Below are positions 1 through 64,000 of a DNA stretch of 64,000 nt, piece by piece. The stretch covers positions 62,001 to 126,000 of the forward strand of contig NC_014532.2 of the NCBI RefSeq assembly GCF_000196875.2, given 5' to 3'. The position numbers were made by a program, and so were the translations under genes. Below the pieces are notes generated by a model. The model was given only the letters and a program-made list of their open reading frames with translations, was not told where the DNA came from and did not search any database. Source of the DNA: Halomonas elongata DSM 2581 (lineage in GTDB: Bacteria > Pseudomonadota > Gammaproteobacteria > Pseudomonadales > Halomonadaceae). The first letter of the stretch is position 1; each line of letters opens with the position of its first letter.

Positions 1-339
1 GAGAACAAGTTGCTGCTGCTTCTGCTGCTCTCGTTGTTCTTGCTGGTGGTCGGCTTCTTCATGGACCTGACGCCGGCGATGGTGGTTCTCGCACCACTGA
101 TGACACCGGTGGTGGTCAAGCTGGGAATCGACCCGGTTTACTTCGGTGTACTGATGTCGTTCATCCTCGGCCTGGGGCTGATAACACCGCCGGTAGGCAC
201 TGTGCTTTACGTGGGCTGTGGCGTCGGGCGTGTCGGCATGGAGCAACTGGTCAAGAGCCTGCTGCCCTTCTACCTGACGCTACTCCTTCTGCTGGCGGCT
301 TTCCTGATCTTCCCCGGACTGATCCTCTGGTATCAATGA
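1..339 (+). CDS. TRAP transporter large permease (DctM-like), C-terminal fragment
   Basis: The reading frame is open from the first base, so this is the last 112 residues of a gene that begins outside the window. The sequence is almost wholly hydrophobic, with the DctM signatures GFFMDLTPAMVVLAP and GLGLITPPVGTVLYVG typical of the last helices of the 12-helix TRAP large membrane subunit. That subunit forms the Na+-driven path for organic acids captured by a periplasmic binding protein. The stop is 25 bases before the next gene, and the downstream enzymes handle sugar acids, so the likely substrate is an aldonate or related acid (inference). The residues resemble but do not duplicate the second DctM at 47553-48851. 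Confidence 0.9.
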   Translation, partial: ENKLLLLLLLSLFLLVVGFFMDLTPAMVVLAPLMTPVVVKLGIDPVYFGVLMSFILGLGLITPPVGTVLYVGCGVGRVGMEQLVKSLLPFYLTLLLLLAAFLIFPGLILWYQ

Positions 340-364
340 CGTCACGTCACGCAAGGAGACGACA

Positions 365-1792
365 ATGGCGAGCGACCCCGTGACACTCAATGAATTCCTG
401 ACCGAACGGCTCGGCGCTGGCGGGGTTGTAGATGATCCCAACGACCTGCTCCGTTACATCACTGACTGGGCCGGTGATCATCGAGGTAAACCGCTGCTCG
501 TCGCTCGGCCACGGACCACTGAAGAGGTGGCAGAGATTGTTGCCCACTGTCATTGCCATGGGATTCCGATGGTCGCTCAGGGCGGCCATACCGGTTTGGT
601 GGGCGGTGCTCAGCCCGATGCCGAGCGGCCGGAATTGGTGATCAGCCTAGAGAGGCTGAGCCGGATTCGTGAAATCGATCCACTCAATTTCACGATCAGT
701 GTCGATGCCGGCTGCGTGCTGCAGTCAGTCAAGGACGCAGCCATGGAGCACGATTGCGATTTCCCGCTGAGTCTCGGCGCCCAGGGAAGTTGCCAAATCG
801 GTGGCAATGTCTCCACCAACGCCGGCGGGCTCAACGTGCTGCGTCACGGCATGATGCGACAATTGGTGCTGGGCCTCGAGGTGGTGCTACCAGACGGTCG
901 GGTATGGAACGCCATGCACGCCCTGCACAAGGACAATCGTGGCTATGATATCAAACAGTTGTTCATCGGTGCCGAAGGCACCCTGGGCATCGTTACCGGT
1001 GCCGTGCTCAAATTGACGCCCCGGGCGCAAGCAACGCGCACTGCGTTGGTCGCGGTACCCGATGTTGCCGCTGCGCTGGCACTTTATGGCCAGGCAAGAC
1101 GCAGCTGCTGCGATCTGCTCAGTGCCTTCGAACTGATCCCGCGGGCCTGCCTGGAACTGGCCTTTGAAGCTGCCCCGGACCTGCCGGACCCCTTCGACAC
1201 AGTTTATCCCGTCTATGTCCTGCTGGAGGTTGCCGCCAGTGGTTCGGTCGATCTTGATGCCATGATCGAACACCTCTTCGAGCATGGCACAACAGCAGGG
1301 ATGGTTCTTGATGGCGTGCTGGCTGGTAGCGACGCTCAGGCCGAGCGTCTATGGCAGATTCGTGAGCGCATGGTCGAAGGTCAGCAGTTGCGCGGCGAGC
1401 ACCTGCGTACCGATATTGCCCTGCCGATCTCCTCACTTGGTGATTTCTTCCACACGGCCAGCCGAGCGATGGCAGCTCGTTCACCCGAGACCATGGTGAT
1501 TGCTTATGGGCATATCGGTGACGGCAATCTGCACTTTAATCTCTTGCCACCAGCCGACCTGGATCTGGCCGCCAAGAAGACGCTGCTTCACGACCTGGAA
1601 GCTGCATTGTTCTCGCTGGTCGATGATTATCACGGCAGCATCAGTGCCGAACACGGCATTGGTCGAGTCAAGCAGACGTCCTTTCTGAATGGCCTCGATG
1701 CGACGGAGCGCGAACTCTTCGAGGGGATCAAGGCACTGTTCGATCCTGACGAATTAATGGCTGCCGGTCGGATTCTGCCGCGTACGCGCTAG
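365..1792 (+). CDS. FAD-binding oxidase/dehydrogenase of the GlcD / D-2-hydroxyacid dehydrogenase family
   Basis: 475 residues with the full two-domain layout of VAO/PCMH flavoproteins. The FAD-binding half lies at about residues 38-215 and shows QGGHTGLVGGAQP and the SLGAQGSCQIGGNVSTNAGG loop. The FAD-oxidase C half carries YGHIGDGNLHFNL and SAEHGIGRVK, which hold metal and substrate carboxylate in this family. Relatives oxidise D-lactate, glycolate, D-2-hydroxyglutarate or sugar acids to 2-oxoacids, passing electrons to quinone or another carrier. The start is ATG with AAGGAGA eight bases upstream. It sits between a TRAP permease and a pathway ending in ketoglutarate semialdehyde dehydrogenase, so a 2-hydroxy sugar acid is a reasonable substrate guess, but the sequence does not decide it. 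Confidence 0.82.
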   Translation: MASDPVTLNEFLTERLGAGGVVDDPNDLLRYITDWAGDHRGKPLLVARPRTTEEVAEIVAHCHCHGIPMVAQGGHTGLVGGAQPDAERPELVISLERLSRIREIDPLNFTISVDAGCVLQSVKDAAMEHDCDFPLSLGAQGSCQIGGNVSTNAGGLNVLRHGMMRQLVLGLEVVLPDGRVWNAMHALHKDNRGYDIKQLFIGAEGTLGIVTGAVLKLTPRAQATRTALVAVPDVAAALALYGQARRSCCDLLSAFELIPRACLELAFEAAPDLPDPFDTVYPVYVLLEVAASGSVDLDAMIEHLFEHGTTAGMVLDGVLAGSDAQAERLWQIRERMVEGQQLRGEHLRTDIALPISSLGDFFHTASRAMAARSPETMVIAYGHIGDGNLHFNLLPPADLDLAAKKTLLHDLEAALFSLVDDYHGSISAEHGIGRVKQTSFLNGLDATERELFEGIKALFDPDELMAAGRILPRTR

Positions 1793-1823
1793 CTTCACAC
1801 TCCTTCTGCTCATAGGAACCCTC

Positions 1824-2996
1824 ATGCAGTCCATCAATCTTCGCCATTGCCTGCCGGATGACATGGACCACGCCCTGCTGGTCGGCCGGGCGTGGCGCGA
1901 AACGCCACATCCAGGTCCCGCTATCGTGGTGGTTCGGGGCGGAGAGGTCCTCGACATCTCCTCGCGGATCCCGACGATGGCCGATTTGCTCGACCTAGAC
2001 GATCCTGTGTCCTTCGCTCGTGATGTCAGCGGCGTATCGCTTGGCTCGGTGACGACTCTTCTGAGCAACTCTCTTGATGACGACTCCGCCACGACTCGAC
2101 TACTGCCGCCCTGCGACCTGCAGGCAATCAAGGCCTGCGGAGTGACTTTCGCGGTCAGCCTGCTCGAGCGGGTAATCGAGGAACAGGCTGGCGGCGACCC
2201 GCAGCGTGCCAGCGAACTGCGCCGTGAGATCCAGACGCTGATCGGCGGCGACCTGTCGCGAATTCGCCCTGGTTCGCCCCAGGCCATGGCGCTCAAGGAG
2301 AAGCTGCAGGCGCGAGGCGCCTGGTCCCAGTACATGGAGGTGGGCATCGGCCCTGATGCCGAGGTGTTCTCCAAGGCCCAGATACTCTCTTCGATGGGCT
2401 TTGGTGACAGTGTCGGCCTGCATCCCGCCTCACGCTGGAACAATCCCGAGCCGGAGATCGTGCTGGCCGTCGACAGTCAGGGGCAGGTCAAGGGCGCCAC
2501 GCTCGGCAACGACGTCAACCTGCGCGATATCGAAGGGCGCAGCGCCCTGCTGTTGAGCAAGGCCAAGGACAACAACGCATCCTGTGCCATTGGCCCCTTC
2601 ATCCGGCTGCTCGACGACCGCTTCACTCTCGACACGATTCGCCAAGCCCAAGTCTCGCTGCGTATCGAGGGCAACGATGATGGTTTTGTGCTGGAGGACA
2701 CCAGCGACATGCGTGAGATCAGTCGCGACCCACTGGAACTGGTGTCCCAGACTCATGGTGCCCACCACCAGTATCCAGATGGCTTCATGCTGTTCCTCGG
2801 TACCATGTTTTCTCCCATCGCCGATCGTGACGGTCCGGGCCAGGGGTTCACCCACCACCTTGGTGACAGTGTGACTATCGCCACTCCGAGTCTCGGTGCG
2901 CTGGTCAACCGTGTTGATCGCAGCGACCAACTGCCTCCGTGGACCTATGGCTTGCGCGACCTGTTTGCCCATCTCGCTCTTCACGACCAAAAGTGA
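1824..2996 (+). CDS. Fumarylacetoacetate hydrolase family protein (AraD1-like 2-keto-3-deoxy acid dehydratase candidate)
   Basis: 390 residues, the length of the long FAH-family branch that includes L-2-keto-3-deoxyarabonate dehydratase rather than the shorter true FAH found at 14465-15484. The C-terminal half holds the FAH core: WNNPEPEIVLAVD supplies metal-binding acids, followed by LGNDVNLRDIEGRSALLLSK and KDNNASCAIGPF. Enzymes of this branch convert 2-keto-3-deoxy pentonates to 2,5-dioxopentanoate, exactly the substrate of the next gene's product. The operon position (31 bases after the oxidase, 51 before the dehydrogenase) supports a non-phosphorylating pentose or uronic acid route. Which stereoisomer it accepts cannot be read from the sequence. 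Confidence 0.75.
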   Translation: MQSINLRHCLPDDMDHALLVGRAWRETPHPGPAIVVVRGGEVLDISSRIPTMADLLDLDDPVSFARDVSGVSLGSVTTLLSNSLDDDSATTRLLPPCDLQAIKACGVTFAVSLLERVIEEQAGGDPQRASELRREIQTLIGGDLSRIRPGSPQAMALKEKLQARGAWSQYMEVGIGPDAEVFSKAQILSSMGFGDSVGLHPASRWNNPEPEIVLAVDSQGQVKGATLGNDVNLRDIEGRSALLLSKAKDNNASCAIGPFIRLLDDRFTLDTIRQAQVSLRIEGNDDGFVLEDTSDMREISRDPLELVSQTHGAHHQYPDGFMLFLGTMFSPIADRDGPGQGFTHHLGDSVTIATPSLGALVNRVDRSDQLPPWTYGLRDLFAHLALHDQK

Positions 2997-3047
2997 TTCG
3001 CGGGCCATGCCGTCCAATGACAGCATCTCAACAGCAAGGAGCAACGC

Positions 3048-4625
3048 ATGACACTCGAAGGCAAGCAACTGATTGGTGCCCAGGCCGTCTCGGCTGAAGG
3101 CGCTGTGATCCAGGCAGTGAATCCCGCCACCAACGAGCGTCTCGACCCGGGCTATCCCGCCGCTGGCAAGGCCGAAGTCGAGCGGGCCTGCGAACTGGCC
3201 TGGGCGGCCTTTGATACCTATCGCGAGACCGGCCTCGAAGCCCGTGCGACCTTCCTCGAAACCATTGCCGATGAGATCGAGGCCATCGGTGAGCCGCTGA
3301 TCGAGCGTGCCGTGGCGGAAGCGGGGCTGCCGCAAGCGCGTATCCAGGGCGAGCGCGGTCGGACATGCGGCCAACTGCGCCTGTTCGCCAGCGTCGTGCG
3401 TGCCGGTGAATGGCTCGACGTGCGTATCGACCCGGCGCTGCCGGATCGCCAGCCGATGCCGAGGGTCGACCTGCGCCAACGCCACGTCGCCCTGGGCCCT
3501 GTCGCGGTGTTCGGTGCCTCGAACTTCCCGCTGGCGTTCTCGGTGGCCGGTGGCGACACCGCCTCGGCGCTGGCCGCCGGTTGCCCGGTCGTGGTCAAGG
3601 CCCACTCCGCACATCCGGGAACTTCCGAGCTGGTCGGCCGTGCCATTCAGCGCGCGGTGCAGAAGTGCGAGCTGCCGGAAGGTGTCTTCTCCCTGCTGTA
3701 TGGCTCCGGGCGCGAAGTGGGGCAGGGCTTGGTGAAGGATTCCCGCATCAAGGCCGTGGGCTTCACCGGTTCGCGTTCCGGCGGCACCGCACTGATGGCC
3801 GCCGCCCAGGCGCGTCCCGAGCCGATCCCGGTCTATGCCGAAATGAGCTCGATCAACCCCGTGTTCCTGCTGCCCGAAGCGTTGAAATCCCGGGCCGCGG
3901 CGCTGGGTGAGGCCTTCGTCGGTTCGCTGACCATGGGTGCCGGTCAGTTCTGCACCAACCCCGGCCTGGTCATCGCCGAGAAGGGCGAGGGCCTCGACGC
4001 CTTCGTGGCAGCCGCCGGTGAGGCAGTGAAGGGGGCGGCGGCCCAGACCATGCTCACCCCGGGGATTCATGAAGCCTACAGCAAGGGGGTCGAGAGCCTG
4101 GTGGCCAGCGACAAGGCTCGCGAAGTGGCCCGTGGGCCAGTCGGCGAGGGCGCCAACCAGTGCCAGGCCGGTCTGTTCGTGGCCTCCGCCAAGGACTTCC
4201 TGGCCGACGAGGCCCTGCAGGCCGAGGTCTTCGGTGCCACCTCGCTGGTCGTCGAGTGTGCCGATCAGGACGAGGTCAAGCGCGTGGCCGAACACCTGGA
4301 AGGTCAGTTGACCGCCACCCTGCAGATGGATGATGCCGATGCCGAAACGGCCCGTGGCCTGCTGCCGATCCTCGAGCGTCGCGCCGGCCGCGTGATGGCC
4401 AATGGCTGGCCCACCGGGGTCGAGGTGTGCCACGCCATGGTCCACGGCGGTCCGTATCCGGCCACTTCGGATTCACGCACCACCTCGGTGGGCAGTGCCG
4501 CCATCCACCGCTTCCTGCGTCCGGTGTGCTATCAGAACCTGCCCGAGGCCCTGCTGTCCGAAGCACTCAAGGATGGCAACCCGGCCGGCGTCAGTCGCCT
4601 GGTCGACGGCAAGCGCGAAGCCTGA
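3048..4625 (+). CDS. 2,5-dioxovalerate (alpha-ketoglutarate semialdehyde) dehydrogenase, NADP-type
   Basis: 525 residues, an aldehyde dehydrogenase of the long KGSADH type. Visible catalytic elements are the [11 protein letters not shown] asparagine loop, EMSSINPVF with the general-base glutamate, and [12 protein letters not shown] with the nucleophilic cysteine. The C-terminal [20 protein letters not shown] is also characteristic of this group. It oxidises 2-oxoglutarate semialdehyde to 2-oxoglutarate, feeding the TCA cycle. With the preceding FAH-like gene it forms the last two steps of non-phosphorylating pentose, hydroxyproline or galactarate breakdown; the FAH-fold partner favours pentonates. 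An SD-like AAGGAG lies just before the ATG. I see no clear terminator before the next gene, which starts 105 bases on and is functionally unrelated. Confidence 0.88.
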
Positions 4626-4730
4626 GAGTTCTCTGTCTGACCGATATGGTGATATCTCGGGCCGACGGCTTTGTCTGCTGGCCCCTTCACGACATAATGG
4701 CGCCACACTTCTCTGCTTGGTACGTCTGCC

Positions 4731-5471
4731 ATGTCTGACTCTCACCATCGCTCCGCTTCCCGCGCTGGCCATTCCCGTCGCGAGCCCATGCGCCGGGCCA
4801 GGGAGCCCCGGGCCAGTGTCGGCGATGTGGCTTATCTGCCGGTGGTGACAGTCAACGAGACGGGGGCCTTCCTCGATTGGGGCCATGCCCACGATCTCCT
4901 GTTGCCCTTTGGTGAGCAGCGCTTTCGTCCCACGGTGGGTCGCCGGGTGCTGGTGATGATCGCCGAGGACGACCGTGGCCGGCCGTTCGCTTCCCAGCGT
5001 CTCGATCGCTACCTCGACGATCATGCCGAGGGGCTCTCCGCCGGTGACGCCGTGGCGTTGGTGATCGCCGAGCAGACCGACCTGGGCTACAAGGCAGCGG
5101 TGGATGGTCGGTTCTGGGGGCTGCTCTACCATGACGATGTAACGCGGCCGCTGCGCCGCGGTCAGCGCCTGAAAGGTCACGTGAAACGGGTGCGCGATGA
5201 TGGTCGTCTGGACCTGTCGTTGCTGCCGACCGGCTCGGCACGGCTCGATGCGGTGGGGGAGACGGTGCTCAAGGCGTTGCGCGAGAGCGGCGGTTATCTT
5301 CCGTTGGGTGACAAGAGCTCGGCCGCCGAGATCAAGGCGCGGCTGGGTGTCAGCAAGGGCGCCTTCAAGCAGGCCATTGGCCGACTCTACAAGCAAGGGC
5401 GCATCAGCCTGGAGCCCACGGGTATCCGCCTGGTACCTGGCGGGAATCAGGACTCTCACGGAACCTCGTAG
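4731..5471 (+). CDS. CvfB/YitL-like S1-domain RNA-binding protein
   Basis: 246 residues. After a basic N-terminal tail of about 28 residues come tandem S1-like OB folds (VGDVAYLPVVTVNETGAFLDWG, then two more repeats around GYKAAVDGRFWGLLYHDD and KGHVKRVRDDGRLDLSL). A C-terminal winged-helix segment follows (SAAEIKARLGVSKGAFKQAIGRLYKQGRI). This order, S1-S1-S1-wHTH, is the CvfB family, RNA-binding proteins that influence virulence and metabolism in Gram-positive bacteria and are conserved without a defined role in Pseudomonas and relatives. It is monocistronic here, with 151 bases before gshB. Confidence 0.82.
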   Translation: MSDSHHRSASRAGHSRREPMRRAREPRASVGDVAYLPVVTVNETGAFLDWGHAHDLLLPFGEQRFRPTVGRRVLVMIAEDDRGRPFASQRLDRYLDDHAEGLSAGDAVALVIAEQTDLGYKAAVDGRFWGLLYHDDVTRPLRRGQRLKGHVKRVRDDGRLDLSLLPTGSARLDAVGETVLKALRESGGYLPLGDKSSAAEIKARLGVSKGAFKQAIGRLYKQGRISLEPTGIRLVPGGNQDSHGTS

Positions 5472-5622
5472 CGAAGCGCCCAGGGATGGAGTTACGGCGC
5501 CTCCTTGAAGGCCTGCCGACGGATCAGCGCTTTGCCTACTACTTGAGCCCGAGCGCCTTGGTGCGCTTGCCGGCCATGCGGCATACTGGCCGCATTGACC
5601 CTTTACTCCGGAACCCGATTCG

Positions 5623-6582
5623 ATGAACGATCGTCCCCTCAAGGTCGGCGTGGTGATGGATCCCATCGCCGATCTCAGCTACAAGAAGGACTCCAGTCTG
5701 GCGATGCTGTGGGCCGCCCAGGATCGCGGCTGGTCGCTGCACTATATGGAGCAGGAAGACCTGTTCCTGCGCGATGGTCGGGCTCACGCCCGCTGGCGCG
5801 AACTCGAGGTGTATCGCGATCCCGAGCACTGGTATGCGCTGGGTGAGTCCCGGGTCGCGCCGCTCGCCGAGCTGGACGTGGTGCTGATGCGCAAGGATCC
5901 GCCGGTGGACGGCCGCTTCCTCGATGCCGTGCATCTGCTCGGCTTCGCCGAACGCGAGGGCGTGCTGGTGGTCAACCCGACCCGCGCCCTGCTGGAGTGC
6001 AACGAGAAGCTGTTCGCCCAGCAGTTCCCGCAGTGCTGCGCGCCGACCCTGGTGTCCAGCCGGGATACCGAGATCCGCGCCTTCCACGCCGAGCATGGCG
6101 ACGTCATCCTCAAGCCCCTGGACGGCATGGGTGGCAGCGGGATCTTCCACGTCGGCCCCGAAGGCCGCAATCTCGGGGCGGTGATCGAGACGCTGACCGA
6201 GCGGGGCACTCGACAGGCCATGGCCCAGCGCTATCTGCCGGAGATCAAGGACGGTGACACCCGCATCCTCCTGGTGGAAGGCGAACCGGTCCCCTATGGC
6301 CTGGCCCGGGTACCCATGGCCGGCGAGACGCGAGGCAATCTGGCCGCCGGTGGTCGGGGTGTCAGCCGCGAACTCACCGACAGGGACCGCTGGCTGGTCG
6401 AGCAAGTGCAGCCGATGATCCGCGAAAAGGGGCTGATGTTCGTCGGCCTCGACGTCATCGGCGACTACATCACCGAAATCAACGTGACCAGCCCGACCTG
6501 TGTGCGCGAGATCGACGATCAGCGCGGCACCGATATCGCCGGCTCCTTGATGGATGCTATCTCTCGGCGTCTCGCCGGGTAG
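5623..6582 (+). CDS. gshB: Glutathione synthetase
   Basis: 319 residues, the usual GshB length. It ligates glycine to gamma-glutamylcysteine with ATP in the cytosol. The N-terminal domain (VGVVMDPIADLSYKKDSS, LMRKDPPVDGRFLDAVHLL) and the ATP-grasp domain (VILKPLDGMGGSGIFHV, the flexible loop TRQAMAQRYLPEIKDGDTRILLV, and the metal site FVGLDVIGDYITEINVTSPT) are all intact. The following yqgE and ruvX genes complete the order gshB-yqgE-ruvX that is very conserved in gammaproteobacteria. The 181-base gap to yqgE suggests a separate promoter for that pair. Confidence 0.96.
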   Translation: MNDRPLKVGVVMDPIADLSYKKDSSLAMLWAAQDRGWSLHYMEQEDLFLRDGRAHARWRELEVYRDPEHWYALGESRVAPLAELDVVLMRKDPPVDGRFLDAVHLLGFAEREGVLVVNPTRALLECNEKLFAQQFPQCCAPTLVSSRDTEIRAFHAEHGDVILKPLDGMGGSGIFHVGPEGRNLGAVIETLTERGTRQAMAQRYLPEIKDGDTRILLVEGEPVPYGLARVPMAGETRGNLAAGGRGVSRELTDRDRWLVEQVQPMIREKGLMFVGLDVIGDYITEINVTSPTCVREIDDQRGTDIAGSLMDAISRRLAG

Positions 6583-6763
6583 AGGTGGTACAATCGACGT
6601 GAAATGCCGAACTCGGTCAGGCTGCGCTGGACACCGTTCGAGATGCCGTGCCCTGTCGGCCCTTCGATGCGGGCATGGGCAAGGGGCGAGTCGTTCCTCT
6701 GCGCGCCTGGTGCTTCGGCGAAGGCAAATATTACGGCGTTCACTAAGTCCGCCGGGGAGTCCC

Positions 6764-7321
6764 ATGCAAAGTTTGAAAAACCACTTCCTGATGGCAATGC
6801 CGCACCTGGAAGATCCCAATTTCGCCGGCACGCTGAGCTATCTGTGCGATTACGACGAAAAGGGCACCATGGGGGTGATCGTCAATCGTCCACTGGAGCT
6901 GACCCTCGATGCGCTCTTCGAGCAGCTCGAGCTCGAGGGGAGCGACAGCCCGCACCGCAACGTGCCCGTCTATTATGGTGGGCCGACGCACAAGGATCGC
7001 GGCTTCATCCTGCACGAAGGGGGCAGCGAGGACTGGGATTCGAGTCTTCAGGTGGCCGATGACATCGCCCTGACCACCTCCATGGATATCCTCCAGGCCC
7101 TGGCCGTCGGCCGTGGCCCGGAGCGCTTTCTGGTCTGTCTCGGCTGCGCGGGTTGGGAATCCGGCCAGCTGGAATCCGAGCTCAAGGACAATGCCTGGCT
7201 CACCGTGGAAGGTCGGGCCGATATTCTCTTCGAGGTGGAGCCCGAGCAACGTCTCGGCGCCAGCGCCGGCATTCTCGGCGTCGACCTCAACCTGATGACC
7301 CGCGAGGCGGGGCATAGCTGA
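6764..7321 (+). CDS. YqgE/AlgH family protein
   Basis: 185 residues from the ATG at 6764, chosen because GGGGAG lies seven bases upstream and because the family begins MQSLKNHFLMAMPHL. An in-frame upstream extension to 6554 would overlap gshB and has no homology-like sequence. Family markers are GTMGVIVNRPL, VYYGGPTHKDRGFILH and FLVCLGCAGWESGQLESEL. AlgH was named for an effect on alginate in Pseudomonas; its biochemical role is unsettled. It is always next to ruvX, here 62 bases upstream. Confidence 0.92.
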   Translation: MQSLKNHFLMAMPHLEDPNFAGTLSYLCDYDEKGTMGVIVNRPLELTLDALFEQLELEGSDSPHRNVPVYYGGPTHKDRGFILHEGGSEDWDSSLQVADDIALTTSMDILQALAVGRGPERFLVCLGCAGWESGQLESELKDNAWLTVEGRADILFEVEPEQRLGASAGILGVDLNLMTREAGHS

Positions 7322-7383
7322 TATGCAGGGAAGGGTCTGCGCTCGGCGGGTTCGCGGAGCATGTCCGCCGGGGAAGGGTGCCG

Positions 7384-7815
7384 ATGAGTAGCCAGCGCCT
7401 GATCCTGGGCTTCGATTTCGGTACCCGACGCATCGGCGTGGCGGTGGGCAACGAGCTGACGCGCAGTGCCAGGGCACTGGACCCGCTGCCGGCGCGTGAC
7501 GGCATTCCCGACTGGACGCGGGTCGCCCGGCTGGTCGACGAGTGGCGGCCGGATCTTTTCGTGGTCGGCCTGCCGCTCAACATGGATGGCACCGAGAGTG
7601 ACATGAGCACCCGGGCGCGCAAGTTCGGCAAGCGCCTGTTCGGTCGCTACGGCATTCCCTGCGAGATGGCCGACGAGCGCGGATCGACTCGCGAGGCCAA
7701 GGCCATCGCCCGCGATGCCGGGCATCGCGGCAATTATCGCGACGATGGTGTCGATGGCCTGGCGGCCGTGCTGATTCTTGAAGGCTGGTTGGCCGATCAG
7801 GAAGGCCTTCCTTAA
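7384..7815 (+). CDS. ruvX: Holliday junction resolvase-like protein RuvX (YqgF)
   Basis: 143 residues in an RNase H fold. LGFDFGTRRIGVAVG holds the first catalytic aspartate, FVVGLPLNMDGTESDM the middle strand with its loop, ADERGSTREA the glutamate region, and DDGVDGLAAVLILEGWL the terminal acid. YqgF proteins process pre-16S rRNA and have been proposed as alternative Holliday junction resolvases. I prefer ATG 7384 over an in-frame GTG at 7378 because the GGGGAAGGG Shine-Dalgarno ends at about 7378. The stop overlaps the end of the convergent gene at 7812 by four bases. Confidence 0.93.
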   Translation: MSSQRLILGFDFGTRRIGVAVGNELTRSARALDPLPARDGIPDWTRVARLVDEWRPDLFVVGLPLNMDGTESDMSTRARKFGKRLFGRYGIPCEMADERGSTREAKAIARDAGHRGNYRDDGVDGLAAVLILEGWLADQEGLP

Positions 7816-8456
7816 GCAACTTCCTTCTCGCCGCGATACTTCTCCTCGAAATCTCCCACCTCGACGCAGGTGAATCTCTCGATGAAAAAGGCGAGGGTCG
7901 AGGGGCGCTGGAAGCTCTCCTCGAACCGCTCTTCTTCATCGCCCTGGCCCCGAATCACGCTGGCGCGATAATGCTCGCCCTCCCGGCGGACATTGACGGT
8001 GGCGGGGCGCGAGGCGTCGCGTTTTTCCACCTTCAACTCGCCCTGTCGTTCGAGCAGCTCGCTCAAGGTCCGGCCGCCTTCGAGCTCGCCTGGCGTCGCC
8101 CAGACGTCCTGGTCGCGATTGCCGTAGCGGAACAGCAGCAGGGTCGGCAGTGCGGTGAAAATGATATTGGCCAGCAGCCAGGTGAGCTCGGCGCTCGAGG
8201 GCGACGTCGTGAACAGCAGCCAGACATTCACCGCGATGCCGAGGGCGAGCAGGCAGGCGAAAGGGCGCCAGGTGCGCCAGCTCATGACCTGTCGGCCGAG
8301 GAAGTAGCCCCAGAGTCCGGCGACGGTCACGGCGCCGATGGTCAACTGGACCAGTGAGAATGTCGTGCCGCCGCCCATCAAGAGGGCAATGACGCCCACG
8401 GCGAGCAGCACAGTATAGAAGATTGCCAGCAGGATATAGGCGCGTTGCAGATTCAT
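7812..8456 (-). CDS. Four-helix membrane protein of unknown function
   Basis: 214 residues. I do not recognise a named family. Four hydrophobic segments occupy about residues 5-30, 36-55, 63-83 and 89-110, so the N-terminal half is a compact membrane bundle. A soluble, highly charged C-terminal half of about 100 residues follows (GGRTLSELLERQGELKVEKRD and a beta-rich stretch). It converges on ruvX with a four-base overlap of the stop codons, so the two share the 3' end region and have no room for a terminator between them. Confidence 0.72.
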   Translation of the reverse strand: MNLQRAYILLAIFYTVLLAVGVIALLMGGGTTFSLVQLTIGAVTVAGLWGYFLGRQVMSWRTWRPFACLLALGIAVNVWLLFTTSPSSAELTWLLANIIFTALPTLLLFRYGNRDQDVWATPGELEGGRTLSELLERQGELKVEKRDASRPATVNVRREGEHYRASVIRGQGDEEERFEESFQRPSTLAFFIERFTCVEVGDFEEKYRGEKEVA

Positions 8457-8573
8457 CGGCTCGCCTCTCCTTGTCGCGTTGAATCCGTGCAGGCCGCCGA
8501 CTCATGTCGGCGGCCTTTCTGCCAGCTTAGGCGAAACTCGCCGATCAGGCCTCCCCTGTCAGTCAGCGGTCCT

Positions 8574-9602
8574 TCAGCGCTCGACGTCGTCCACGCCGAC
8601 GGTCTTCGGCACGAACCAGGGCACGTCACGCATGTCCTTCTCGACCAGGTCTTCGACCTGGAGCAGGGTCGCGAAGATCGCCATGCGCATGGGGATACCG
8701 TTGTCGGTCTGGCGGAAGATCGCCAGGCGCGGGTCGCCATTGAGGTCCACGTCCAGGTCGTTGGCGTCGGGGCGACTGTCGCGCGGCAGCGGGTGCATGA
8801 CGATGGCGTGGTCGTTGACTCGCTGATCCATGAAGGCCTTGTCCACGGTGTAGTCCCGCGAGAGGCTGAAGCCCTCGCTCATTTCGGCGGTGAAACGCTC
8901 CTTCTGGATGCGGGTGGTATAGACCACGTCGACGTCCGAGAAGTCGCCGGCCAGGTTCTCGCGGGTCTCGACGCGGTGGCCGCGGGAGGCGACCAGCTCG
9001 ACCAGGTGCTGTGGCATTTCCAGCCCCGGCGGCGAAACCAGCGTGATCCGCATCGGCGCGTAGAGCGACAGCAGCTTGATCAGCGAATGCACGGTGCGGC
9101 CGAACTTGAGGTCACCGGTGAGCAGGATATGGGCACCAGCCAGCTGCTTGCCGCGCAGGGCGAATTCCTTGTCGATGGTGTAGATGTCGAGCAGCGCCTG
9201 ACTGGGGTGCTCGCCGGGACCGTCGCCGCCGTTGATCACCGGCACATTGGTGGCCTGGGCGAATTCGGCCACCGAGCCCTGCTCCGGGTGGCGCATCACG
9301 ATGGCGTCGCAGTAGCCGCTCATCACCCGGCTGGTGTCGTAGAGCGACTCGCCCTTGGCCATGGAGGAGAAGGTGAAGCCGGTAGTGTCGCAGACGCTGC
9401 CGCCCAGCCGACAGAAGGCCGCGTGGAAGCTGACTCGAGTGCGGGTGCTGGCTTCGAAGAACAGATTGCCGAGGACCGCACCTTCCAACACTCTTGTGAC
9501 CTTGCGCCGCTGGGCGACCGGTTCCATACGGGCGGCGACACGAATCAGGTGATCCACATCATCGCGTGACAGGGAATCAACGGAAAGCAGATGGGAGCTC
9601 AT
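8574..9602 (-). CDS. pyrB: Aspartate carbamoyltransferase catalytic subunit
   Basis: 342 residues from the ATG at 9602 (MSSHLLSVDSLSRDDVDHL); the open frame extends further upstream but that part looks non-coding. Carbamoyl phosphate binding residues are in FFEASTRTRVSFH, the HPSQALLD loop is present, and VMHPLPRDSR matches the aspartate-site loop. It makes carbamoyl-aspartate, the first committed pyrimidine step. It is about 30 residues longer than the E. coli chain, as in a subgroup of gammaproteobacterial enzymes. No pyrI regulatory subunit or pyrC-like partner lies next to it, so allosteric control of the E. coli type is not evident. Confidence 0.93.
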   Translation of the reverse strand: MSSHLLSVDSLSRDDVDHLIRVAARMEPVAQRRKVTRVLEGAVLGNLFFEASTRTRVSFHAAFCRLGGSVCDTTGFTFSSMAKGESLYDTSRVMSGYCDAIVMRHPEQGSVAEFAQATNVPVINGGDGPGEHPSQALLDIYTIDKEFALRGKQLAGAHILLTGDLKFGRTVHSLIKLLSLYAPMRITLVSPPGLEMPQHLVELVASRGHRVETRENLAGDFSDVDVVYTTRIQKERFTAEMSEGFSLSRDYTVDKAFMDQRVNDHAIVMHPLPRDSRPDANDLDVDLNGDPRLAIFRQTDNGIPMRMAIFATLLQVEDLVEKDMRDVPWFVPKTVGVDDVER

Positions 9603-9645
9603 ACGGGCCTCGGCTGGCGGTTGAGATGGCGAGCCTAGTGTAACG

Positions 9646-11097
9646 TCACGACAGGGTCGCTTCACTGTCTGGGTATTCCAGCATTTCCCCGGCGAGTTCG
9701 CCGACGCGGCGGATAGCGGCTTCGAGCGAGGCGGTGGGGCGCTCGGCGTAGTTGAGCCGCAGGCAGTGACGATACTTGCCTGAGGCAGAAAACATCGGCC
9801 CTGGCGCCACGTGCAGGCGTTCGGCAGCGAGTCGTTCATTGAGCCGGGGAGTGTCGATGGGGCCGGGAAGCTCCACCCACAGCAGGAAGCCTCCCCGGGG
9901 TTGGCTGATGCGGGTGCCGTCAGGGAAGCTCTCGCTGACCCAGTCGGTCATGATGTCGCGCTGGCGCTGGTAGCGGCGGGCGATCTCGCGCAGATGGCGC
10001 TGGTAATGCCCCTTTTCGATGAAGGCGGCGACGGCACGCTGGGGCTGAGTCGCCGAGGCGCCGGTGGAGACGTATTTCTCGTGCAGGGCGCGGTCGCGGT
10101 ATCGCCCCGGTGCGATCCAGCCGACCCTCAGTCCGGGCATCAGGCTTTTCGACACTCCGCTGCACAGCAGCACCCGTCCCTCGTCGTCGAAGGCCTTGAT
10201 GGCCTTGGGGCGGGGCGACTCGAAGGCCAGGTCGCCATAGATATCGTCCTCGATGATCGCCACATCGTAGCGTCGGGCCAGCCTGATCAGCTCACGCTTG
10301 CGTGATTCGGGCATGGTGTAGCCGAGCGGATTGTTGCAGGTCGGCGTGATCTGGATGGCTCGGATCGGCCACTGATCCAGCGCCAGTTCCAGTGCCTCGA
10401 GGCTGATGCCGCGGCGCGGGTCGGTGGGGATCTCCATCACCTTGAGGCCGTGCGCCTCGAGGATCTGCATGGCGCCGTAGAAGCTGGGCGAGTCTACGGC
10501 CACCACATCGCCGGGAGCGGCGAGCATGCGTAGCGCGATGGCCAGGGCTTCCTGGCAGCCGGTGGTGATGACCACGTCATCGGGATGCAGCAGGCAGCCG
10601 GATGTCGTGGCCAGGCGCGCCACCTGCTGACGCAGCGGCGGGTGGCCGGCCAGGCTGTCGTAGCCGAGATCGCGAGGGTCCGGATCACGGTGCAGACCGG
10701 ATAGCAGTCGGCCGAGCGGTTTGAGGGTTGCAGCGTCCAGGGCGGGCGTGCCGGCCCCCAGGCGACGAGGCTGATCGGCACTCGGCGCCGAGCCGACCAT
10801 GGCCAGCACCTGATCCCATTGTGCGACCTCGAGTGGCCGCTGGGCGGGGCGGGATACCGTCGGCAGGTCCCGCGGCCGGGGGCGCGGCAACACATAATGA
10901 CCGGAGCGGGGGCGTGCGGCGGCAAGTCCCATTTCCTCCAGTCGCGCATAGGCGCTCTGCGCGGTGGTGACACTGATTCCCTGTTCGCGACACAACTCGC
11001 GAATCGAAGGGAGTCGATCGCCGACCGTATAGGTGCCCTGAGCGATACGGCGGGCGAGAAGGTCGGCGACGTCGTCGTAGCGTGTCGAGGCTGTCAT
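9646..11097 (-). CDS. MocR-type transcriptional regulator (GntR helix-turn-helix fused to aminotransferase-like domain)
   Basis: 483 residues. Residues about 5-75 form a GntR winged helix (DRLPSIRELCREQGISVTTAQSAYARLEEMGL). The rest is a fold-type I PLP domain with VITTGCQEALAIALRML, ITPTCNNPLGYTMP, AIIEDDIYGDL and CSGVSKSLMPGLRVGW, whose lysine would hold PLP. MocR proteins such as GabR and PdxR use PLP adducts to sense amino compounds and control a neighbouring gene. The divergent DUF1127 and PhzF genes are the candidate targets, and three phased GGTACAG boxes fill the intergenic space. Confidence 0.9.
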   Translation of the reverse strand: MTASTRYDDVADLLARRIAQGTYTVGDRLPSIRELCREQGISVTTAQSAYARLEEMGLAAARPRSGHYVLPRPRPRDLPTVSRPAQRPLEVAQWDQVLAMVGSAPSADQPRRLGAGTPALDAATLKPLGRLLSGLHRDPDPRDLGYDSLAGHPPLRQQVARLATTSGCLLHPDDVVITTGCQEALAIALRMLAAPGDVVAVDSPSFYGAMQILEAHGLKVMEIPTDPRRGISLEALELALDQWPIRAIQITPTCNNPLGYTMPESRKRELIRLARRYDVAIIEDDIYGDLAFESPRPKAIKAFDDEGRVLLCSGVSKSLMPGLRVGWIAPGRYRDRALHEKYVSTGASATQPQRAVAAFIEKGHYQRHLREIARRYQRQRDIMTDWVSESFPDGTRISQPRGGFLLWVELPGPIDTPRLNERLAAERLHVAPGPMFSASGKYRHCLRLNYAERPTASLEAAIRRVGELAGEMLEYPDSEATLS

Positions 11098-11117
11098 CGC
11101 GAAGCCCTGGTAGAAGC

Positions 11118-11172
11118 GGTACAGATGAGCGAAAAGTGCTCGGTACAGGTGGAGTGATCGTGCAACTGTACC
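11118..11172. promoter_or_regulatory. Probable MocR operator: three GGTACAG boxes at 24-base spacing
   Basis: GGTACAG occurs at 11118-11124 and 11142-11148, and its inverse CTGTACC at 11166-11172. Successive boxes start exactly 24 bases apart, and the third is inverted. A TATATA sequence at 11174-11179 abuts the third box and could be a -10 element on either strand. MocR regulators are known to bind direct plus inverted repeats beside their own gene, so autoregulation and control of the divergent genes are likely. Confidence 0.6.
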
Positions 11173-11264
11173 CTATATAAAGAGTGATTCTGAATCTGTA
11201 TCGGTTGTGGTGTCGAGCTTAGCCTGTCGGGACACCCATGAAGGGCAACGACAGGAGTCCGGCC

Positions 11265-11432
11265 ATGATGCATGTTCGTTTGGCGAACTGGAGGCTGGCC
11301 TGGCAGCGCCAGTGGCAGCGTCATTACACCCGCCGCCGGCTGCGTGACCTCGATGCGCGGCTTCTCGACGATGTCGGCATCAGTGCGGCCCGGGCCGAAC
11401 ACGAAGCGCGCAAGCCGTTCTGGCGACGCTGA
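11265..11432 (+). CDS. DUF1127 small basic protein
   Basis: 55 residues from the ATG at 11265, supported by AGGAG at 11253-11257. An in-frame ATG at 11238 would add nine residues but has a poorer ribosome site. The sequence is rich in arginine and tryptophan and ends in the DUF1127 signature RRLRDLDARLLDDVGISAARAEHEARKPFWR. Short DUF1127 proteins in alphaproteobacteria affect phosphate, carbon and RNA metabolism, and the motif is often fused to other domains; no precise role can be assigned. It is divergent from the MocR gene and 95 bases ahead of the PhzF gene. Confidence 0.85.
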   Translation: MMHVRLANWRLAWQRQWQRHYTRRRLRDLDARLLDDVGISAARAEHEARKPFWRR

Positions 11433-11527
11433 GTATCGGCAGGGTCGTGTCATGGCCTCTATGCTGGAGGGGCCGGGCCGAGGTTGTGGCTTCGAGGGAA
11501 ACACGACAATTCGATACAGGAGGTTTC

Positions 11528-12397
11528 ATGCCCAGTCCACTCTCGCGTTACTACCTGCTGGATGTATTCACCGATACACCGCTGGCGGGCAATCCGCTGG
11601 CCGTGTTCCTCGATGCCGGGAGCATGGAGGCCTCGGACATGCAGGCGTTCGCCAACGAGCTCAACCTGGCGGAAACGGTCTTCGTGGGGGCGCGGCAGGC
11701 AGAGAACGACTTTCCGATACGTATCTTCACGCCGAGCCGCGAACTGCCGTTCGCCGGCCATCCGACCATCGGCACGGCACACCTGCTGGCCGCCCAGGGG
11801 CTGGTGGATACCACGCAGCCGTTGATACTGAGGGCGCCGGTAGGACCTCTGGAGGTACGTTTCGAGGGGGAGCTGGCGCGCTTCACCACCGCCGTGCCGG
11901 TCGAGGTCGGTGCGAGTTCGCTGGGACGTGCCGCCGCCGCCACGTTGCTCGGTCTTGAAGCGTCGGCGATCGCCGGCGACCCGGTCCAGGCCTCCTGCGG
12001 ATTGCCGTTCCACCTCATTCCACTGGATAGCGAAGCCTCGCTGGCGAAGGTGGTGCCGGACATCGGGCAGTGGACGCAGCATGTCTCGCCCAGCGGGGTC
12101 GACCAGGTCTATCTGTATGTGGAGAACGGCGAATCACTGGCGACACGCACCTTCATTCGCGAGTTCGCCGGCTTGAAGGAAGATCCTGCCACCGGCAGTG
12201 CGGCATCGGCGCTGGCCGGCTACCTGGGGACCCGGGATCGGCTCGACGACCGCCAGTGGCGCATTCGCCAGGGTGTGGACATGGGGCGCCCCAGCGAGAT
12301 CATCGCCCGGGCCCGACGCGACGGCGAACAGGTCCGGGTCGAGGTCGCCGGGCAAGCCTGCCTCGTCGGCGAGGGTGCCTTCTACCCCCGGGACTGA
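11528..12397 (+). CDS. PhzF-family isomerase/epimerase
   Basis: 289 residues from the ATG at 11528, with CAGGAGG six bases upstream. The upstream in-frame extension to 11447 is not needed. Two diaminopimelate-epimerase-like halves are visible: FTDTPLAGNPLAVF, the catalytic glutamate region ANELNLAETVFV, FAGHPTIGTAHLL, and later KEDPATGSAASALAGYL. PhzF itself isomerises a dihydro-anthranilate in phenazine synthesis, but most family members lie outside phenazine clusters and have unknown substrates, as here. Position beside a MocR regulator suggests that the substrate or product is an amino compound (inference). Confidence 0.85.
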   Translation: MPSPLSRYYLLDVFTDTPLAGNPLAVFLDAGSMEASDMQAFANELNLAETVFVGARQAENDFPIRIFTPSRELPFAGHPTIGTAHLLAAQGLVDTTQPLILRAPVGPLEVRFEGELARFTTAVPVEVGASSLGRAAAATLLGLEASAIAGDPVQASCGLPFHLIPLDSEASLAKVVPDIGQWTQHVSPSGVDQVYLYVENGESLATRTFIREFAGLKEDPATGSAASALAGYLGTRDRLDDRQWRIRQGVDMGRPSEIIARARRDGEQVRVEVAGQACLVGEGAFYPRD

Positions 12398-12410
12398 CTC
12401 GGCGCTTCCT

Positions 12411-13640
12411 TCACTTCGCCGGCGAAGGGCGGGTCTCGGCCTGCCGCGAGGCGGGCCGGGCCAGGCACCAGAAGCTGGCCATCGAGAGCACGCCGGCCAG
12501 GCCGATCGTCAGGGCCATGGCCTGAGAGGTGCCGTCATGGAACTGGCCGACCAAAGTGCCGATCAGTGCCGCCACGGTCATCTGCAGAAAGCCGAACAGC
12601 GAGGAGGCCGAGCCGGCGCATTGCGGGTTGGGCGCGAGGGCTCCCGCCATGCTCTGGGGCATCAGGATGCCGAAGCCGACGAGAAACAGGATGTGCGGGC
12701 CGATCACTGCCCAGGCAGCGTAGACACCGGCAAAAGCCAGGCTGGCCATGGCGGTACCGGCCAGGGCGCACATCAGGGTGGCGTATTGCAGCAGGCGGTC
12801 GCGTCCCAGGCGATGGCTGTAGCGGCCGCTGACCAATGACCCGACGAAGAAGCCCGCGACGATCAGCATGAAGCCGATGCCGTACTGGAAGGGCGTCAAT
12901 CCCATGAAGTCGATCAGCACGAAAGACGAGCCCGAGAGAAAGGCGAACAGGCCGGCAAAGCTGGTGGCGTTGGTCAGGGTATAGCCGATGAAGGTGCGCT
13001 GGGTCAGCAGCATGCGGAAATTGGCCAGGATCGCGCTGGGCTGTATCGACTGGCGCCGCTCGGCAGGCAGTGGCTCGGGCATCGCGAATATCAGCAACAG
13101 CAGCATCGCTACGGCGTACAGCGCCAGCAGCGTGAAAATGGCTTGCCAGCCGAAGAACAGCAGCAGGCCGGCACCGATGACCGGTGCCAATGCCGGTGCC
13201 AGCGCCATGGTGCTGGCCATGTAGGAGAGCACGCGGCTGGCCTCGATGGGGCCGAAGATGTCGCGTACCGCGGCGCGGGCCAGTACCGGCCCGGTGGCGC
13301 CCCCGAATGCCTGCAGGAAGCGGCCGATGAGCAGGGTTTCGATATTGCTGGCCAGCATGCACATCAGGCTGGCGAACAGGAACAGGCCGAATCCCGCGAT
13401 CATCACTGGCCGGCGCCCGAAACGGTCGGAGATCGGGCCACAGAACAGCTGGGCCAGGGCGAAGCCGGCCATGTAGAGGCTCAGTGTCAGCTGTATCTCG
13501 TCGGGACCGGTCGACAGCGCTTCGGCCATGCTGGGCATGGCGGGCAGGTACATGTCGGTGGCCAAGGGACCCAGTGCGGTCAGGGTGGCCAGTAGCGCTA
13601 TGGTCGCGGTCGAGGTCAGCCTCAGCACGTGCTGCTCCAT
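12411..13640 (-). CDS. Bcr/CflA family multidrug efflux MFS transporter
   Basis: About 409 residues from the ATG at 13640. Twelve hydrophobic segments are evident, with the Bcr/CflA opening LGPLATDMYLPAMPSM, the motif-A loop GPISDRFGRRPVMIAG between helices 2 and 3, and RAAVRDIFG. These H+-driven inner-membrane pumps export chloramphenicol, bicyclomycin or sulfonamide-like compounds; some export cysteine. It ends 13 bases from the convergent PhzF gene. The strong hairpin at 13669-13700 separates it from the maiA operon upstream on the same strand. Confidence 0.88.
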   Translation of the reverse strand: MEQHVLRLTSTATIALLATLTALGPLATDMYLPAMPSMAEALSTGPDEIQLTLSLYMAGFALAQLFCGPISDRFGRRPVMIAGFGLFLFASLMCMLASNIETLLIGRFLQAFGGATGPVLARAAVRDIFGPIEASRVLSYMASTMALAPALAPVIGAGLLLFFGWQAIFTLLALYAVAMLLLLIFAMPEPLPAERRQSIQPSAILANFRMLLTQRTFIGYTLTNATSFAGLFAFLSGSSFVLIDFMGLTPFQYGIGFMLIVAGFFVGSLVSGRYSHRLGRDRLLQYATLMCALAGTAMASLAFAGVYAAWAVIGPHILFLVGFGILMPQSMAGALAPNPQCAGSASSLFGFLQMTVAALIGTLVGQFHDGTSQAMALTIGLAGVLSMASFWCLARPASRQAETRPSPAK

Positions 13641-13668
13641 GGATGAGTGATGATCGTCAGGGACGCGA

Positions 13669-13700
13669 CAGGCGGGCACGGTCTGTGCCGTGCCCGCCTG
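13669..13700 (-). terminator. Strong hairpin downstream of the hmgA-fahA-maiA operon
   Basis: CAGGCGGGCACGG (13669-13681) pairs perfectly with CCGTGCCCGCCTG (13688-13700) over 13 base pairs around a six-base loop. On the minus strand it lies about 100 bases after maiA and about 30 bases before the efflux gene. The run after it is not clearly U-rich, so it may be a weak intrinsic terminator or an mRNA end stabiliser. Confidence 0.5.
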
Positions 13701-13800
13701 TTGTCTGCGGCGCCTTATGGATCGAGCTGTTCCAGACTCGTCAGCGTGATCGCCTGGGCATGGCGGTAGCGACGAGATTATTTAGACCGCTCATTATAAC

Positions 13801-14445
13801 TCAGTTTGCATCTGGCTGCTCGCCGGGGGCGGCGAGCCGGAAGGCATCCAGGGCGCGGGCGTTCTCGGTGATGCGTCGGATCCGCGGGTAGGCCGAGAGG
13901 TCGCATTCGAAGCGTTCGGCGTTGAAGACCTGTGGCACCAGGCAGATGTCGGCCAGGGTTGGCGCATCGCCGTGGCAGAAGTCGCCGCTGCCGGACTCTC
14001 GGCTGAGCATGCTCTCCAGGGCGGAGAAGCCCTGGTGGATCCAGTGGCGATACCAGGTCTGCTTGGCGTCGTCCTCGACCCCGAGTTCATTCACCAGGTA
14101 CTTGAGCACTCGCAGGTTGTCGAGCGGGTGGATCTCGCAGGCCACCACCTGAGCCAGCGCCCGGACCCGGGCGCGCTCCTCGAGTTCGCCGGGCAGCAGG
14201 GCCGGCTCCGGGTAGCGCTCGTCCAGATATTCGCAGATGGCCAGCGACTGGGTGAGCCGGATCCCGTTGTCGGTCATCAACATCGGGACCAGGCCCTGCG
14301 GGTTGTGGGCGAGAAAGGCGTCGTCACGCTGTTCGCCCTTGACCAGGTTGATCGGAGCCTGGTCATAGGCCAGGTTCTTCAGGTTAAGCGCGATGCGTAC
14401 CCGGTAGGCGGCCGACGAACGGAAATAGCCGTAGAGTGTCGTCAT
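13801..14445 (-). CDS. maiA: Maleylacetoacetate isomerase (zeta-class GST)
   Basis: 214 residues. The N-terminal thioredoxin-like fold starts TTLYGYFRSSAAYRVRIAL, the SSxxxRVR signature for glutathione binding in zeta GSTs. The QSLAICEYLDERYP glutathione loop and the helical C domain with THLADICLVPQ-like GDAPTLADICLVPQV follow. It isomerises maleylacetoacetate to fumarylacetoacetate with glutathione. It is the last gene of the minus-strand homogentisate operon, 19 bases after fahA, so the three central enzymes of tyrosine/phenylalanine breakdown are contiguous. Confidence 0.94.
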   Translation of the reverse strand: MTTLYGYFRSSAAYRVRIALNLKNLAYDQAPINLVKGEQRDDAFLAHNPQGLVPMLMTDNGIRLTQSLAICEYLDERYPEPALLPGELEERARVRALAQVVACEIHPLDNLRVLKYLVNELGVEDDAKQTWYRHWIHQGFSALESMLSRESGSGDFCHGDAPTLADICLVPQVFNAERFECDLSAYPRIRRITENARALDAFRLAAPGEQPDAN

Positions 14446-14464
14446 TTGCCTGCCTCCTTGAGGG

Positions 14465-15484
14465 TCAGTGCGGTTGATATTTCACGACCTGCTGGTCGAT
14501 GGCGCCGAAGATGCTCTGGCCTTCGCGGTCGAACATCTCGATGCGCACCCGGTCGCCGAAGCGCATGAAGGGTGTCTTGCTGTCACCGTGGAGGATCTTC
14601 TCGACCATGCGCACCTCGGCCAGACAACTGTAGCCCACTCCGCCGTCCGTGACCGGCTTGCCGGGCCCGCCATTGGCGTCCGGGTTGGAGACGGTGCCCG
14701 AGCCGATGACGGCACCGGCGCCCAGGTGACGGGTGCGGGCGGCGTGAGCGACCAGCTCGGGAAAGCCGAAGATCATGTCGGGGCCGGCCTCGGGTTCGCC
14801 GAACTTGTCGCCGTTGAGATGAACGCTGAGCGGCAGGTGGACGCGACCGTCACGCCAGGCGTCGCCCAGCTCGTCCGGCGTCACGCAGATCGGCGAGAAA
14901 CTGGAGGCCGGCTTGGCCTGGAAGAAGCCGAAACCCTTGGCCAGTTCCCCGGGGATCAGGCCGCGCAGGCTGACGTCGTTGACCAGCATCACCAGCTTGA
15001 TGTGGTCGGCGGCGGTCTCGGCGCCGACACCCATGGGCACGTCGTCGGTGATCACGGCGATCTCGCCTTCGAAATCGATGCCGTGCTCCTCGCTGACCGC
15101 CTCGATGTCCTCGGTGGGGGCGATGAAACGGTCGCCGCCGCCCTGATACATCAGCGGGTCGGTCCAGAAGGTTTCCGGCATCTCGGCGCCTCGCGCCTGA
15201 CGCACCAGTTGGACGTGGTTGAGGTAGGCCGAGCCGTCGGCCCAGTTGTAGGTACGCGGCAAGGGGGAATGCAGTGCGGTCTGGTCGAGCTCGAAGGCGG
15301 CTTCGGCCTGGCCGTCGTTGAGCTGGGCATAGCGCTGCTCGAGGCGCAGTGCCAGGGCATCCCAGTTCTCGATGGCGGCTTGCAGGGTCGGTGCGATGTC
15401 GGTGGCGCGCACGGCGCGGGTCAGGTCGCGCGAGACCACGATCAGTTCGCCGTCGCGGCCTTGGTTGAGAGAAGCGAGTTTCAT
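14465..15484 (-). CDS. fahA: Fumarylacetoacetate hydrolase (short bacterial type)
   Basis: 339 residues from the ATG at 15484 (MKLASLNQGRDGELIVV). This is the short FAH branch common in Pseudomonas-like bacteria, distinct from the 390-residue homologue at 1824-2996. Core residues appear in EEHGIDFEGEIAVITDDVPMG, MLVNDVSLRGLIPGELAKGFGFFQAKPASSF and GAVIGSGTVSN. It splits fumarylacetoacetate to fumarate and acetoacetate, the final step after hmgA and maiA. The gap to hmgA upstream is 55 bases. Confidence 0.92.
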   Translation of the reverse strand: MKLASLNQGRDGELIVVSRDLTRAVRATDIAPTLQAAIENWDALALRLEQRYAQLNDGQAEAAFELDQTALHSPLPRTYNWADGSAYLNHVQLVRQARGAEMPETFWTDPLMYQGGGDRFIAPTEDIEAVSEEHGIDFEGEIAVITDDVPMGVGAETAADHIKLVMLVNDVSLRGLIPGELAKGFGFFQAKPASSFSPICVTPDELGDAWRDGRVHLPLSVHLNGDKFGEPEAGPDMIFGFPELVAHAARTRHLGAGAVIGSGTVSNPDANGGPGKPVTDGGVGYSCLAEVRMVEKILHGDSKTPFMRFGDRVRIEMFDREGQSIFGAIDQQVVKYQPH

Positions 15485-15539
15485 GGTGTCGTTCCTGTGC
15501 GTGTCAGAGGGTACTTGTCGTCCGGAGTAGCTTGTGTGC

Positions 15540-16847
15540 TTAGCGTGTTGCCGGGTCGAAGTGCGAGCGCAGGGTCGACCAGACATCGACGTAGTCGCGC
15601 TGCCGGAAGTCGGCGTCCAGGGCGGTCTGCGTGGGGTGGAAGACATAGCGGCTCTCGAACATGAACGCCAAGGTGTTGCCGAGGTATTGCGGCGTCAATT
15701 CTGCCGCCGAGGCCTTCTCGAACGTCTCTGCATCCGGGCCGTGGGGCGACATGCAGTTGTGCAGGCTGGCGCCGCCGGGCCGGAAACCTTCGGCCTTGGC
15801 ATCGTAGGTGCCGTGAATCAGGCCCATGAATTCGCTCATCAGGTTGCGGTGGAACCAGGGCGGCCGGAAGGTGTGCTCGGCGACCATCCAGCGCGGCGGG
15901 AAGATGACGAAATCGATATTGGCCATGCCGTCGGTGTCCGACGGCGAGGTCAGCACCGTGAAGATCGAGGGGTCGGGGTGATCGAAGCTCACCGTGTTGA
16001 TGGTATTGAAGCGCGCCAGATCGTACTTGTAGGGCGCGTAATTGCCGTGCCAGGCCACCACATCCAGGGGAGAGTGATCCAGGCGGGTGGTCCAGAAGCG
16101 GCCGGAGAACTTGGCCACCAGCTCGATATCGCCTTCGCGATCCTCATAGGCGGCCACCGGGCTTTCGAAGTCACGCGGATTGGCCAGGCCATTGGCGCCG
16201 ATGGGCCCCAGGCCCGGCAGCTCGAAGGGCATGCCGTAGTTCTCGCAGATGTAGCCGCGGGCGGCGTCGCAGTCGGCGGCGAGGCGGACCTGGAACTTGA
16301 CGCCACGCGGGATCATGGCGATCTCGCCGCCGCTGACGTCTAGCTCTCCCAACTCGGTGCGCAGGCGCAGGCCGCCCTGCTGAGGGACGATCAACAGTTC
16401 GCCGTCGGCGTTGTAGAAGAAGCGCTCGGTCATGTCGCGGTTGCAGGCATAGACATGCACGCCACAGCCGCGCTGTGCATCGGCGTTGCCGTTGACGGCC
16501 ACACTCAGCAGCCCATCGATGAAGTCGGTGGGCGCCTCGGGCAGCGGGACGGGATCCCAGCGCATCTGATTGGGGTCGGCGGCGGGATTGTCCAGAGGGG
16601 AGGTTGCCACCTTGCCCACTTCCAACGGCTCGTAGCCACTCTGTACCACCGAGGGGCGAATGCGATACAGCCAGCTGCGCAGGTTGTGATGGCGCGGCGC
16701 GGTGAATGCCGAACCGGAAAGCTGTTCGGCATACAGGCCATAGGGGCAGCGTTGCGGTGAATTCTGTCCCTGGGGGAGCGCTCCGGGGAGGGCTTCGGTG
16801 GCGAAGTGGTTGCGAAAGCCACATTGATAGTCGAGCGATGTTGTCAT
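15540..16847 (-). CDS. hmgA: Homogentisate 1,2-dioxygenase
   Basis: 435 residues from ATG 16847 ([25 protein letters not shown]), which has GAGGT upstream and matches the family start; an extra in-frame ATG at 16877 would sit inside the operator. Iron ligands of the cupin core are visible in [26 protein letters not shown] and in [11 protein letters not shown]. It opens the homogentisate ring to maleylacetoacetate. It is first in the operon hmgA-fahA-maiA and faces a MarR regulator across a 114-base gap holding two palindromes, so repression relieved by homogentisate or a related aromatic is likely (inference). Confidence 0.96.
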
Positions 16848-16865
16848 TATGGGTGACCTCACGGC

Positions 16866-16927
16866 ATATGGTTTCAAATGAAACTATATGGTGAAGGTTA
16901 GCCGCGCATGGTTTCATGTGCAACTAT
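16866..16927. promoter_or_regulatory. Twin MarR-type palindromes between hmgA and marR
   Basis: The first palindrome spans 16866-16889: ATAT, any base, GTTTC, a 4-base gap, GAAAC, any base, ATAT, with perfect arms. A degenerate copy spans 16908-16927 (ATGGTTTC, 4 bases, GCAAC, TAT). Their centres are 40 bases apart, close to four helical turns, so two dimers could bind the same DNA face. The first copy lies 19 bases upstream of the hmgA start, positioned to block hmgA and marR together. Confidence 0.65.
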
Positions 16928-16961
16928 TGGTTCGACGCACCTGCCGCCACCAGGATGACCC

Positions 16962-17420
16962 ATGACAGACGAGAACCTATCGACGGACTTCGACCTCGAG
17001 CATTTTCTTCCCTATCGACTGGATCGACTGGCGGATCGCGTCAGCGAGGCCCTGGCACAGCTCTATGAAGCCCATTACGACTTGAATGTGGCGCAATGGC
17101 GGGTGCTGGCCTGGCTACATCATCGCCACGAACTGACGGCCAAGCAGATCTGTGCGGCGACGCGCATGGACAAGGCTCGGGTGTCGCGGGCCGTTCAGGT
17201 TCTCGAGGGGCGCGGCTTGATCGTTCGCCGCCCGTCGCCCAGGGACCAGCGCTTGCACGATCTACGCCTGACCGAGGACGGCCAGGCATTGATGGTCGAA
17301 CTGGTCCCGCAGGTCAGGGCGTGGGAGGCGGAACTGGTAGCCCCGCTGACGACGGAGGAGTACCGCAGGCTGCTCGACATGATGGGGCGGCTCGAGCAAC
17401 GGCTGCAGGATGGCGAGTGA
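16962..17420 (+). CDS. MarR family transcriptional regulator
   Basis: 152 residues with the MarR winged helix at about 35-105: NVAQWRVLAWLHHRHELTAKQICAATRMDKARVSRAVQVLEGRGLI, then the wing RRPSPRDQRLHDLRLTEDG. It is divergent from hmgA and separated from it by two palindromes, so it is the probable repressor of homogentisate degradation. That differs from Pseudomonas putida, where an IclR-type HmgR does this job; an IclR gene lies just downstream here in convergent orientation. Confidence 0.88.
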   Translation: MTDENLSTDFDLEHFLPYRLDRLADRVSEALAQLYEAHYDLNVAQWRVLAWLHHRHELTAKQICAATRMDKARVSRAVQVLEGRGLIVRRPSPRDQRLHDLRLTEDGQALMVELVPQVRAWEAELVAPLTTEEYRRLLDMMGRLEQRLQDGE

Positions 17421-17450
17421 CTTGCCGGCGCTCCGGGAGCGCCGGCAAGT
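17420..17450. terminator. Bidirectional terminator hairpin between marR and iclR
   Basis: CTTGCCGGCGCTC pairs perfectly with GAGCGCCGGCAAG across a short loop (17421-17449), directly at the stop codons of two convergent genes. The stem is 13 base pairs and GC-rich. There is no long U tract on either side, so termination may be partly Rho-dependent. Confidence 0.6.
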
Positions 17451-18286
17451 CAGGCCGGGATTTCGTCCGGGGCGGGCACGCGGCCGCCGAGTCGGGCGGT
17501 GATGTCGCTGGCGGCGTCGCGGACCAGCTCGCCGAGCTCCAGCAGCCGGGATTCGGGAATGCGGGCCACTGGGCCGGAAACGGAGATGGCGGCCAATGGG
17601 GTGCCGTGCTCGTCGTGAATGCAGGCGGCCACGCAGTGCAGGCCGACGGCATGTTCCTCGCGGTCGCAGGCATAACCGCGTTCGCGGATTTCGGCCATGC
17701 TTTCGCGCAGTGCCACCGGGTCGTGCAGGGTGTTGTTGGTGACCCGTGCCAGGCCTCGTTCGTCGAGGATGCGCTCGAATTCATCGTCCGGCAGCCAGGC
17801 CATCAACGCCTTGCCGACGCCGGAGGCATGCAGGGGCGCGCGAGACCCGAGGCGGGTGATCATGCGCATCATCTGCGGTGACTCGCTCTGGGCGAGGAAG
17901 ACCGCCGTGCTGCCATCCCGGACACCGAGGTTGGCGGTTTCGCCGGTCTGGTTGGTCAGGCGGCGCAGGAACGGGCGGCTGGTGCCGACGAAGTCCCGTG
18001 CCTCGAGGAAGCTGTTGCCGATGCGGAAGGTCTTGACGTCGATCTTCCACACCCCGAGCTCGTTGTCCTGGGTGACATAGCCCTGGCTCTGCAGGGCCTG
18101 CAGCAGCCGGTGGGTCGTCGAGGGGGCGAGTTCCGACTGTTCGGCGATTTCGGACAGGGCCAGGCCGCCGGGGCTGCCTGCCAGGCGTTCGAGCAGATTG
18201 AGCCCGCGCACCAGAGACTGGCTGTGCCCACCGCTGCTCTTGCCGGTTGCCGGTCGTCCTGCTGTTCTGCGCCTGCCTTCGGTCAC
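17450..18286 (-). CDS. IclR family transcriptional regulator
   Basis: 278 residues, starting at GTG 18286. The N-terminal winged helix covers about 25-90 (SLVRGLNLLERLAGSPGGLALSEIAEQSELAPSTTHRLLQALQSQGYV). The C-terminal effector domain holds TANLGVRDGSTAVFLAQSES, PLHASGVGKALMAWLPDDEF and the ligand-pocket segment ERGYACDREEHAVGLHCVAACI. IclR proteins sense small acids or aromatics. Its target is not obvious: it converges on marR, and upstream is the two-component operon. A role in aromatic catabolism alongside MarR is possible but unproven. Confidence 0.9.
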   Translation of the reverse strand: MTEGRRRTAGRPATGKSSGGHSQSLVRGLNLLERLAGSPGGLALSEIAEQSELAPSTTHRLLQALQSQGYVTQDNELGVWKIDVKTFRIGNSFLEARDFVGTSRPFLRRLTNQTGETANLGVRDGSTAVFLAQSESPQMMRMITRLGSRAPLHASGVGKALMAWLPDDEFERILDERGLARVTNNTLHDPVALRESMAEIRERGYACDREEHAVGLHCVAACIHDEHGTPLAAISVSGPVARIPESRLLELGELVRDAASDITARLGGRVPAPDEIPA

Positions 18287-18532
18287 CTCGTCGTCTCCCG
18301 CGTTGCTGCCGTTGTTATTGACCTGGCCATCGAGGCGTTGCTCCTGAGCGCCTCGATGGAGCCGGCTTGAAAGCGTAACCGGCTCGTTGAATCGTCAGCA
18401 TACCGTGTCGTGGCCAATCTGTCTCGCTTTCGGAAATGGTTTCCAGACTCATCTTTGGTGGAAGACGTGCCCGCCACCCCCTTCGGCTGACGTATCATCG
18501 TGCATTCGCGTCGTTATCGGGGGAGAGTGGCG

Positions 18533-19912
18533 ATGCAACAACAAGATCAAGAACATGTAGAGGGAGCGAGTCCGGATGGCTTGACCGGGCGGCTGGCCCA
18601 GGCTGCCGTGCTGGTGATCGACGACGAGCCGGGCATGCGCAACTTCCTGGTGAAGACGCTGCGACTCTATTGTCGCGAGGTCGTCGAGGCCGAGGATGTC
18701 GAGCAGGCCGAGGCCCGGATGCGTCAGGCAAGCTTCGATGTGGTGTTGCTCGACAACGTCATGCCCGGGCGCAATGGCATCGAGTGGCTGGCCGAGCGCC
18801 ATCGCCAGGGAGCCATTGCCGACACCATCGTCGTCACGGCCTACGCCGATCTGGACACCGCCATCGAGGCCATGCGTGCCGGGGCCCGGGACTTCATTCT
18901 CAAGCCGGTGCGCTCCAATCAGGTGTTGAACGCCGTACGGCGCTGCATCGAGCTTGGCCAGCTCAAGCGGGAGAACGCCCTGCTGCGTCACGAGCTGCAG
19001 AGCGTTGATATCTGGCGACGGCGCCGCAGTGAGCTCATCGGCGATTCCGAGGAGATCGAGGAAGTTCGACGTACCCTCGATCGGGTGACCAACATGCCGA
19101 CGCCGATCCTGATCCGCGGCGAGTCCGGTACCGGCAAGGAGGTGGCGGCGCGACACCTGCACGCTGCCTCGGAGCGGGCTTCGCGCCCCTTCGTGGCGGT
19201 GAACTGCGCAGCGATTCCTGCCGACATGCTGGAAATCGAGCTGTTCGGTCATACGCGCAATGCCTTTGCCGGGGCCGAAGAGCATCGCGAGGGCCTGCTG
19301 GTTTCCGCCCAGGGCGGCACGGTCTTTCTCGATGAGATAGGGGAATTGTCGGCCGCCGCGCAGCTGGCGCTGACGCGGGTGCTCGAGGATCGCACCGTGC
19401 GGCCGGTGGGAGGCGAGCAGGAAGTGCCGCTGGACCTGCGCTTCGTGTGTGCGACGTCCAAGGATCTGGCCCATGAGGTCGCGGCGGGGCGCTTCCGGGA
19501 GGACCTCTATTTCCGGGTCAATGTCATCGAGATCAAGATGCCGCCGCTGCGCCTGCGCGGCGCGGATACCCTGGCACTGGCCGAGCTGTTCATGTCCGAG
19601 ATCTCACGCCAGCTGGGGCTCGCTCGACTGGAAATCGATGCCTCGACCCGAGCAGCGATCCTGCGCCATCGCTGGCCGGGCAACATCCGCGAGTTGCTGA
19701 ACTTCATCGAGCGTTCGTTGATCTTCGGCCGCTTTCCGCTCGAGACGCTGGCGCCTCCGCCTGAGACCGAGATCGAGACGCTGGAGGTCGTCGAGCGCCG
19801 CCAGATCCTCGATGCCCTGGAGGCGACCCATGGCAATCGTGCCGAGGCCGCTCGACGGCTGGGAGTCTCGCGCAAGACCGTGGATCGCAAGTGCGCCGCC
19901 TGGGGCCTCTGA
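18533..19912 (+). CDS. NtrC-like response regulator with a non-canonical GAFTGA loop
   Basis: 459 residues from ATG 18533, with GGGGAGAG just upstream; a GTG at 18500 is less likely. Domains in order: receiver (about 25-140; VLVIDDEPGMR, phosphoacceptor D in VVLLDNVMPG, VVTAYAD, ILKPV), AAA+ (about 165-395; GESGTGKE Walker A, GGTVFLDEIGEL Walker B, REDLYFRVNV) and a Fis-type helix-turn-helix (GNRAEAARRLGVSRKTVDRK). The sigma-54 contact loop reads FGHTRNAFAGA instead of FGHxxGAFTGA. The next gene, its histidine kinase, starts two bases after the stop codon. The pair is followed by an OFA-family carrier, the probable target. Confidence 0.88.
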   Translation: MQQQDQEHVEGASPDGLTGRLAQAAVLVIDDEPGMRNFLVKTLRLYCREVVEAEDVEQAEARMRQASFDVVLLDNVMPGRNGIEWLAERHRQGAIADTIVVTAYADLDTAIEAMRAGARDFILKPVRSNQVLNAVRRCIELGQLKRENALLRHELQSVDIWRRRRSELIGDSEEIEEVRRTLDRVTNMPTPILIRGESGTGKEVAARHLHAASERASRPFVAVNCAAIPADMLEIELFGHTRNAFAGAEEHREGLLVSAQGGTVFLDEIGELSAAAQLALTRVLEDRTVRPVGGEQEVPLDLRFVCATSKDLAHEVAAGRFREDLYFRVNVIEIKMPPLRLRGADTLALAELFMSEISRQLGLARLEIDASTRAAILRHRWPGNIRELLNFIERSLIFGRFPLETLAPPPETEIETLEVVERRQILDALEATHGNRAEAARRLGVSRKTVDRKCAAWGL

Positions 19913-19913
19913 C

Positions 19914-21923
19914 ATGAAGCGGGTGCTGCCTGCCTGGGCGCGGTCGGTGCGCGTGCGCCTGCTGGTCATCGCCTTGCTGCCGATGCTGGTGTTGCTGCCG
20001 TTGCTGCTGGGCATGACCGTGCTGCGCTGGTCCGGCAAGGTGGATGACCTGCTGACGGTCAAGGTCAACGGCGATCTGACCATTGCCCATCAGTACATGG
20101 CTCGGCTCCGCGAGAATTCGGGGGACCGCATCGAGGCCTTGGGCGCGTCCGTCGCCTTTGCCGAGGGAATGGCTCGGCCGGAAACCGGTTCGGCCTCGGA
20201 TTTTCTCGAGCGGCGTCGCCGTGCTCTGGGCTTCGATTTCCTTTACGTGACGACCCGCGATGGGCGCATCATTCCTTCCGATACGCCGTCCGGGACGGAT
20301 TTTGCGGCCCAGGACTGGCCGGTGGTGCGGGCGGCGCTCGAGGGCACCACGCGCAGTGCGGTCGATATCTTCGATCATGAGCAATTGACGGCCCTGGCAC
20401 CATCGCTGGCCGAACGGGCGCGGGTGCCGATCGTGCCGACGCGTGCGGCGGTGCCCACTTCCCGCAGCGTGGTCGAGAACGGCATGGTACTGCATGCGGC
20501 GGCGCCGGTCCGGTTGCCGGACGGTCGGCGCGCGGCGCTGGTCGGGGGGCGCTTGCTCAACCGCAACCTCGATTTCATCGATACCATCAACGACCTGGTC
20601 TATCGCGATCGTAGCCTGCCCGAGGGCAGTCAGGGCACGGCCACCCTGTTCCTCGATGATGTCCGTGTGTCGACCAATGTACGACTCTTCGAGGGCGCGC
20701 GGGCGCTCGGCACCCGGGTCTCGGCCGAAGTCCGGTCGCAGGTGCTGGAGCGGGGCGAGGTCTGGCTCGATCGTGCCTTCGTGGTCAACGACTGGTACAT
20801 CTCCGCCTATGAACCCATCGTCGACAGCCATGGCGAGCGGGTCGGGATGCTCTATGTCGGCTTCCTCGAGGCACCGTTCCGCCAGGCGCGAATCTCCAGC
20901 ATCATTCTCATCGCGGTGATCTTCCTGGCGATCACCGCGATCTCCGTGCCGATCTTCCTGCGTTGGGCGCGGCGCATCTTTCGCCCGCTGGAACGCATGA
21001 ACGACACCATCGGGCGCGTCGAGTCGGGCGATCTGGGCGCGCGCATCGGAACGGGAGGCGGCCGTGGCGAGATCAGCCGGGTGGCCCGTCATCTCGATGA
21101 TCTGCTCGATCAGGTCCAGGAGCGGGATCGTCGGCTGCGTGACTGGGCGGGCGAACTGAATGACAAGGTCGAGGAGCGTACCCGTGATCTCCAGGAGGCC
21201 AACCGGCGCCTGGAGCGCACCACCGAGCAGTTGGTGATGTCGGAGAAACTGGCGGCGGTCGGCGAAATCACCGCCGGCGTTGCCCACGAGATCAACAATC
21301 CCGTGGCGGTCATCCAGGGCAATCTGGATGTGGCCCGCCAGAGCCTCGGTTCGCGGGTCGATGAGGTCGCCACCGAGTTCGATCTGATCGATGACCAGGT
21401 GCATCGCATCTCGGCGATCATCTCCAAGCTGCTGCAATTCGCGCGCCCCGGCGAGTTCTCGGGCTCGGCCAATCGCCTGGTGCCTGCCGAGGTGATCGAC
21501 GACTGCCTGGTGCTGACCCGCCACCTGTCGAGCAAGGCCGGTGTCACCGTCGAACGGGATGATCGGAGCATGGCCAGCATCCTGGTGGAGCGAACCGAGT
21601 TGCAGCAGGTCATCATCAACCTGGTGGTGAATGCGATCCACGCCATGCCCGAAGGCGGCACCCTGACCCTGGAGACCGAGGATCGCGATGTCGAGGGCGT
21701 GCCGGGGGTGGCGATCATCGTGACGGATACCGGGCGTGGAATGATGCCCGAAGTGCTCAAGCGCATCTTCGATCCCTTCTTTACCACCAAGCGTTCTCAG
21801 GGCACGGGGCTCGGTCTGTCGATCAGTCAGACGCTCATGGGCCGTGCCGGGGGCTGGATCGAGGCGGCCAGCGAGGAGGGGGCCGGCAGCCGATTCACCG
21901 TCTGGATACCGGCTTTCCAGTGA
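19914..21923 (+). CDS. Membrane sensor histidine kinase
   Basis: 669 residues from ATG 19914, which directly follows the TGA of the response regulator, so translation is probably coupled. Helix 1 (about 13-35) and helix 2 (about 320-345) enclose a periplasmic sensing domain of about 280 residues of the double-Cache type. HAMP follows (WARRIFRPLERMNDTIGRVESGDLG), then a coiled coil with EERTRDLQEANRRLE, HisKA with AGVAHEINNPVAVIQGNLDV (phosphohistidine in AHEINN), and HATPase with NLVVNAIHAMPEGG, VTDTGRGM and GTGLGLSIS. The architecture resembles carboxylate sensors such as DctB. Ligand unknown; the adjacent OFA transporter suggests a small carboxylate. Confidence 0.9.
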   Translation: MKRVLPAWARSVRVRLLVIALLPMLVLLPLLLGMTVLRWSGKVDDLLTVKVNGDLTIAHQYMARLRENSGDRIEALGASVAFAEGMARPETGSASDFLERRRRALGFDFLYVTTRDGRIIPSDTPSGTDFAAQDWPVVRAALEGTTRSAVDIFDHEQLTALAPSLAERARVPIVPTRAAVPTSRSVVENGMVLHAAAPVRLPDGRRAALVGGRLLNRNLDFIDTINDLVYRDRSLPEGSQGTATLFLDDVRVSTNVRLFEGARALGTRVSAEVRSQVLERGEVWLDRAFVVNDWYISAYEPIVDSHGERVGMLYVGFLEAPFRQARISSIILIAVIFLAITAISVPIFLRWARRIFRPLERMNDTIGRVESGDLGARIGTGGGRGEISRVARHLDDLLDQVQERDRRLRDWAGELNDKVEERTRDLQEANRRLERTTEQLVMSEKLAAVGEITAGVAHEINNPVAVIQGNLDVARQSLGSRVDEVATEFDLIDDQVHRISAIISKLLQFARPGEFSGSANRLVPAEVIDDCLVLTRHLSSKAGVTVERDDRSMASILVERTELQQVIINLVVNAIHAMPEGGTLTLETEDRDVEGVPGVAIIVTDTGRGMMPEVLKRIFDPFFTTKRSQGTGLGLSISQTLMGRAGGWIEAASEEGAGSRFTVWIPAFQ

Positions 21924-22010
21924 AAGGGTCAGAATGTCCCGTTCTAGTGCGATCGCGTGGATGGTCGGGGACAATTCGACCAAGACAATGCCGTCGAGGG
22001 CGTGGTGTTG

Positions 22011-22025
22011 ATGACAAGATGTCAT
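22011..22025. promoter_or_regulatory. Palindrome ATGACA-AGA-TGTCAT upstream of the OFA transporter
   Basis: A perfect 6+6 inverted repeat with a three-base centre lies 135 bases before the transporter ATG, in the 236-base gap after the histidine kinase. An AT-rich stretch (TAGTTGATAATAAAGG) directly follows. No GG-N10-GC sigma-54 promoter was found in this gap, so the neighbouring NtrC-like regulator may use this palindrome with sigma-70. Confidence 0.4.
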
Positions 22026-22159
22026 TCTATCTAGTTGATAATAAAGGGTTTTGATTTGACGGCGATGGGCCGGAGCCCCATTCTTCCGTGGGTGTGACAG
22101 CGTGTCGCATCACGACCTGAAAGCGCCTCCGAAGAGGATGCGCGGTCAACACGGGAGAC

Positions 22160-23905
22160 ATGACAACAATGAGCAACGCCAACTCTCGCGGCATGTTCTC
22201 TTTCCTGATGAAAGAGCACATCGTCGCCAAACCCGGTTTCAATCGCTGGCTGGTGCCCTTGGCATCGATTGCGATCCATCTTTGCATCGGCTCGGTGTAC
22301 GCCTGGTCCGTCTTCAATCCGGCCCTGACCCAGCAGTTCGGGGTGGTGGCGCCGGCCGCCGGTGACTGGGATCTGTCATCCGTCGTCTGGATCTTTTCCG
22401 TGGCCATCTTCACCCTCGGTCTCGCCGCGGCGTTCGGCGGCAAGTGGCTCGAGGAAGTCGGGCCGCGCATGGTCGGCGTGGTCTCCGCCTTCTGCTGGGG
22501 TGGCGGTTTCCTGGTCGGCTCGCTGGGCATCGTCAGCCATCAGTTGTGGCTGATCTATCTCGGCTATGGGGTCATCGGCGGCTGTGGGCTGGGGCTGGCC
22601 TACGTCTCGCCCGTCTCGACCCTGATCCGCTGGTTTCCCGATCGTCGGGGCATGGCGACCGGCATGGCGATCATGGGCTTCGGGGGCGGCGCGATGATCG
22701 GTGCGCCGCTGATCGGCTATCTGTTGAACACCTTCGCCGAGGCACCGACCTATCTCGGCAGCGCGGATGCGATGAACCTGGTGACCGAGGCAGGGCGCCG
22801 TTTCGCCGAGACGGCCAACGGTCAGGTCGAGGTCGTCGTGGCTTCGGCTGCTCAGGCCGCGGAACTGCCGGGCGGCGGCGAAGCCGGTGTCTACGCGGTG
22901 GGCACGGGGGACACCGGGGCCGCCGCGACCTTCGTGACCCTCGGGGTCGTCTACTTCGTCATCATGATGGTTGCCTCCTTCAGCTATCGGGTGCCGCCGG
23001 CCGACTGGAAGCCGGAAGGCTGGACGCCGCCCGAGGAGCGCGATGACAAGGCGATGATCACCCGCAATCACGTGCACATCAATCAAGCGCTCAAGACACG
23101 GCAGTTCTGGCAGATGTGGATCATGCTGTGCTTCAACGTGACCGCGGGCATCGGTGTCATCGGCGTGGCCAAGACCATGATGACCGAGATATTCGGTTCC
23201 ACGATGCCGGGCATCGTCACCGCGGCCTTCGCTTCGACCTATGTGTTGATGATATCGGTCTTCAACATGGTGGGGCGCTTCTTCTGGGCTTCGACATCGG
23301 ACTACATCGGCCGCAAGAACACCTACCATTGCTTCTTCGTGCTGGGCACCCTGCTCTATATGTCGATCCCCTTCCTGGCATCGGCCGTCAGCAGCAATCC
23401 GAGCGTCATCTACCTGGCGGGCTTCTATGCGGCGACCATGGTGATCTTCACCATGTACGGGGGCGGCTTCGCGACCATTCCGGCCTATCTGGCCGATGTC
23501 TTCGGCACCCTGCATGTCGGCGGCATTCACGGGCGCATTCTCACGGCCTGGTCGACCGCCGGTGTGCTGGGGCCCTTCGCCATCACCTTCCTGCGTGACA
23601 TGTCGCGTCACAATGCCATCACCGAGCTGGTCGCCAAGATTGATCCAGCGGTGTTCCGCGAGGCATTCGGGGCGCCGGTGGCACAGCTGGATGCGCTGGT
23701 CGAGGCGAATACGGTCACCATCGCGCGGTTGATGGAGATCGTGCCGCCCGGGACGGTGGATCCGACGTCCAGCCTCTACAACACCACCATGTATGCCATG
23801 GCGGCACTGCTGGTGATCGCCTTCTTCGCCAATCTGTTCATCCGTCCGGTGGGTGAGCGGCATCATGTGGAGAACACGCACCCCGAGGCGGCGCCGGCGA
23901 AATAA
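22160..23905 (+). CDS. OFA-family MFS transporter (oxalate/formate antiporter-like)
   Basis: 581 residues with 12 predicted helices. The start MTTMSNANSRGMFSFLMKEH precedes RWLVPLASIAIHLCIGSVYAWSVFNPAL, a clear OFA-family opening; the motif-A-like IRWFPDRRGMATGMAIMGFGGGAMIGAPL is intact. Compared with short OxlT-type proteins it has an insertion of about 60 residues in an outer loop (residues about 195-255, alanine and glycine rich) and another of about 50 near the C terminus, as in the longer OFA members. It likely moves a small organic anion. The two-component genes upstream are in the same direction, and the terminator at 23931-23961 closes the unit. Confidence 0.85.
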   Translation: MTTMSNANSRGMFSFLMKEHIVAKPGFNRWLVPLASIAIHLCIGSVYAWSVFNPALTQQFGVVAPAAGDWDLSSVVWIFSVAIFTLGLAAAFGGKWLEEVGPRMVGVVSAFCWGGGFLVGSLGIVSHQLWLIYLGYGVIGGCGLGLAYVSPVSTLIRWFPDRRGMATGMAIMGFGGGAMIGAPLIGYLLNTFAEAPTYLGSADAMNLVTEAGRRFAETANGQVEVVVASAAQAAELPGGGEAGVYAVGTGDTGAAATFVTLGVVYFVIMMVASFSYRVPPADWKPEGWTPPEERDDKAMITRNHVHINQALKTRQFWQMWIMLCFNVTAGIGVIGVAKTMMTEIFGSTMPGIVTAAFASTYVLMISVFNMVGRFFWASTSDYIGRKNTYHCFFVLGTLLYMSIPFLASAVSSNPSVIYLAGFYAATMVIFTMYGGGFATIPAYLADVFGTLHVGGIHGRILTAWSTAGVLGPFAITFLRDMSRHNAITELVAKIDPAVFREAFGAPVAQLDALVEANTVTIARLMEIVPPGTVDPTSSLYNTTMYAMAALLVIAFFANLFIRPVGERHHVENTHPEAAPAK

Positions 23906-23930
23906 CGGCGCTCGGGGCATGCCCACGAAA

Positions 23931-23961
23931 AACGGGGCCTCGCTGCGCGCGAGGCCCCGTT
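23931..23961. terminator. Bidirectional terminator between convergent OFA and NCS2 genes
   Basis: AACGGGGCCTCG pairs with CGAGGCCCCGTT around a seven-base loop, a 12-base-pair GC-rich stem. On the minus strand the stem is followed by TTTTCGTGGG, on the plus strand by GCG. It best fits intrinsic termination of the permease gene and also closes the OFA gene. Confidence 0.75.
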
Positions 23962-23984
23962 GCGTCGAAGGGTAGAGCCGTCGT

Positions 23985-25331
23985 TCAGACGTCGTCGCGG
24001 AAGACGCGATCCTGACGCGGCAGCACGAGATTGAGTACGATGGCGCACAGCGCGCCGGGGATCAGGCCGGACTCGATGATCGCCTTGACGTTCTCGCTGA
24101 AGTCGACGTAGATGCCCTCCTGGGCCGGCAGGCCGATGGCCGCCGACAGCGAGACCCCGATGATCACCATGTTGCGCTTGTTGAAGTCGATGTGGGAAAG
24201 CATCTTGATGCCGGCGCTGGCGATCATGCCGAACATGATCAGTACCGTGCCGCCCAGCACGGCGTTCGGAATGCCCGAGACCAGTCCGCCCAGCTTGGGC
24301 AGCAGCCCGGCCAGCATCAGGAAACCACCGCCGATGGCCACCACGTAACGGCTGACGACCCCGGTCAGGGCGACGATACCGACGTTCTGGCTGAAGCTGA
24401 TCTGCGGATAGGCGTTGAAGATGGCGGCGAAGACGCTGGCCAGGCCATCGGCCATCACACCGCCGGAGAGTTCTTTCTTGGTGGGCTCGCGGTCCATGCC
24501 ACCCGAGGTGGTGCCGACGATGTCGCCGATCGATTCGGCGCAGGTGACCACCGCCAGCAAGACCACCGGCACGATGGCGGCCAGGTGGAATTCGACGCCG
24601 ATGGCGAAGGGCACCGGCAGCGAGAACCAGTCCGCCTGGGCGACCGAGCCGAAGTCCACGTAGCCCATGGCTGCCGCGATGATAAAGCCGATGACCAGCC
24701 CGATCAGTGGCGCCGTCTCGGACCAGATGCCGCGGCCGAACTGGTGCAGCCCGAGGATGATCACCAGCACCAGGGCGGCCAGGATCAGGTTGTGGGCGGC
24801 CCCGAAGTCCTCGGCGCCGAAGCCGCCGGCGGCATAGGCGAAACCGACCGGCATCAGCAGGGTACCGATCATGATCACGAAGGTGCCGGTCACCACCGGC
24901 GGGAACAGGAAGCGCACCCAGGGCAGGAACAGGCCCACCAGGGCCATGGCGACCCCGCCGCACAAGGCCGCGCCGAGGGCCGCAGGCACGCCCATGCCCA
25001 CGGCGATGGGGATCAGTACCGGCACGAAGCCGAAGCTGGTACCCATCACGATGGGCAGCCGGGCGCCGATGGGGCCCAGGCCCAGCGACTGCACCAGGGT
25101 GGCGACCCCGGCCACGAACATCGCCGCCTGGATCATCAGGGTGGTCTGGGCCTCCGAGAGATCGGCGGCGCCGGCGATGATGATGGGCACGGTGACGTTA
25201 CTGACGAACATCGCCAGCACGTGCTGGATACCCAGTGGAATGGCCCGCGACAGTGGCGGCATGGCATTGACGTCGTGGGTGCTGCGTACCTTCGGCCGGT
25301 TGGCCTCGGTGGCGGCATCGGGTGTCGACAT
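23985..25331 (-). CDS. NCS2 family nucleobase permease (purine/xanthine type)
   Basis: 448 residues, about 13-14 membrane segments. Family marks: IPLGIQHVLAMFVSNVTVPIIIAGAA, GARLPIVMGTSFGFVPVLI, the substrate loop VVTCAESIGDIVGTTSGGMDREPTKKELSGGVMADGLASVFAAIF, and PQISFSQNVGIVALTGVVSRYV. These support a uracil-xanthine/urate symporter fold. It lies 62 bases downstream of the 8-oxoguanine deaminase gene on the same strand, so it likely imports guanine-like purines or exports the product urate/xanthine. Substrate choice within purines is inference. Confidence 0.88.
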   Translation of the reverse strand: MSTPDAATEANRPKVRSTHDVNAMPPLSRAIPLGIQHVLAMFVSNVTVPIIIAGAADLSEAQTTLMIQAAMFVAGVATLVQSLGLGPIGARLPIVMGTSFGFVPVLIPIAVGMGVPAALGAALCGGVAMALVGLFLPWVRFLFPPVVTGTFVIMIGTLLMPVGFAYAAGGFGAEDFGAAHNLILAALVLVIILGLHQFGRGIWSETAPLIGLVIGFIIAAAMGYVDFGSVAQADWFSLPVPFAIGVEFHLAAIVPVVLLAVVTCAESIGDIVGTTSGGMDREPTKKELSGGVMADGLASVFAAIFNAYPQISFSQNVGIVALTGVVSRYVVAIGGGFLMLAGLLPKLGGLVSGIPNAVLGGTVLIMFGMIASAGIKMLSHIDFNKRNMVIIGVSLSAAIGLPAQEGIYVDFSENVKAIIESGLIPGALCAIVLNLVLPRQDRVFRDDV

Positions 25332-25393
25332 TGGGCATCTCCTGTTGTCGTTGTTGGAAACCCGTTGGTGAGTCGCCCCGCGACGGCGCTATG

Positions 25394-26749
25394 TCAGAGC
25401 GCTCGTCTCAATGCGGCGGCGGCTTCGTCATGCCGGGCCAGCAGGGCGTCGAGGTCGACGTCCACCGGCCGGCCCTCGGTCACCCGCCATTGCCCGGCGA
25501 CCATCACGCGGTCCGCGCGATGGGCACCGCACAGCAGCAGGGCGGCGATGGGATGATCGGCGCCGGAAAAGCGCGCCTCGTCCAGGCTGAACAGCGCCAG
25601 GTCGGCCTGTTGGCCGGGTGCCAGCCCGCCGATATCGGTGCGCCCCAGACAGGCGGCAGAGCCGCGGGTCGCCCAGCGGATCACGTCGTCGTGGGTGACC
25701 TGGCTGGGGGAATAGCGCAGGCGTCCGAGCAGCAGTGCCTGGCGCATCTCTTCGGCGAGATTGGAATGGTCGTTGGAGGCGGAGCCATCCACGGCCAGGC
25801 CCACCGGGCAACCGGCGGCTTCCAGGTCCAGGGTGCGGCACATGCCGGAGCCGAGCACCATGTTCGACGAAGGGCAGTGGGCGATGCCGGTGCCGGCGGC
25901 ACCGAGGCGTGCCACTTCATCGTCATTGAAGTGGATGCCGTGGGCCAGCCAGGTACGGTCGCCGAGCCAGCCGGTCGCCTCCAGGTAGTCCAGCGGGCGC
26001 ATGCCGAACAGGCGCTGGCAGTAAGCCGTCTCGTCCTCGGTTTCGGCCAGGTGGGTATGCAGGCGCACGTCTCGCGTCTCGGCCAGGCGTGCGCTCTCCT
26101 GCATCAGTTCGCGACTGACCGAGAAGGGCGAGCAGGGGGCCAGCGCCAGGGTGACCATGGCGCCGTCGCCGCGCTCGTGGTAGGCGTCGATCAGGCGGGC
26201 GCTCTCGTCGAGGATGGTGGCTTCATCCTGCACCACCGACTGGGGCGGCAGGCCGCCATCGTCGCGACCGACGCTCATCGAACCGCGGGTCAGGGCGGCG
26301 CGCACGCCGAGGCGGCGGGCGGTTTCCACCTGGATGTCGATGGCACGGGTCAGGGCGCCGGAGAACACGTAGTGGTGATCGGCCACCGTGGTGCAGCCCG
26401 ACATCAGCAGCTCGACCATGGCCAGCTCGCTGGCCAGGGCCATCTGCGCTTCGTCGAGATTGGCCCAGACGTCGTAGAGGGTGGTCAGCCAGGGAAAGAG
26501 TTCCTTGTTCAGGGCCGGAGAATAGGCCCGGGTCAGGGTCTGGTAGAAGTGATGATGGGTGTTGACCAGCCCCGGCAACAGGACATGGCGAGAGGCATCG
26601 AAGGTGGCATCGACCCGGCTCTGGGGATTAGCTCCCGCGGGTATCGCTTCGATGATACGCGAGCCCTGGACGACCACGCCGCCGGCGGCGTCCGTTTCAC
26701 TGCAAGCGAGTGGATGCTTGATCCACAGAGTCTGTTCGTTCGAGGTCAT
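25394..26749 (-). CDS. 8-oxoguanine deaminase (amidohydrolase family)
   Basis: 451 residues from ATG 26749, with AGGAGG nine bases upstream. Metal ligands are visible: LLPGLVNTHHHFYQTLTRAY (HxH), VRLHTHLAETEDE, LAHGIHFNDDE and AVDGSASNDHSN (aspartate). The HHHFYQTLTRAY stretch and the SASNDHSN motif are typical of 8-oxoguanine deaminase rather than cytosine or guanine deaminase. The enzyme converts 8-oxoguanine to urate. It heads a two-gene unit with the NCS2 permease, so the operon salvages or detoxifies oxidised purine. Confidence 0.85.
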   Translation of the reverse strand: MTSNEQTLWIKHPLACSETDAAGGVVVQGSRIIEAIPAGANPQSRVDATFDASRHVLLPGLVNTHHHFYQTLTRAYSPALNKELFPWLTTLYDVWANLDEAQMALASELAMVELLMSGCTTVADHHYVFSGALTRAIDIQVETARRLGVRAALTRGSMSVGRDDGGLPPQSVVQDEATILDESARLIDAYHERGDGAMVTLALAPCSPFSVSRELMQESARLAETRDVRLHTHLAETEDETAYCQRLFGMRPLDYLEATGWLGDRTWLAHGIHFNDDEVARLGAAGTGIAHCPSSNMVLGSGMCRTLDLEAAGCPVGLAVDGSASNDHSNLAEEMRQALLLGRLRYSPSQVTHDDVIRWATRGSAACLGRTDIGGLAPGQQADLALFSLDEARFSGADHPIAALLLCGAHRADRVMVAGQWRVTEGRPVDVDLDALLARHDEAAAALRRAL

Positions 26750-27213
26750 CGGTGGAGTCCTCCTCGGGTCCCGCGCGCACGCGGCCCCTGCCAGTGGCAA
26801 AGGGTTACCCAAGTCTCACGATCCGACCTGAGCCTTGGTTCAGGTGCCTTTGTATTTGTGTGTACCCATTGTGCAACAATTATGGGCAGTGATTGTGTAC
26901 AAAATGAAAGCCGCAAGCGCGACTGTCAAGTCATACCTGTGGGGGCAGGCGCTGTGGAGCCTGCTTTCAACGCTCAGCGATCCAGCACGGATGCTTAACT
27001 TTATGAAAAAGTTTGGCTTTGCGTGAGCCTGCCGAGAATCAGGGGTGGAATGTGGGTTGGCACTATCCTGGCGTGGCGACGGATTTCTCACTGTGGCTAC
27101 AAATGGCTACAACAATATACATATGAATTACTGTTTCCTTTCATGACGTCAGCCATGCTGAAGGCAAGCAGGTTGAAACCTGCATGGCGCGCAAGGGACA
27201 AGGGAGAAATGTC
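26750..27213. promoter_or_regulatory. Divergent intergenic region with operator-like repeats
   Basis: This 464-base gap between the deaminase and the pilus operon contains no convincing gene. On the deaminase side are two short palindromes, TTGT-GCA-ACAA at 26869-26879 and TTGT-GT-ACAA at 26894-26903, and a repeated GTGTAC. On the pilus side are a sigma-54-like element at 27058-27072 and a tandem repeat TGGCTACAA at 27094-27102 and 27104-27112, ten bases apart. The DNA is AT-richer than its surroundings from about 26840 to 27160. Confidence 0.45.
27058..27072 (+). promoter_or_regulatory. Candidate sigma-54 promoter for the pilus operon
   Basis: TGGCACTATCCTGGC has the GG-N10-GC spacing and matches TGGCAC of the -24 box, with TGGC in place of TTGC at -12. 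Transcription would start near 27084, leaving a leader of about 130 bases before the first pilin. The tandem TGGCTACAA repeat lies downstream of that start, so it is not a normal enhancer position for this promoter. Confidence 0.35.
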
Positions 27214-27771
27214 ATGTCGAGATGGCAATGCGTCCTGCTGTTCAAGAGGGGTGTTCTCATTCCATCTCTCATTCCATCCTTGTTGGCCGGCTCGGCGTTT
27301 GCCCAGAGCGTTACCGGTACCGTTGATGTCTCGATCGAATTGGCGGCAGCCTGTGAGGTCAATGGTTCGACGGCCACCAGCGGCGTGGATTTCGGGAGTC
27401 TGGAGTTTGGCAGCCATACTACGCTGTTCTCTGAAGCGGACTCCGAGGTGCTCAATGGCGGCGACGCGATCGAGGTACTATGCTCGCCCGGGGTCACGCC
27501 CTCCTTCCAGATCACCGGCGGGGCAAACGATGTCGAAAGCGGTGCACAGAACCATGCCATGGCCAATGGCAGTGGCAGCTTCGTGCCCTACTCGATCTAC
27601 ACCGATGCCGCGCGAACCAGCGCCCTCGAGTCCGGCACGCCATATGATCTGTCCGGCACGGCCGATGGCATAACGCCCCAGACCTTGTCGCTGTATGGCC
27701 GGGCCTATGGTCAGCCAGGGCTGGCGGCAGGTAGCTATAGCGATACCTTGAACGTCGAACTGTCATTTTGA
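27214..27771 (+). CDS. Spore coat U domain pilin (CsuA/B-like)
   Basis: 185 residues from ATG 27214 with AGGGAGA upstream. A signal peptide of about 28 residues ends ...GSAFA before QSVTG. The mature part is a single SCPU (spore coat U) domain with the paired cysteines in AACEVNG and VLCSPG, and a typical ending in GSYSDTLNVELSF, which serves as donor strand fold. In archaic (sigma-class) chaperone-usher systems this is the major rod subunit. First gene of five; its stop overlaps the second pilin's proposed start. Confidence 0.85.
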   Translation: MSRWQCVLLFKRGVLIPSLIPSLLAGSAFAQSVTGTVDVSIELAAACEVNGSTATSGVDFGSLEFGSHTTLFSEADSEVLNGGDAIEVLCSPGVTPSFQITGGANDVESGAQNHAMANGSGSFVPYSIYTDAARTSALESGTPYDLSGTADGITPQTLSLYGRAYGQPGLAAGSYSDTLNVELSF

Positions 27772-28304
27772 GGCGAGGTGCGTCGTTGGTGGCGGCGCTG
27801 TTGGTGAGCTTGACGCCGGTACAGGAGGGGGTGGCGCAGACCGCGCCCCAGACCAGCTTTCAGGTTGCCGCCACCATCAGCGAGGGTTGTCTGGTCGACA
27901 GCGAGATCCCCGGGGATGGTGCATCGCTGGGAAGTCTGGGGTCGCTGGATTTCGGCACGGCCTCTTCACTATCGCAACAAACCCGTACGTCGATGTTGGT
28001 CGATACCGCTGGTGTGACCCTGAGTTGCACGCCGGGGATCGCGCTGATCATGCGAATTGACGGCGGGCTTCATGCCAGTGGTGGCGTGCGCCACATGGAG
28101 AGCGATGCTGGTGCGGGCCTGGCCTATGCCCTGTTCGCTGATGCCAGCTACCAGCAGGCCATTGGCATCGACGCCTCGATCGCCGTCGACACACTTTCCG
28201 ACCCGAACAATATTTCCCTGCCGATATATGGGCGGCTGACATTGCCCGGCGCTCGGCCGTCGGGTGTTTACACGGATCGTTTAGCCGTGACACTGGAGTG
28301 GTAA
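27768..28304 (+). CDS. Second spore coat U domain pilin
   Basis: 178 residues if translation starts at TTG 27768, which overlaps the TGA of the first pilin and could be coupled to it. A GTG at 27789, with GCGAGGT about ten bases upstream, is an alternative that keeps a shorter signal peptide (...QEGVAQ, then TAPQTSF). SCPU features are the cysteines in SEGCLVD and LSCTPG and the ending SGVYTDRLAVTLEW. Probably a minor subunit or adaptor of the same pilus. Csu of Acinetobacter has more small subunits, so this operon is reduced. Confidence 0.8.
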   Translation: MRRGASLVAALLVSLTPVQEGVAQTAPQTSFQVAATISEGCLVDSEIPGDGASLGSLGSLDFGTASSLSQQTRTSMLVDTAGVTLSCTPGIALIMRIDGGLHASGGVRHMESDAGAGLAYALFADASYQQAIGIDASIAVDTLSDPNNISLPIYGRLTLPGARPSGVYTDRLAVTLEW

Positions 28305-29068
28305 TGACAATGAGACGGCGGAGTCTCGCGCTGAAAGGCTTGCTGATGGCCGGCCTTCTGGTGATGGCCTTGCCGGCCAGCGCTGGTGCCTTGCTGATCT
28401 GGCCGATTCATCCGGTCATCGAGAACGGACGGTCGGCGACGGCGTTGTGGCTGGAGAACCGTGGCAGCGAGCCGACACTGATTCAGCTACGCATCTTTGA
28501 GTGGCAGCAGCGGGAGGGGAAGGACCAGTACCAGAGTCAGGACGACCTCGTCGGCAGTCCCCCGATGATGGAGATAGCTCCAGGACAGCAGCAACTCGTG
28601 CGCCTGATCCGTCGAACGCCTCCACCGCCCTCGGGGGAAGAGCAGGCCTGGCGTGTCATTCTGGACGAGGTTCCGACCTCCTCCGCATCCGACGGGCCGG
28701 CTGGTCAGACCCGAGCCGGTGTCGAACTGCAGATGCGCTACTCCTTGCCGTTGTTCGATTATGGAGAGGGTGCCGCACCCGAGGATGGCGCGGAGGCCAG
28801 TGAGGTCGCGAGCATGCTCGGCTGGCGCATCATTCGCGAGAACGGCCGACGCTATCTGGAGGTGCGCAATCGTGGCGAGCGACATGCGCGCCTCACCGAG
28901 GTGGTGTTTGGTCAGGGAGCCACTGTCACCAAGGGGTTGCTGGGGTACGTGCTCGCCGACAGCTACCGTCGCTGGCCACTCGAAGAGACGACTCCAGGCG
29001 ATACCCTGTTCGCCCGCGTCAATGGTGGGGAGACAGTGCGCCTCGCGAGATGGTCTCCGGCACCTTGA
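28304..29068 (+). CDS. Archaic pilus periplasmic chaperone (CsuC-like)
   Basis: 254 residues from ATG 28304, overlapping the previous stop as TAATG. The signal peptide ends LPASAGA. The Ig-like chaperone domain begins LLIWPIHPVIENGRSATALWLENRG and carries the G1-strand region QQLVRLIRRTPPPPSGEEQAWRVILDEVP with the conserved arginine/proline segment. Domain 2 ends with ETTPGDTLFARVNGGETVRL. It would complete pilin folds by donor-strand complementation and hand them to the usher encoded next. Confidence 0.86.
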   Translation: MTMRRRSLALKGLLMAGLLVMALPASAGALLIWPIHPVIENGRSATALWLENRGSEPTLIQLRIFEWQQREGKDQYQSQDDLVGSPPMMEIAPGQQQLVRLIRRTPPPPSGEEQAWRVILDEVPTSSASDGPAGQTRAGVELQMRYSLPLFDYGEGAAPEDGAEASEVASMLGWRIIRENGRRYLEVRNRGERHARLTEVVFGQGATVTKGLLGYVLADSYRRWPLEETTPGDTLFARVNGGETVRLARWSPAP

Positions 29069-29093
29069 GCCCGGATTGGGATAGGGCTTGCCG

Positions 29094-31457
29094 ATGCAAA
29101 GGCTGCAACGACTGTGCCGAGATGGCCTCTGCCTGGGATGGCTAGCCGTGTCGCCGCATGCCGTCGGCCAGGACTTGCCACCGCCACCGGTCGCCGATGC
29201 CGCCCAGGAACGCGAGGCTCTGTTGCATCTGGAACTGGTGCTCAATCAACGCCCGACCGGACGGGTGGTATCGGTGACGCGTCGCGGGGGGCATCTCCTG
29301 GTAACGCCGGAGGCGTTTGGTGCAATCAGGTTGCCCGAGCGCCTGGCATCGATGGAGCACCTGGACCTGACGTACCTTGAGGAGGTCGAAGCGCACTATG
29401 ATGCGCCTCGCCAGCGTCTGGAAGTGACAGTGCCGACGGCATGGTTGCCCCGACAGCAGTTGGGCGGCCGACAGGCAGGAGCCTCCTCCGAGGCGTTGAG
29501 CAGCCCCGGTGCGCTGGTCAATTACGACCTGCATGTCAGCAAGGCGCGTCAGGGAACCACACGTGCTTCGCTATGGCATGAAGCGCGGCTGTTCGGTCTG
29601 GGAGGAAGCTGGCGCAGCAGTGGTGCCTGGCGCGAGGCCCTGGAGTCGATGCCTGACGGTTCAAGCGACGAATCGGCCTATGTGCGTTACGACACGACCT
29701 GGCGCCATGATGATCAGCAACGTCTGTTGAGCTACGAGGCGGGGGATGTCGTCACCCGTCCTTTGAGCTGGACGCGGGCGGTGCGGTTGGGCGGTGTGCA
29801 GGTGTCGCGCGATTTTGCGATTCGCCCGGATCTGATCACCTACCCGTTGCCGAGCTTCTCCGGCGATGCCGAGGTGCCCACCACCCTGGATCTGTTCGTC
29901 AACGGCAATCGGGTCGAGCGTCGGGATATCGAGCCGGGCCCCTTCACGCTGTCCGATGTCCCGAGTATCAGTGGGGCTGGCGAGGCAACGCTGGTCACCG
30001 AGGATATCCAGGGGCGCCGGGAAGTCAGGACCCTGCCTTTTTATGTGACCAACGAGCTGCTGCGGCCGGGGCTGGCGAGCTTCAGCATTGCTGCCGGCGC
30101 GTTGAGGCGAGGCTATGGGCAGCGCAGTTTTGATTACGATGAAGCGGCGGCCAGTGTCTCGCAGCGCATCGGGGTCACCGATCAACTGTCGCTTGGCGGA
30201 CATGCCGAGTTGGCCGATTCCCTGGCGCTGGGAGGTGCGGGGGTGACCCTCGGTCTATGGCGTGCCGGCACTCTGGAGATGGCTTACCAATACAGCGATA
30301 GTGAATTCGGCACGGCGGCGGCTAACAGCCTGGGGTATCAGTATCGGGGCCGAAACGTCAGTCTGGGGGCGCGTCATGAGCGCCGGGAGGCGGGGTTCGC
30401 CGATTTGTCCGATGTCTTGGCGCGGCAGATCCCTGAACAGGCCCGCACGCGGACCCAAGTGACCGCCAGCACGTCGCTGGGGAGATGGGGCAGCATGGCC
30501 GCCGGATACTTCGAGGTCGACGACGGTGTGTCGACCCGGCTGCTGAATCTTTCCTATCAGCGTCCACTGTGGCGTAACGCGCATCTGTCGTTGAGTGCCA
30601 ATCGCGAGATCGGCGGGGCCGGAGGCTGGGGCGGGTTACTGCAGGTCACACTTGCCCTCGACCATGGCCGTGGCGTTGTGAGCGCCGGCATGGACCGCGA
30701 TGCCGAGGGCAATGCAGCACAGCAGCTGCAGTACTCGCGAGCTGCTCCTCTGGAAGGGGGCTGGGGCTGGAATCTGGGAGTACGCCACCGCGAGGGGCAG
30801 ACAGTCTATCGTCAGGCGGATGTTCGCCACCGTGGGGAAAGAGCCTCCTGGCGGTTGGGCCTGCAAGGGGCCGGCGAGGACGATACCTATTTCGGTGGCC
30901 TGAGTGGGTCGGCTGTCTTCATGGCCGGGCGTAGCTTTCTGGCCAACGAGGTCAATGACAGTTTTGTGGTGGTGTCCACAGACGGCGAGGCCGGTGTGCC
31001 GGTGCGTTATGAAAACCAGACGGTCGGTCATACTGATGAAGATGGCTATCTGCTGGTGCCCTGGGGGACCGCCTATTATCCAGGCAAGTACGAAATCGAC
31101 CCGCTTGCGCTGCCTGTCGAGGTGGCCACACCGGAAGTCAAGCGGCGTGTGGCCGTCGAGCCGCGCAGCGGTTACTTGCTATCGTTCGACCTGCCGCGTC
31201 GTACATCCGCCAGTCTTCGCCTGGTGGATGCCGATGGCAAGGATCTGCCGCTCGGTGCGAAGGTGCGCTCGTCGAGCGGCGAACGTGCCGTGGTCGGCTG
31301 GGATGGCATGACGTATCTCGAGACGGTGTCGACGGGAATGCGGCTGCGGGTGACGCTGCCGGATGGCAGCGAGTGCCTGGCACCTCTGTCCTTGCCCGAT
31401 GAGGTGTCGGGGCGCCTGGATCTGGCATCCGTGACGTGCCGTATGGAGGAGATGTGA
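29094..31457 (+). CDS. Archaic pilus outer-membrane usher (CsuD-like)
   Basis: 787 residues from ATG 29094, with a signal peptide ending near VSPHAVGQ. The N-terminal domain, the 24-strand pore region (SYEAGDVVTRPLSWTRAVRLGGVQVSRDFAIRPDL, FVNGNRVERRDIEPGPFTLSDVP), the plug and the C-terminal domains (DEDGYLLVPWGTAYYPGKYEIDP) are in the usual order. The length is somewhat below gamma ushers and fits the archaic class. It exports chaperone-bound subunits through the outer membrane. Its stop overlaps the next gene's ATG (TGATG). Confidence 0.9.
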   Translation: MQRLQRLCRDGLCLGWLAVSPHAVGQDLPPPPVADAAQEREALLHLELVLNQRPTGRVVSVTRRGGHLLVTPEAFGAIRLPERLASMEHLDLTYLEEVEAHYDAPRQRLEVTVPTAWLPRQQLGGRQAGASSEALSSPGALVNYDLHVSKARQGTTRASLWHEARLFGLGGSWRSSGAWREALESMPDGSSDESAYVRYDTTWRHDDQQRLLSYEAGDVVTRPLSWTRAVRLGGVQVSRDFAIRPDLITYPLPSFSGDAEVPTTLDLFVNGNRVERRDIEPGPFTLSDVPSISGAGEATLVTEDIQGRREVRTLPFYVTNELLRPGLASFSIAAGALRRGYGQRSFDYDEAAASVSQRIGVTDQLSLGGHAELADSLALGGAGVTLGLWRAGTLEMAYQYSDSEFGTAAANSLGYQYRGRNVSLGARHERREAGFADLSDVLARQIPEQARTRTQVTASTSLGRWGSMAAGYFEVDDGVSTRLLNLSYQRPLWRNAHLSLSANREIGGAGGWGGLLQVTLALDHGRGVVSAGMDRDAEGNAAQQLQYSRAAPLEGGWGWNLGVRHREGQTVYRQADVRHRGERASWRLGLQGAGEDDTYFGGLSGSAVFMAGRSFLANEVNDSFVVVSTDGEAGVPVRYENQTVGHTDEDGYLLVPWGTAYYPGKYEIDPLALPVEVATPEVKRRVAVEPRSGYLLSFDLPRRTSASLRLVDADGKDLPLGAKVRSSSGERAVVGWDGMTYLETVSTGMRLRVTLPDGSECLAPLSLPDEVSGRLDLASVTCRMEEM

Positions 31458-32467
31458 TGGGTAATGCCGGCGTAATCCGACTTGGCTGGCGGAGTCTCGT
31501 CACGTTCTGCCTGTTGCTGGCCGTGGTATGTGGTACGAACTCCGCCCTGGCTTGCGATGTGGTGGCGCCGAATCCTTTGGCGAGTTTTGGTGTCGCGAGC
31601 TCGCTGACGGTGGCCGGCAGTGCCCAGCAGACATCGGCACAGCCCAACGCCGGGGTGGAGTGCTCGGCTCCGATATTGTCGGTGCTCGGCAGCGACTACG
31701 TGAATGCGACGATCACCAGTGCCAACGGCGGTCAACTCCAGGTGGCAACCGGCGACACCATCGACTATGACATTTCGGCCGACCCCGGCGGCGAGGTGCC
31801 CCTGACGCTCGGGACCACCTACGATTACTACAACGCTACCTTGCTGGATTTGCTCGGTTTGCTGGGGAGCAGCGATCCGATCGAACTGCCAATGTATTTC
31901 CGCACTCTGCCGGGCTCAGCGGATAATGTCGCCGCCGGTCTCTATATCGATACCCTGACCGTCAACTGGAACTGGTCCGTCTGCGAGGGGATCGGGATCG
32001 GTGGGTTATGCCTGGGGCGAGACAACGGGAGTGGCACCAGTACCGTCACCCTGCAGCTCGAGGTCCTGCCGGATTGCGTGATTGATGCCCCCGATCTGGA
32101 TTTCGGCTCGGCACCGCTGGTGGCCGGCTTTAGCCCGGTCACCCGGACGCTTTCGGTGCGCTGTACCAAAGGGCAGGCCTACAGCGTGGGGTTGAGCGAT
32201 GGTCAGCATGCTGCGTCCGGTCAACGGCGCATGGCATCGTCGGGAGAGTTTCTACGCTATGAGCTCTACAAAGGGGCCAGTGGGCTGTCGCGTTGGGGAC
32301 GCCAAGGGGCGGAGCGACGCGACTCGACCCAGGCTGACAACGCGCCGGGAAATCACGATGGCGTGACCGCCCAAGGCTTCATCTACCGTGGCATCATCGA
32401 TGATGCTCAGTCGACGCCACCCGCTGGCGTCTATACGGATACCGTCGTCGTGGATATCGAGTTCTGA
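31457..32467 (+). CDS. Two-domain spore coat U tip adhesin (CsuE-like)
   Basis: 336 residues from ATG 31457. After a signal peptide ending NSALA there are two SCPU-like domains: an N-terminal one (about 40-185), rich in hydrophobic and glycine residues and including LLDLLGLLG, and a C-terminal pilin domain (LEVLPDCVIDAPDLDFGSAPL ... PPAGVYTDTVVVDIEF). In Csu pili the two-domain CsuE sits at the tip and its hydrophobic fingers bind plastics. The LLDLLGLLG loop could play that part (inference). Last gene of the operon. Confidence 0.82.
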   Translation: MGNAGVIRLGWRSLVTFCLLLAVVCGTNSALACDVVAPNPLASFGVASSLTVAGSAQQTSAQPNAGVECSAPILSVLGSDYVNATITSANGGQLQVATGDTIDYDISADPGGEVPLTLGTTYDYYNATLLDLLGLLGSSDPIELPMYFRTLPGSADNVAAGLYIDTLTVNWNWSVCEGIGIGGLCLGRDNGSGTSTVTLQLEVLPDCVIDAPDLDFGSAPLVAGFSPVTRTLSVRCTKGQAYSVGLSDGQHAASGQRRMASSGEFLRYELYKGASGLSRWGRQGAERRDSTQADNAPGNHDGVTAQGFIYRGIIDDAQSTPPAGVYTDTVVVDIEF

Positions 32468-32473
32468 ACGCAA

Positions 32474-32494
32474 GGCGCCGCCCCTGGGCGGCGC
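32474..32494 (+). terminator. Hairpin at the end of the pilus operon
   Basis: GGCGCCGCC pairs with GGCGGCGCC around a short loop, ten bases after the adhesin stop and between two convergent genes. The stem is strong but lacks a U tract. Confidence 0.45.
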
Positions 32495-32508
32495 CTGCGG
32501 CGGGAGGA

Positions 32509-33759
32509 TCAACCCTCGAAGCTGGTTTCCGAGTAGAGCACCCGCACGCGCAGGGTGTGTGTCACCTTGCTCAGGGCCTCCAGAGCGCGGGGGCCGTACT
32601 CCTTGTCCACGTCGATGACCACGTAGCCGATGCGTTCGTTGGTCTGCAGGTACTGGCCGAGGATGTTGATGTCTTCCTCGGAGAGCACCCGGTTGATCTC
32701 GGACAGCACACCGGGCACGTTCTCGTGGATGTGCAGCAGGCGGTGCTTGCCGGGGTGCGCCGGCAGGGCGACCTCGGGGAAGTTCACCGAGGTGATGGTG
32801 GTGCCGTTGTCGGAGAAGGTCACCAGCTTCTCGGAGACCTCGATGCCGATGTTTTCCTGGGCCTCCAGGGTGGAGCCTCCGATGTGCGGGGTGAGGATGA
32901 CATTGTTCAGGCCGCGCAGCGGGCTGACGAACTCCTCGTTGTTGCCCTTGGGCTCGACCGGGAAGACATCGATGGCCGCGCCGTTGAGGCGGCCGGCCTG
33001 GAGGGCCTCGGCGAGTGCCTCGATGACCACCACGCTGCCGCGTGAGGCATTGATCAGGATGCTGCCCGGCTTCATCAGGCCGATCTGCTCTTCGCCGATC
33101 ATCCAGCGGGTGGAGGGCAGGTCCGGTACGTGCAGGGTGACGATGTCGGCGCGGGCCAGCAGTTCCTCGAGGCTGCCCACCTGGCGGGCATTGCCCATGC
33201 CGAGCTTGGTCACCACGTCGTAGTAGATGACGTCGAAGCCCAGGGCTTCCGAGAGAACCGAGAGCTGGGCGCCGATGCTGCCATAGCCGATGATGCCGAG
33301 CGTCTTGCCGCGAGCCTCGTGGGAATTCTTGGCGGACTTCAGCCAGCCTCCCTGATGGGCGCTGGCGCTCTTCTCGGGGATACCGCGCAGCAGCATGATG
33401 GCCTCGGCCAGCACCAGTTCGGCCACCGAGCGGGTGTTGGAATAGGGCGCGTTGAAGACGGGGATGCCGCGCACCAGCGCCGCGTCGAGATCGACCTGGT
33501 TGGTGCCGATGCAGAAACAGCCCACGGCCACGAGCTTCTCGGCGGCGGCGAAGACGCGTTCGTTGAGCTGGGTACGCGAACGGATGCCGATGAAGTGGAC
33601 GTCGCGGATCTTCTCGATCAGCGTTTCTTCGTCCAGCGAAGTCGACAGGTGTTCGATGTTGGTGTACCCGGCATTCAAGAAATTGTCCACCGCGCTCTGG
33701 TGGACGCCCTCGAGCAGCAGGATCTTGATCTTGCTCTTGTCCAGGGACGTTTTGGCCAT
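32509..33759 (-). CDS. serA: D-3-phosphoglycerate dehydrogenase
   Basis: 416 residues, the E. coli-type SerA with a C-terminal ACT domain. The NAD fold has KTLGIIGYGSIGAQLSVLSEALGF, the catalytic arginine in NASRGSVVV, and glutamate/histidine in DVFPVEP and LTPHIGGST. The regulatory domain (LLHIHENVPGVLSEINRVLSEEDINILGQYL) binds serine for feedback inhibition. It starts serine synthesis from 3-phosphoglycerate. Monocistronic on the minus strand, convergent with the pilus operon. Confidence 0.96.
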   Translation of the reverse strand: MAKTSLDKSKIKILLLEGVHQSAVDNFLNAGYTNIEHLSTSLDEETLIEKIRDVHFIGIRSRTQLNERVFAAAEKLVAVGCFCIGTNQVDLDAALVRGIPVFNAPYSNTRSVAELVLAEAIMLLRGIPEKSASAHQGGWLKSAKNSHEARGKTLGIIGYGSIGAQLSVLSEALGFDVIYYDVVTKLGMGNARQVGSLEELLARADIVTLHVPDLPSTRWMIGEEQIGLMKPGSILINASRGSVVVIEALAEALQAGRLNGAAIDVFPVEPKGNNEEFVSPLRGLNNVILTPHIGGSTLEAQENIGIEVSEKLVTFSDNGTTITSVNFPEVALPAHPGKHRLLHIHENVPGVLSEINRVLSEEDINILGQYLQTNERIGYVVIDVDKEYGPRALEALSKVTHTLRVRVLYSETSFEG

Positions 33760-34029
33760 GGTCGAATCAACCCCTTCTATGGTGCGCGCCGCATGCGGTT
33801 AAGCAGGTGAAGCCTGAGGTTGCCAGACGCCCTTGGCCCTGGCCGCGACAGGCTTTAAACGAGGGCCAACATCCTACCACAGCCCGGCCCGTTGCGGATG
33901 AAAATGCCGCGTCGTCTGGATGAGCGGCGTGCATGATGGCCGAGACGCGCCCGGGTGCGGGGCAGACGACCCCCCGGGGGGAGCGTGTATACTATCGCCC
34001 TCATGGTGAAATGGCCGACGAGGGTAGCC

Positions 34030-34314
34030 ATGGCGGGACAGGACAAGCAGCGACAGGATAGCGAAGAGACGGCACCGGAGGATTTCGCGGCGACCGTGGA
34101 GCGTCTGGAGGCGCTGGTCGAACGACTGGAATCCGGCGAGTTGTCGCTGGAGGCGTCGTTGACGGCCTTCGAGCAGGGAGTTCGCCTGACCCGCGACGCC
34201 CAGCGTCGGCTCGACGAGGCGGAACTCAAGGTCCGCACCCTGACCGAGGGAGAGGAAGGCGGCATCGACCTCAAGCCCTTCGCGTCACCCGAGGAGGATG
34301 ACGGTGAATATTGA
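34030..34314 (+). CDS. xseB: Exodeoxyribonuclease VII small subunit
   Basis: 94 residues from ATG 34030. The helical core [52 protein letters not shown] is the XseB signature. Several XseB chains bind the XseA large subunit to degrade single-stranded DNA. The order xseB-ispA-dxs is widespread in gammaproteobacteria. A -10-like TATACT lies at 33988-33993. The 3' end overlaps ispA by 11 bases. Confidence 0.92.
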
Positions 34315-35182
34315 ACGCTTGATGGCCGCGGATCGTCGCCGCGTGGACGAATGCCTGGAAACGCTCTTCGCGCGCGGCGAGTCGGCGCCTTCGGAGCAGC
34401 TGGACGCGGCCATGCGTCATGGCGTGCTGGTCGGTGGCAAGCGCTTGCGGCCGGTGCTGCTCTATGCCACGGGGCGCGCCCTGGGCGCGAGCGACGAAGC
34501 GCTCGACGGTCCGGCGATGGCGGTCGAGCTGGTGCATGCCTATTCCCTGGTGCACGACGACCTGCCGGCCATGGATGACGATGACGTGCGCCGTGGCCGG
34601 CCCACCGTGCATCGCGCTTATGACGAGGCCACCGCCATCCTGGCCGGCGATGCGCTGCAGACCCTTGCCTTCGAAGTGCTGGCCGATACCGGCCACCCGC
34701 GCCTGGCGGCGATGGTCGGCACCCTGGCCCGAGCTGCCGGGCGTGACGGCATGGCGGCCGGCCAGGCGCTGGATCTGGATGCCGTGGGGGGCCACCCCGA
34801 CCTGACGGCGCTGGCGACGATGCATCGCCACAAGACTGGTGCGCTGATCCACGCCGCCGTGCGCCTGGGAGGCCTGGTGGCGGTGCCCGAGGACGATGAA
34901 CGCCTGCTGGCGCTGGAGCGTTACGCCGCCGCCATCGGGCTGGCGTTCCAGATTCGCGATGACGTGCTCGACGTGACCGGCGACACGGCCGTCCTCGGCA
35001 AGACCTCAGGGGCGGACGCCGCCCGTGACAAACCGACCTATCCCACCCTGCTGGGGCTGAAGGGGGCCGATGACAAGGCCCGATCCCTGGTGGACGAGGC
35101 CGTATCGGCCCTGGCGCCGCTGGGCGAGGCCGGCAGCGTGCTGGCCAACCTGGCCCGATACATGATCGAGCGTGACCACTGA
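34304..35182 (+). CDS. ispA: Farnesyl diphosphate synthase (polyprenyl synthetase)
   Basis: 292 residues. GAGGAGG at 34291-34297 is only one base from an ATG at 34298 but six bases from GTG 34304, so I choose the GTG; both are in frame. The first aspartate-rich motif is [20 protein letters not shown], the second is [27 protein letters not shown] and [14 protein letters not shown] complete the active site. It condenses IPP with DMAPP and GPP to give farnesyl diphosphate. The dxs gene follows by 14 bases, joining supply of precursor and its first use. Confidence 0.93.
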
Positions 35183-35196
35183 ACCACAGGGCCAAC

Positions 35197-37164
35197 ATGA
35201 AGCTGTTCGATGACATCCCGGTCGAGCGTCCGGCCACGCCGCTGCTCGACACCCTGGAAACACCGGCCGCACTGCGCGCCATGAACGAGGCTCAGCTGGT
35301 ACAGGTAGCCGACGAACTGCGCGCCTACCTGCTCTACAGCGTGGGCGTTTCCGGCGGCCATTTCGGTGCCGGGCTCGGCGTCGTGGAGCTGACCGTGGCG
35401 CTGCATCATGCCCTGGAGACGCCCCATGACCGTCTCGTCTGGGACGTGGGCCACCAGGCGTATCCGCACAAGATTCTCACCGGCCGCCGCGAGGCGATGC
35501 AGAGCATCCGCCAGTTCGGCGGCCTGGCGGCCTTCCCGCGACGCAGCGAGTCGGAATACGACACCTTTGGCGTGGGGCATTCCAGCACCTCCGTTTCCGC
35601 CGCCCTGGGCATGGCGCTGGCCGCTCGCACGCGCGGCGAGAAGCGTCGGGTCTGCGCGGTGATCGGTGACGGCGCCCTGTCCGCCGGCATGGCCTTCGAG
35701 GCCCTGGCCCACGCCGGTCATGTGGACGCCAACCTGCTGGTGATTCTCAACGACAACGAGATGTCGATCTCCGAGAACGTCGGCGGCATGGCCAGCTACC
35801 TGGCGAAGATCCTGGCCAGCAAGCCCTACACCAGCATGCGCGAAGGCGGCAAGAAGGTGCTCTCGCACCTGCCCGGCGCCCTGGAGCTGGCCCGGCGCAC
35901 CGAGGAGCACATGAAGGGCATGGTCAGCCCGGCTACGCTGTTCGAGGAAATGGGCTTCAACTACATCGGCCCGCTCGATGGCCATGACCTGCCGACCCTG
36001 GTCCAGACTCTGCGCAACATGCGCGACATGGACGGGCCGCAGTTCCTGCATGTGAAGACGCGCAAGGGGCGGGGGTTCTTGCCCGCCGAGGCCGATCCCA
36101 TCGGCTACCACGCCATCACCAAGCTCGAGAAGAACGGCGAAACGCCGCCGCCGTTCAAGCCGACTCAGCCGGCCGCCGCGCCCGGGGCAAAGAACGAGGC
36201 AACGTCCCCGAAGCCGCGCAACGATATATCGCGCCCGAAGCCGCGCAAGTATTGCAACGTCTTCGGCGACTGGCTGTGCGACATGGCGGCGGTGGACGAG
36301 CGCCTGATCGGCATCACGCCGGCCATGCGCGAGGGCTCGGATCTGGTCCGTTTCTCCCAGGAATATCCCGAACGCTACTACGACGTGGCGATCGCCGAGC
36401 AGCACGCGGTGACGCTGGCCGCCGGCCTGGCCTGCGAGGCGATGAAGCCGGTGGTGGCCATCTACTCCACCTTTCTGCAGCGCGGCTACGACCAGCTCAT
36501 TCATGACGTGGCGGTGCAGGAGCTGGACGTCACCTTCGCCATCGATCGCGCCGGTGTGGTGGGCGAAGACGGCCCGACTCACCACGGTGCGCTGGATCTG
36601 AGTTACCTGCGCTGCGTGCCGGGAATGGTGGTGCTGGCGCCGGCCGACGAGGCCGAGTGCCGCGCACTGCTCAGTGCCGCCTATCATCACCCCGGCCCGG
36701 CCGCGGTGCGCTATCCGCGCGGTACCGGGCCCGGCACGCTGATTCCCGAGCATCTCGAGGCGCTGCCCATCGGCAAGGCCGAGACGCGTCGCCGGGCCGG
36801 CGGCGAGGGCCCGAAAGTGGCGCTGCTGGCCTTCGGCAGTCTCAACGGGCCGGCCGCCGAGGTGGCCGAGCGCCTCGATGCCACCCACCTCAACATGCGC
36901 TCGGTCAAACCGCTGGATCGCGAGGCGGTACTGGCGGCGGCCGACGAGCATGACCTGCTGGTGACCCTGGAGGAAAACGTGGTCGCCGGTGGTGCCGGTA
37001 GTGGCGTCGGCGAGTTGCTGGCCGCGGAAGGTCGTCGCACGGCGCTGCTGCATCTGGGCCTGCCCGATGTCTTCGTCGAGCACGGCAAGCCGGCGGAGCT
37101 GCTGGCCGAATGCGGCCTCGACGCCGAAGGAATCGAGGCCTCGATCAGGCGTCGCCTCGGCTGA
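35197..37164 (+). CDS. dxs: 1-Deoxy-D-xylulose-5-phosphate synthase
   Basis: 655 residues, roughly 30 longer than E. coli Dxs. Thiamine diphosphate site: [16 protein letters not shown] ... LNDNEMSIS. Transketolase central and C domains include [31 protein letters not shown]. It condenses pyruvate and glyceraldehyde 3-phosphate, the entry to the MEP isoprenoid pathway. The extra length is a linker at about residues 320-350, rich in Pro, Ala and Lys, with a near-duplicated SPKPRN / RPKPRK. The gene closes the xseB-ispA-dxs operon. Confidence 0.95.
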
Positions 37165-37282
37165 AAGCCCCTCCATGCGCGATGTGCGGACTCCGTGGAT
37201 GATATGCCGCGCATCGCGCCCGTCCTCGGCGGGGTGCTATGCTCTCCACCCTCATAGCGAGACAAGCTTTTAAGGAGTCGAC

Positions 37283-38053
37283 ATGCTGGCCATGGTGCTG
37301 ATTGGTGGGGTGCTGGGTTTTCTGATCGGCGGGCCCTTGGGCCTGTTGATCGGGGGCGGCCTCGGCTATTGGCTCGTCCGGCGTCTGCGCCGGAGCATGC
37401 TGGGCCGCCTGGCCGGCGTGCAGGCCCAGTTTCTCGAGTCGACCTTCGCGGTCATGGGCTGCATGTGCAAGGCCGACGGACGCGTCACCGAGGCCGAGCT
37501 CGATGCGTCCCGTCAGTTGTGGGACCGCCTGCGGCTGAGCGAGGAACAGCGTGCCAAGGCGCGGGCCGATTTCACCCGCGGCAAGAGCGAGGATTTCGAC
37601 CTCGAGGCGGAACTGGCCAAGATTCGTCAGATCGTGGGCAGCCAGCCGGCCTTGCGGCAAGTGTTTCTGCAGGTGCAGCTCGCGGCCATCGCCGCCGACG
37701 GTCAGCTTCATCCCGCCGAGCGCGATATGCTGATGCGGGTAGTGCGTGGGCTGGGTTGCTCCGAGGCCGAGATCGCCCAGATCGAGGCCATGCTGCGGGG
37801 TGCGGCTGAGGGCGGCGGAGCCCCGCACGAAACCTCGCTGGAGGATGCCTACCAGGTGCTGGGCGTGTCGTCGGAGGCCAGCGACGCCGAGATCAAGCGT
37901 CAGTATCGTCGCCTGATGAGCGAGAACCACCCCGACAAGCTGGCCGCCAAGGGGTTGCCGGAGAACATGCGCGAGGTGGCCAAGGAGCGCACCAGCGAGA
38001 TCGGCAATGCCTATGAGCGGATCCGCAAGGCACGCTCTGCCGACGCCGCTTGA
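37283..38053 (+). CDS. djlA: Co-chaperone DjlA (membrane-anchored J-domain protein)
   Basis: 256 residues. An N-terminal transmembrane segment with glycine-rich face (GGVLGFLIGGPLGLLIGGGLGYWLV) anchors it. A TerB-like central domain follows (about 45-180, FAVMGCMCKADGRVTEAELDASRQLW). The C-terminal J domain (DAYQVLGVSSEASDAEIKRQYRRLMSENHPDKL) keeps the HPD tripeptide needed to stimulate DnaK. DjlA is linked to envelope stress and colanic acid control in E. coli. Start ATG 37283 with AAGGAG upstream. Confidence 0.92.
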   Translation: MLAMVLIGGVLGFLIGGPLGLLIGGGLGYWLVRRLRRSMLGRLAGVQAQFLESTFAVMGCMCKADGRVTEAELDASRQLWDRLRLSEEQRAKARADFTRGKSEDFDLEAELAKIRQIVGSQPALRQVFLQVQLAAIAADGQLHPAERDMLMRVVRGLGCSEAEIAQIEAMLRGAAEGGGAPHETSLEDAYQVLGVSSEASDAEIKRQYRRLMSENHPDKLAAKGLPENMREVAKERTSEIGNAYERIRKARSADAA

Positions 38054-38291
38054 TCGGTACGGGTTGCATCCCTCTCGACGCTTCTTCCCGCCGGCTTTTT
38101 TCACGCCGACTTTTCTTCACGACGGCCCGCGCTTTCCGGAATGTGACATGACGGTTGCCGGCGCGGCCGTACCCGCCTAGGATGCGCGGCGACCCGCCGG
38201 CCCGGTGGGGACGACGCCTCTGCCTCGGTCCGGCCAAGCGGATACCGAGGCATTCTTGTGGTGATCGACAAGAATTCCAAGGAGACCCTCG

Positions 38292-39845
38292 ATGTCTTTC
38301 GGTCCGTTTTCCCTCCTGCCGCCCGTGCTGGCCATCGTGCTGGCGCTGGCGACGCGCAATGTGATTCCGGCGCTGTTCTGTGGCGTCTGGCTGGGTGCCA
38401 CCATGCTCAGCGGTGGCAATCCGGCCGCTGGTCTCTATGCCAGCTTCAATGACTTCATCATCCCGAGCGTGGGCGACGAGTGGAGCGTCACCGTCCTGAT
38501 CTACTGCGGCCTGTTCGGGGTGTTGATCATGGTGCTGCAGCGCACCGGCGGTGCCCAGGCCATTGCCCGGGCGATTTCCGAGCGTGTCGCCTCGCGTCGC
38601 GGGGCTCAGGGCGCGACCCTGGGGCTCGGTGTGCTGATCTTCTTCGAGGATTACTTCAATGCCCTGACGGTGGGCAGCGTGATGCGCCCGATCACCGACC
38701 GCATGAGGGTCTCCCGGGAGAAGCTGGCCTATATCGTCGATTCGACCTCGGCCCCGATGTGCCTGCTGGGCCCGGTATCCACCTGGGTCGTCTTCGTGAT
38801 GGGGCTGATCGGCACGCAGTTGACCGAGATGAATATCAGCGGCTCGGAGTACCTGATCTATCTTTCTTCCATCCCGCTGAACTTCTATGCCTGGCTGGCG
38901 CTTGGCCTGATCGCCTTCATCGTCATCACCCAGTGGGACTTCGGGCCCATGGCACGCGCCGAGCATCGTGCCCGGACCACCGGCGAAGTGCTGGCCAAGG
39001 ACGCCACGCCGCCTTCCGACCGGGAGGTCGCCGAGATGGAGGTGATTCCGGAGGCCCAGGCACGCAAGCGCAACATGCTGGTGCCGATCGGCGTGCTGGT
39101 GCTGATGATTCCGCCGATGTTCCTGTGGACCGGCAATTATCCCGAGAACGACCTGGTCACCGCCGTGGGCGAGGCCAATGGCGGCCTGTCGATCCTGATC
39201 GCCACCTTCGTGGCGGTGGTCGTCGGCCTGGTCATGGGCATGCAGCAGAAGCTCTTCGACTTCCGTGAGTCCATGGACATTGTCGTCTCCGGGATCAAGA
39301 GCATGACGCTGGTCTACATCATCCTGACACTGGCCTGGTCGATCGGCAGCGTGACCTCGGAGCTGGGCACCGCCGATTATCTGGTGACCCTGGCGGAGGC
39401 GAACATCGCTCCCAGCCTGGTGCCGGTGCTGCTGTTCTTGATCGGCGCCCTGGTCGCTTTCACGACCGGTACGTCCTACGGCACCTTTGCGATCATGATC
39501 CCCATCGCCATGCCGGTGGCGATGGCCATGGATCTGTCGTTGTCGCTGGCGATCGCCGCGGTGCTCAGCGGCGGTATCTTCGGCGATCACTGTTCGCCGA
39601 TTTCCGATACCACGATCCTCTCCTCGGCGGGTTCCTCCTGCGATCATATCGACCACGTGCGCACCCAATTGCCCTACGCGATATCCGCCGGACTGGCCGG
39701 TATCCTGGCCTTCTTCGTCGCCGGCCTGACCGATAGCGCTCTGATCGGCGGCCTCGCCGGTGCCGGGGCCCTGGTGACGACGGTGGTGCTGCTGCGCCTC
39801 CTCTGGGGCGGAGTGAAGTCGCGTGACGAGGCGCTTGCCGATTGA
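38292..39845 (+). CDS. NhaC-family Na+/H+ antiporter
   Basis: 517 residues with about 12 helices. Family marks: VLIFFEDYFNALTVGSVMRPITDR, STSAPMCLLGPVSTWVVF, ALVAFTTGTSYGTFAIMIPIAMPV and GGIFGDHCSPISDTTILSSAGS. A cytoplasmic loop at about 215-260 is charged. These antiporters exchange external protons or malate/lactate pairs for internal Na+; in a halophile the likely task is sodium export. AAGGAG lies nine bases before the ATG. The intrinsic terminator at 39877-39906 follows. Confidence 0.86.
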   Translation: MSFGPFSLLPPVLAIVLALATRNVIPALFCGVWLGATMLSGGNPAAGLYASFNDFIIPSVGDEWSVTVLIYCGLFGVLIMVLQRTGGAQAIARAISERVASRRGAQGATLGLGVLIFFEDYFNALTVGSVMRPITDRMRVSREKLAYIVDSTSAPMCLLGPVSTWVVFVMGLIGTQLTEMNISGSEYLIYLSSIPLNFYAWLALGLIAFIVITQWDFGPMARAEHRARTTGEVLAKDATPPSDREVAEMEVIPEAQARKRNMLVPIGVLVLMIPPMFLWTGNYPENDLVTAVGEANGGLSILIATFVAVVVGLVMGMQQKLFDFRESMDIVVSGIKSMTLVYIILTLAWSIGSVTSELGTADYLVTLAEANIAPSLVPVLLFLIGALVAFTTGTSYGTFAIMIPIAMPVAMAMDLSLSLAIAAVLSGGIFGDHCSPISDTTILSSAGSSCDHIDHVRTQLPYAISAGLAGILAFFVAGLTDSALIGGLAGAGALVTTVVLLRLLWGGVKSRDEALAD

Positions 39846-39876
39846 GAGAGCCCGCGAATGACGGTGCTCGCCCATG

Positions 39877-39906
39877 AAAAAAGGCCCCTCGATGAGGGGC
39901 CTTCTT
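39877..39906 (+). terminator. Rho-independent terminator after the antiporter
   Basis: AAGGCCCCTC pairs with GAGGGGCCTT across a GAT loop, with TTCTT after the stem on the plus strand and six As before it, giving T6 on the minus strand. It probably serves both the antiporter and the convergent small protein. Confidence 0.8.
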
Positions 39907-39944
39907 GCGTCTAGAGCAAGTCTGAGCGCTTCAGTACCGGCGGC

Positions 39945-40235
39945 TCAGGTGGTGGCTTCGCGAGCCGGCGCCAGGGAATCGCCGCTATCGGCGATATGAG
40001 TCTCGTGCTGCTGCTGGGCGCGCAGCTTGAGACGGGCCTTGGCCATGGCATCGCTGCCGCCTTCGGCGACGATGTCGGAAGAGGCGTCGGCCTGGGCCTG
40101 GGTAGCCGGTGCGTGCTGGCTTACGGCGGCCAGCGGCTCGTTGAGCTGCAGGGTCCGCTCGGTGGCCGGATCGGCCTGGGCGGCCAGGGGCAGGGCGGCG
40201 AACAGCAGGCTGGCGGTCATCAGTTTGGCTTTCAT
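39945..40235 (-). CDS. Small exported protein of unknown function
   Basis: 96 residues, no family recognised. A clean signal peptide (KAKLMTASLLFAALPLAAQA, cleavage after AQA) precedes a short hydrophilic chain rich in Ala, Gln, Asp and Glu, with KARLKLRAQQQHE likely helical. It contains no cysteine in the mature part. It looks like a periplasmic protein that may be largely disordered. AT-rich DNA with AATATTTC-like sequence upstream (40260-40340) is a plausible promoter region. Confidence 0.65.
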   Translation of the reverse strand: MKAKLMTASLLFAALPLAAQADPATERTLQLNEPLAAVSQHAPATQAQADASSDIVAEGGSDAMAKARLKLRAQQQHETHIADSGDSLAPAREATT

Positions 40236-40358
40236 CTCTAGGTCCTCGCTTGCGATGTTTTGATAACTTGCATGTTATTAGCAAGCTAAGAGTGAGACCA
40301 GAGAAATATTTCGATCGGTTCGATCAATACAGGCTATCTGGACTGCTGGAGCGCGATC

Positions 40359-40994
40359 TCAAGGTTTGCGCTCAATGTCCACATCGCTGGCCGGAGTGAA
40401 ATCACCTAGTGCCATCATGTGGCCGAGTTTGCCGGCCTTGGTGGACAGGTAGTGTTCGTTGTGCGGGTTGAGGCCTGTGGTCAGCCCCACGCGCTCGACG
40501 ACATCCACGCCGACACGGGTCAGGGCCTCGACCTTGCGGGGATTGTTGGTCATCAGCCTGAGCGAGTCGATGCCCAGGTGCTCGAGCATCGGCAGGCAGA
40601 GGTCGTAGCGACGCAGGTCGGCGGAGAAGCCCAGTTGCTCGTTGGCCTCGACGGTGTCGGCGCCCTGGTCCTGAAGATGATAGGCGCGGATCTTGTTGAG
40701 CAGGCCGATGCCGCGACCTTCCTGGCGCAGGTAGAGCAGCACGCCGCGTCCCGCTTCGGCAATGCGCTTGAGCGCCTCCTGGAGCTGGTAGCCGCAGTCG
40801 CAGCGCATCGAGAACAGGGCATCACCGGTGAGGCATTCGGAATGCACACGGCCGAGCACCGGCTGGCCGTCGCCGACCTCACCGAGGGTGAGGACGACGT
40901 GATCCTTGCCGGTGGCTTCGTCCTCGAAGCCGTGCATGGTGAAGGTGGCCCAGGGTGTGGGGAGCCGGGAGGCGGCGATGTAGCGAATCGTCAC
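40359..40994 (-). CDS. ribA: GTP cyclohydrolase II
   Basis: 211 residues, starting at GTG 40994. Zinc ligands are in [21 protein letters not shown] (the three cysteines), catalytic residues in [18 protein letters not shown], and GTP ring contacts in [11 protein letters not shown]. It opens GTP to start riboflavin synthesis. A stand-alone RibA, not fused to RibB, as in E. coli. It is divergent from hemE. Confidence 0.95.
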
Positions 40995-41111
40995 GATATA
41001 CCTCGATGAAGGACCGGGCGTGGCCGTCGGGATGATTTCATTCTATCAGGAAGGTGAGGCGGGCTCACGGTCGAGCCGGATGGGTTACAATGTCGACCAC
41101 ATTTTCCGTGG

Positions 41112-42188
41112 ATGAGCGAACGCATGGAACTCGAGAACGACCGCCTGTTGCGCGCCCTGGCGCGTCAGCCCGTGGACCGCACGCCGGTCTGGATGATGCG
41201 TCAGGCAGGCCGTTACCTGCCGGAATATCGCGAAGTTCGCGCCCAGGCGGGCAGCTTCATGGATCTCTGTCGTGACCGTGACAGGGCCTGTGAGGTGACG
41301 CTGCAGCCACTGGAGCGCTATCCGCTGGATGCCGCCATCCTGTTCTCGGACATCCTGACCATTCCCGATGCCATGGGCCTGGGCCTGTATTTCGAGACCG
41401 GCGAGGGACCGAAATTCCGCAAGCCGGTGCGCACGCCCGAGGCAGTGGAAGCGCTCAGCGTGCCCGATGCCGAACGCGACCTGGACTACGTGATGAACGC
41501 CGTCGCCACCATCCGTCGCGAGCTGAACGGACGTGTGCCGCTGATCGGGTTTTCCGGCAGCCCCTGGACGCTCGCCACCTATATGGTGGAAGGCGCCTCG
41601 AGCAAGGATTTCCGCCATGTGAAGGCCATGCTCTACGACACGCCGGACACCATGCATCGACTGCTCGACCTGCTGGCCAGGGCAGTGACGGATTACCTCA
41701 ATGCCCAGATCCGCGCCGGCGCCCAGGTCGTGCAGATCTTCGACACCTGGGGCGGGGCGCTGTCGACGCCGGCCTACGAGGCCTTCTCGCTGCGCTACAT
41801 GAAGCAGATCGTGGATGGCCTGATCCGTGAGCGCGAGGGACGGCGTGTGCCGGTGATCCTGTTCACCAAGAACGGTGGCCAGTGGCTCGAGGCCCAGGCG
41901 GACTCCGGCGCCGATGCGCTGGGCCTGGACTGGAGCACCGAGCTTTCCGGTGCCCGGGCCCGGGTCGGGCAGCGTGTCGCGCTGCAGGGCAACCTGGATC
42001 CGAATGTGCTGTTCGCCCATCCCCGGGCGATCCGTGACGAAGTGGCACGTATTCTCGCCAGCTACGGCTCGGGGCCCGGTCATGTCTTCAACCTGGGCCA
42101 TGGCATCAGCCAGTTCACCGACCCCGAGCGTGTCACGGCCTTCGTCGAGGCTCTGCACGAGCTGAGTCCCGCCTACCATCAGGGATGA
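41112..42188 (+). CDS. hemE: Uroporphyrinogen decarboxylase
   Basis: 358 residues from ATG 41112; an in-frame ATG at 41124 gives [23 protein letters not shown], which aligns better with the usual start. Active-site parts are [49 protein letters not shown] and [13 protein letters not shown]. It removes four carboxylates from uroporphyrinogen III in heme synthesis. The next gene, speE, is 84 bases downstream and functionally unrelated. Confidence 0.95.
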
Positions 42189-42272
42189 TGGCGCACCGGA
42201 TCACACTATCTTGCGGGCCATCGCGAACATGCATGCGTGGCCCGTCACCATTCGTTACCTCGAGGGTTCATG

Positions 42273-43133
42273 ATGAGCACGTCTCTTGATTCCGGCTGGT
42301 TCACCGAAGTCTTCGACAGCCAGGGCAGTGCCTTCTCGTTGAAGGTCACCGGCAAGCTGCACGATGTGCAGAGCGACTATCAGCATCTCGAGGTCTATGC
42401 GACCGAGACCTTCGGCAACCTGATGGTGCTCGATGGCTGCGTGATGCTGACCGACCGTGACAACTTTCTCTATCACGAGATGATCGCGCATCCGGCACTG
42501 TTCACCCATGCCGACCCGAAACGCGTGGTGATCATCGGTGGCGGCGATTGCGGCACCCTGCGCGAAGTGCTGCGCCATCCCGGCGTGGAGCGGGTCACCC
42601 AGATCGATATCGACGAGGAAGTGACCCGGGCCGCCGAGCGCTTCTTCCCCGCCCTGACCGAGTCGAACGACGACCCCCGTGCGGAGCTGGCCTTCATCGA
42701 CGGCGTGCGCTGGGTCGACGAGGCAGAGGCCGAGAGCGTCGATGTGCTGATCATCGATTCCACCGACCCGGTAGGACCGGCGGAAGGCCTGTTCACGACC
42801 GACTTTCTGCGCCGCTGCCATCGTCTCCTGCGCTCCGGCGGGGTGATGGTGCAGCAGAGCGAGTCGCCGCTCTACCATAGCGGCTCGATCATCCATTCAC
42901 TGCGTCGCGACATGCGCGAGGCGGGGTTCGACAGCGTGGCGACCCTGCCATTCCCGCAGCCCGTCTATCCTTCCGGGTGGTGGAGCGTCACCCTGGCCGG
43001 CAAGGGCCGCGAGGTGAACGACTTCCGCGAGCAGGATGCACGAGAGGCCGGCCTGCCGCTCGACTACTACACCGCCGACATTCACCGCGGCGCCCTGGCG
43101 TTGCCGCCGTTCATGCGTCGGGCGCTGGATTGA
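42273..43133 (+). CDS. speE: Polyamine aminopropyltransferase (spermidine synthase)
   Basis: 286 residues from ATG 42273 (42270 is also ATG), with GAGGG upstream. The Rossmann core reads VVIIGGGDCGTLREVLRHPGVERVTQIDIDEEV, and the catalytic loop is LIIDSTDPVGPAEGLF, both typical. It transfers aminopropyl from decarboxylated S-adenosylmethionine to putrescine. No speD is adjacent. The C-terminal FREQDAREAGLPLDYYTADIHRGALALPPF is standard. Confidence 0.93.
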   Translation: MSTSLDSGWFTEVFDSQGSAFSLKVTGKLHDVQSDYQHLEVYATETFGNLMVLDGCVMLTDRDNFLYHEMIAHPALFTHADPKRVVIIGGGDCGTLREVLRHPGVERVTQIDIDEEVTRAAERFFPALTESNDDPRAELAFIDGVRWVDEAEAESVDVLIIDSTDPVGPAEGLFTTDFLRRCHRLLRSGGVMVQQSESPLYHSGSIIHSLRRDMREAGFDSVATLPFPQPVYPSGWWSVTLAGKGREVNDFREQDAREAGLPLDYYTADIHRGALALPPFMRRALD

Positions 43134-43154
43134 GCCCCGACGCCGGCGGCGCCC

Positions 43155-43646
43155 TCAGAGTCGTGGTTCGTGACGGGAGTAGGGTTCCGCCTCGCCGTCG
43201 CCCGGGTTCAGGGTCGGCTCGTTGCCCGCATGGCGCTGGCGAGATGCCGGCTGGGAGACGCGGGCACTGCCGATGACCTCATCGTCCATCGAGACCGAGC
43301 GTGCCGAGGAGGTCCAGGCGCGCTCGCTGTCGTGGACGGCGGGTCGCCGATCGAAGGAACGGGTGACCACATCGCCCGGTGCAAAACCGGGGCGCAGGCC
43401 CGCCAGGTGGTAGGGCAGCAGCCACAGTTCGGCGATCAGACGAACGCCGACCATGGCCAGCAACAGCACGCCGCCCCCGAGGGCGAGGCGTGGCCAGGCG
43501 GCCAGCCAGGTCGTGTCGGCGAGCCAGGGGGTGCGTGGCGCCAGCCACAGGCCGCCGGCCACCAGCAGGCCGAGCTGGATGATGGCGTGGCAGAACAGCA
43601 GGGTGCGCCGCGGCAAGGGGTGGCGCGGAAACAGGAATTGCCGCAT
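43155..43646 (-). CDS. DUF-like membrane protein of unknown function
   Basis: 163 residues, family not recognised. Two hydrophobic helices at about 15-35 and 50-80 are followed by a hydrophilic tail with low complexity (serine, arginine, proline), which includes GDVVTRSFDRRPAVHDSERAW. The N-terminal half resembles small DUF4282-type membrane proteins, but I cannot confirm that. It converges on speE with a gap of 21 bases. Confidence 0.6.
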   Translation of the reverse strand: MRQFLFPRHPLPRRTLLFCHAIIQLGLLVAGGLWLAPRTPWLADTTWLAAWPRLALGGGVLLLAMVGVRLIAELWLLPYHLAGLRPGFAPGDVVTRSFDRRPAVHDSERAWTSSARSVSMDDEVIGSARVSQPASRQRHAGNEPTLNPGDGEAEPYSRHEPRL

Positions 43647-43833
43647 GTTGAGTCCTCCGGATAGCGTCGGCGGTTGAAGTGCCGAGGTTGCGCCGGCGCT
43701 CCTTGCCGGTGAGCCCGCATCCTACCCTAGACAACGGCGGTCGGGCAGTGTCCGCGAAGACCGACGCCGGGTGTCGCCAGGTGCCGTCTAGGGTGTCGCC
43801 GAACGGACGGTGGGCCCTCAGGAATACAGTCCC

Positions 43834-44760
43834 TCAGGAATAATAGGGCAGGTCGATCTGGTCGCTGCTGCGAATGCCTTCCGTCATGTGTCGGCATTGC
43901 TTGAGGAATTCCCGCATGCCGGTCGCCAGGTACTTGTGGCGATGCCAGATGAAGGCGAACTGGCGGCTCAGGTCCAACTCGGGCGTCGGGATCTGTACCA
44001 GGCTGCCGCGCCGGAAGGCATCGCGCAGTGCCAGCTTGGAGACGCAGCCGATGCCCAGCCCCGACTCCACGGCACGCTTGATGCCCTCGGTATGTTCCAG
44101 CTCGAGCAGGGTGTTGAAGCGCCCGCGGCGATGACGCGCGGCCTGTTCCAGCGTCAGGCGGGTGCCCGAGCCTTGCTCGCGCATGATCCAGGCTTCCCTC
44201 AATAGACGATCCAGTTCCACTGGCCCCTGGTTCGCCAAGGGGTGATGCGGTGAGCAGAAGACCGCCAGCTCGTCCTCCACCCAGGGCTGGGTAATGACGT
44301 CATCCTCCTCGCACTGGCCTTCGATCAACCCCAGGTCGAGTTCATGCTGACGAACCTCGTCGACGATGGTGCGCGTGTTGCGGACCTGCAGACGAACGCG
44401 GCTGCCGGGATGGCGCTGCATGAAATCGCTGATCAGCAGGGTGGCCAGGTAGTTGCCGATGGTCAGGGTCGCGCCCACATCCAGGGTGCCGATGCCCTGC
44501 TGGCCACGCAGCAACTCCTCGACCTCTTCGGCCCGGTCGAGCAGTGCCACGGCCTTGGGCAGCAGCTGGAAGCCCAGGGCGTTGAGCTTGAGACGCTTGC
44601 CGATGCGGTCCAGCAGACGGCAGTCGAACTGCCGCTCGAGCTCGGCGAGGGCGGTACTGGCGGCCGACTGGGAGAGCGCCAGGGCCCGGGCGGCCTGGGA
44701 GACGCTCTCGTGCTGGGCCACGGCGACGAAGACCTCGAGTTGTCGCAGGGTATAGCGCAT
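43834..44760 (-). CDS. finR: LysR family regulator (FinR-like)
   Basis: 308 residues. The helix-turn-helix is RQLEVFVAVAQHESVSQAARALALSQSAASTALAELERQF, and the effector domain contains the TLTIGNYLATLLISDFMQRHPG segment. In Pseudomonas, finR lies divergent to fpr and activates it under oxidative stress; the same arrangement here supports the name. The 145-base gap to fpr holds a palindrome with LysR spacing. Some LysR genes beside fpr control sulfur genes too. Confidence 0.82.
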   Translation of the reverse strand: MRYTLRQLEVFVAVAQHESVSQAARALALSQSAASTALAELERQFDCRLLDRIGKRLKLNALGFQLLPKAVALLDRAEEVEELLRGQQGIGTLDVGATLTIGNYLATLLISDFMQRHPGSRVRLQVRNTRTIVDEVRQHELDLGLIEGQCEEDDVITQPWVEDELAVFCSPHHPLANQGPVELDRLLREAWIMREQGSGTRLTLEQAARHRRGRFNTLLELEHTEGIKRAVESGLGIGCVSKLALRDAFRRGSLVQIPTPELDLSRQFAFIWHRHKYLATGMREFLKQCRHMTEGIRSSDQIDLPYYS

Positions 44761-44790
44761 CCGGCTGGCTCCAAGGGTGGTTTATCCAGA

Positions 44791-44813
44791 GTATAGATAA
44801 GCTTTATCCATAC
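44791..44813. promoter_or_regulatory. LysR-type palindrome between finR and fpr
   Basis: GTAT, one base, GATAA, three bases, TTATC, one base, ATAC: an inverted repeat with 10 of 11 positions paired. It lies 30 bases from the finR start and 93 bases from the fpr start, in AT-rich DNA. The T-N11-A core expected for LysR sites is contained in it. Probable FinR box. Confidence 0.6.
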
Positions 44814-44905
44814 AATCCATTTAACAGATATTCTGGCCTTGCTTAGAATCAGCTGCAAAGAGTAAGTGTCGCATATATGCACTTCTGGAATATGTAGGAG
44901 CCGAC

Positions 44906-45682
44906 ATGAGCAAGTTTGCCGAGGAAGAAGTCCTCAGCGTTCATCACTGGAACGATACGCTGTTCAGCTTCCGTACCACTCGCGAGCGCAGCCTGCGCTT
45001 CAAGAATGGCCAGTTCGTGATGATCGGCCTGGAAGTGGAGGGCAAGCCGCTGATGCGTGCCTACTCCGTCGCCAGTCCCAACTACGAGGATCACCTCGAG
45101 TTCTTCAGCATCAAGGTGCCGGATGGCCCGCTGACGTCTCGGCTCCAGCATCTTCAGGTCGGCGACAAGATCATGGTCAGCCGCAAGCCCACCGGCACGC
45201 TGGTCACCGACGATCTGCTGCCGGGGCGCAACCTTTACCTGCTGTCCACCGGCACGGGGCTGGCGCCTTTCATGAGCTTGATCCAGGATCCCGAGGCCTA
45301 TGAACGCTTCGAGAAGATCGTGCTGGTGCATGGCGTGCGTACCGTCAGCGAGCTTGCCTATGCCGACTTCATCTCCAAGGAGCTGCCGGCACACGAATAT
45401 CTGGGCGAGGAGATCAGCGAGAAGCTCGTCTACTATCCGACGGTGACGCGGGAAGACTTCCACACGACCGGACGCCTTACCGATCACATCCGTACGGGGA
45501 AACTGTTCGAGGACACCGGCCTGCCGACCATCGACCCCAAGCAGGACCGTGCCATGCTCTGCGGCAGCCCGGCGATGCTCGACGAGACCAGCTCGCTGCT
45601 CGACGAACTGGGCTTCAACATCTCGCCGCGCATGGGCGACCCGGGCGACTACGTCATCGAACGGGCCTTCGTCGAGAAGTAA
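44906..45682 (+). CDS. fpr: Ferredoxin--NADP+ reductase
   Basis: 258 residues, bacterial (subclass I) FPR. FAD binding RAYSVASPNYEDHLEFFSI, with the conserved R-x-Y-S; NADP region LLSTGTGLAPFMSLIQD and MLCGSPAML; C-terminal VIERAFVEK without the extra plant-type tyrosine. It passes electrons between NADPH and ferredoxin or flavodoxin in redox stress and Fe-S cluster work. ATG 44906 has TAGGAG upstream. Confidence 0.94.
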   Translation: MSKFAEEEVLSVHHWNDTLFSFRTTRERSLRFKNGQFVMIGLEVEGKPLMRAYSVASPNYEDHLEFFSIKVPDGPLTSRLQHLQVGDKIMVSRKPTGTLVTDDLLPGRNLYLLSTGTGLAPFMSLIQDPEAYERFEKIVLVHGVRTVSELAYADFISKELPAHEYLGEEISEKLVYYPTVTREDFHTTGRLTDHIRTGKLFEDTGLPTIDPKQDRAMLCGSPAMLDETSSLLDELGFNISPRMGDPGDYVIERAFVEK

Positions 45683-45722
45683 GCCACCCGGCTGCGCCGG
45701 GAGCGGTAAGTTCCAATCTATG

Positions 45723-45759
45723 AGAAAACCCCATTTGCAGGTGCCAGATGGGGTTTTCT
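45723..45759. terminator. Bidirectional intrinsic terminator downstream of fpr
   Basis: AGAAAACCCCAT pairs with ATGGGGTTTTCT perfectly over 12 base pairs around a 13-base loop. The A/T-rich lower stem gives U-runs in both directions. It serves fpr on the plus strand and, on the minus strand, whichever gene ends at 45788. Confidence 0.8.
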
Positions 45760-45787
45760 ACGTCCGTCGGTAGGCTGGAATTTGCAC

Positions 45788-45889
45788 TTACGGCGCGTCA
45801 TCGATGAGTTCGATTACTTCAGTGCCGTCACGCTTGAACGTGGTCTCATGCGTTGCTGGTTTGACGCGAGCCTTCGGGGCTGCAACGGC
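45788..45889 (-). pseudogene. 33-codon open remnant in frame after the TRAP binding-protein stop
   Basis: After the TAA of the binding-protein gene the same frame stays open for 33 sense codons before another TAA at 45788. The translated end includes TTFKRDGTEVIELIDD, which reads like genuine protein rather than noise and is followed 28 bases later by a strong terminator. It has no start codon of its own and I do not recognise the source. The simplest reading is the 3' end of an older gene truncated when the TRAP/GH31 block arrived; readthrough of the TAA is less likely. Confidence 0.4.
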
Positions 45890-46885
45890 TTACGCCTGCG
45901 CCTCGATCGCTTCGATCCAGCGCCGGGCACGCGAAGACTGTGAGGCGACCCGATCGCGAATCGGCCGTGTGCGTTCGGCAAATGCGGCCGTGTCGACCTC
46001 TATGAATTCGACCCCCATTTCCTCCTTGGCTGTCGAGACTGCAGCGTCGCTGGCGCTCTGCCATGCCGCCTTCTGGCTCGCCATGGACTCGGCGGCGGCG
46101 AGACGCAGCGCACGTCTATGTGCGCTGGACAGGCTCTGCCAACTCGCCTCAGAGATCACCAGCATGTCGGGAATCCGAGTGTGCTCGTCGAGGGTGAAGA
46201 ACTTGGCAACCTCGCCGTGTCTCGCGGTGACCAACGCTGTAGGGTTGTTCTCCGCGCCGTCGACGACACCCTGCTGAAGTGCTGTATAGAGATCGCCGAA
46301 CGCCAGCGGCGTTGGGCTTGCGCCCATGAGCTCGACCATTTCGATAGCAGTTGGACTCGGCTGCACGCGTATCTTCAGGTTCTTCAGGTCCGCCGGCGAT
46401 TCGATGGGGCGCGTGGCGTAGAAGCCTCTTGCGCCGGAGTCGTAGTAGGTCAGCCCCCGAAAGCCTTTGCCTGCCGTCGCGCCGAGTATGTCGCGACCGA
46501 TATCGCCCTCCAGTACGCGGTAGTAGTGCTCGCCGCTCTCGAAGAGATAGGGAATGTTGAGCAGCGAGAAGATCGGGTCGAACGCTTCCAGTTCGCTGGC
46601 GTTGGTCTTGGCCATGTCGAGAATACCCGCCTGGACCAGTTCGACGGATTCCCGCTGGTTGCCGAGCTGGGCATTGGGATAGATATCGATCGATAGGGTG
46701 CCATCGGTGAGCTCCAGGACACGATCACGCATGACCTGCATGGCCTGATGTACCGAGTGGGCTGTGGTCAGGTTGTGACTGAGTCGTAGAGTGCGAGCCT
46801 CGGCGGCAAACGAGCTGCGAACTCCAAGCCCCGCCAGCAGAAGCGTCCCTGCGCCCCACGTACAGAATCTCCGCCGCGTCGTCAT
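45890..46885 (-). CDS. TRAP transporter substrate-binding protein (DctP family)
   Basis: 331 residues. The signal peptide begins TTRRRFCTWGAGTLLLAGLG, a twin-arginine type motif. The binding fold starts RTLRLSHNLTTAHSVHQAMQVM; the key arginine region that pairs with a substrate carboxylate is NLKIRVQPSPTAIEMVELMGASPTPLAFGDLYTALQQGVVDGAENNPTAL. It is divergent from its two membrane subunits at 47011-48851 with a 125-base promoter gap. The neighbouring glycosidase suggests the cargo is a sugar acid or a glycoside containing one (inference). Confidence 0.9.
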   Translation of the reverse strand: MTTRRRFCTWGAGTLLLAGLGVRSSFAAEARTLRLSHNLTTAHSVHQAMQVMRDRVLELTDGTLSIDIYPNAQLGNQRESVELVQAGILDMAKTNASELEAFDPIFSLLNIPYLFESGEHYYRVLEGDIGRDILGATAGKGFRGLTYYDSGARGFYATRPIESPADLKNLKIRVQPSPTAIEMVELMGASPTPLAFGDLYTALQQGVVDGAENNPTALVTARHGEVAKFFTLDEHTRIPDMLVISEASWQSLSSAHRRALRLAAAESMASQKAAWQSASDAAVSTAKEEMGVEFIEVDTAAFAERTRPIRDRVASQSSRARRWIEAIEAQA

Positions 46886-47010
46886 TGCTCGCCCTTATCA
46901 TCGAAAAGTAATTTAGAGCATCAGGTTTGAAGAGGGGCGTCAAACCGACCTTGGTCGATATTGCAAGCCTGCTATCGGGCTGCGACTCTGGACGTTGAAT
47001 TAAACATCAT

Positions 47011-47556
47011 ATGTCAGACAAGGTGGGAGCGATGCCCAGCGTCCAGCACAGTCGCAGTCTGATAGCCAGATCGCGAGAGGCCGCCAACCGAGTGTTGGCG
47101 ATACTGCTTCTGGTGATTTTTGCCTTGCTCGTGGCGGTGGTCACGGTTCAGGTGCTGAGTCGCTATCTCACCGACTCGCCGACAATCATCACCGATGAGA
47201 TCGCGCGCTTTCTGTTGATATGGCTTGGCCTGCTGGGAGCGGCTTACGCTTCCGGCGCGATGCGTCACCTGGCGATCGACTTTCTCCCCGAGCGACTGCC
47301 GGATATCGCCCGCCGATGGCTCAAGATTGCGCTTCAGGCGATTATTCTTCTGTTTGCCGGCTACGTCATGATGTTCGGCGGCGGGGAGTTGGTTCGCCAA
47401 ACGCTCGCCAACGGTCAGACGACGCCGATGCTCGGCATCGCCATGGGTTGGGTCTATATAGCGCTGCCGCTGTCGGGAGCGTTCATCGCCTTCTTTTCCC
47501 TACTCGAGATCGTGGCGCTCGCTCGTGCGCCCCACCCGTCGGGAGACGATGTATGA
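47011..47556 (+). CDS. TRAP transporter small permease (DctQ)
   Basis: 181 residues with four helices; ANRVLAILLLVIFALLVAVVTVQVLSRY and FLLIWLGLLGAAYASGAMRHLAIDFL are typical of DctQ. The ATG at 47011 lacks a clear ribosome site; ATG 47032, with GGGAG just upstream, would drop seven residues. It pairs with the large permease, whose start overlaps its stop (ATGA). Inner membrane. Confidence 0.88.
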   Translation: MSDKVGAMPSVQHSRSLIARSREAANRVLAILLLVIFALLVAVVTVQVLSRYLTDSPTIITDEIARFLLIWLGLLGAAYASGAMRHLAIDFLPERLPDIARRWLKIALQAIILLFAGYVMMFGGGELVRQTLANGQTTPMLGIAMGWVYIALPLSGAFIAFFSLLEIVALARAPHPSGDDV

Positions 47557-48851
47557 CACTGATCGACAGCGCCGTTCTGTTCGGCACGTTCTTCCTGCTT
47601 CTCGCGCTTGGCCTGCCCATCGTCTTCGCTATCGGTATCGCCTCGCTCGTCTCGATCGCGACCAGCTTCGCCCTGCATGACGCCGCCCTCATTGTCTCCC
47701 AGCGGATGCTGAGCGGGCTCGACAGCTTCACCCTGCTGGCGATTGCTTTCTTCATTCTCGCGGGCGCGTTGATGAACCGCGGCGGCATCGCCATTCGCCT
47801 GATAGACCTGGCGCGCTTGATCGTCGGGCGACTGCCCGGGAGTCTTGCCCACTGCAATGTGGTGGCGAACATGCTGTTCGGCGCGATCTCCGGCTCCGCC
47901 GTTGCCTCGTGCGCGGCGGTAGGGAGCGTCATGACGCCGCTTCAGAGGAGCGAGGGCTACGATCCGGGTTACGCCGCCGCAGTCAACATCGCGTCGAGCC
48001 CGGCGGGACTGCTGATTCCACCGAGCTCGACTTTCATCGTCTACTCGCTCGTCTCCGGCGGCACTTCCATCGCCGCGCTCTTCCTTGCGGGCTACTTGCC
48101 GGGACTGATGATGGGGCTCGGGCTCATGCTCGTTGCTGGGATCATCGCCAAGCGGCGGGGCTATAGCGCGGATGTGGCGGAGCGCCAGCCGATCTTGCCC
48201 ACGCTGCTCCACGCCCTGCCTTCGGTTCTGCTGATGGTGATCGTCATCGGCGGCATCGTTGCCGGTGTCTTCACTGCCACGGAAGCCTCGGCGATCGCGG
48301 TGATCTATACCCTGATTCTCACCATGGCGATCTACCGCACAATCACTTTCAGGGCGCTCCCGGCGATCGTGCTGGAAGCGGCGATGACCACCGCCATCGT
48401 GCTGCCGCTCATCTCGGTTTCCGGCGCGATGTCGTGGGCGATGTCGCTGGAGAGCATCCCGCAACAGATTTCTGCAGCGCTGCTCTCGCTCTCCGATAAT
48501 CCGCTGGTCATCCTCCTGCTGATCAACCTGATCCTGCTCGCGATCGGCATGTTCATGGACATCACGCCGGCACTGCTGATCTTCACGCCGATCTTTCTGC
48601 CCATCGTCACGCAGTTCGGCATGGATCCGGTTCACTTCGGTGTGCTGATGGCGTTCAATCTCTGTATCGGCATCTGTACCCCGCCAGTGGGTAGTGCGCT
48701 TTTTGTCGGCAGTTCCATCGCCGGCGTTTCCATCGGCAGAGTGGGGGTGCCACTGTTGCCGATGTTCGTCGTGCTCTTTGCGATGCTGATGGCGATCACC
48801 TACCTGCCCCAGATCAGTCTCTTTCTTCCCAATCTGCTGCTCGGCGATTGA
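47553..48851 (+). CDS. TRAP transporter large permease (DctM)
   Basis: 432 residues from ATG 47553, overlapping the dctQ stop by four bases. About 12 helices; landmarks are LGLPIVFAIGIASLV, SGSAVASCAAVGSVMTPLQRSEGYDPGYAAAVN, IPPSSTFIVYSLVSGG, GMFMDITPALLIFTPIFLPI and GICTPPVGSALFVG. Together with DctQ and the divergent binding protein it forms a complete Na+-coupled importer. The next gene, a glycosidase, starts 23 bases after the stop in the same direction, so the four genes form one module. Confidence 0.92.
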   Translation: MTLIDSAVLFGTFFLLLALGLPIVFAIGIASLVSIATSFALHDAALIVSQRMLSGLDSFTLLAIAFFILAGALMNRGGIAIRLIDLARLIVGRLPGSLAHCNVVANMLFGAISGSAVASCAAVGSVMTPLQRSEGYDPGYAAAVNIASSPAGLLIPPSSTFIVYSLVSGGTSIAALFLAGYLPGLMMGLGLMLVAGIIAKRRGYSADVAERQPILPTLLHALPSVLLMVIVIGGIVAGVFTATEASAIAVIYTLILTMAIYRTITFRALPAIVLEAAMTTAIVLPLISVSGAMSWAMSLESIPQQISAALLSLSDNPLVILLLINLILLAIGMFMDITPALLIFTPIFLPIVTQFGMDPVHFGVLMAFNLCIGICTPPVGSALFVGSSIAGVSIGRVGVPLLPMFVVLFAMLMAITYLPQISLFLPNLLLGD

Positions 48852-48874
48852 GTCGCCCCAACACCGAGGTCTGC

Positions 48875-51244
48875 ATGCGTTTTCTCTCCGATTGGTCGCT
48901 GGAAGCGGTCGACACTGACCGGCTCGTACTGAATGCTGGCGACCGGAAAGTCGTCGTCTTCGTGTTCGGCGAGACGCTCTTTCGTATCTTTGTTCACCGT
49001 CACGATACGCCTCGCCCCACGCGGACCTGGTCGATCGACCCTGACGGTACGCTCGCCTGGGAAGGACGCGAGCGCCTCTCGGGCGAGGGCTTCACGCCGC
49101 CGGCGTGGCGTCTGACGGAGCATGAGGACGGCATCAGTGTGGAGAGCGAGCGCCTGAAGCTCGTCATCGCTCGGCCGTTCAAGCTGACCTGGTACGCGCG
49201 AACCGACGGCGAGTGGACACCGATCGCCGAGGATCGCCCCACCGGCGGCGTGGCGGTGGCGCGGCGCGGTAACGGTGTCGAGCACTATCTGAGACGCTAT
49301 GACGACGAGCGCTATTACGGGCTCGGCGAGAAGAGCGGCGATCTGGAGCGCTCGGGGCGGCGCTTTGAAATGCGCACCCTCGACGCCATGGGGTATCGCG
49401 CCGAGACTACTGACCCGCTCTACAAGCACGTGCCGTTTACCATTACCCGGCGTAGTGACGGCCTCGCCTACGGGCTCTTCTACGACAACCTTGCCACTTC
49501 GCGGATCGATCTCGGTAACGAACTCGACAACTACCATGCGCCCTACCGCGCGTTTCGTGCCGAGGATGGCGATCTCGATCTCTGGTTTCTGCTCGGCGAG
49601 CGCGTGCTGGACGTGGTCAAGGAATTCACCCGGCTCACCGGTGGCGTTGCCTTCGGACCGAAGTGGTCATTCGGCTACTCCGGCTCGACGATGCACTATA
49701 CCGATGCTCCCAACGCACAAGAGCGACTCGGGGAGTTCATCGCGCTCTGCAGAGAACACGATATTCCGTGTGACTCTTTCCAGCTCTCCTCGGGTTACTC
49801 CTCCATCGGCGACAAGCGCTACGTATTCACCTGGAACCGCGACAAGGTTCCCGACCCAGCAGCGATGGTGAGGACGTTTCGCGAGGCGGGCATGCACCTG
49901 ATCGCCAACATCAAGCCGTGTCTTCTCACCGATCATCCAGCGTACGGCGATGCGGCCGAGAAGCGACTCTTTGTCACCGATTCCGACACCGGCGATGCGG
50001 AAGTGTCGCCGTTCTGGGATGCCAACGGTTCGCACTTGGATTTCACCCGACAGGCGACGGTCGACTGGTGGAAGGGCAACGTGGACGAAAAACTCCTCGC
50101 GCTCGGCATCGACAGCACCTGGAACGACAACAACGAGTTCGAGATCGAGGATCGCGAAGCACGACTCGACGGCTTTGGTGACCCGCTGCCGGCTTCGGTG
50201 GCCAAGCCCGTGCTTTCACTGTTGATGGTGAGAGCCTCACAGGAAGCGCAGATCGCACACGCCCCCTCGCGCCGGCCATTTCTGATTACTCGCTCCGGCG
50301 GGCCGGGGCTTCAGCGCTACGCGCAGACCTGGTCCGGCGACAACCGCACCGAATGGCCGACGCTTCGCTACAACCAGCGCATGGGACTCGGACTTGCGCT
50401 GAGCGGTATCTCCAACGTCGGCCATGACGTAGGAGGGTTCTCCGGCCCGCGCCCCGACCCCGAGCTCTTCGTGCGTTGGGTACAGAATGGCGTCATGCAT
50501 CCACGCTTCACTATCCACTCCTGGAACGACGACGGGACGGTCAACGAGCCCTGGATGTACCCCGAGGTGCTCGACGCCGTTCGCGATGCGATCCGCCTGC
50601 GCTACCGGCTGCTGCCCTATCTCTACACCGTGGCGTGGCGCGCCCACGCTGAACTCGAGCCGATGATCCGCCCCACCTTTCTCGATCACGAGGACGATCC
50701 AGCGACTTTCGAGGAAAACGACGAGTTCCTGCTCGGCGAGGAGCTTCTGGTGGCGACGGTGGTGGAGCCGGGTGCACGAACGCGGCAACTGCACCTGCCG
50801 GACAATGGTTGCGGCTGGTATGCCTTCGAAGGGGGAGCCTGGCTGGCAGGCGGGCGCCAACTCGTCGTTGACGCACCGCTCGAGCATTTGCCGCTATTCG
50901 TGCGGGCCGGCGGGATCGTTGCCACCTCCGACCGGCTTGCCCACGTCGATCCGGCACAGGATGACGTACGGGCGCTTCGGGTCTATCCGTTCGTGGAAAG
51001 CGGGTCGCGCACGGTGCTTCTCTTCGACGACGACGGCGAGAGCACGCTGGGTGAAGGCGGGGGAACGCTCGTTACGCACGTCACGCTCAGTTGCGACGCC
51101 AACGCGATTCGACTCGACTGGCAGCATGAGGGGGACTACCGACCCGCCTACCAGGGTTTTCGTATAGAGCTTCCCACCGGCGACTCTCGGCCGCTGTACG
51201 TCAATGGCTGCAAGGTTGCGCCGGGGGAGAGCTGCCCACTCTGA
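48875..51244 (+). CDS. GH31 family alpha-glycosidase
   Basis: 789 residues from ATG 48875, which has GAGGT five bases upstream; TTG 48848 overlapping the dctM stop is a weaker choice. The barrel begins near FGPKWSFGYSGSTMHYTD. The nucleophile motif is STWNDNNEFEI, equivalent to the WxDMNE of alpha-glucosidases, and the acid/base lies in WSGDNRTEW. The sequence lacks a signal peptide, so it acts in the cytosol on an imported substrate. The motif argues for alpha-glucosidase or alpha-xylosidase rather than sulfoquinovosidase. Substrate not determined. Confidence 0.88.
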   Translation: MRFLSDWSLEAVDTDRLVLNAGDRKVVVFVFGETLFRIFVHRHDTPRPTRTWSIDPDGTLAWEGRERLSGEGFTPPAWRLTEHEDGISVESERLKLVIARPFKLTWYARTDGEWTPIAEDRPTGGVAVARRGNGVEHYLRRYDDERYYGLGEKSGDLERSGRRFEMRTLDAMGYRAETTDPLYKHVPFTITRRSDGLAYGLFYDNLATSRIDLGNELDNYHAPYRAFRAEDGDLDLWFLLGERVLDVVKEFTRLTGGVAFGPKWSFGYSGSTMHYTDAPNAQERLGEFIALCREHDIPCDSFQLSSGYSSIGDKRYVFTWNRDKVPDPAAMVRTFREAGMHLIANIKPCLLTDHPAYGDAAEKRLFVTDSDTGDAEVSPFWDANGSHLDFTRQATVDWWKGNVDEKLLALGIDSTWNDNNEFEIEDREARLDGFGDPLPASVAKPVLSLLMVRASQEAQIAHAPSRRPFLITRSGGPGLQRYAQTWSGDNRTEWPTLRYNQRMGLGLALSGISNVGHDVGGFSGPRPDPELFVRWVQNGVMHPRFTIHSWNDDGTVNEPWMYPEVLDAVRDAIRLRYRLLPYLYTVAWRAHAELEPMIRPTFLDHEDDPATFEENDEFLLGEELLVATVVEPGARTRQLHLPDNGCGWYAFEGGAWLAGGRQLVVDAPLEHLPLFVRAGGIVATSDRLAHVDPAQDDVRALRVYPFVESGSRTVLLFDDDGESTLGEGGGTLVTHVTLSCDANAIRLDWQHEGDYRPAYQGFRIELPTGDSRPLYVNGCKVAPGESCPL

Positions 51245-51262
51245 GTTCTGGTAGTGCGCCGG

Positions 51263-51300
51263 AAGAGGGAAGAAACCCTTTTGAGCCTGGCTTCCCTCTT
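51263..51300. terminator. Bidirectional terminator between the GH31 gene and PII
   Basis: AAGAGGGAAG pairs with CTTCCCTCTT across an 18-base loop, with an extra T after the stem on the plus strand. It lies between convergent genes, 18 bases after the glycosidase stop and 9 bases beyond the PII stop. Confidence 0.6.
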
Positions 51301-51308
51301 TCCTGAGA

Positions 51309-51704
<396 letters not shown>

Positions 51705-51740
51705 TCATTGTGACAGAGCATACACCCGCAGCGAATAGAA

Positions 51741-51767
51741 TAAAAAAAGCCCCCTTGCGGGGGCCAA
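51741..51767 (-). terminator. Intrinsic terminator of the glnK-amtB operon
   Basis: On the minus strand GGCCCCCGCAAGGGGGCTTTTTTT forms a classic short GC-rich hairpin with a seven-U tail, 36 bases after the amtB stop. It separates amtB from the second PII gene. Confidence 0.88.
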
Positions 51768-51802
51768 GCAGGAGCACGCCAGCTCACTCGGGACACATCG
51801 CC

Positions 51803-53044
<1,242 letters not shown>

Positions 53045-53089
53045 GACGAATGTCTCCGTATCGGGAACAGGCAGGAAGGCGGTCGGCGA

Positions 53090-53530
<441 letters not shown>

Positions 53531-53720
53531 TCATGAACCTGTGACTAGCGCGAGGTATCGCTGAGCAAGGAAAGTGCAATGCGGGGCCGGCTCATGCACA
53601 GGATTGGTGCCGGGGTGGCGGCGCCATGCCCCACAAGGTGGCAGGCATAAGGAATGCGGCGAGGAGCCGCCTTGCGTATCCTGTCGGTAGGTTTTCCACA
53701 ATACGTTCAGGAGAGTCAGC

Positions 53721-54062
53721 ATGGTCAGCCAGGACCGCATCAGCCGCTTGGCCCAGCAGATCGGGGAGCGCCTGCAGGGGGCTTCCCAGGCCCCGGAAGA
53801 TGTGCAGAAAGGGGTGCAGCAGGTGGTGAAGGGCGCCTTCGACCGCCTCGAGCTCGTCTCGCGGGAGGATTTCGACATCCTCATGGATGTCCTGCAGCGC
53901 ACACGCGGGCGGGTCGAAGCCCTCGAGAAACAGGTCGCCGCCCTGGAAGAGGCCCTGGACGCTTCCGCCGCCGCCGATGAAGATGCCGAAGAAGTCCGGG
54001 AAGCCGAGGTGGGCAGCGACTCCCCCGAGGAAGACGCCGGCGCCGGAGAGACCGGACGGTGA
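53721..54062 (+). CDS. ubiK: Ubiquinone biosynthesis accessory factor UbiK (YqiC)
   Basis: 113 residues from ATG 53721 with AGGAGAG upstream. DRISRLAQQIGERL, then LVSREDFDILMDVLQRTRGRVEALEKQVAALEEAL, the coiled-coil hairpin of the BMFP family. UbiK works with UbiJ in the Ubi complex. The acidic tail (DEDAEEVREAEVGSDSPEED) is longer than in E. coli, in line with a halophile. Its gap to comM is 92 bases. Confidence 0.9.
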   Translation: MVSQDRISRLAQQIGERLQGASQAPEDVQKGVQQVVKGAFDRLELVSREDFDILMDVLQRTRGRVEALEKQVAALEEALDASAAADEDAEEVREAEVGSDSPEEDAGAGETGR

Positions 54063-54154
54063 AATCCCGGGCGCGCTCCGTGTCACTGGTCTAGCCTGAA
54101 AAAGCGAGACAAGGAAGTCTCTCCAAGAAGGTACAGTGGCGCGAGGGAACGCCT

Positions 54155-55660
54155 ATGACGCTGGCGATCATTCGCACCCGGGCGGGCCTCGGCCTGGAGG
54201 CGCCCGAGGTGCTTGTCGAGGTACACCTGACCAACGGCCTGCCTGGCATCACGCTGGTCGGGCTGCCCGAAACCGCCGTCAAGGAAAGCCGGGAGAGGGT
54301 GCGCAGCGCCCTGGTCAATGCCGGTTTCGAATTTCCGCTGCGGCGTATCACCCTGAATCTGGCGCCCGCCGATCTTCCCAAGGACGGCGGGCGCTTTGAT
54401 CTCCCCATCGCACTGGGCCTGCTGGTCGCTTCCGGACAGATTCCGCCCGAGGCCCTGGCCGAGGTGGAGTGTGTGGGCGAACTGGCGTTGGACGGCGGCC
54501 TGCGCCCGGCGAGCGGGGTGCTACCGCTGGCCATGGCCACGCGGCAAGCGGGGCGGCGCTTGATCGTGCCCCGAGCCAACGCCGACGAAGCGGCCCTGGC
54601 CGGTGATCTCGAGGTTCTGCCCGCCGAGCATCTGCTGGAGGTGGTGGCCCATCTTCTCGGGCAGGAAACCATTGCCGCCCATCGGCTACAGGCGCCGCCA
54701 CGTCGCGATACCTCGGAGCCGGATTTACGCGAGGTGAGAGGGCAGCACCAGGCGCGTCGTGCCCTGGAAGTCGCGGCGGCGGGAGGCCACAACCTGTTGT
54801 TCGCCGGCCCGCCCGGCACCGGCAAGACCATGCTGGCCAGTCGTCTGCCCGGCATCCTGCCGCCGCTCGGCGAGGACGAGGCCCTGGAGGTCGCGGCGGT
54901 ACGTTCGGTCAGTGGATTGCCGCTGGCCGAGCAGTGGGGACGTCGCCCCTTTCGAGCCCCACATCACACTGCGAGTGCCGTAGCTCTGGTCGGCGGCGGC
55001 TCGCGTCCCAAGCCGGGGGAGATCTCCCTGGCGCACCACGGCGTACTGTTTCTCGACGAACTGCCGGAGTTCTCGCGGCAGGTTCTGGAAGTGATGCGCG
55101 AGCCCATGGAATCCGGACAGATCCACATTGCCCGCGCCAACCACGAGCGTCGTTATCCGGCGCGTTTCCAACTGGTGGCGGCCATGAATCCCTGCCCCTG
55201 CGGTCATCTTGGCGACCCGCGCCAGGCCTGTCACTGCACGGCCGCCCAGATTCAGCGCTATCAGGCGCGACTGTCAGGCCCCTTGCTGGATCGCATCGAC
55301 CTGCAGGTGGAAGTGCCAGCCCTGCCAGCAGAGCAATTGACCTCGCGGGAGTCGGGAGAGGATTCGGCGACGGTACGCGAACGGGTTTTGGCGGCGCGTG
55401 AGCGCCAATGGTCGAGAGGAGCGCTCAACGCCTACCTGGCAGGCCCCGATCTGGAAGCTGCTTGCGCGCTGGGTGCCGATGACCGTGCCTGGCTCGCCGA
55501 AGTGCTGGAGCGACTGCAGCTTTCGGCACGAGCCTTCCATCGCGTGCTCCGGGTGGCCCTGACCCTCGCCGACCTGGCCGGTGCCCCCAGGCCGACCCGC
55601 GAACATCTGATCGAGGCCATCGGTTATCGCCAGCTCGACCGCTTGCTCAAGGGCGGCTGA
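54155..55660 (+). CDS. comM: ComM/YifB-like AAA+ ATPase (Mg chelatase-like)
   Basis: 501 residues. The N-terminal Lon-like domain (PEVLVEVHLTNGLPGITLVGLPETAVKESRERVRSAL) is followed by the Mg-chelatase AAA domain: Walker A LLFAGPPGTGKTMLASRLPGIL, Walker B GVLFLDELPEFSRQVLEVMREP, and MNPCPCGHLGDPRQACHCT. The C-terminal helical domain ends GAPRPTREHLIEAIGYRQLDRLL. ComM is a branch-migration helicase for natural transformation. comM is a known insertion site for islands in other bacteria; here it is intact and the CRISPR-Cas locus starts 262 bases downstream. Confidence 0.93.
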   Translation: MTLAIIRTRAGLGLEAPEVLVEVHLTNGLPGITLVGLPETAVKESRERVRSALVNAGFEFPLRRITLNLAPADLPKDGGRFDLPIALGLLVASGQIPPEALAEVECVGELALDGGLRPASGVLPLAMATRQAGRRLIVPRANADEAALAGDLEVLPAEHLLEVVAHLLGQETIAAHRLQAPPRRDTSEPDLREVRGQHQARRALEVAAAGGHNLLFAGPPGTGKTMLASRLPGILPPLGEDEALEVAAVRSVSGLPLAEQWGRRPFRAPHHTASAVALVGGGSRPKPGEISLAHHGVLFLDELPEFSRQVLEVMREPMESGQIHIARANHERRYPARFQLVAAMNPCPCGHLGDPRQACHCTAAQIQRYQARLSGPLLDRIDLQVEVPALPAEQLTSRESGEDSATVRERVLAARERQWSRGALNAYLAGPDLEAACALGADDRAWLAEVLERLQLSARAFHRVLRVALTLADLAGAPRPTREHLIEAIGYRQLDRLLKGG

Positions 55661-55710
55661 AGCGACTGACGCCCTGACTGTCGCAAGAATTCGGCAGGTG
55701 TCGTTACTCA

Positions 55711-55829
55711 TCAACCCGGCCTCGGGTGAAGAAAGCCTGGCAACCGGGAACCGGCTGCAGGCCAGGATCCCGGTAGCGCTGTACTGGTTTCGACCCGGAT
55801 AGCATTGTCCCGACTCGAGGCCGGGTTGA
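55711..55829. repeat. 119-base inverted-repeat element between comM and cas1
   Basis: TCAACCCGGCCTCG at 55711-55724 is matched exactly by its reverse complement at 55816-55829. Nested inside, ACCGGGA at 55743-55749 pairs with TCCCGGT at 55768-55774. The whole 119 bases could fold into one branched hairpin. I see no flanking target duplication and no transposase. It could be a small mobile hairpin element, an mRNA end structure of comM, or an island boundary. Confidence 0.5.
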
Positions 55830-55922
55830 AGAGTGTCGTGGATGAATGTCCAGAGGTGGCGGGTAGAAAGGGGGCGTGCTTGGATAGGGGATCAATGGGG
55901 CAGTAAAGAGGGCAGTGGCAAC

Positions 55923-56900
55923 ATGGATGATCTCTCTCCTTCCGATCTCAAGACAATCCTGCACTCGAAGCGTGCCAATCTGTATTACCTGCAGCACTGT
56001 CGAGTGTTGGTGAATGGTGGCCGTGTCGAGTACGTCACCGACGAAGGCAAACAGTCGCGCTACTGGAACATACCGATCGCCAATACCACGTCACTATTGC
56101 TGGGAACGGGGACTTCGATCACACAGGCGGCGATGCGTGAATTGGCCAAGGCCGGTGTGCTGGTTGGTTTCTGTGGCGGTGGCGGTACGCCACTCTTTGC
56201 CGCCAATGAGGTGGATGTCGATGTTGCCTGGCTAACACCGCAGAGTGAATACCGTCCGACTGAATATCTGCAGTACTGGGTGCGGTTCTGGTTTGATGAT
56301 GAAAAACGTCTCGACGCAGCGCGTTGTTTTCAACTGGCACGGCTAGATCGGATCGAGCATCTCTGGGGAGAGTCGCGCTTTCAACGGGATACAGGTTTCA
56401 CGCCGAGCAAAACCGAGCTAAAAGCGTTGCTTACATCGAGCCGGGAGGCTATCGGTCAAGCTGTTGATACCACTGCACTGCTGACAGAAGAAGCGCGACT
56501 CACCAAGAAACTATTCCGGTTGGCAAGCCATGCCACCGATTATGGTGACTTTACCCGCGTGAAGCGTGGGCAGGGCGTGGATCCGGCCAACCGCTTTCTC
56601 GACCACGGCAACTATTTGGCTTATGGGCTGGCGGCCACGGCAACCTGGGTACTGGGAATTCCTCATGGTTTGGCGGTCTTGCATGGCAAGACTCGGCGAG
56701 GTGGCCTGGTTTTCGATGTGGCAGACCTGGTCAAGGACGCCATCATCCTCCCGCAAGCGTTTCTCTCGGCCATGAAAGGGGACGAGGAACAAGAGTTTCG
56801 CCAAGCGTGTATCGAGCGGCTGACACGTACCGAATCCCTCGATTTCATGATCGATACGCTCAAGGCTGTGGCCCTCGATCTCGGAGGGCCTGAGGCATGA
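55923..56900 (+). CDS. cas1: CRISPR-associated endonuclease Cas1, type I-F
   Basis: 325 residues from ATG 55923 (MDDLSPSDLKTILHSKRANLYYLQHCRVL), the typical I-F start; the open frame upstream to 55833 is not part of the protein. Cas1 landmarks are IANTTSLLLGTGTSITQAAMRELAKAGVLVGFCGGGGTPLF, the acidic metal site in HATDYGDF, and DPANRFLDHGNYLAYGLAATATWVLGIPHGLAVLHGKTRRGGLVFDVADLVKD. It integrates new spacers together with Cas2, which is fused to Cas3 in this type. Stop overlaps the cas3 start as ATGA. Codon GC is visibly lower than in comM. Confidence 0.96.
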   Translation: MDDLSPSDLKTILHSKRANLYYLQHCRVLVNGGRVEYVTDEGKQSRYWNIPIANTTSLLLGTGTSITQAAMRELAKAGVLVGFCGGGGTPLFAANEVDVDVAWLTPQSEYRPTEYLQYWVRFWFDDEKRLDAARCFQLARLDRIEHLWGESRFQRDTGFTPSKTELKALLTSSREAIGQAVDTTALLTEEARLTKKLFRLASHATDYGDFTRVKRGQGVDPANRFLDHGNYLAYGLAATATWVLGIPHGLAVLHGKTRRGGLVFDVADLVKDAIILPQAFLSAMKGDEEQEFRQACIERLTRTESLDFMIDTLKAVALDLGGPEA

Positions 56901-59900
56901 ATGTGCTACTGGTCTCCCAGTGCAACAAGAACGCACTCAAGGAAACGCGGCGTATCCTCGATCAATTCGCCGAGCGCCGAGGAGAGCGTACTTGGCAAAC
57001 TCCGATTACGCTCGAAGGGCTCGACACGCTGAGGAAGTTACTGCGTAAGACGGCGCGGAAGAATACCGCCGTAGCGTGCCATTGGATTCGTGGTCATGAC
57101 CACAGCGAACTGGTGTGGATCGTCGGAGATGCCAAACGTTTCAACCCGCAGGGCGCGGTGCCGACCAACACCACATCGCGGGATATTCTGCGCCGCGAAG
57201 ACGAAAACGACTGGCATAGTGGCGAGGACATCTTGTTGCTGGCGTCCATGTCAGCGTTGCTGCACGACCTGGGTAAAGCGTCCGCAGCCTTCCAGCAACG
57301 GCTTCAAGGCAAGCTGGAAGGGCGTAACCTGTACCGCCATGAATGGGTGTCGCTGCGGCTCTTCCAGGCCTTCGTCGGTGATGACGATGATGCGACCTGG
57401 CTCGCTCGACTCGCCGAGGGGCGTTATCAAGAAGCAGATTGGTTAGAGAATATGGAACGAGATGGGCTCGACGCCGAGCCAGCCGCCATATTCCGGCGTT
57501 TACCGCCCTTGGCCGCTGCTCTCGGGTGGTTGATCGTGAGTCATCACCGGTTACCTCTCAAGCCACCCGACGATCTCTCGAACCCGGCGACTCGCTGGGG
57601 CAGCCAGAATGTCACGCTGCAAATGGAACAACTAGGGGATGTTCTGTCGTTGATCGACGCGCAGTGGAACGAGATCTCCACGACCCAGGACCCGCAACGA
57701 ATCACTCCGTATTGGACGTTTCACCATGGGTTGCCGCTTTCCACGTGGCGTTGGCGTGAACGCGCTGCCAAGCAGGCGAAACGGTTACTGGCCAGGTTAT
57801 CCGATGACACGAACTGGCTTGATAGTCCCTATGTCATGCATCTCTCGCGCCTGTGTTTGATGCTGGCGGATCACCACTATTCGAGTCTTGAAGATCCAGC
57901 CAGACGGGTACAAGGCGAGCCCGGCTATCCGCTGGTGGCCAATACCGTGCGCAAGACGGGACAACCCAACCAATTGCTCGATGAGCACATTCTGGGGGTT
58001 GAAAAGCACGCCAGCACCATCGCGCGGGCCTTGCCTACCGTGGAGAGCCATTTATCACGCCTGGCGCGGCACAAGGGCTTTCGCAAGAGAAGTGAACACC
58101 CTCGCTTTCGTTGGCAGGACCAGGCGTTCGACCTTGCCCAGTCATTGCGCGAGCGTAGCCAGTGTCAGGGATTTTTCGGCATCAACATGGCCTCCACTGG
58201 CTGCGGTAAAACGCTGGCCAACGGACGAATCATGTATGCGCTGGCGGATCCCGAGCAGGGCGCGCGCTTCAGCATCGCACTGGGGCTTCGCACACTTACG
58301 TTGCAAACCGGCCAAGCGCTGCGTGAGCGCTTGCATCTCGGTGAAGACGAGCTCGCGGTGCGGGTGGGTGGCAGTGCCAACAAGGCGTTATTCGAGCACT
58401 ACGAGAAAGACGCTGAAGCGAGCGGTTCGGCTTCGACGCAAGGACTGATCGATGAAGATGCCCACGTGGTATTCGAAGGCCATATCGACACTCACCCTGT
58501 GCTTCGACGCTTGGGGGATGAGCCGGGAACGCGTTCGCTGATTGCCGCGCCCATTCTCGTCTGCACCGTGGATCACCTGGTGCCGGCCACTGAAAGCACG
58601 CGAGGTGGACGCCAGATTGCCCCCATGCTCCGCCTGATGAGCAGCGACCTAGTACTCGATGAAATCGACGACTTCGATATCAACGATCTGCCAGCGCTGA
58701 CCCGATTGGTGCACTGGGCAGGGTTACTCGGGTCGCGTGTGTTGCTGTCATCGGCTACCTTGCCGCCCGCTTTGGTACACGGATTGTATGAGGCGTACCG
58801 CAGCGGACGTGAAGCCTATCAGCACCATCGCGGTGAGCCAGGCCAGCCCGTGAATATCTGCTGTGCGTGGTTCGACGAAAATGATCGCCAGCATCAGGAT
58901 TGTGCCGACGGTGATGCCTTCAGCGCCGCGCATGCCGCCTTTGCGACGAGACGGCTCAAGCGCCTGGCCGAGAATCCCGTGCGCCGCCGAGGAGAACTCC
59001 TTTCTTTACCGGCCTTGGGAAAGCGCCCGGAAGAGATTCGTCCTGGCCTGGCCGAGTTGCTTCGAACCCAAGCCGCCCAGTTACACGAGCGTCACCATTC
59101 GCGTGACCCTGTCACCGGCAAGCGCGTCAGTTTCGGTTTGATCCGCATGGCCAATATCGATCCGTTGGTCGATGTCGCCAGGTCGCTTTTCCAGCAGGGC
59201 GCTTGCTCTGGACAACGCATCCACCTTTGCGTGTATCACTCGCGGCATCCTCTGGTGATGCGCTCGGAAATCGAACGCCGCTTGGACCGCACATTGCAAC
59301 GTGCCGAGCCGGAACGCGTGTTCGAGCAGGCCGATATCCGGCGTCTACTCGATGGCAGTGACGAAGCCGATCATCTCTTTATCGTGCTCGGGAGCCCGGT
59401 TACCGAAGTTGGTCGAGACCATGACTATGACTGGGCCATTGTCGAGCCTTCTTCCATGCGCTCGATCATCCAGTTGGCTGGGCGCGTATGGCGCCATCGT
59501 GACAAGCCCTGCGACACGCCGAATATCCAGCTTCTGGATACCAATCTCAAACATCTGGAAGACCCCGGGCGACTCGCCTTCCAGCGCCCAGGGTTCGAGA
59601 CGGATGAGGCCTGGCGACTTAATCATCACTCGTTGAACGCGCTGCTCGTACCGGATGAATACCAGATCATCGACGCTCGGCCGCGCGTGCTGGCGCGCGA
59701 GACGCTATTCCCACGCGATAGCCTGGTCGATTTGGAACACCAGCGGTTGGTAACGCAAATGCTGGAACCGCCCACACAGCCGCTGACCAAGAAGGAGCGC
59801 AGGTTGGGCATGGAGCCGTCACCACCGCCCTTGGGGGCTTATAGCTGGTATGCCGTGCCGCGAATGCACCTGACAGGCGTACTCTCACAGCGTCAGCGTT

Positions 59901-60238
59901 TTCGCCAACCAACCCAGACCGATGTGGCGCTCGCGTTATTACCTGACGAGGGTGGTGGAACCTGGACGCTGCATCGCGTGGAAGACGGGGCCAAGCGTGG
60001 TGAAACGCTTTACGTGGCAGTCGAAGAGAGTCTGATGGCGCGGATAGACCTGGAGCATGAACAGGGCGAGCGCATTCAGCCCTGGGGCGCCGATGACTAC
60101 CTGACCGCGCTTGCCGACCTCGCCGAGGACCTAGACATCCCGCTCGACAAAGCCGCACGCACCTTCGGCATCGTCAGTGCACCCGAAAGCACGCATGGGT
60201 GGCGCTATCACCCCGTGCTGGGATTTGTGAAGAAGTGA
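56897..60238 (+). CDS. cas3: Cas2/3 fusion (Cas3f helicase-nuclease)
   Basis: 1113 residues. The first 95 or so residues are the Cas2-like domain (MNVLLVSQCNKNALKETRRILDQFAERRGERTW). The HD nuclease follows with LLHDLGKASAAFQQRL (His123-Asp124) and SHHRLPLK. The helicase has Walker A STGCGKTLANGRIMY at about 432, LVLDEIDDFD at about 587, LSSATLPPAL and the C-terminal IQLAGRVWRHRD. It degrades DNA marked by the Csy complex and joins Cas1 for spacer uptake. It has the typical I-F length (P. aeruginosa about 1076). A hairpin at 60239-60258 directly follows the stop. Confidence 0.96.
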   Translation: MNVLLVSQCNKNALKETRRILDQFAERRGERTWQTPITLEGLDTLRKLLRKTARKNTAVACHWIRGHDHSELVWIVGDAKRFNPQGAVPTNTTSRDILRREDENDWHSGEDILLLASMSALLHDLGKASAAFQQRLQGKLEGRNLYRHEWVSLRLFQAFVGDDDDATWLARLAEGRYQEADWLENMERDGLDAEPAAIFRRLPPLAAALGWLIVSHHRLPLKPPDDLSNPATRWGSQNVTLQMEQLGDVLSLIDAQWNEISTTQDPQRITPYWTFHHGLPLSTWRWRERAAKQAKRLLARLSDDTNWLDSPYVMHLSRLCLMLADHHYSSLEDPARRVQGEPGYPLVANTVRKTGQPNQLLDEHILGVEKHASTIARALPTVESHLSRLARHKGFRKRSEHPRFRWQDQAFDLAQSLRERSQCQGFFGINMASTGCGKTLANGRIMYALADPEQGARFSIALGLRTLTLQTGQALRERLHLGEDELAVRVGGSANKALFEHYEKDAEASGSASTQGLIDEDAHVVFEGHIDTHPVLRRLGDEPGTRSLIAAPILVCTVDHLVPATESTRGGRQIAPMLRLMSSDLVLDEIDDFDINDLPALTRLVHWAGLLGSRVLLSSATLPPALVHGLYEAYRSGREAYQHHRGEPGQPVNICCAWFDENDRQHQDCADGDAFSAAHAAFATRRLKRLAENPVRRRGELLSLPALGKRPEEIRPGLAELLRTQAAQLHERHHSRDPVTGKRVSFGLIRMANIDPLVDVARSLFQQGACSGQRIHLCVYHSRHPLVMRSEIERRLDRTLQRAEPERVFEQADIRRLLDGSDEADHLFIVLGSPVTEVGRDHDYDWAIVEPSSMRSIIQLAGRVWRHRDKPCDTPNIQLLDTNLKHLEDPGRLAFQRPGFETDEAWRLNHHSLNALLVPDEYQIIDARPRVLARETLFPRDSLVDLEHQRLVTQMLEPPTQPLTKKERRLGMEPSPPPLGAYSWYAVPRMHLTGVLSQRQRFRQPTQTDVALALLPDEGGGTWTLHRVEDGAKRGETLYVAVEESLMARIDLEHEQGERIQPWGADDYLTALADLAEDLDIPLDKAARTFGIVSAPESTHGWRYHPVLGFVKK

Positions 60239-60330
60239 GGGCTGGTTGCGACCAGCCCGAGCTGCCTTTGCGGCAGCTGAGCATTCATAGCGTGAGGTGA
60301 TATTTCTGAGCTGCTTTTCGGCAGCGATGG
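60239..60330 (-). ncRNA. CreA-like crRNA-resembling RNA between cas3 and csy1
   Basis: Read on the minus strand from about 60330, the segment contains pseudo-repeat 1 (60333-60303, ending with the exact I-F handle CTCAGAAA), a 21-base pseudo-spacer (60302-60282, beginning TATCACCTCACGCT), and pseudo-repeat 2 (60281-60254, with an intact Csy4-type hairpin CTGCC-GCAAA-GGCAG). The RNA could end at the GGGCTGGT/ACCAGCCC hairpin at 60258-60239. A promoter sits exactly upstream. A normal I-F spacer is about 32 bases, so this one is short, as in CreA and other regulatory crRNA-like guides that bind Cascade without calling Cas3. The family assignment is inference. Confidence 0.75.
60254..60281 (-). 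repeat. Pseudo-repeat 2 (degenerate type I-F CRISPR repeat)
   Basis: Minus strand CTCAG-CTGCC-GCAAA-GGCAG-CTCGG. The canonical I-F repeat has the stem CTGCC/GGCAG with a five-base loop, which is preserved; only the flanks and handle (CTCGG instead of CTAAG or CTCAG) differ. Csy4 should still be able to recognise the stem. Confidence 0.7.
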
Positions 60331-60333
60331 AAC
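60303..60333 (-). repeat. Pseudo-repeat 1 (degenerate type I-F CRISPR repeat)
   Basis: Minus strand GTTC-CAT-CGCTGCCGAAAAGCAG-CTCAGAAA. The 5' GTTC and the 3' handle CTCAGAAA are canonical, and the stem region has lost one G and gained a few bases, leaving GCTGC/GCAGC with a six-base loop. The two ends match type I-F repeats much better than chance, and repeat identity drops between. Confidence 0.72.
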
Positions 60334-60336
60334 TAT

Positions 60337-60365
60337 AGCATAGGGTTACAGAGGAAAGGTGTCAG
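60337..60365 (-). promoter_or_regulatory. Sigma-70 promoter for the crRNA-like RNA
   Basis: On the minus strand: -35 CTGACA (60365-60360), 17-base spacer, -10 TATGCT (60342-60337). The start would be near 60330, at the 5' edge of pseudo-repeat 1, the position expected for a guide RNA that begins with a repeat. Confidence 0.62.
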
Positions 60366-60368
60366 ATT

Positions 60369-60391
60369 CAATCAAAGTGTGAGTTGATAGG
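60369..60391 (-). promoter_or_regulatory. Cascade target site (protospacer with CC PAM) matching the pseudo-spacer
   Basis: The minus strand reads CC (60391-60390) followed by TATCAACTCACACT and seven further bases to 60369. Compared with the pseudo-spacer, 17 of 21 positions agree. The mismatches are at 6, 12, 15 and 19. Positions 6 and 12 are the flipped bases that a type I Cascade does not use. The CC is the type I-F PAM. The seed (1-6) overlies TTGATA on the plus strand, a good -35 for rightward transcription. The site also lies just upstream of the guide RNA's own -35. Confidence 0.75.
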
Positions 60392-60504
60392 ATTGATTGT
60401 TTGTGGAAAGGCTACTAACCTCTAAAGGACTGGACGGTGGCGGCCGTCCAGTGATGAGACAACATAACCTGATAACTGTGTTGCAGCAGTAAGGAGGTGA
60501 GAGG

Positions 60505-60537
60505 GTGATTGGCTATTGCTCCGTTAGGAGGGTATAG
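60505..60537 (+). CDS. 10-codon mini-ORF with tandem AGG-AGG codons
   Basis: GTG ATT GGC TAT TGC TCC GTT AGG AGG GTA TAG. The GTG lies seven bases after the GGAGG of an 11-base anti-16S match, one of the strongest ribosome sites possible. Codons 8 and 9 are AGG, rare in this GC-rich genome, which uses CGC/CGT. The peptide would be MIGYCSVRRV. It is far shorter than any usual protein, so the point is more likely ribosome or tRNA engagement than a functional product. Confidence 0.5.
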   Translation: MIGYCSVRRV

Positions 60538-60551
60538 ATTTCTACCCAAAC

Positions 60552-60577
60552 AGCTCCGAGGTTCTTGCCTCGGGGCT
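60552..60577 (+). terminator. Hairpin downstream of the mini-ORF
   Basis: AGCTCCGAGG pairs with CCTCGGGGCT (ten pairs, one G-T) around TTCTTG, 14 bases after the mini-ORF stop, followed by CATTGTCTCATT and, 18 bases on, TTTTT. It may end the toxin-like RNA before csy1 or act as an attenuator. Confidence 0.5.
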
Positions 60578-60630
60578 CATTGTCTCATTAGCGCTTGTTT
60601 TTACCAAGCCCCATCTCGTAAGGACATGTT

Positions 60631-62007
60631 ATGCCCACTATGTCTGGTGGCTGGCAGGAACTCCGTGAGTTAATTGAGGCGTTCTTGAAAGACCGCTTCG
60701 ATACCAAAGCGGAAAAGCTGGCTACCGATGATCCCAAGTACCAAGCGCTGGTTGAACAGTTTCAGCGTGACAGCTGGCTCCAAGACGCCGCGCGGCGTGT
60801 CAGCCAATTGCAAGTCGTAACCCACTCTCTCAAGCCTATTCATCCAGATGCAAAGGGCTCGAATCTCTATACGCCCCCAGAGTTTCTGTCTAAGCATCAA
60901 GGGGTGGGAAGCCATTTGTTACCGGCAGATTTCGATGGCGATGTTGTAGGTAATGCTGCTGCACTCGATGTCTATAAATTCCTGAAGATTGAGTACGATG
61001 GGAAGTCATTGCTGGAGCGTGTGCTCGAGGGAGACACCGAACTGGCGCGTGCCTTGAGCGATAATTCAGAGCAGTCACAAGCTTGGATGAAGGCCTTTGC
61101 TGGCATTACCGAGCCTCGCGGTGAACATGCTTCTCATACTCGTGCCAAGCAGGTGTACTGGTTAACAGGGGACGATGCCGTGGATGATGGAGATTTTCAT
61201 CTATTGGCACCACTCTATGCGACCTCGCTGGCACATCAAGTCTTTCAGACGATCAATCGTGATCGGTTCAGCGACGAGGCCAAGGAGGCCCGCAAGGCCA
61301 AACGTGAAGGGAAATTGGGCGAACAAGAAGTTCATGACTATCCCAATATAGCTTCACAAAAAATGGGTGGCACAAAGCCGCAGAATATTTCGCAACTGAA
61401 TAGCGAACGAGGTGGTAACAACTATTTATTGGCGTCGTTGCCGCCTGCCTGGAGCTCTCGTGATATCCGCCCACCATTAAAGGCGGACTCCGTTCTGTCT
61501 CGCGGCGGAATGTTTGGTCGACGCAAGGAAGTACGGGCATTGGTCGGTGATCTGAAGCGATTTCTGGAGACCAATCCCAACATAGATATGCATACACGTG
61601 ATCTACGTGATGACTACACCGCGATGATCATGGATGAACTAGTACTGTTCACGATGCAGATGCATAGCCTCGAGCCAGGATGGAGTGCCGATGAAAACTG
61701 CCGTCTAGCCGAAGAAGAGGTTTTCTGGCTTGATCCGGGCCGTGCCCAAGAGGATGCCGAGTTCCGTAAAGCGCGCCATGCAGCAGACTGGCCTGACGAG
61801 ATTCGTCAGCGTTTCGCCAATTGGCTTAACGAGGCGCTTGGTGGCAAGTTACCGCTAGGGGATGTCGAGTTTCGTCACTGGAAGAAAGAGCTCGGTCAAG
61901 ATGCTTCCCATCAACGACTGCTAGATAAAGACCGTCGCTGGATGGCTGCCCTGGTGGAAGAACTCGATGAGTTGGAAGAGCTAAAGGGAAGGGAAGACGA
62001 TGAGTGA
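60631..62007 (+). CDS. csy1: Csy1 (Cas8f), large subunit of the type I-F Cascade
   Basis: 458 residues. Recognisable Csy1 features are HPDAKGSNLYTPPEF, DVYKFLKIEYDGKSLLERVLEGD, KQVYWLTGDD and HDYPNIASQKMGGTKPQNISQLNSERGGNNYLLASLPPAW, a highly conserved central motif. It binds the 5' handle with Csy2 and reads the CC PAM. TAAGGA lies six bases before the ATG. The 392-base gap before it is the CreTA-like region. It overlaps csy2 by eight bases. Confidence 0.95.
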   Translation: MPTMSGGWQELRELIEAFLKDRFDTKAEKLATDDPKYQALVEQFQRDSWLQDAARRVSQLQVVTHSLKPIHPDAKGSNLYTPPEFLSKHQGVGSHLLPADFDGDVVGNAAALDVYKFLKIEYDGKSLLERVLEGDTELARALSDNSEQSQAWMKAFAGITEPRGEHASHTRAKQVYWLTGDDAVDDGDFHLLAPLYATSLAHQVFQTINRDRFSDEAKEARKAKREGKLGEQEVHDYPNIASQKMGGTKPQNISQLNSERGGNNYLLASLPPAWSSRDIRPPLKADSVLSRGGMFGRRKEVRALVGDLKRFLETNPNIDMHTRDLRDDYTAMIMDELVLFTMQMHSLEPGWSADENCRLAEEEVFWLDPGRAQEDAEFRKARHAADWPDEIRQRFANWLNEALGGKLPLGDVEFRHWKKELGQDASHQRLLDKDRRWMAALVEELDELEELKGREDDE

Positions 62008-62959
62008 CGTCAAGAACCTTCTGGTGCTACCGCGTCTCCGCGTACAAAACGCCAATGCGATTTCCAGTCCAATGACGTGGGGCTTCCCGGCGATGAGTGC
62101 TTTTGTGGGTATGATGCATGCACTGGAGCGCAAGTTGGTTGAAGCGGATATCCAGGTATCGCTGGACCGTGTCGGAGTGGTTTGTCATGACACCGAGGCA
62201 CAAGCAACTGAGGGCGGCTATACCCGTGCTTTTCACCTCACGCGTAACCCTGTCGATAAAGCGGGTAATACCGCTGCCATTGTCGAGGAAGGTCGAATTC
62301 ACTTGGATATCACCCTGATATTCGCGATTGCTGGCAAGGTGGTGGAGGGAGAACGCCAGGATATCGCACATCAGATCAGTGAAATGGTCGCCGGGATGCG
62401 CGTGGCTGGTGGAAGCGTAATGCCCAACCGGAGCGTTGCTGCTAACTACCAGAAATCGGCCTGGGTCGCGTTGGATGATGAACCGAGTGAGCGTGAAAAG
62501 CAGTTCAAGAAGTTGAAGCGTCGCTGGTTGCCAGGATTTTCCTTGGTGTTACGTGATGACCGCCTTGCCGAGCACACCAGGACCCTTCAAGCCCAGGACG
62601 AGAACGCGACGGCGCTGGATGCCTGGCTCGATCTATCGCGCCTCAATCACGAATGCCATGTCGATCCCGAGAGCGAAGAGGTGCGTTGGCAAGTGCGACG
62701 CCCCTATCGTGGCTGGCTGGTACCGATGCCAGTGGGGTATGGCGCCATCTCCAAACAATTCGAACCAGGTAGCGTGGAGAATGCGCGCGATACGCAAATC
62801 CCGTTCCGCTTCGTGGAAAGCATTTACTCTATTGGGGAGTGGATCAGTCCTCACCGTTTGACTTGCCCCGAAGATATGCTCTGGTATGTCGATAACGACC
62901 TCGATGCCGGTCTTTATCGCCTTAACAACGACTATGTCCAGCGCGCGCACCGCGCCTAA
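62000..62959 (+). CDS. csy2: Csy2 (Cas5f), type I-F Cascade subunit
   Basis: 319 residues. The RAMP-type fold includes [55 protein letters not shown] and the C-terminal [38 protein letters not shown]. It caps the crRNA 5' handle with Csy1. The start overlaps csy1 by eight bases, implying translational coupling; csy3 follows by 17 bases. Confidence 0.95.
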
Positions 62960-62976
62960 TGACAAGGAGCCCAATA

Positions 62977-64000
62977 ATGGCTAAGAAAGACGACGCTTTG
63001 AAAACTGCTTCCGTTCTCGCCTTTGAACGTAAACTCGATCCCTCCGATGCATTGCTCTATGCCGGACAATGGTCGCAGCGCGATGCGCTGGAAGACTGGC
63101 AAGCGGTGTCGGTTCGTGAAAAGTCGGTGCGCGGTACGATCTCCAATCGCCTCAAGGCCAAGGAGCAAGACCCGGCGAAGCTCGATGCTGCAATCGAGAA
63201 CCCCAACCTGCAGACCGTCGACGTTGCCACCTTGTCCCATGACGCTGATACGTTGATGGCACGTTTCACGTTGCGGGTGCTTGGCGGCGCGGGTACACCT
63301 TCGGCATGCAATAACGCCGATTACCAAGCCAAGCTGCAACAAGCCGTTGCGGACTATGTGAAAACAGAAGGGTTTAGCGAACTGGCCCGACGTTACGCTC
63401 ACAATCTGGCGAACGGGCGTTTTTTATGGCGTAACCGTGTTGGCGCTGAACAAGTCGAGGTGCGTATTCGTCGTATGGAAAAAGGCCACGTCGACAAAGA
63501 ATGGACATTCGATGCACTGAGTTTGTCACTTCGCGGTTTTGAAAGTGATACGCACACCGCGGAGCTGGCTCAGGATATTGCAGATGCTCTCGCGGGCGAG
63601 CGTCATTTGATACTGGAAGTCATCGCCTTTGCGCATGTCGGTAACGGGCAGGAGGTTTTCCCATCGCAAGAGTTGATCCTGGAGCGAGGGCGGGGCGATA
63701 AAAGCAAGACGCTCTATAGCGTTGACGGCGTGGCCGCTATCCACTCTCAGAAGTTGGGCAATGCCATCCGCACCATCGATACCTGGTATCCGGCGCCGGA
63801 AGATGGAAGCGACCTTGGCCCCATTGCCGTCGAGCCCTATGGCTCCGTGACCACTCAGGGCACTGCCTATCGCCAGCCGAAGCAGAAGGTGGACTTTTAT
63901 TCGCTACTGGATAACTGGATGCTCAAGGACCAAGTGCCAGAAACGGAACAACAGCATTTCGTAATGGCTACGTTGATTCGCGGTGGTGTCTTCGGCGAAG
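62977..64000 (+). CDS. csy3: Csy3 (Cas7f), backbone subunit, cut by the window end
   Basis: ATG 62977 with AAGGAGC eight bases upstream; 341 codons are visible with no stop, and the frame runs to the last base. It begins [19 protein letters not shown] and shows [72 protein letters not shown] and [10 protein letters not shown], ending at [10 protein letters not shown]. aeruginosa Csy3 is 342 residues and ends a few residues after the same GGVFGE, so only the last few codons are missing. Six copies coat the crRNA spacer. csy4 (cas6f) and the CRISPR array should lie just beyond. Confidence 0.95.

Follow-up and report, generated by a model that had tools for sequence, protein, structure and literature searches.

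A putative type I-F CreTA-like module with a tandem rare-codon pair between cas3f and csy1 of Halomonas elongata

Type I-F CreTA modules have been published for the Acinetobacter strains WCHA45, LoGeW2-3 and ANC3789 (Wang et al. 2023, PMC10097628), and that of LoGeW2-3 is one of the two Acinetobacter modules found to be toxic (PMC10097628). In haloarchaea, the CreT RNAs act through tandem codons, AGA AGA in H. hispanica and AUA AUA in H. hubeiense, and have a downstream stem-loop (PMC8501985). Two further arrangements have been reviewed: CreR, a guide directed to repress the cas operon of its own system, and CrePA, in which a protein toxin repressed by CreA lies beside CRISPR-Cas (review PMC12737573).

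The window analysed here, a stretch of 64,000 nucleotides from Halomonas elongata DSM 2581 (genome size 4.06 Mb), ends in a type I-F operon in which Cas1f, Cas3f, Csy1, Csy2 and Csy3 were identified. The intergenic region (IGR) between cas3f and csy1 resembles the Acinetobacter modules in its length (about 400 bp) and in having a pair of degenerate repeats that flank a guide of about 20 nt with a partial match next to a CC PAM. It further shares with them a toxin or toxin-like RNA that is divergent from the guide, lies downstream of the target and presents a Shine-Dalgarno (SD) sequence and a 33-bp ORF, whose start codon is part of a stem with 4-12 as closing pair and a 7-nt loop. The ORF of the LoGeW2-3 plasmid copy (ATG TTT AGC ACA CAT TTA GTT AGA AGG GTC TAG) is equally 33 bp long, presents the hairpin found here and likewise has uncommon codons, AGA AGG, at positions 8 and 9. 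In contrast with Acinetobacter, the window presents an SD match longer than that of LoGeW2-3, a GTG start codon and a stem richer in G-U pairs, and its creT promoter is predicted downstream of the target, whereas the start measured in Acinetobacter lies upstream of it (PMC10097628). Furthermore, the rare-codon pair is here held in position across lineages, a feature of which the available text of PMC10097628 makes no mention for Acinetobacter.

A preliminary description of this locus had likened it to the archaeal CreTA system. The likeness holds for the tandem minor codons, but the closest known system is the Acinetobacter one. With haloarchaeal CreT the locus has in common strong signals for the start of translation, a pair of adjacent minor codons and a downstream stem-loop, and the haloarchaeal pairs AGA-AGA and ATA-ATA are the two commonest among the mini-ORFs collected here; guide repression, which operates via type I Cascade in haloarchaea, would have its predicted counterpart in Csy. 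The locus differs from haloarchaeal CreT in its bacterial I-F setting, its ten-codon ORF, the location of the pair at codons 8-9 and its start-codon hairpin. Like CreR, it encompasses a crRNA-like guide directed to a site ahead of the cas effector operon, but CreR comes without a toxin, whereas a conserved toxin-like RNA lies here between the target and csy1. It also resembles CrePA in that a guide-controlled toxin, here a candidate, adjoins CRISPR-Cas; the candidate in the window is an RNA, and in some relatives this IGR harbours protein toxin-antitoxin genes instead. The module appears to be an I-F CreTA variant combining the Acinetobacter hairpin with the archaeal tandem-rare-codon design, which would unite in one RNA the tRNA sequestration of archaea and the ribosome-binding hairpin of Acinetobacter, two CreT mechanisms described as distinct in the literature. 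Among the open-licence matches listed, taken by title and start of abstract, there was no earlier report of tandem rare codons in an I-F CreT and none of a Halomonas CreT; one of them, PMC12654330, mentions both Halomonas and CreT.

Guide, target and predicted promoters

The cas3f-csy1 IGR comprises 392 bp (60239-60630), from the cas3 stop at 60238 to the csy1 start at 60631. It contains, in this order, a minus-strand mini-CRISPR of two repeats, the target and a plus-strand RNA with an SD and a 33-bp ORF (Table 1), and on this evidence it appears to hold a complete type I-F CreTA-like module. We consider it about 75% probable that the region is such a module, with a guide through which Csy would shut off the promoter of a small and likely toxic RNA.

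Table 1. Features of the cas3f-csy1 intergenic region and of csy1, in window coordinates.
Feature	Position	Strand	Remark
PsiR2, degenerate second repeat of creA-like mini-CRISPR	60254-60281	-	would form 3' handle stem
PsiS, 21-nt guide (spacer) of creA-like RNA	60282-60302	-	guide/target co-variation, 39 loci
PsiR1, degenerate first repeat	60303-60333	-	stem GCTGC..GCAGC in predicted fold
Predicted creA promoter (-35 CTGACA, 17 nt, -10 TATGCT)	60337-60365	-	9/12
creA target and CC PAM	target 60370-60389, PAM 60390-60391 (GG on + strand)	-	16/20 match
Predicted creT promoter, -35 TTGATT abutting PAM, -10 weak	60393-60421	+	7/12
5' hairpin of creT-like RNA, 10 bp	60429-60452	+	same place in most of 45 loci
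11-nt Shine-Dalgarno TAAGGAGGTGA	60490-60500	+	complement of 16S 3' end
Start-codon hairpin	60503-60521	+	nt -2 to 4 with nt 12 to 17 of ORF; 7-nt loop TTGGCTA
33-bp mini-ORF GTG...TAG	60505-60537	+	GTG ATT GGC TAT TGC TCC GTT AGG AGG GTA TAG
Tandem AGG AGG, codons 8-9	60526-60531	+	rare-codon conservation in 31 distinct ORFs
3' hairpin AGCTCCGAGGT(tctt)GCCTCGGGGCT	60552-60577	+	conserved helix
csy1	60631-62007	+	effector operon's first gene; TIGR02564

The CRISPR array that lies 3' of the window has the repeat GTTCGCTGCCGCCCAGGCAGCTCAGAAA and spacers of 32 nt. The hairpin of PsiR2 (CTGCC..GGCAG) is that of the array repeat, its stem also appearing in the predicted fold, and the 5' handle of PsiR1, CTCAGAAA, is the same as the 5' handle of the array repeat. 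The joint occurrence of guide, PAM-flanked target and toxin-like RNA proposed in the preliminary description was confirmed, with the whole module lying in one IGR and PsiS matching the target at 16 of 20 positions (mismatches at 6, 12, 15 and 19), the best match next to a CC PAM in the IGR. A target at the SD itself was rejected, the best CC-PAM match there being 8/20.

Guide and target were compared across IGRs from those family genomes that have a csy1 (75 of 275), in 72 of which both flanks were resolved. The comparison covered the 39 loci with a recognisable mini-CRISPR, scored on the 17 non-flipped positions; IGRs below 120 bp and loci L049, L055-L059, L061-L063, L065 and L097, which have no recognisable mini-CRISPR, were set aside, and for L083, with three repeats, the guide nearer the RNA was used. 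Guides matched their own IGR at a mean of 14.7 of 17 positions (range 10-17), against a mean of 8.4 (maximum 16) for the IGRs of other loci and of 8.3 (maximum 13 in 7800) for shuffled guides. The maximum of 16 among mixed pairs presumably stems from guides common to related loci, and the poorest fits were those of L066 (10/17) and L052 (12/17). Matches were most frequent at positions 1-5 (38-39 of the 39 loci), followed by positions 7-11 (32-38) and 13-17 (26-36), with positions 6, 12 and 18 matching in merely 7, 11 and 14 loci; this per-position count used a forced minus-strand site for L068, whose best target lies on the other strand (14/17). Positions 6, 12 and 18 are those that type I-F guides leave unpaired. 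The guide and its target are almost certainly real.

A -35-like TTG was present 0-3 nt from the PAM in 28 of 34 loci, compared with 12% in shuffles, and a creT promoter match of at least 9/12 was found in 14 of the 34 loci, compared with 1.3% in shuffles, the window's own match being 7/12. Given the match of guides to their own targets over 39 loci and the presence of a promoter beside the PAM, the guide very probably acts as a repressor of that promoter. The scan for the creA promoter returned one site, with 0.5 expected in shuffles. The predicted creA -35 lies a few bases from the target (window 60360-60370), and Csy bound at the target might also dampen transcription of the guide itself.

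Conserved elements of the creT-like RNA

The preliminary description had reported a full-length complement of the 16S rRNA 3' end, followed after seven bases by a GTG and a ten-codon ORF with AGG AGG at codons 8-9, and all of this was borne out. The 11-nt TAAGGAGGTGA occurs once in the whole window (0.01 expected), and the matching 16S 3' end, GGATCACCTCCTTA, is present in four rRNA loci of the genome, so the 11-nt complementarity is real. Seven nucleotides separate its AGGAGG core (60492-60497) from the GTG at 60505.

The region folds better than shuffled sequences (z -4.5). The 5' hairpin recurs, with other stem sequences, in most of the 45 loci with a mini-ORF, and is weak in L185, L009, L011 and L089. 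The inverse repeats that the preliminary description had suggested might shape the RNA, ATGAGACAA (60454-60462) and TTGTCTCAT (60580-60588), are exact, but the stem they would close is not conserved: its score of 21.5 is unusual in the window itself, 20 being reached by 1.5% of mixed-locus pairs, but it falls to 14.0 in the nearest relative, L045, and over the 45 loci own pairs average 13.6 against 13.3 for mixed ones. It was accordingly rejected as a conserved RNA frame, and the conserved elements are the 5', start-codon and 3' hairpins.

A structure alignment was built from 30 of the 31 distinct RNAs, L190 (TCA AGA) being left out, and the start-codon helix emerged from it unsought, with 91% of cells paired. 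The covariation score of the two conserved helices together was 0.516, against 0.297 in shuffles and reached by none of 500, and helices slid along the alignment scored below 0.2; related sequences in the set inflate these scores and the pairing counts that follow. Seven pairs showed double changes, a number that 47 of the 500 shuffles reached. At least four of five pairs could form in 29 of 31 ORFs paired with themselves, compared with 65% of cross-locus pairs, and after sliding the 3' partner by -3 at least four pairs still formed in 18 of 31. The start codon also varies together with nt 15: RNAs that start with ATG have U15 and those that start with GTG have C15, except for a single GTG-U case. 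Half of the hairpin's six pairs are G-U in the window, and the global fold of the region did not choose it. Mutation has established that a start-codon hairpin with the same numbering is needed for the toxicity of Acinetobacter CreT (PMC10097628), and the covarying hairpin links the creT-like RNA to this characterised I-F system.

Rare codons at positions 8 and 9

Mini-ORFs were searched in IGRs of at least 300 bp as GGAGG followed after 5-11 nt by ATG or GTG, codon identity being no criterion. The sample comprised 89 of 180 resolved loci, or 69 after deduplication; same-species pairs remain among these, and counts are hence given by distinct ORF. Frames shorter than 9 codons were discarded; L013 (with its copy L164) and L068 each had two frames of at least 9 codons, of which the frame containing the rare pair was counted. 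A mini-ORF was found at 45 of the 69 loci, giving 31 distinct sequences. Of these, 30 had one of the rare codons AGG, AGA, ATA or TTA at position 8, and all 31 had one at position 9. The pairs were AGA-AGA in 14 ORFs, ATA-ATA in 10 and TTA-TTA in 2, with AGG-AGG, AGG-AGA, AGA-TTA, AGA-ATA and TCA-AGA found once each. Codons for Arg, Ile and Leu were rare in 61 cases and common in none at positions 8-9, against 3 rare and 36 common elsewhere in the same ORFs (Fisher 5e-24). The expectation that SD and tandem rare codons should persist in relatives while other codons vary was thus confirmed, codons 2-5 being partly held by the hairpin, but the pair is not tied to AGG.

Among family loci with an IGR of 390-460 bp the pair lay at codons 8-9 in all 23, and a tandem pair was present in 26 of the 72 resolved family loci, counting L083 and two loci with the pair at codons 6-7. 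These two, L099 and L102, carry AGA AGA behind another SD and belong to the 24 of 69 loci without a GGAGG mini-ORF, some of which have protein-coding cargo; L187, also among the 24, has AGG AGA at codons 8-9 with an SD spacing of 4. In Vitreoscilla (L236), AGA AGA stands at codons 9-10 of a frame that was read by eye, outside the ORF test. The class of the pair (Arg, Ile or Leu) changed at least 10 times on a Csy1 tree, a rough count given that 12 of its 45 rows have fewer than 90 residues and near-duplicates are included. Guides differ between AGA-type (L051, L060) and ATA-type modules (L047, L050, L054) of one genus, which points to exchange of modules and suggests that tRNA switching may have proceeded through whole-module exchange.

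Codon usage, computed without annotation on sampled ORFs, the longest that do not overlap, amounted per 1000 codons to 3.7-4.2 for AGG, 1.4-2.1 for AGA, 4.5-4.6 for ATA and 1.3-1.4 for TTA. AGG makes up about 5% of Arg codons, and the rarity ascribed to it needs qualifying: the codon is uncommon, but as the sixth or seventh rarest in the genome it is not among the very rarest. Tandems of rare codons were found in 10 of 45371 codon pairs in the stricter sample of genes and in 19 of 72078 in the wider one. The single tRNA-Arg(CCU) gene that the preliminary description called for was found, as one of 66 tRNA genes called at 67 tRNA-family matches, which would fit a scarce cognate tRNA, and tRNA-Arg(UCU) and tRNA-Leu(UAA) are also encoded by one gene each.

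Proposed mechanism and alternative readings

In the proposed mechanism, a crRNA-like guide would direct the Csy complex to silence the creT promoter. When the RNA is made, its SD and start-codon hairpin would capture initiating ribosomes, and each of them would stall after seven codons, at a pair whose tRNAs are scarce or encoded by single genes, so that ribosome and tRNA alike would be held. Loss or blockage of Csy would end guide repression, the RNA would accumulate and growth would stop. The creT-like RNA is probably toxic, and it is reasonably likely that its rare codons contribute to the toxicity; the toxin reading stands up in silico, and the interpretation given in the preliminary description is partly supported.

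Between the creT-like RNA and csy1, simple scans returned neither an intrinsic terminator nor a sigma-70 match on the plus strand, and the RNA may therefore serve at the same time as 5' leader of the csy mRNA. We regard the chances that the two share a transcript as even. With a shared leader, a partial loss of Csy would first raise csy expression, and only a lasting loss would be punished. More tentatively, and at slightly less than even odds, the I-F CreTs, including those of Acinetobacter, could form one family of two-stage ribosome traps that double as csy leaders. The SD and hairpin would load the ribosome, and the rare pair at codons 8-9 would jam it and hold the tRNA, with the trap re-aimed repeatedly in evolution at the tRNAs for AGA/AGG (Arg), ATA (Ile) or TTA (Leu). 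A single guide-controlled promoter would then set both CRISPR dosage and the penalty for CRISPR loss.

The RNA might also be toxic without sequestering tRNA, its SD and start-codon hairpin seizing ribosomes while codons 8-9 would be retained for some other purpose, for instance the spacing of ribosomes or the RNA sequence. Such a mechanism has been proposed for Acinetobacter CreT from mutational data (PMC10097628), and the same hairpin is found here. In that CreT, toxicity is reported to be lost when codon 2, 3 or 5 is changed synonymously, with no such effect given for other codons in the available text of PMC10097628, so that toxicity there does not depend on any one rare codon; this implies that single changes at codon 8 or 9 left toxicity intact, and the codon 2, 3 and 5 data are, on that text, the main published evidence against a mechanism based on tRNA alone. 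However, positions 8-9 are rare by codon and not by sequence, common Arg, Ile or Leu codons never occurring there (61 to 0), and an archaeal CreT extended with AGA, AGG or CTA tandems kills E. coli (PMC12362730). We view toxicity without sequestration as unlikely, at roughly one chance in four.

Less probable again is autorepression of the kind known from CreR (PMC12737573), in which the guide would repress the csy operon, the 5' region would be a mere leader and any effect of the mini-ORF would be incidental. The target does lie upstream of csy1, the simple scans revealed no terminator or second promoter in between, and seven family loci (L005, L007, L008, L070, L098, L104 and L106, IGRs of 172-286 bp) have a guide and target before csy1 without a mini-ORF, making them candidate plain CreR autorepressors. 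Yet autorepression needs neither a strong SD, nor a covarying start-codon hairpin, nor rare codons kept at positions 8-9 in 31 distinct ORFs. Autorepression and the toxin reading are compatible.

A leader-peptide attenuator or translational sensor, raised as an alternative in the preliminary description, in which stalling at the rare pair would alter the leader fold and set csy1 expression by tRNA or ribosome status, would suit a short ORF with tandem codons, flanking hairpins and csy1 directly downstream, but it is very improbable: the simple scan gave no intrinsic terminator before csy1, the sole pairing examined, between the region after the 5' hairpin and that before csy1, was not conserved (13.6 against 13.3 for mixed pairs), and the amino acid of the pair alternates among Arg, Ile and Leu, with at least 10 class changes on the Csy1 tree, so that no single amino acid would be sensed.

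If the toxin reading is true, cells would be punished for losing CRISPR immunity, and the reasons for which CRISPR-Cas is kept in spite of its costs become directly testable in halophiles, with natural variants that differ in the tRNA predicted to be hit. Halophiles of this kind are easy to grow. The combination of an SD, a start-codon hairpin and rare codons at positions 8-9 beside csy1 also provides a search signature, which helps to find RNA toxins too small for gene callers.

Distribution and other cargo of the intergenic region

A covariance model of the RNA matched 25 of the 275 family genomes at E 0.01, 24 with strong matches near csy1 and one with a weak match elsewhere in a csy1-positive genome; the genome-wide search applied stricter filters, with the loss of weak matches. 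The 200 genomes in which no csy1 was matched gave no hit, and this absence is the informative part, as the model was partly built from the same loci. The range of the design extends beyond the Halomonadaceae to Zoogloea, Tahibacter and Luteimonas (TCA AGA), and to metagenome-assembled genomes assigned to Saccharospirillum, Hydrogenophaga and Burkholderiales.

Several relatives carry other genes between cas3 and csy1. In L074, Pfam identified ParD and ParE (L074:466-1079), and the part of the RNA from SD and ORF to 3' hairpin is missing, with a 5' hairpin like that of relatives kept, which suggests that the toxin RNA may have been replaced by another addiction module, ParDE. L080 resembles L074 by length and guide. 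The IGR of L048 contains a HicB-family antitoxin (Pfam) and an ORF that is HicA-like by eye, with no Pfam hit; L052 looks alike by eye, and L064 and L066 share sequence pieces with them. These four loci have IGRs of about 840-950 bp with a degenerate mini-CRISPR left, and no GGAGG mini-ORF was found in them. Ten loci (L049, L055-L059, L061-L063 and L065) have one IGR length, about 237 bp, and the two inspected, L049 and L057, seemingly retain a HicB-like remnant alone, without a mini-CRISPR.

In Carnimonas nigrificans (L083, L168), one IGR of about 1.2 kb presents three degenerate repeats and two guides, and other small ORFs were seen in the cas3-csy1 IGR of L224, L226 and L230. The Vitreoscilla plasmid pVF1 has an annotated VapC-family toxin in this position (L236:492-1526). 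The cas3-csy1 IGR is perhaps a hotspot for guide-linked cargo. On a plasmid of Acinetobacter sp. ANC 7970, the mini-ORF looks decayed (L235:1818-1870), while repeat-like sequences of the guide region persist.
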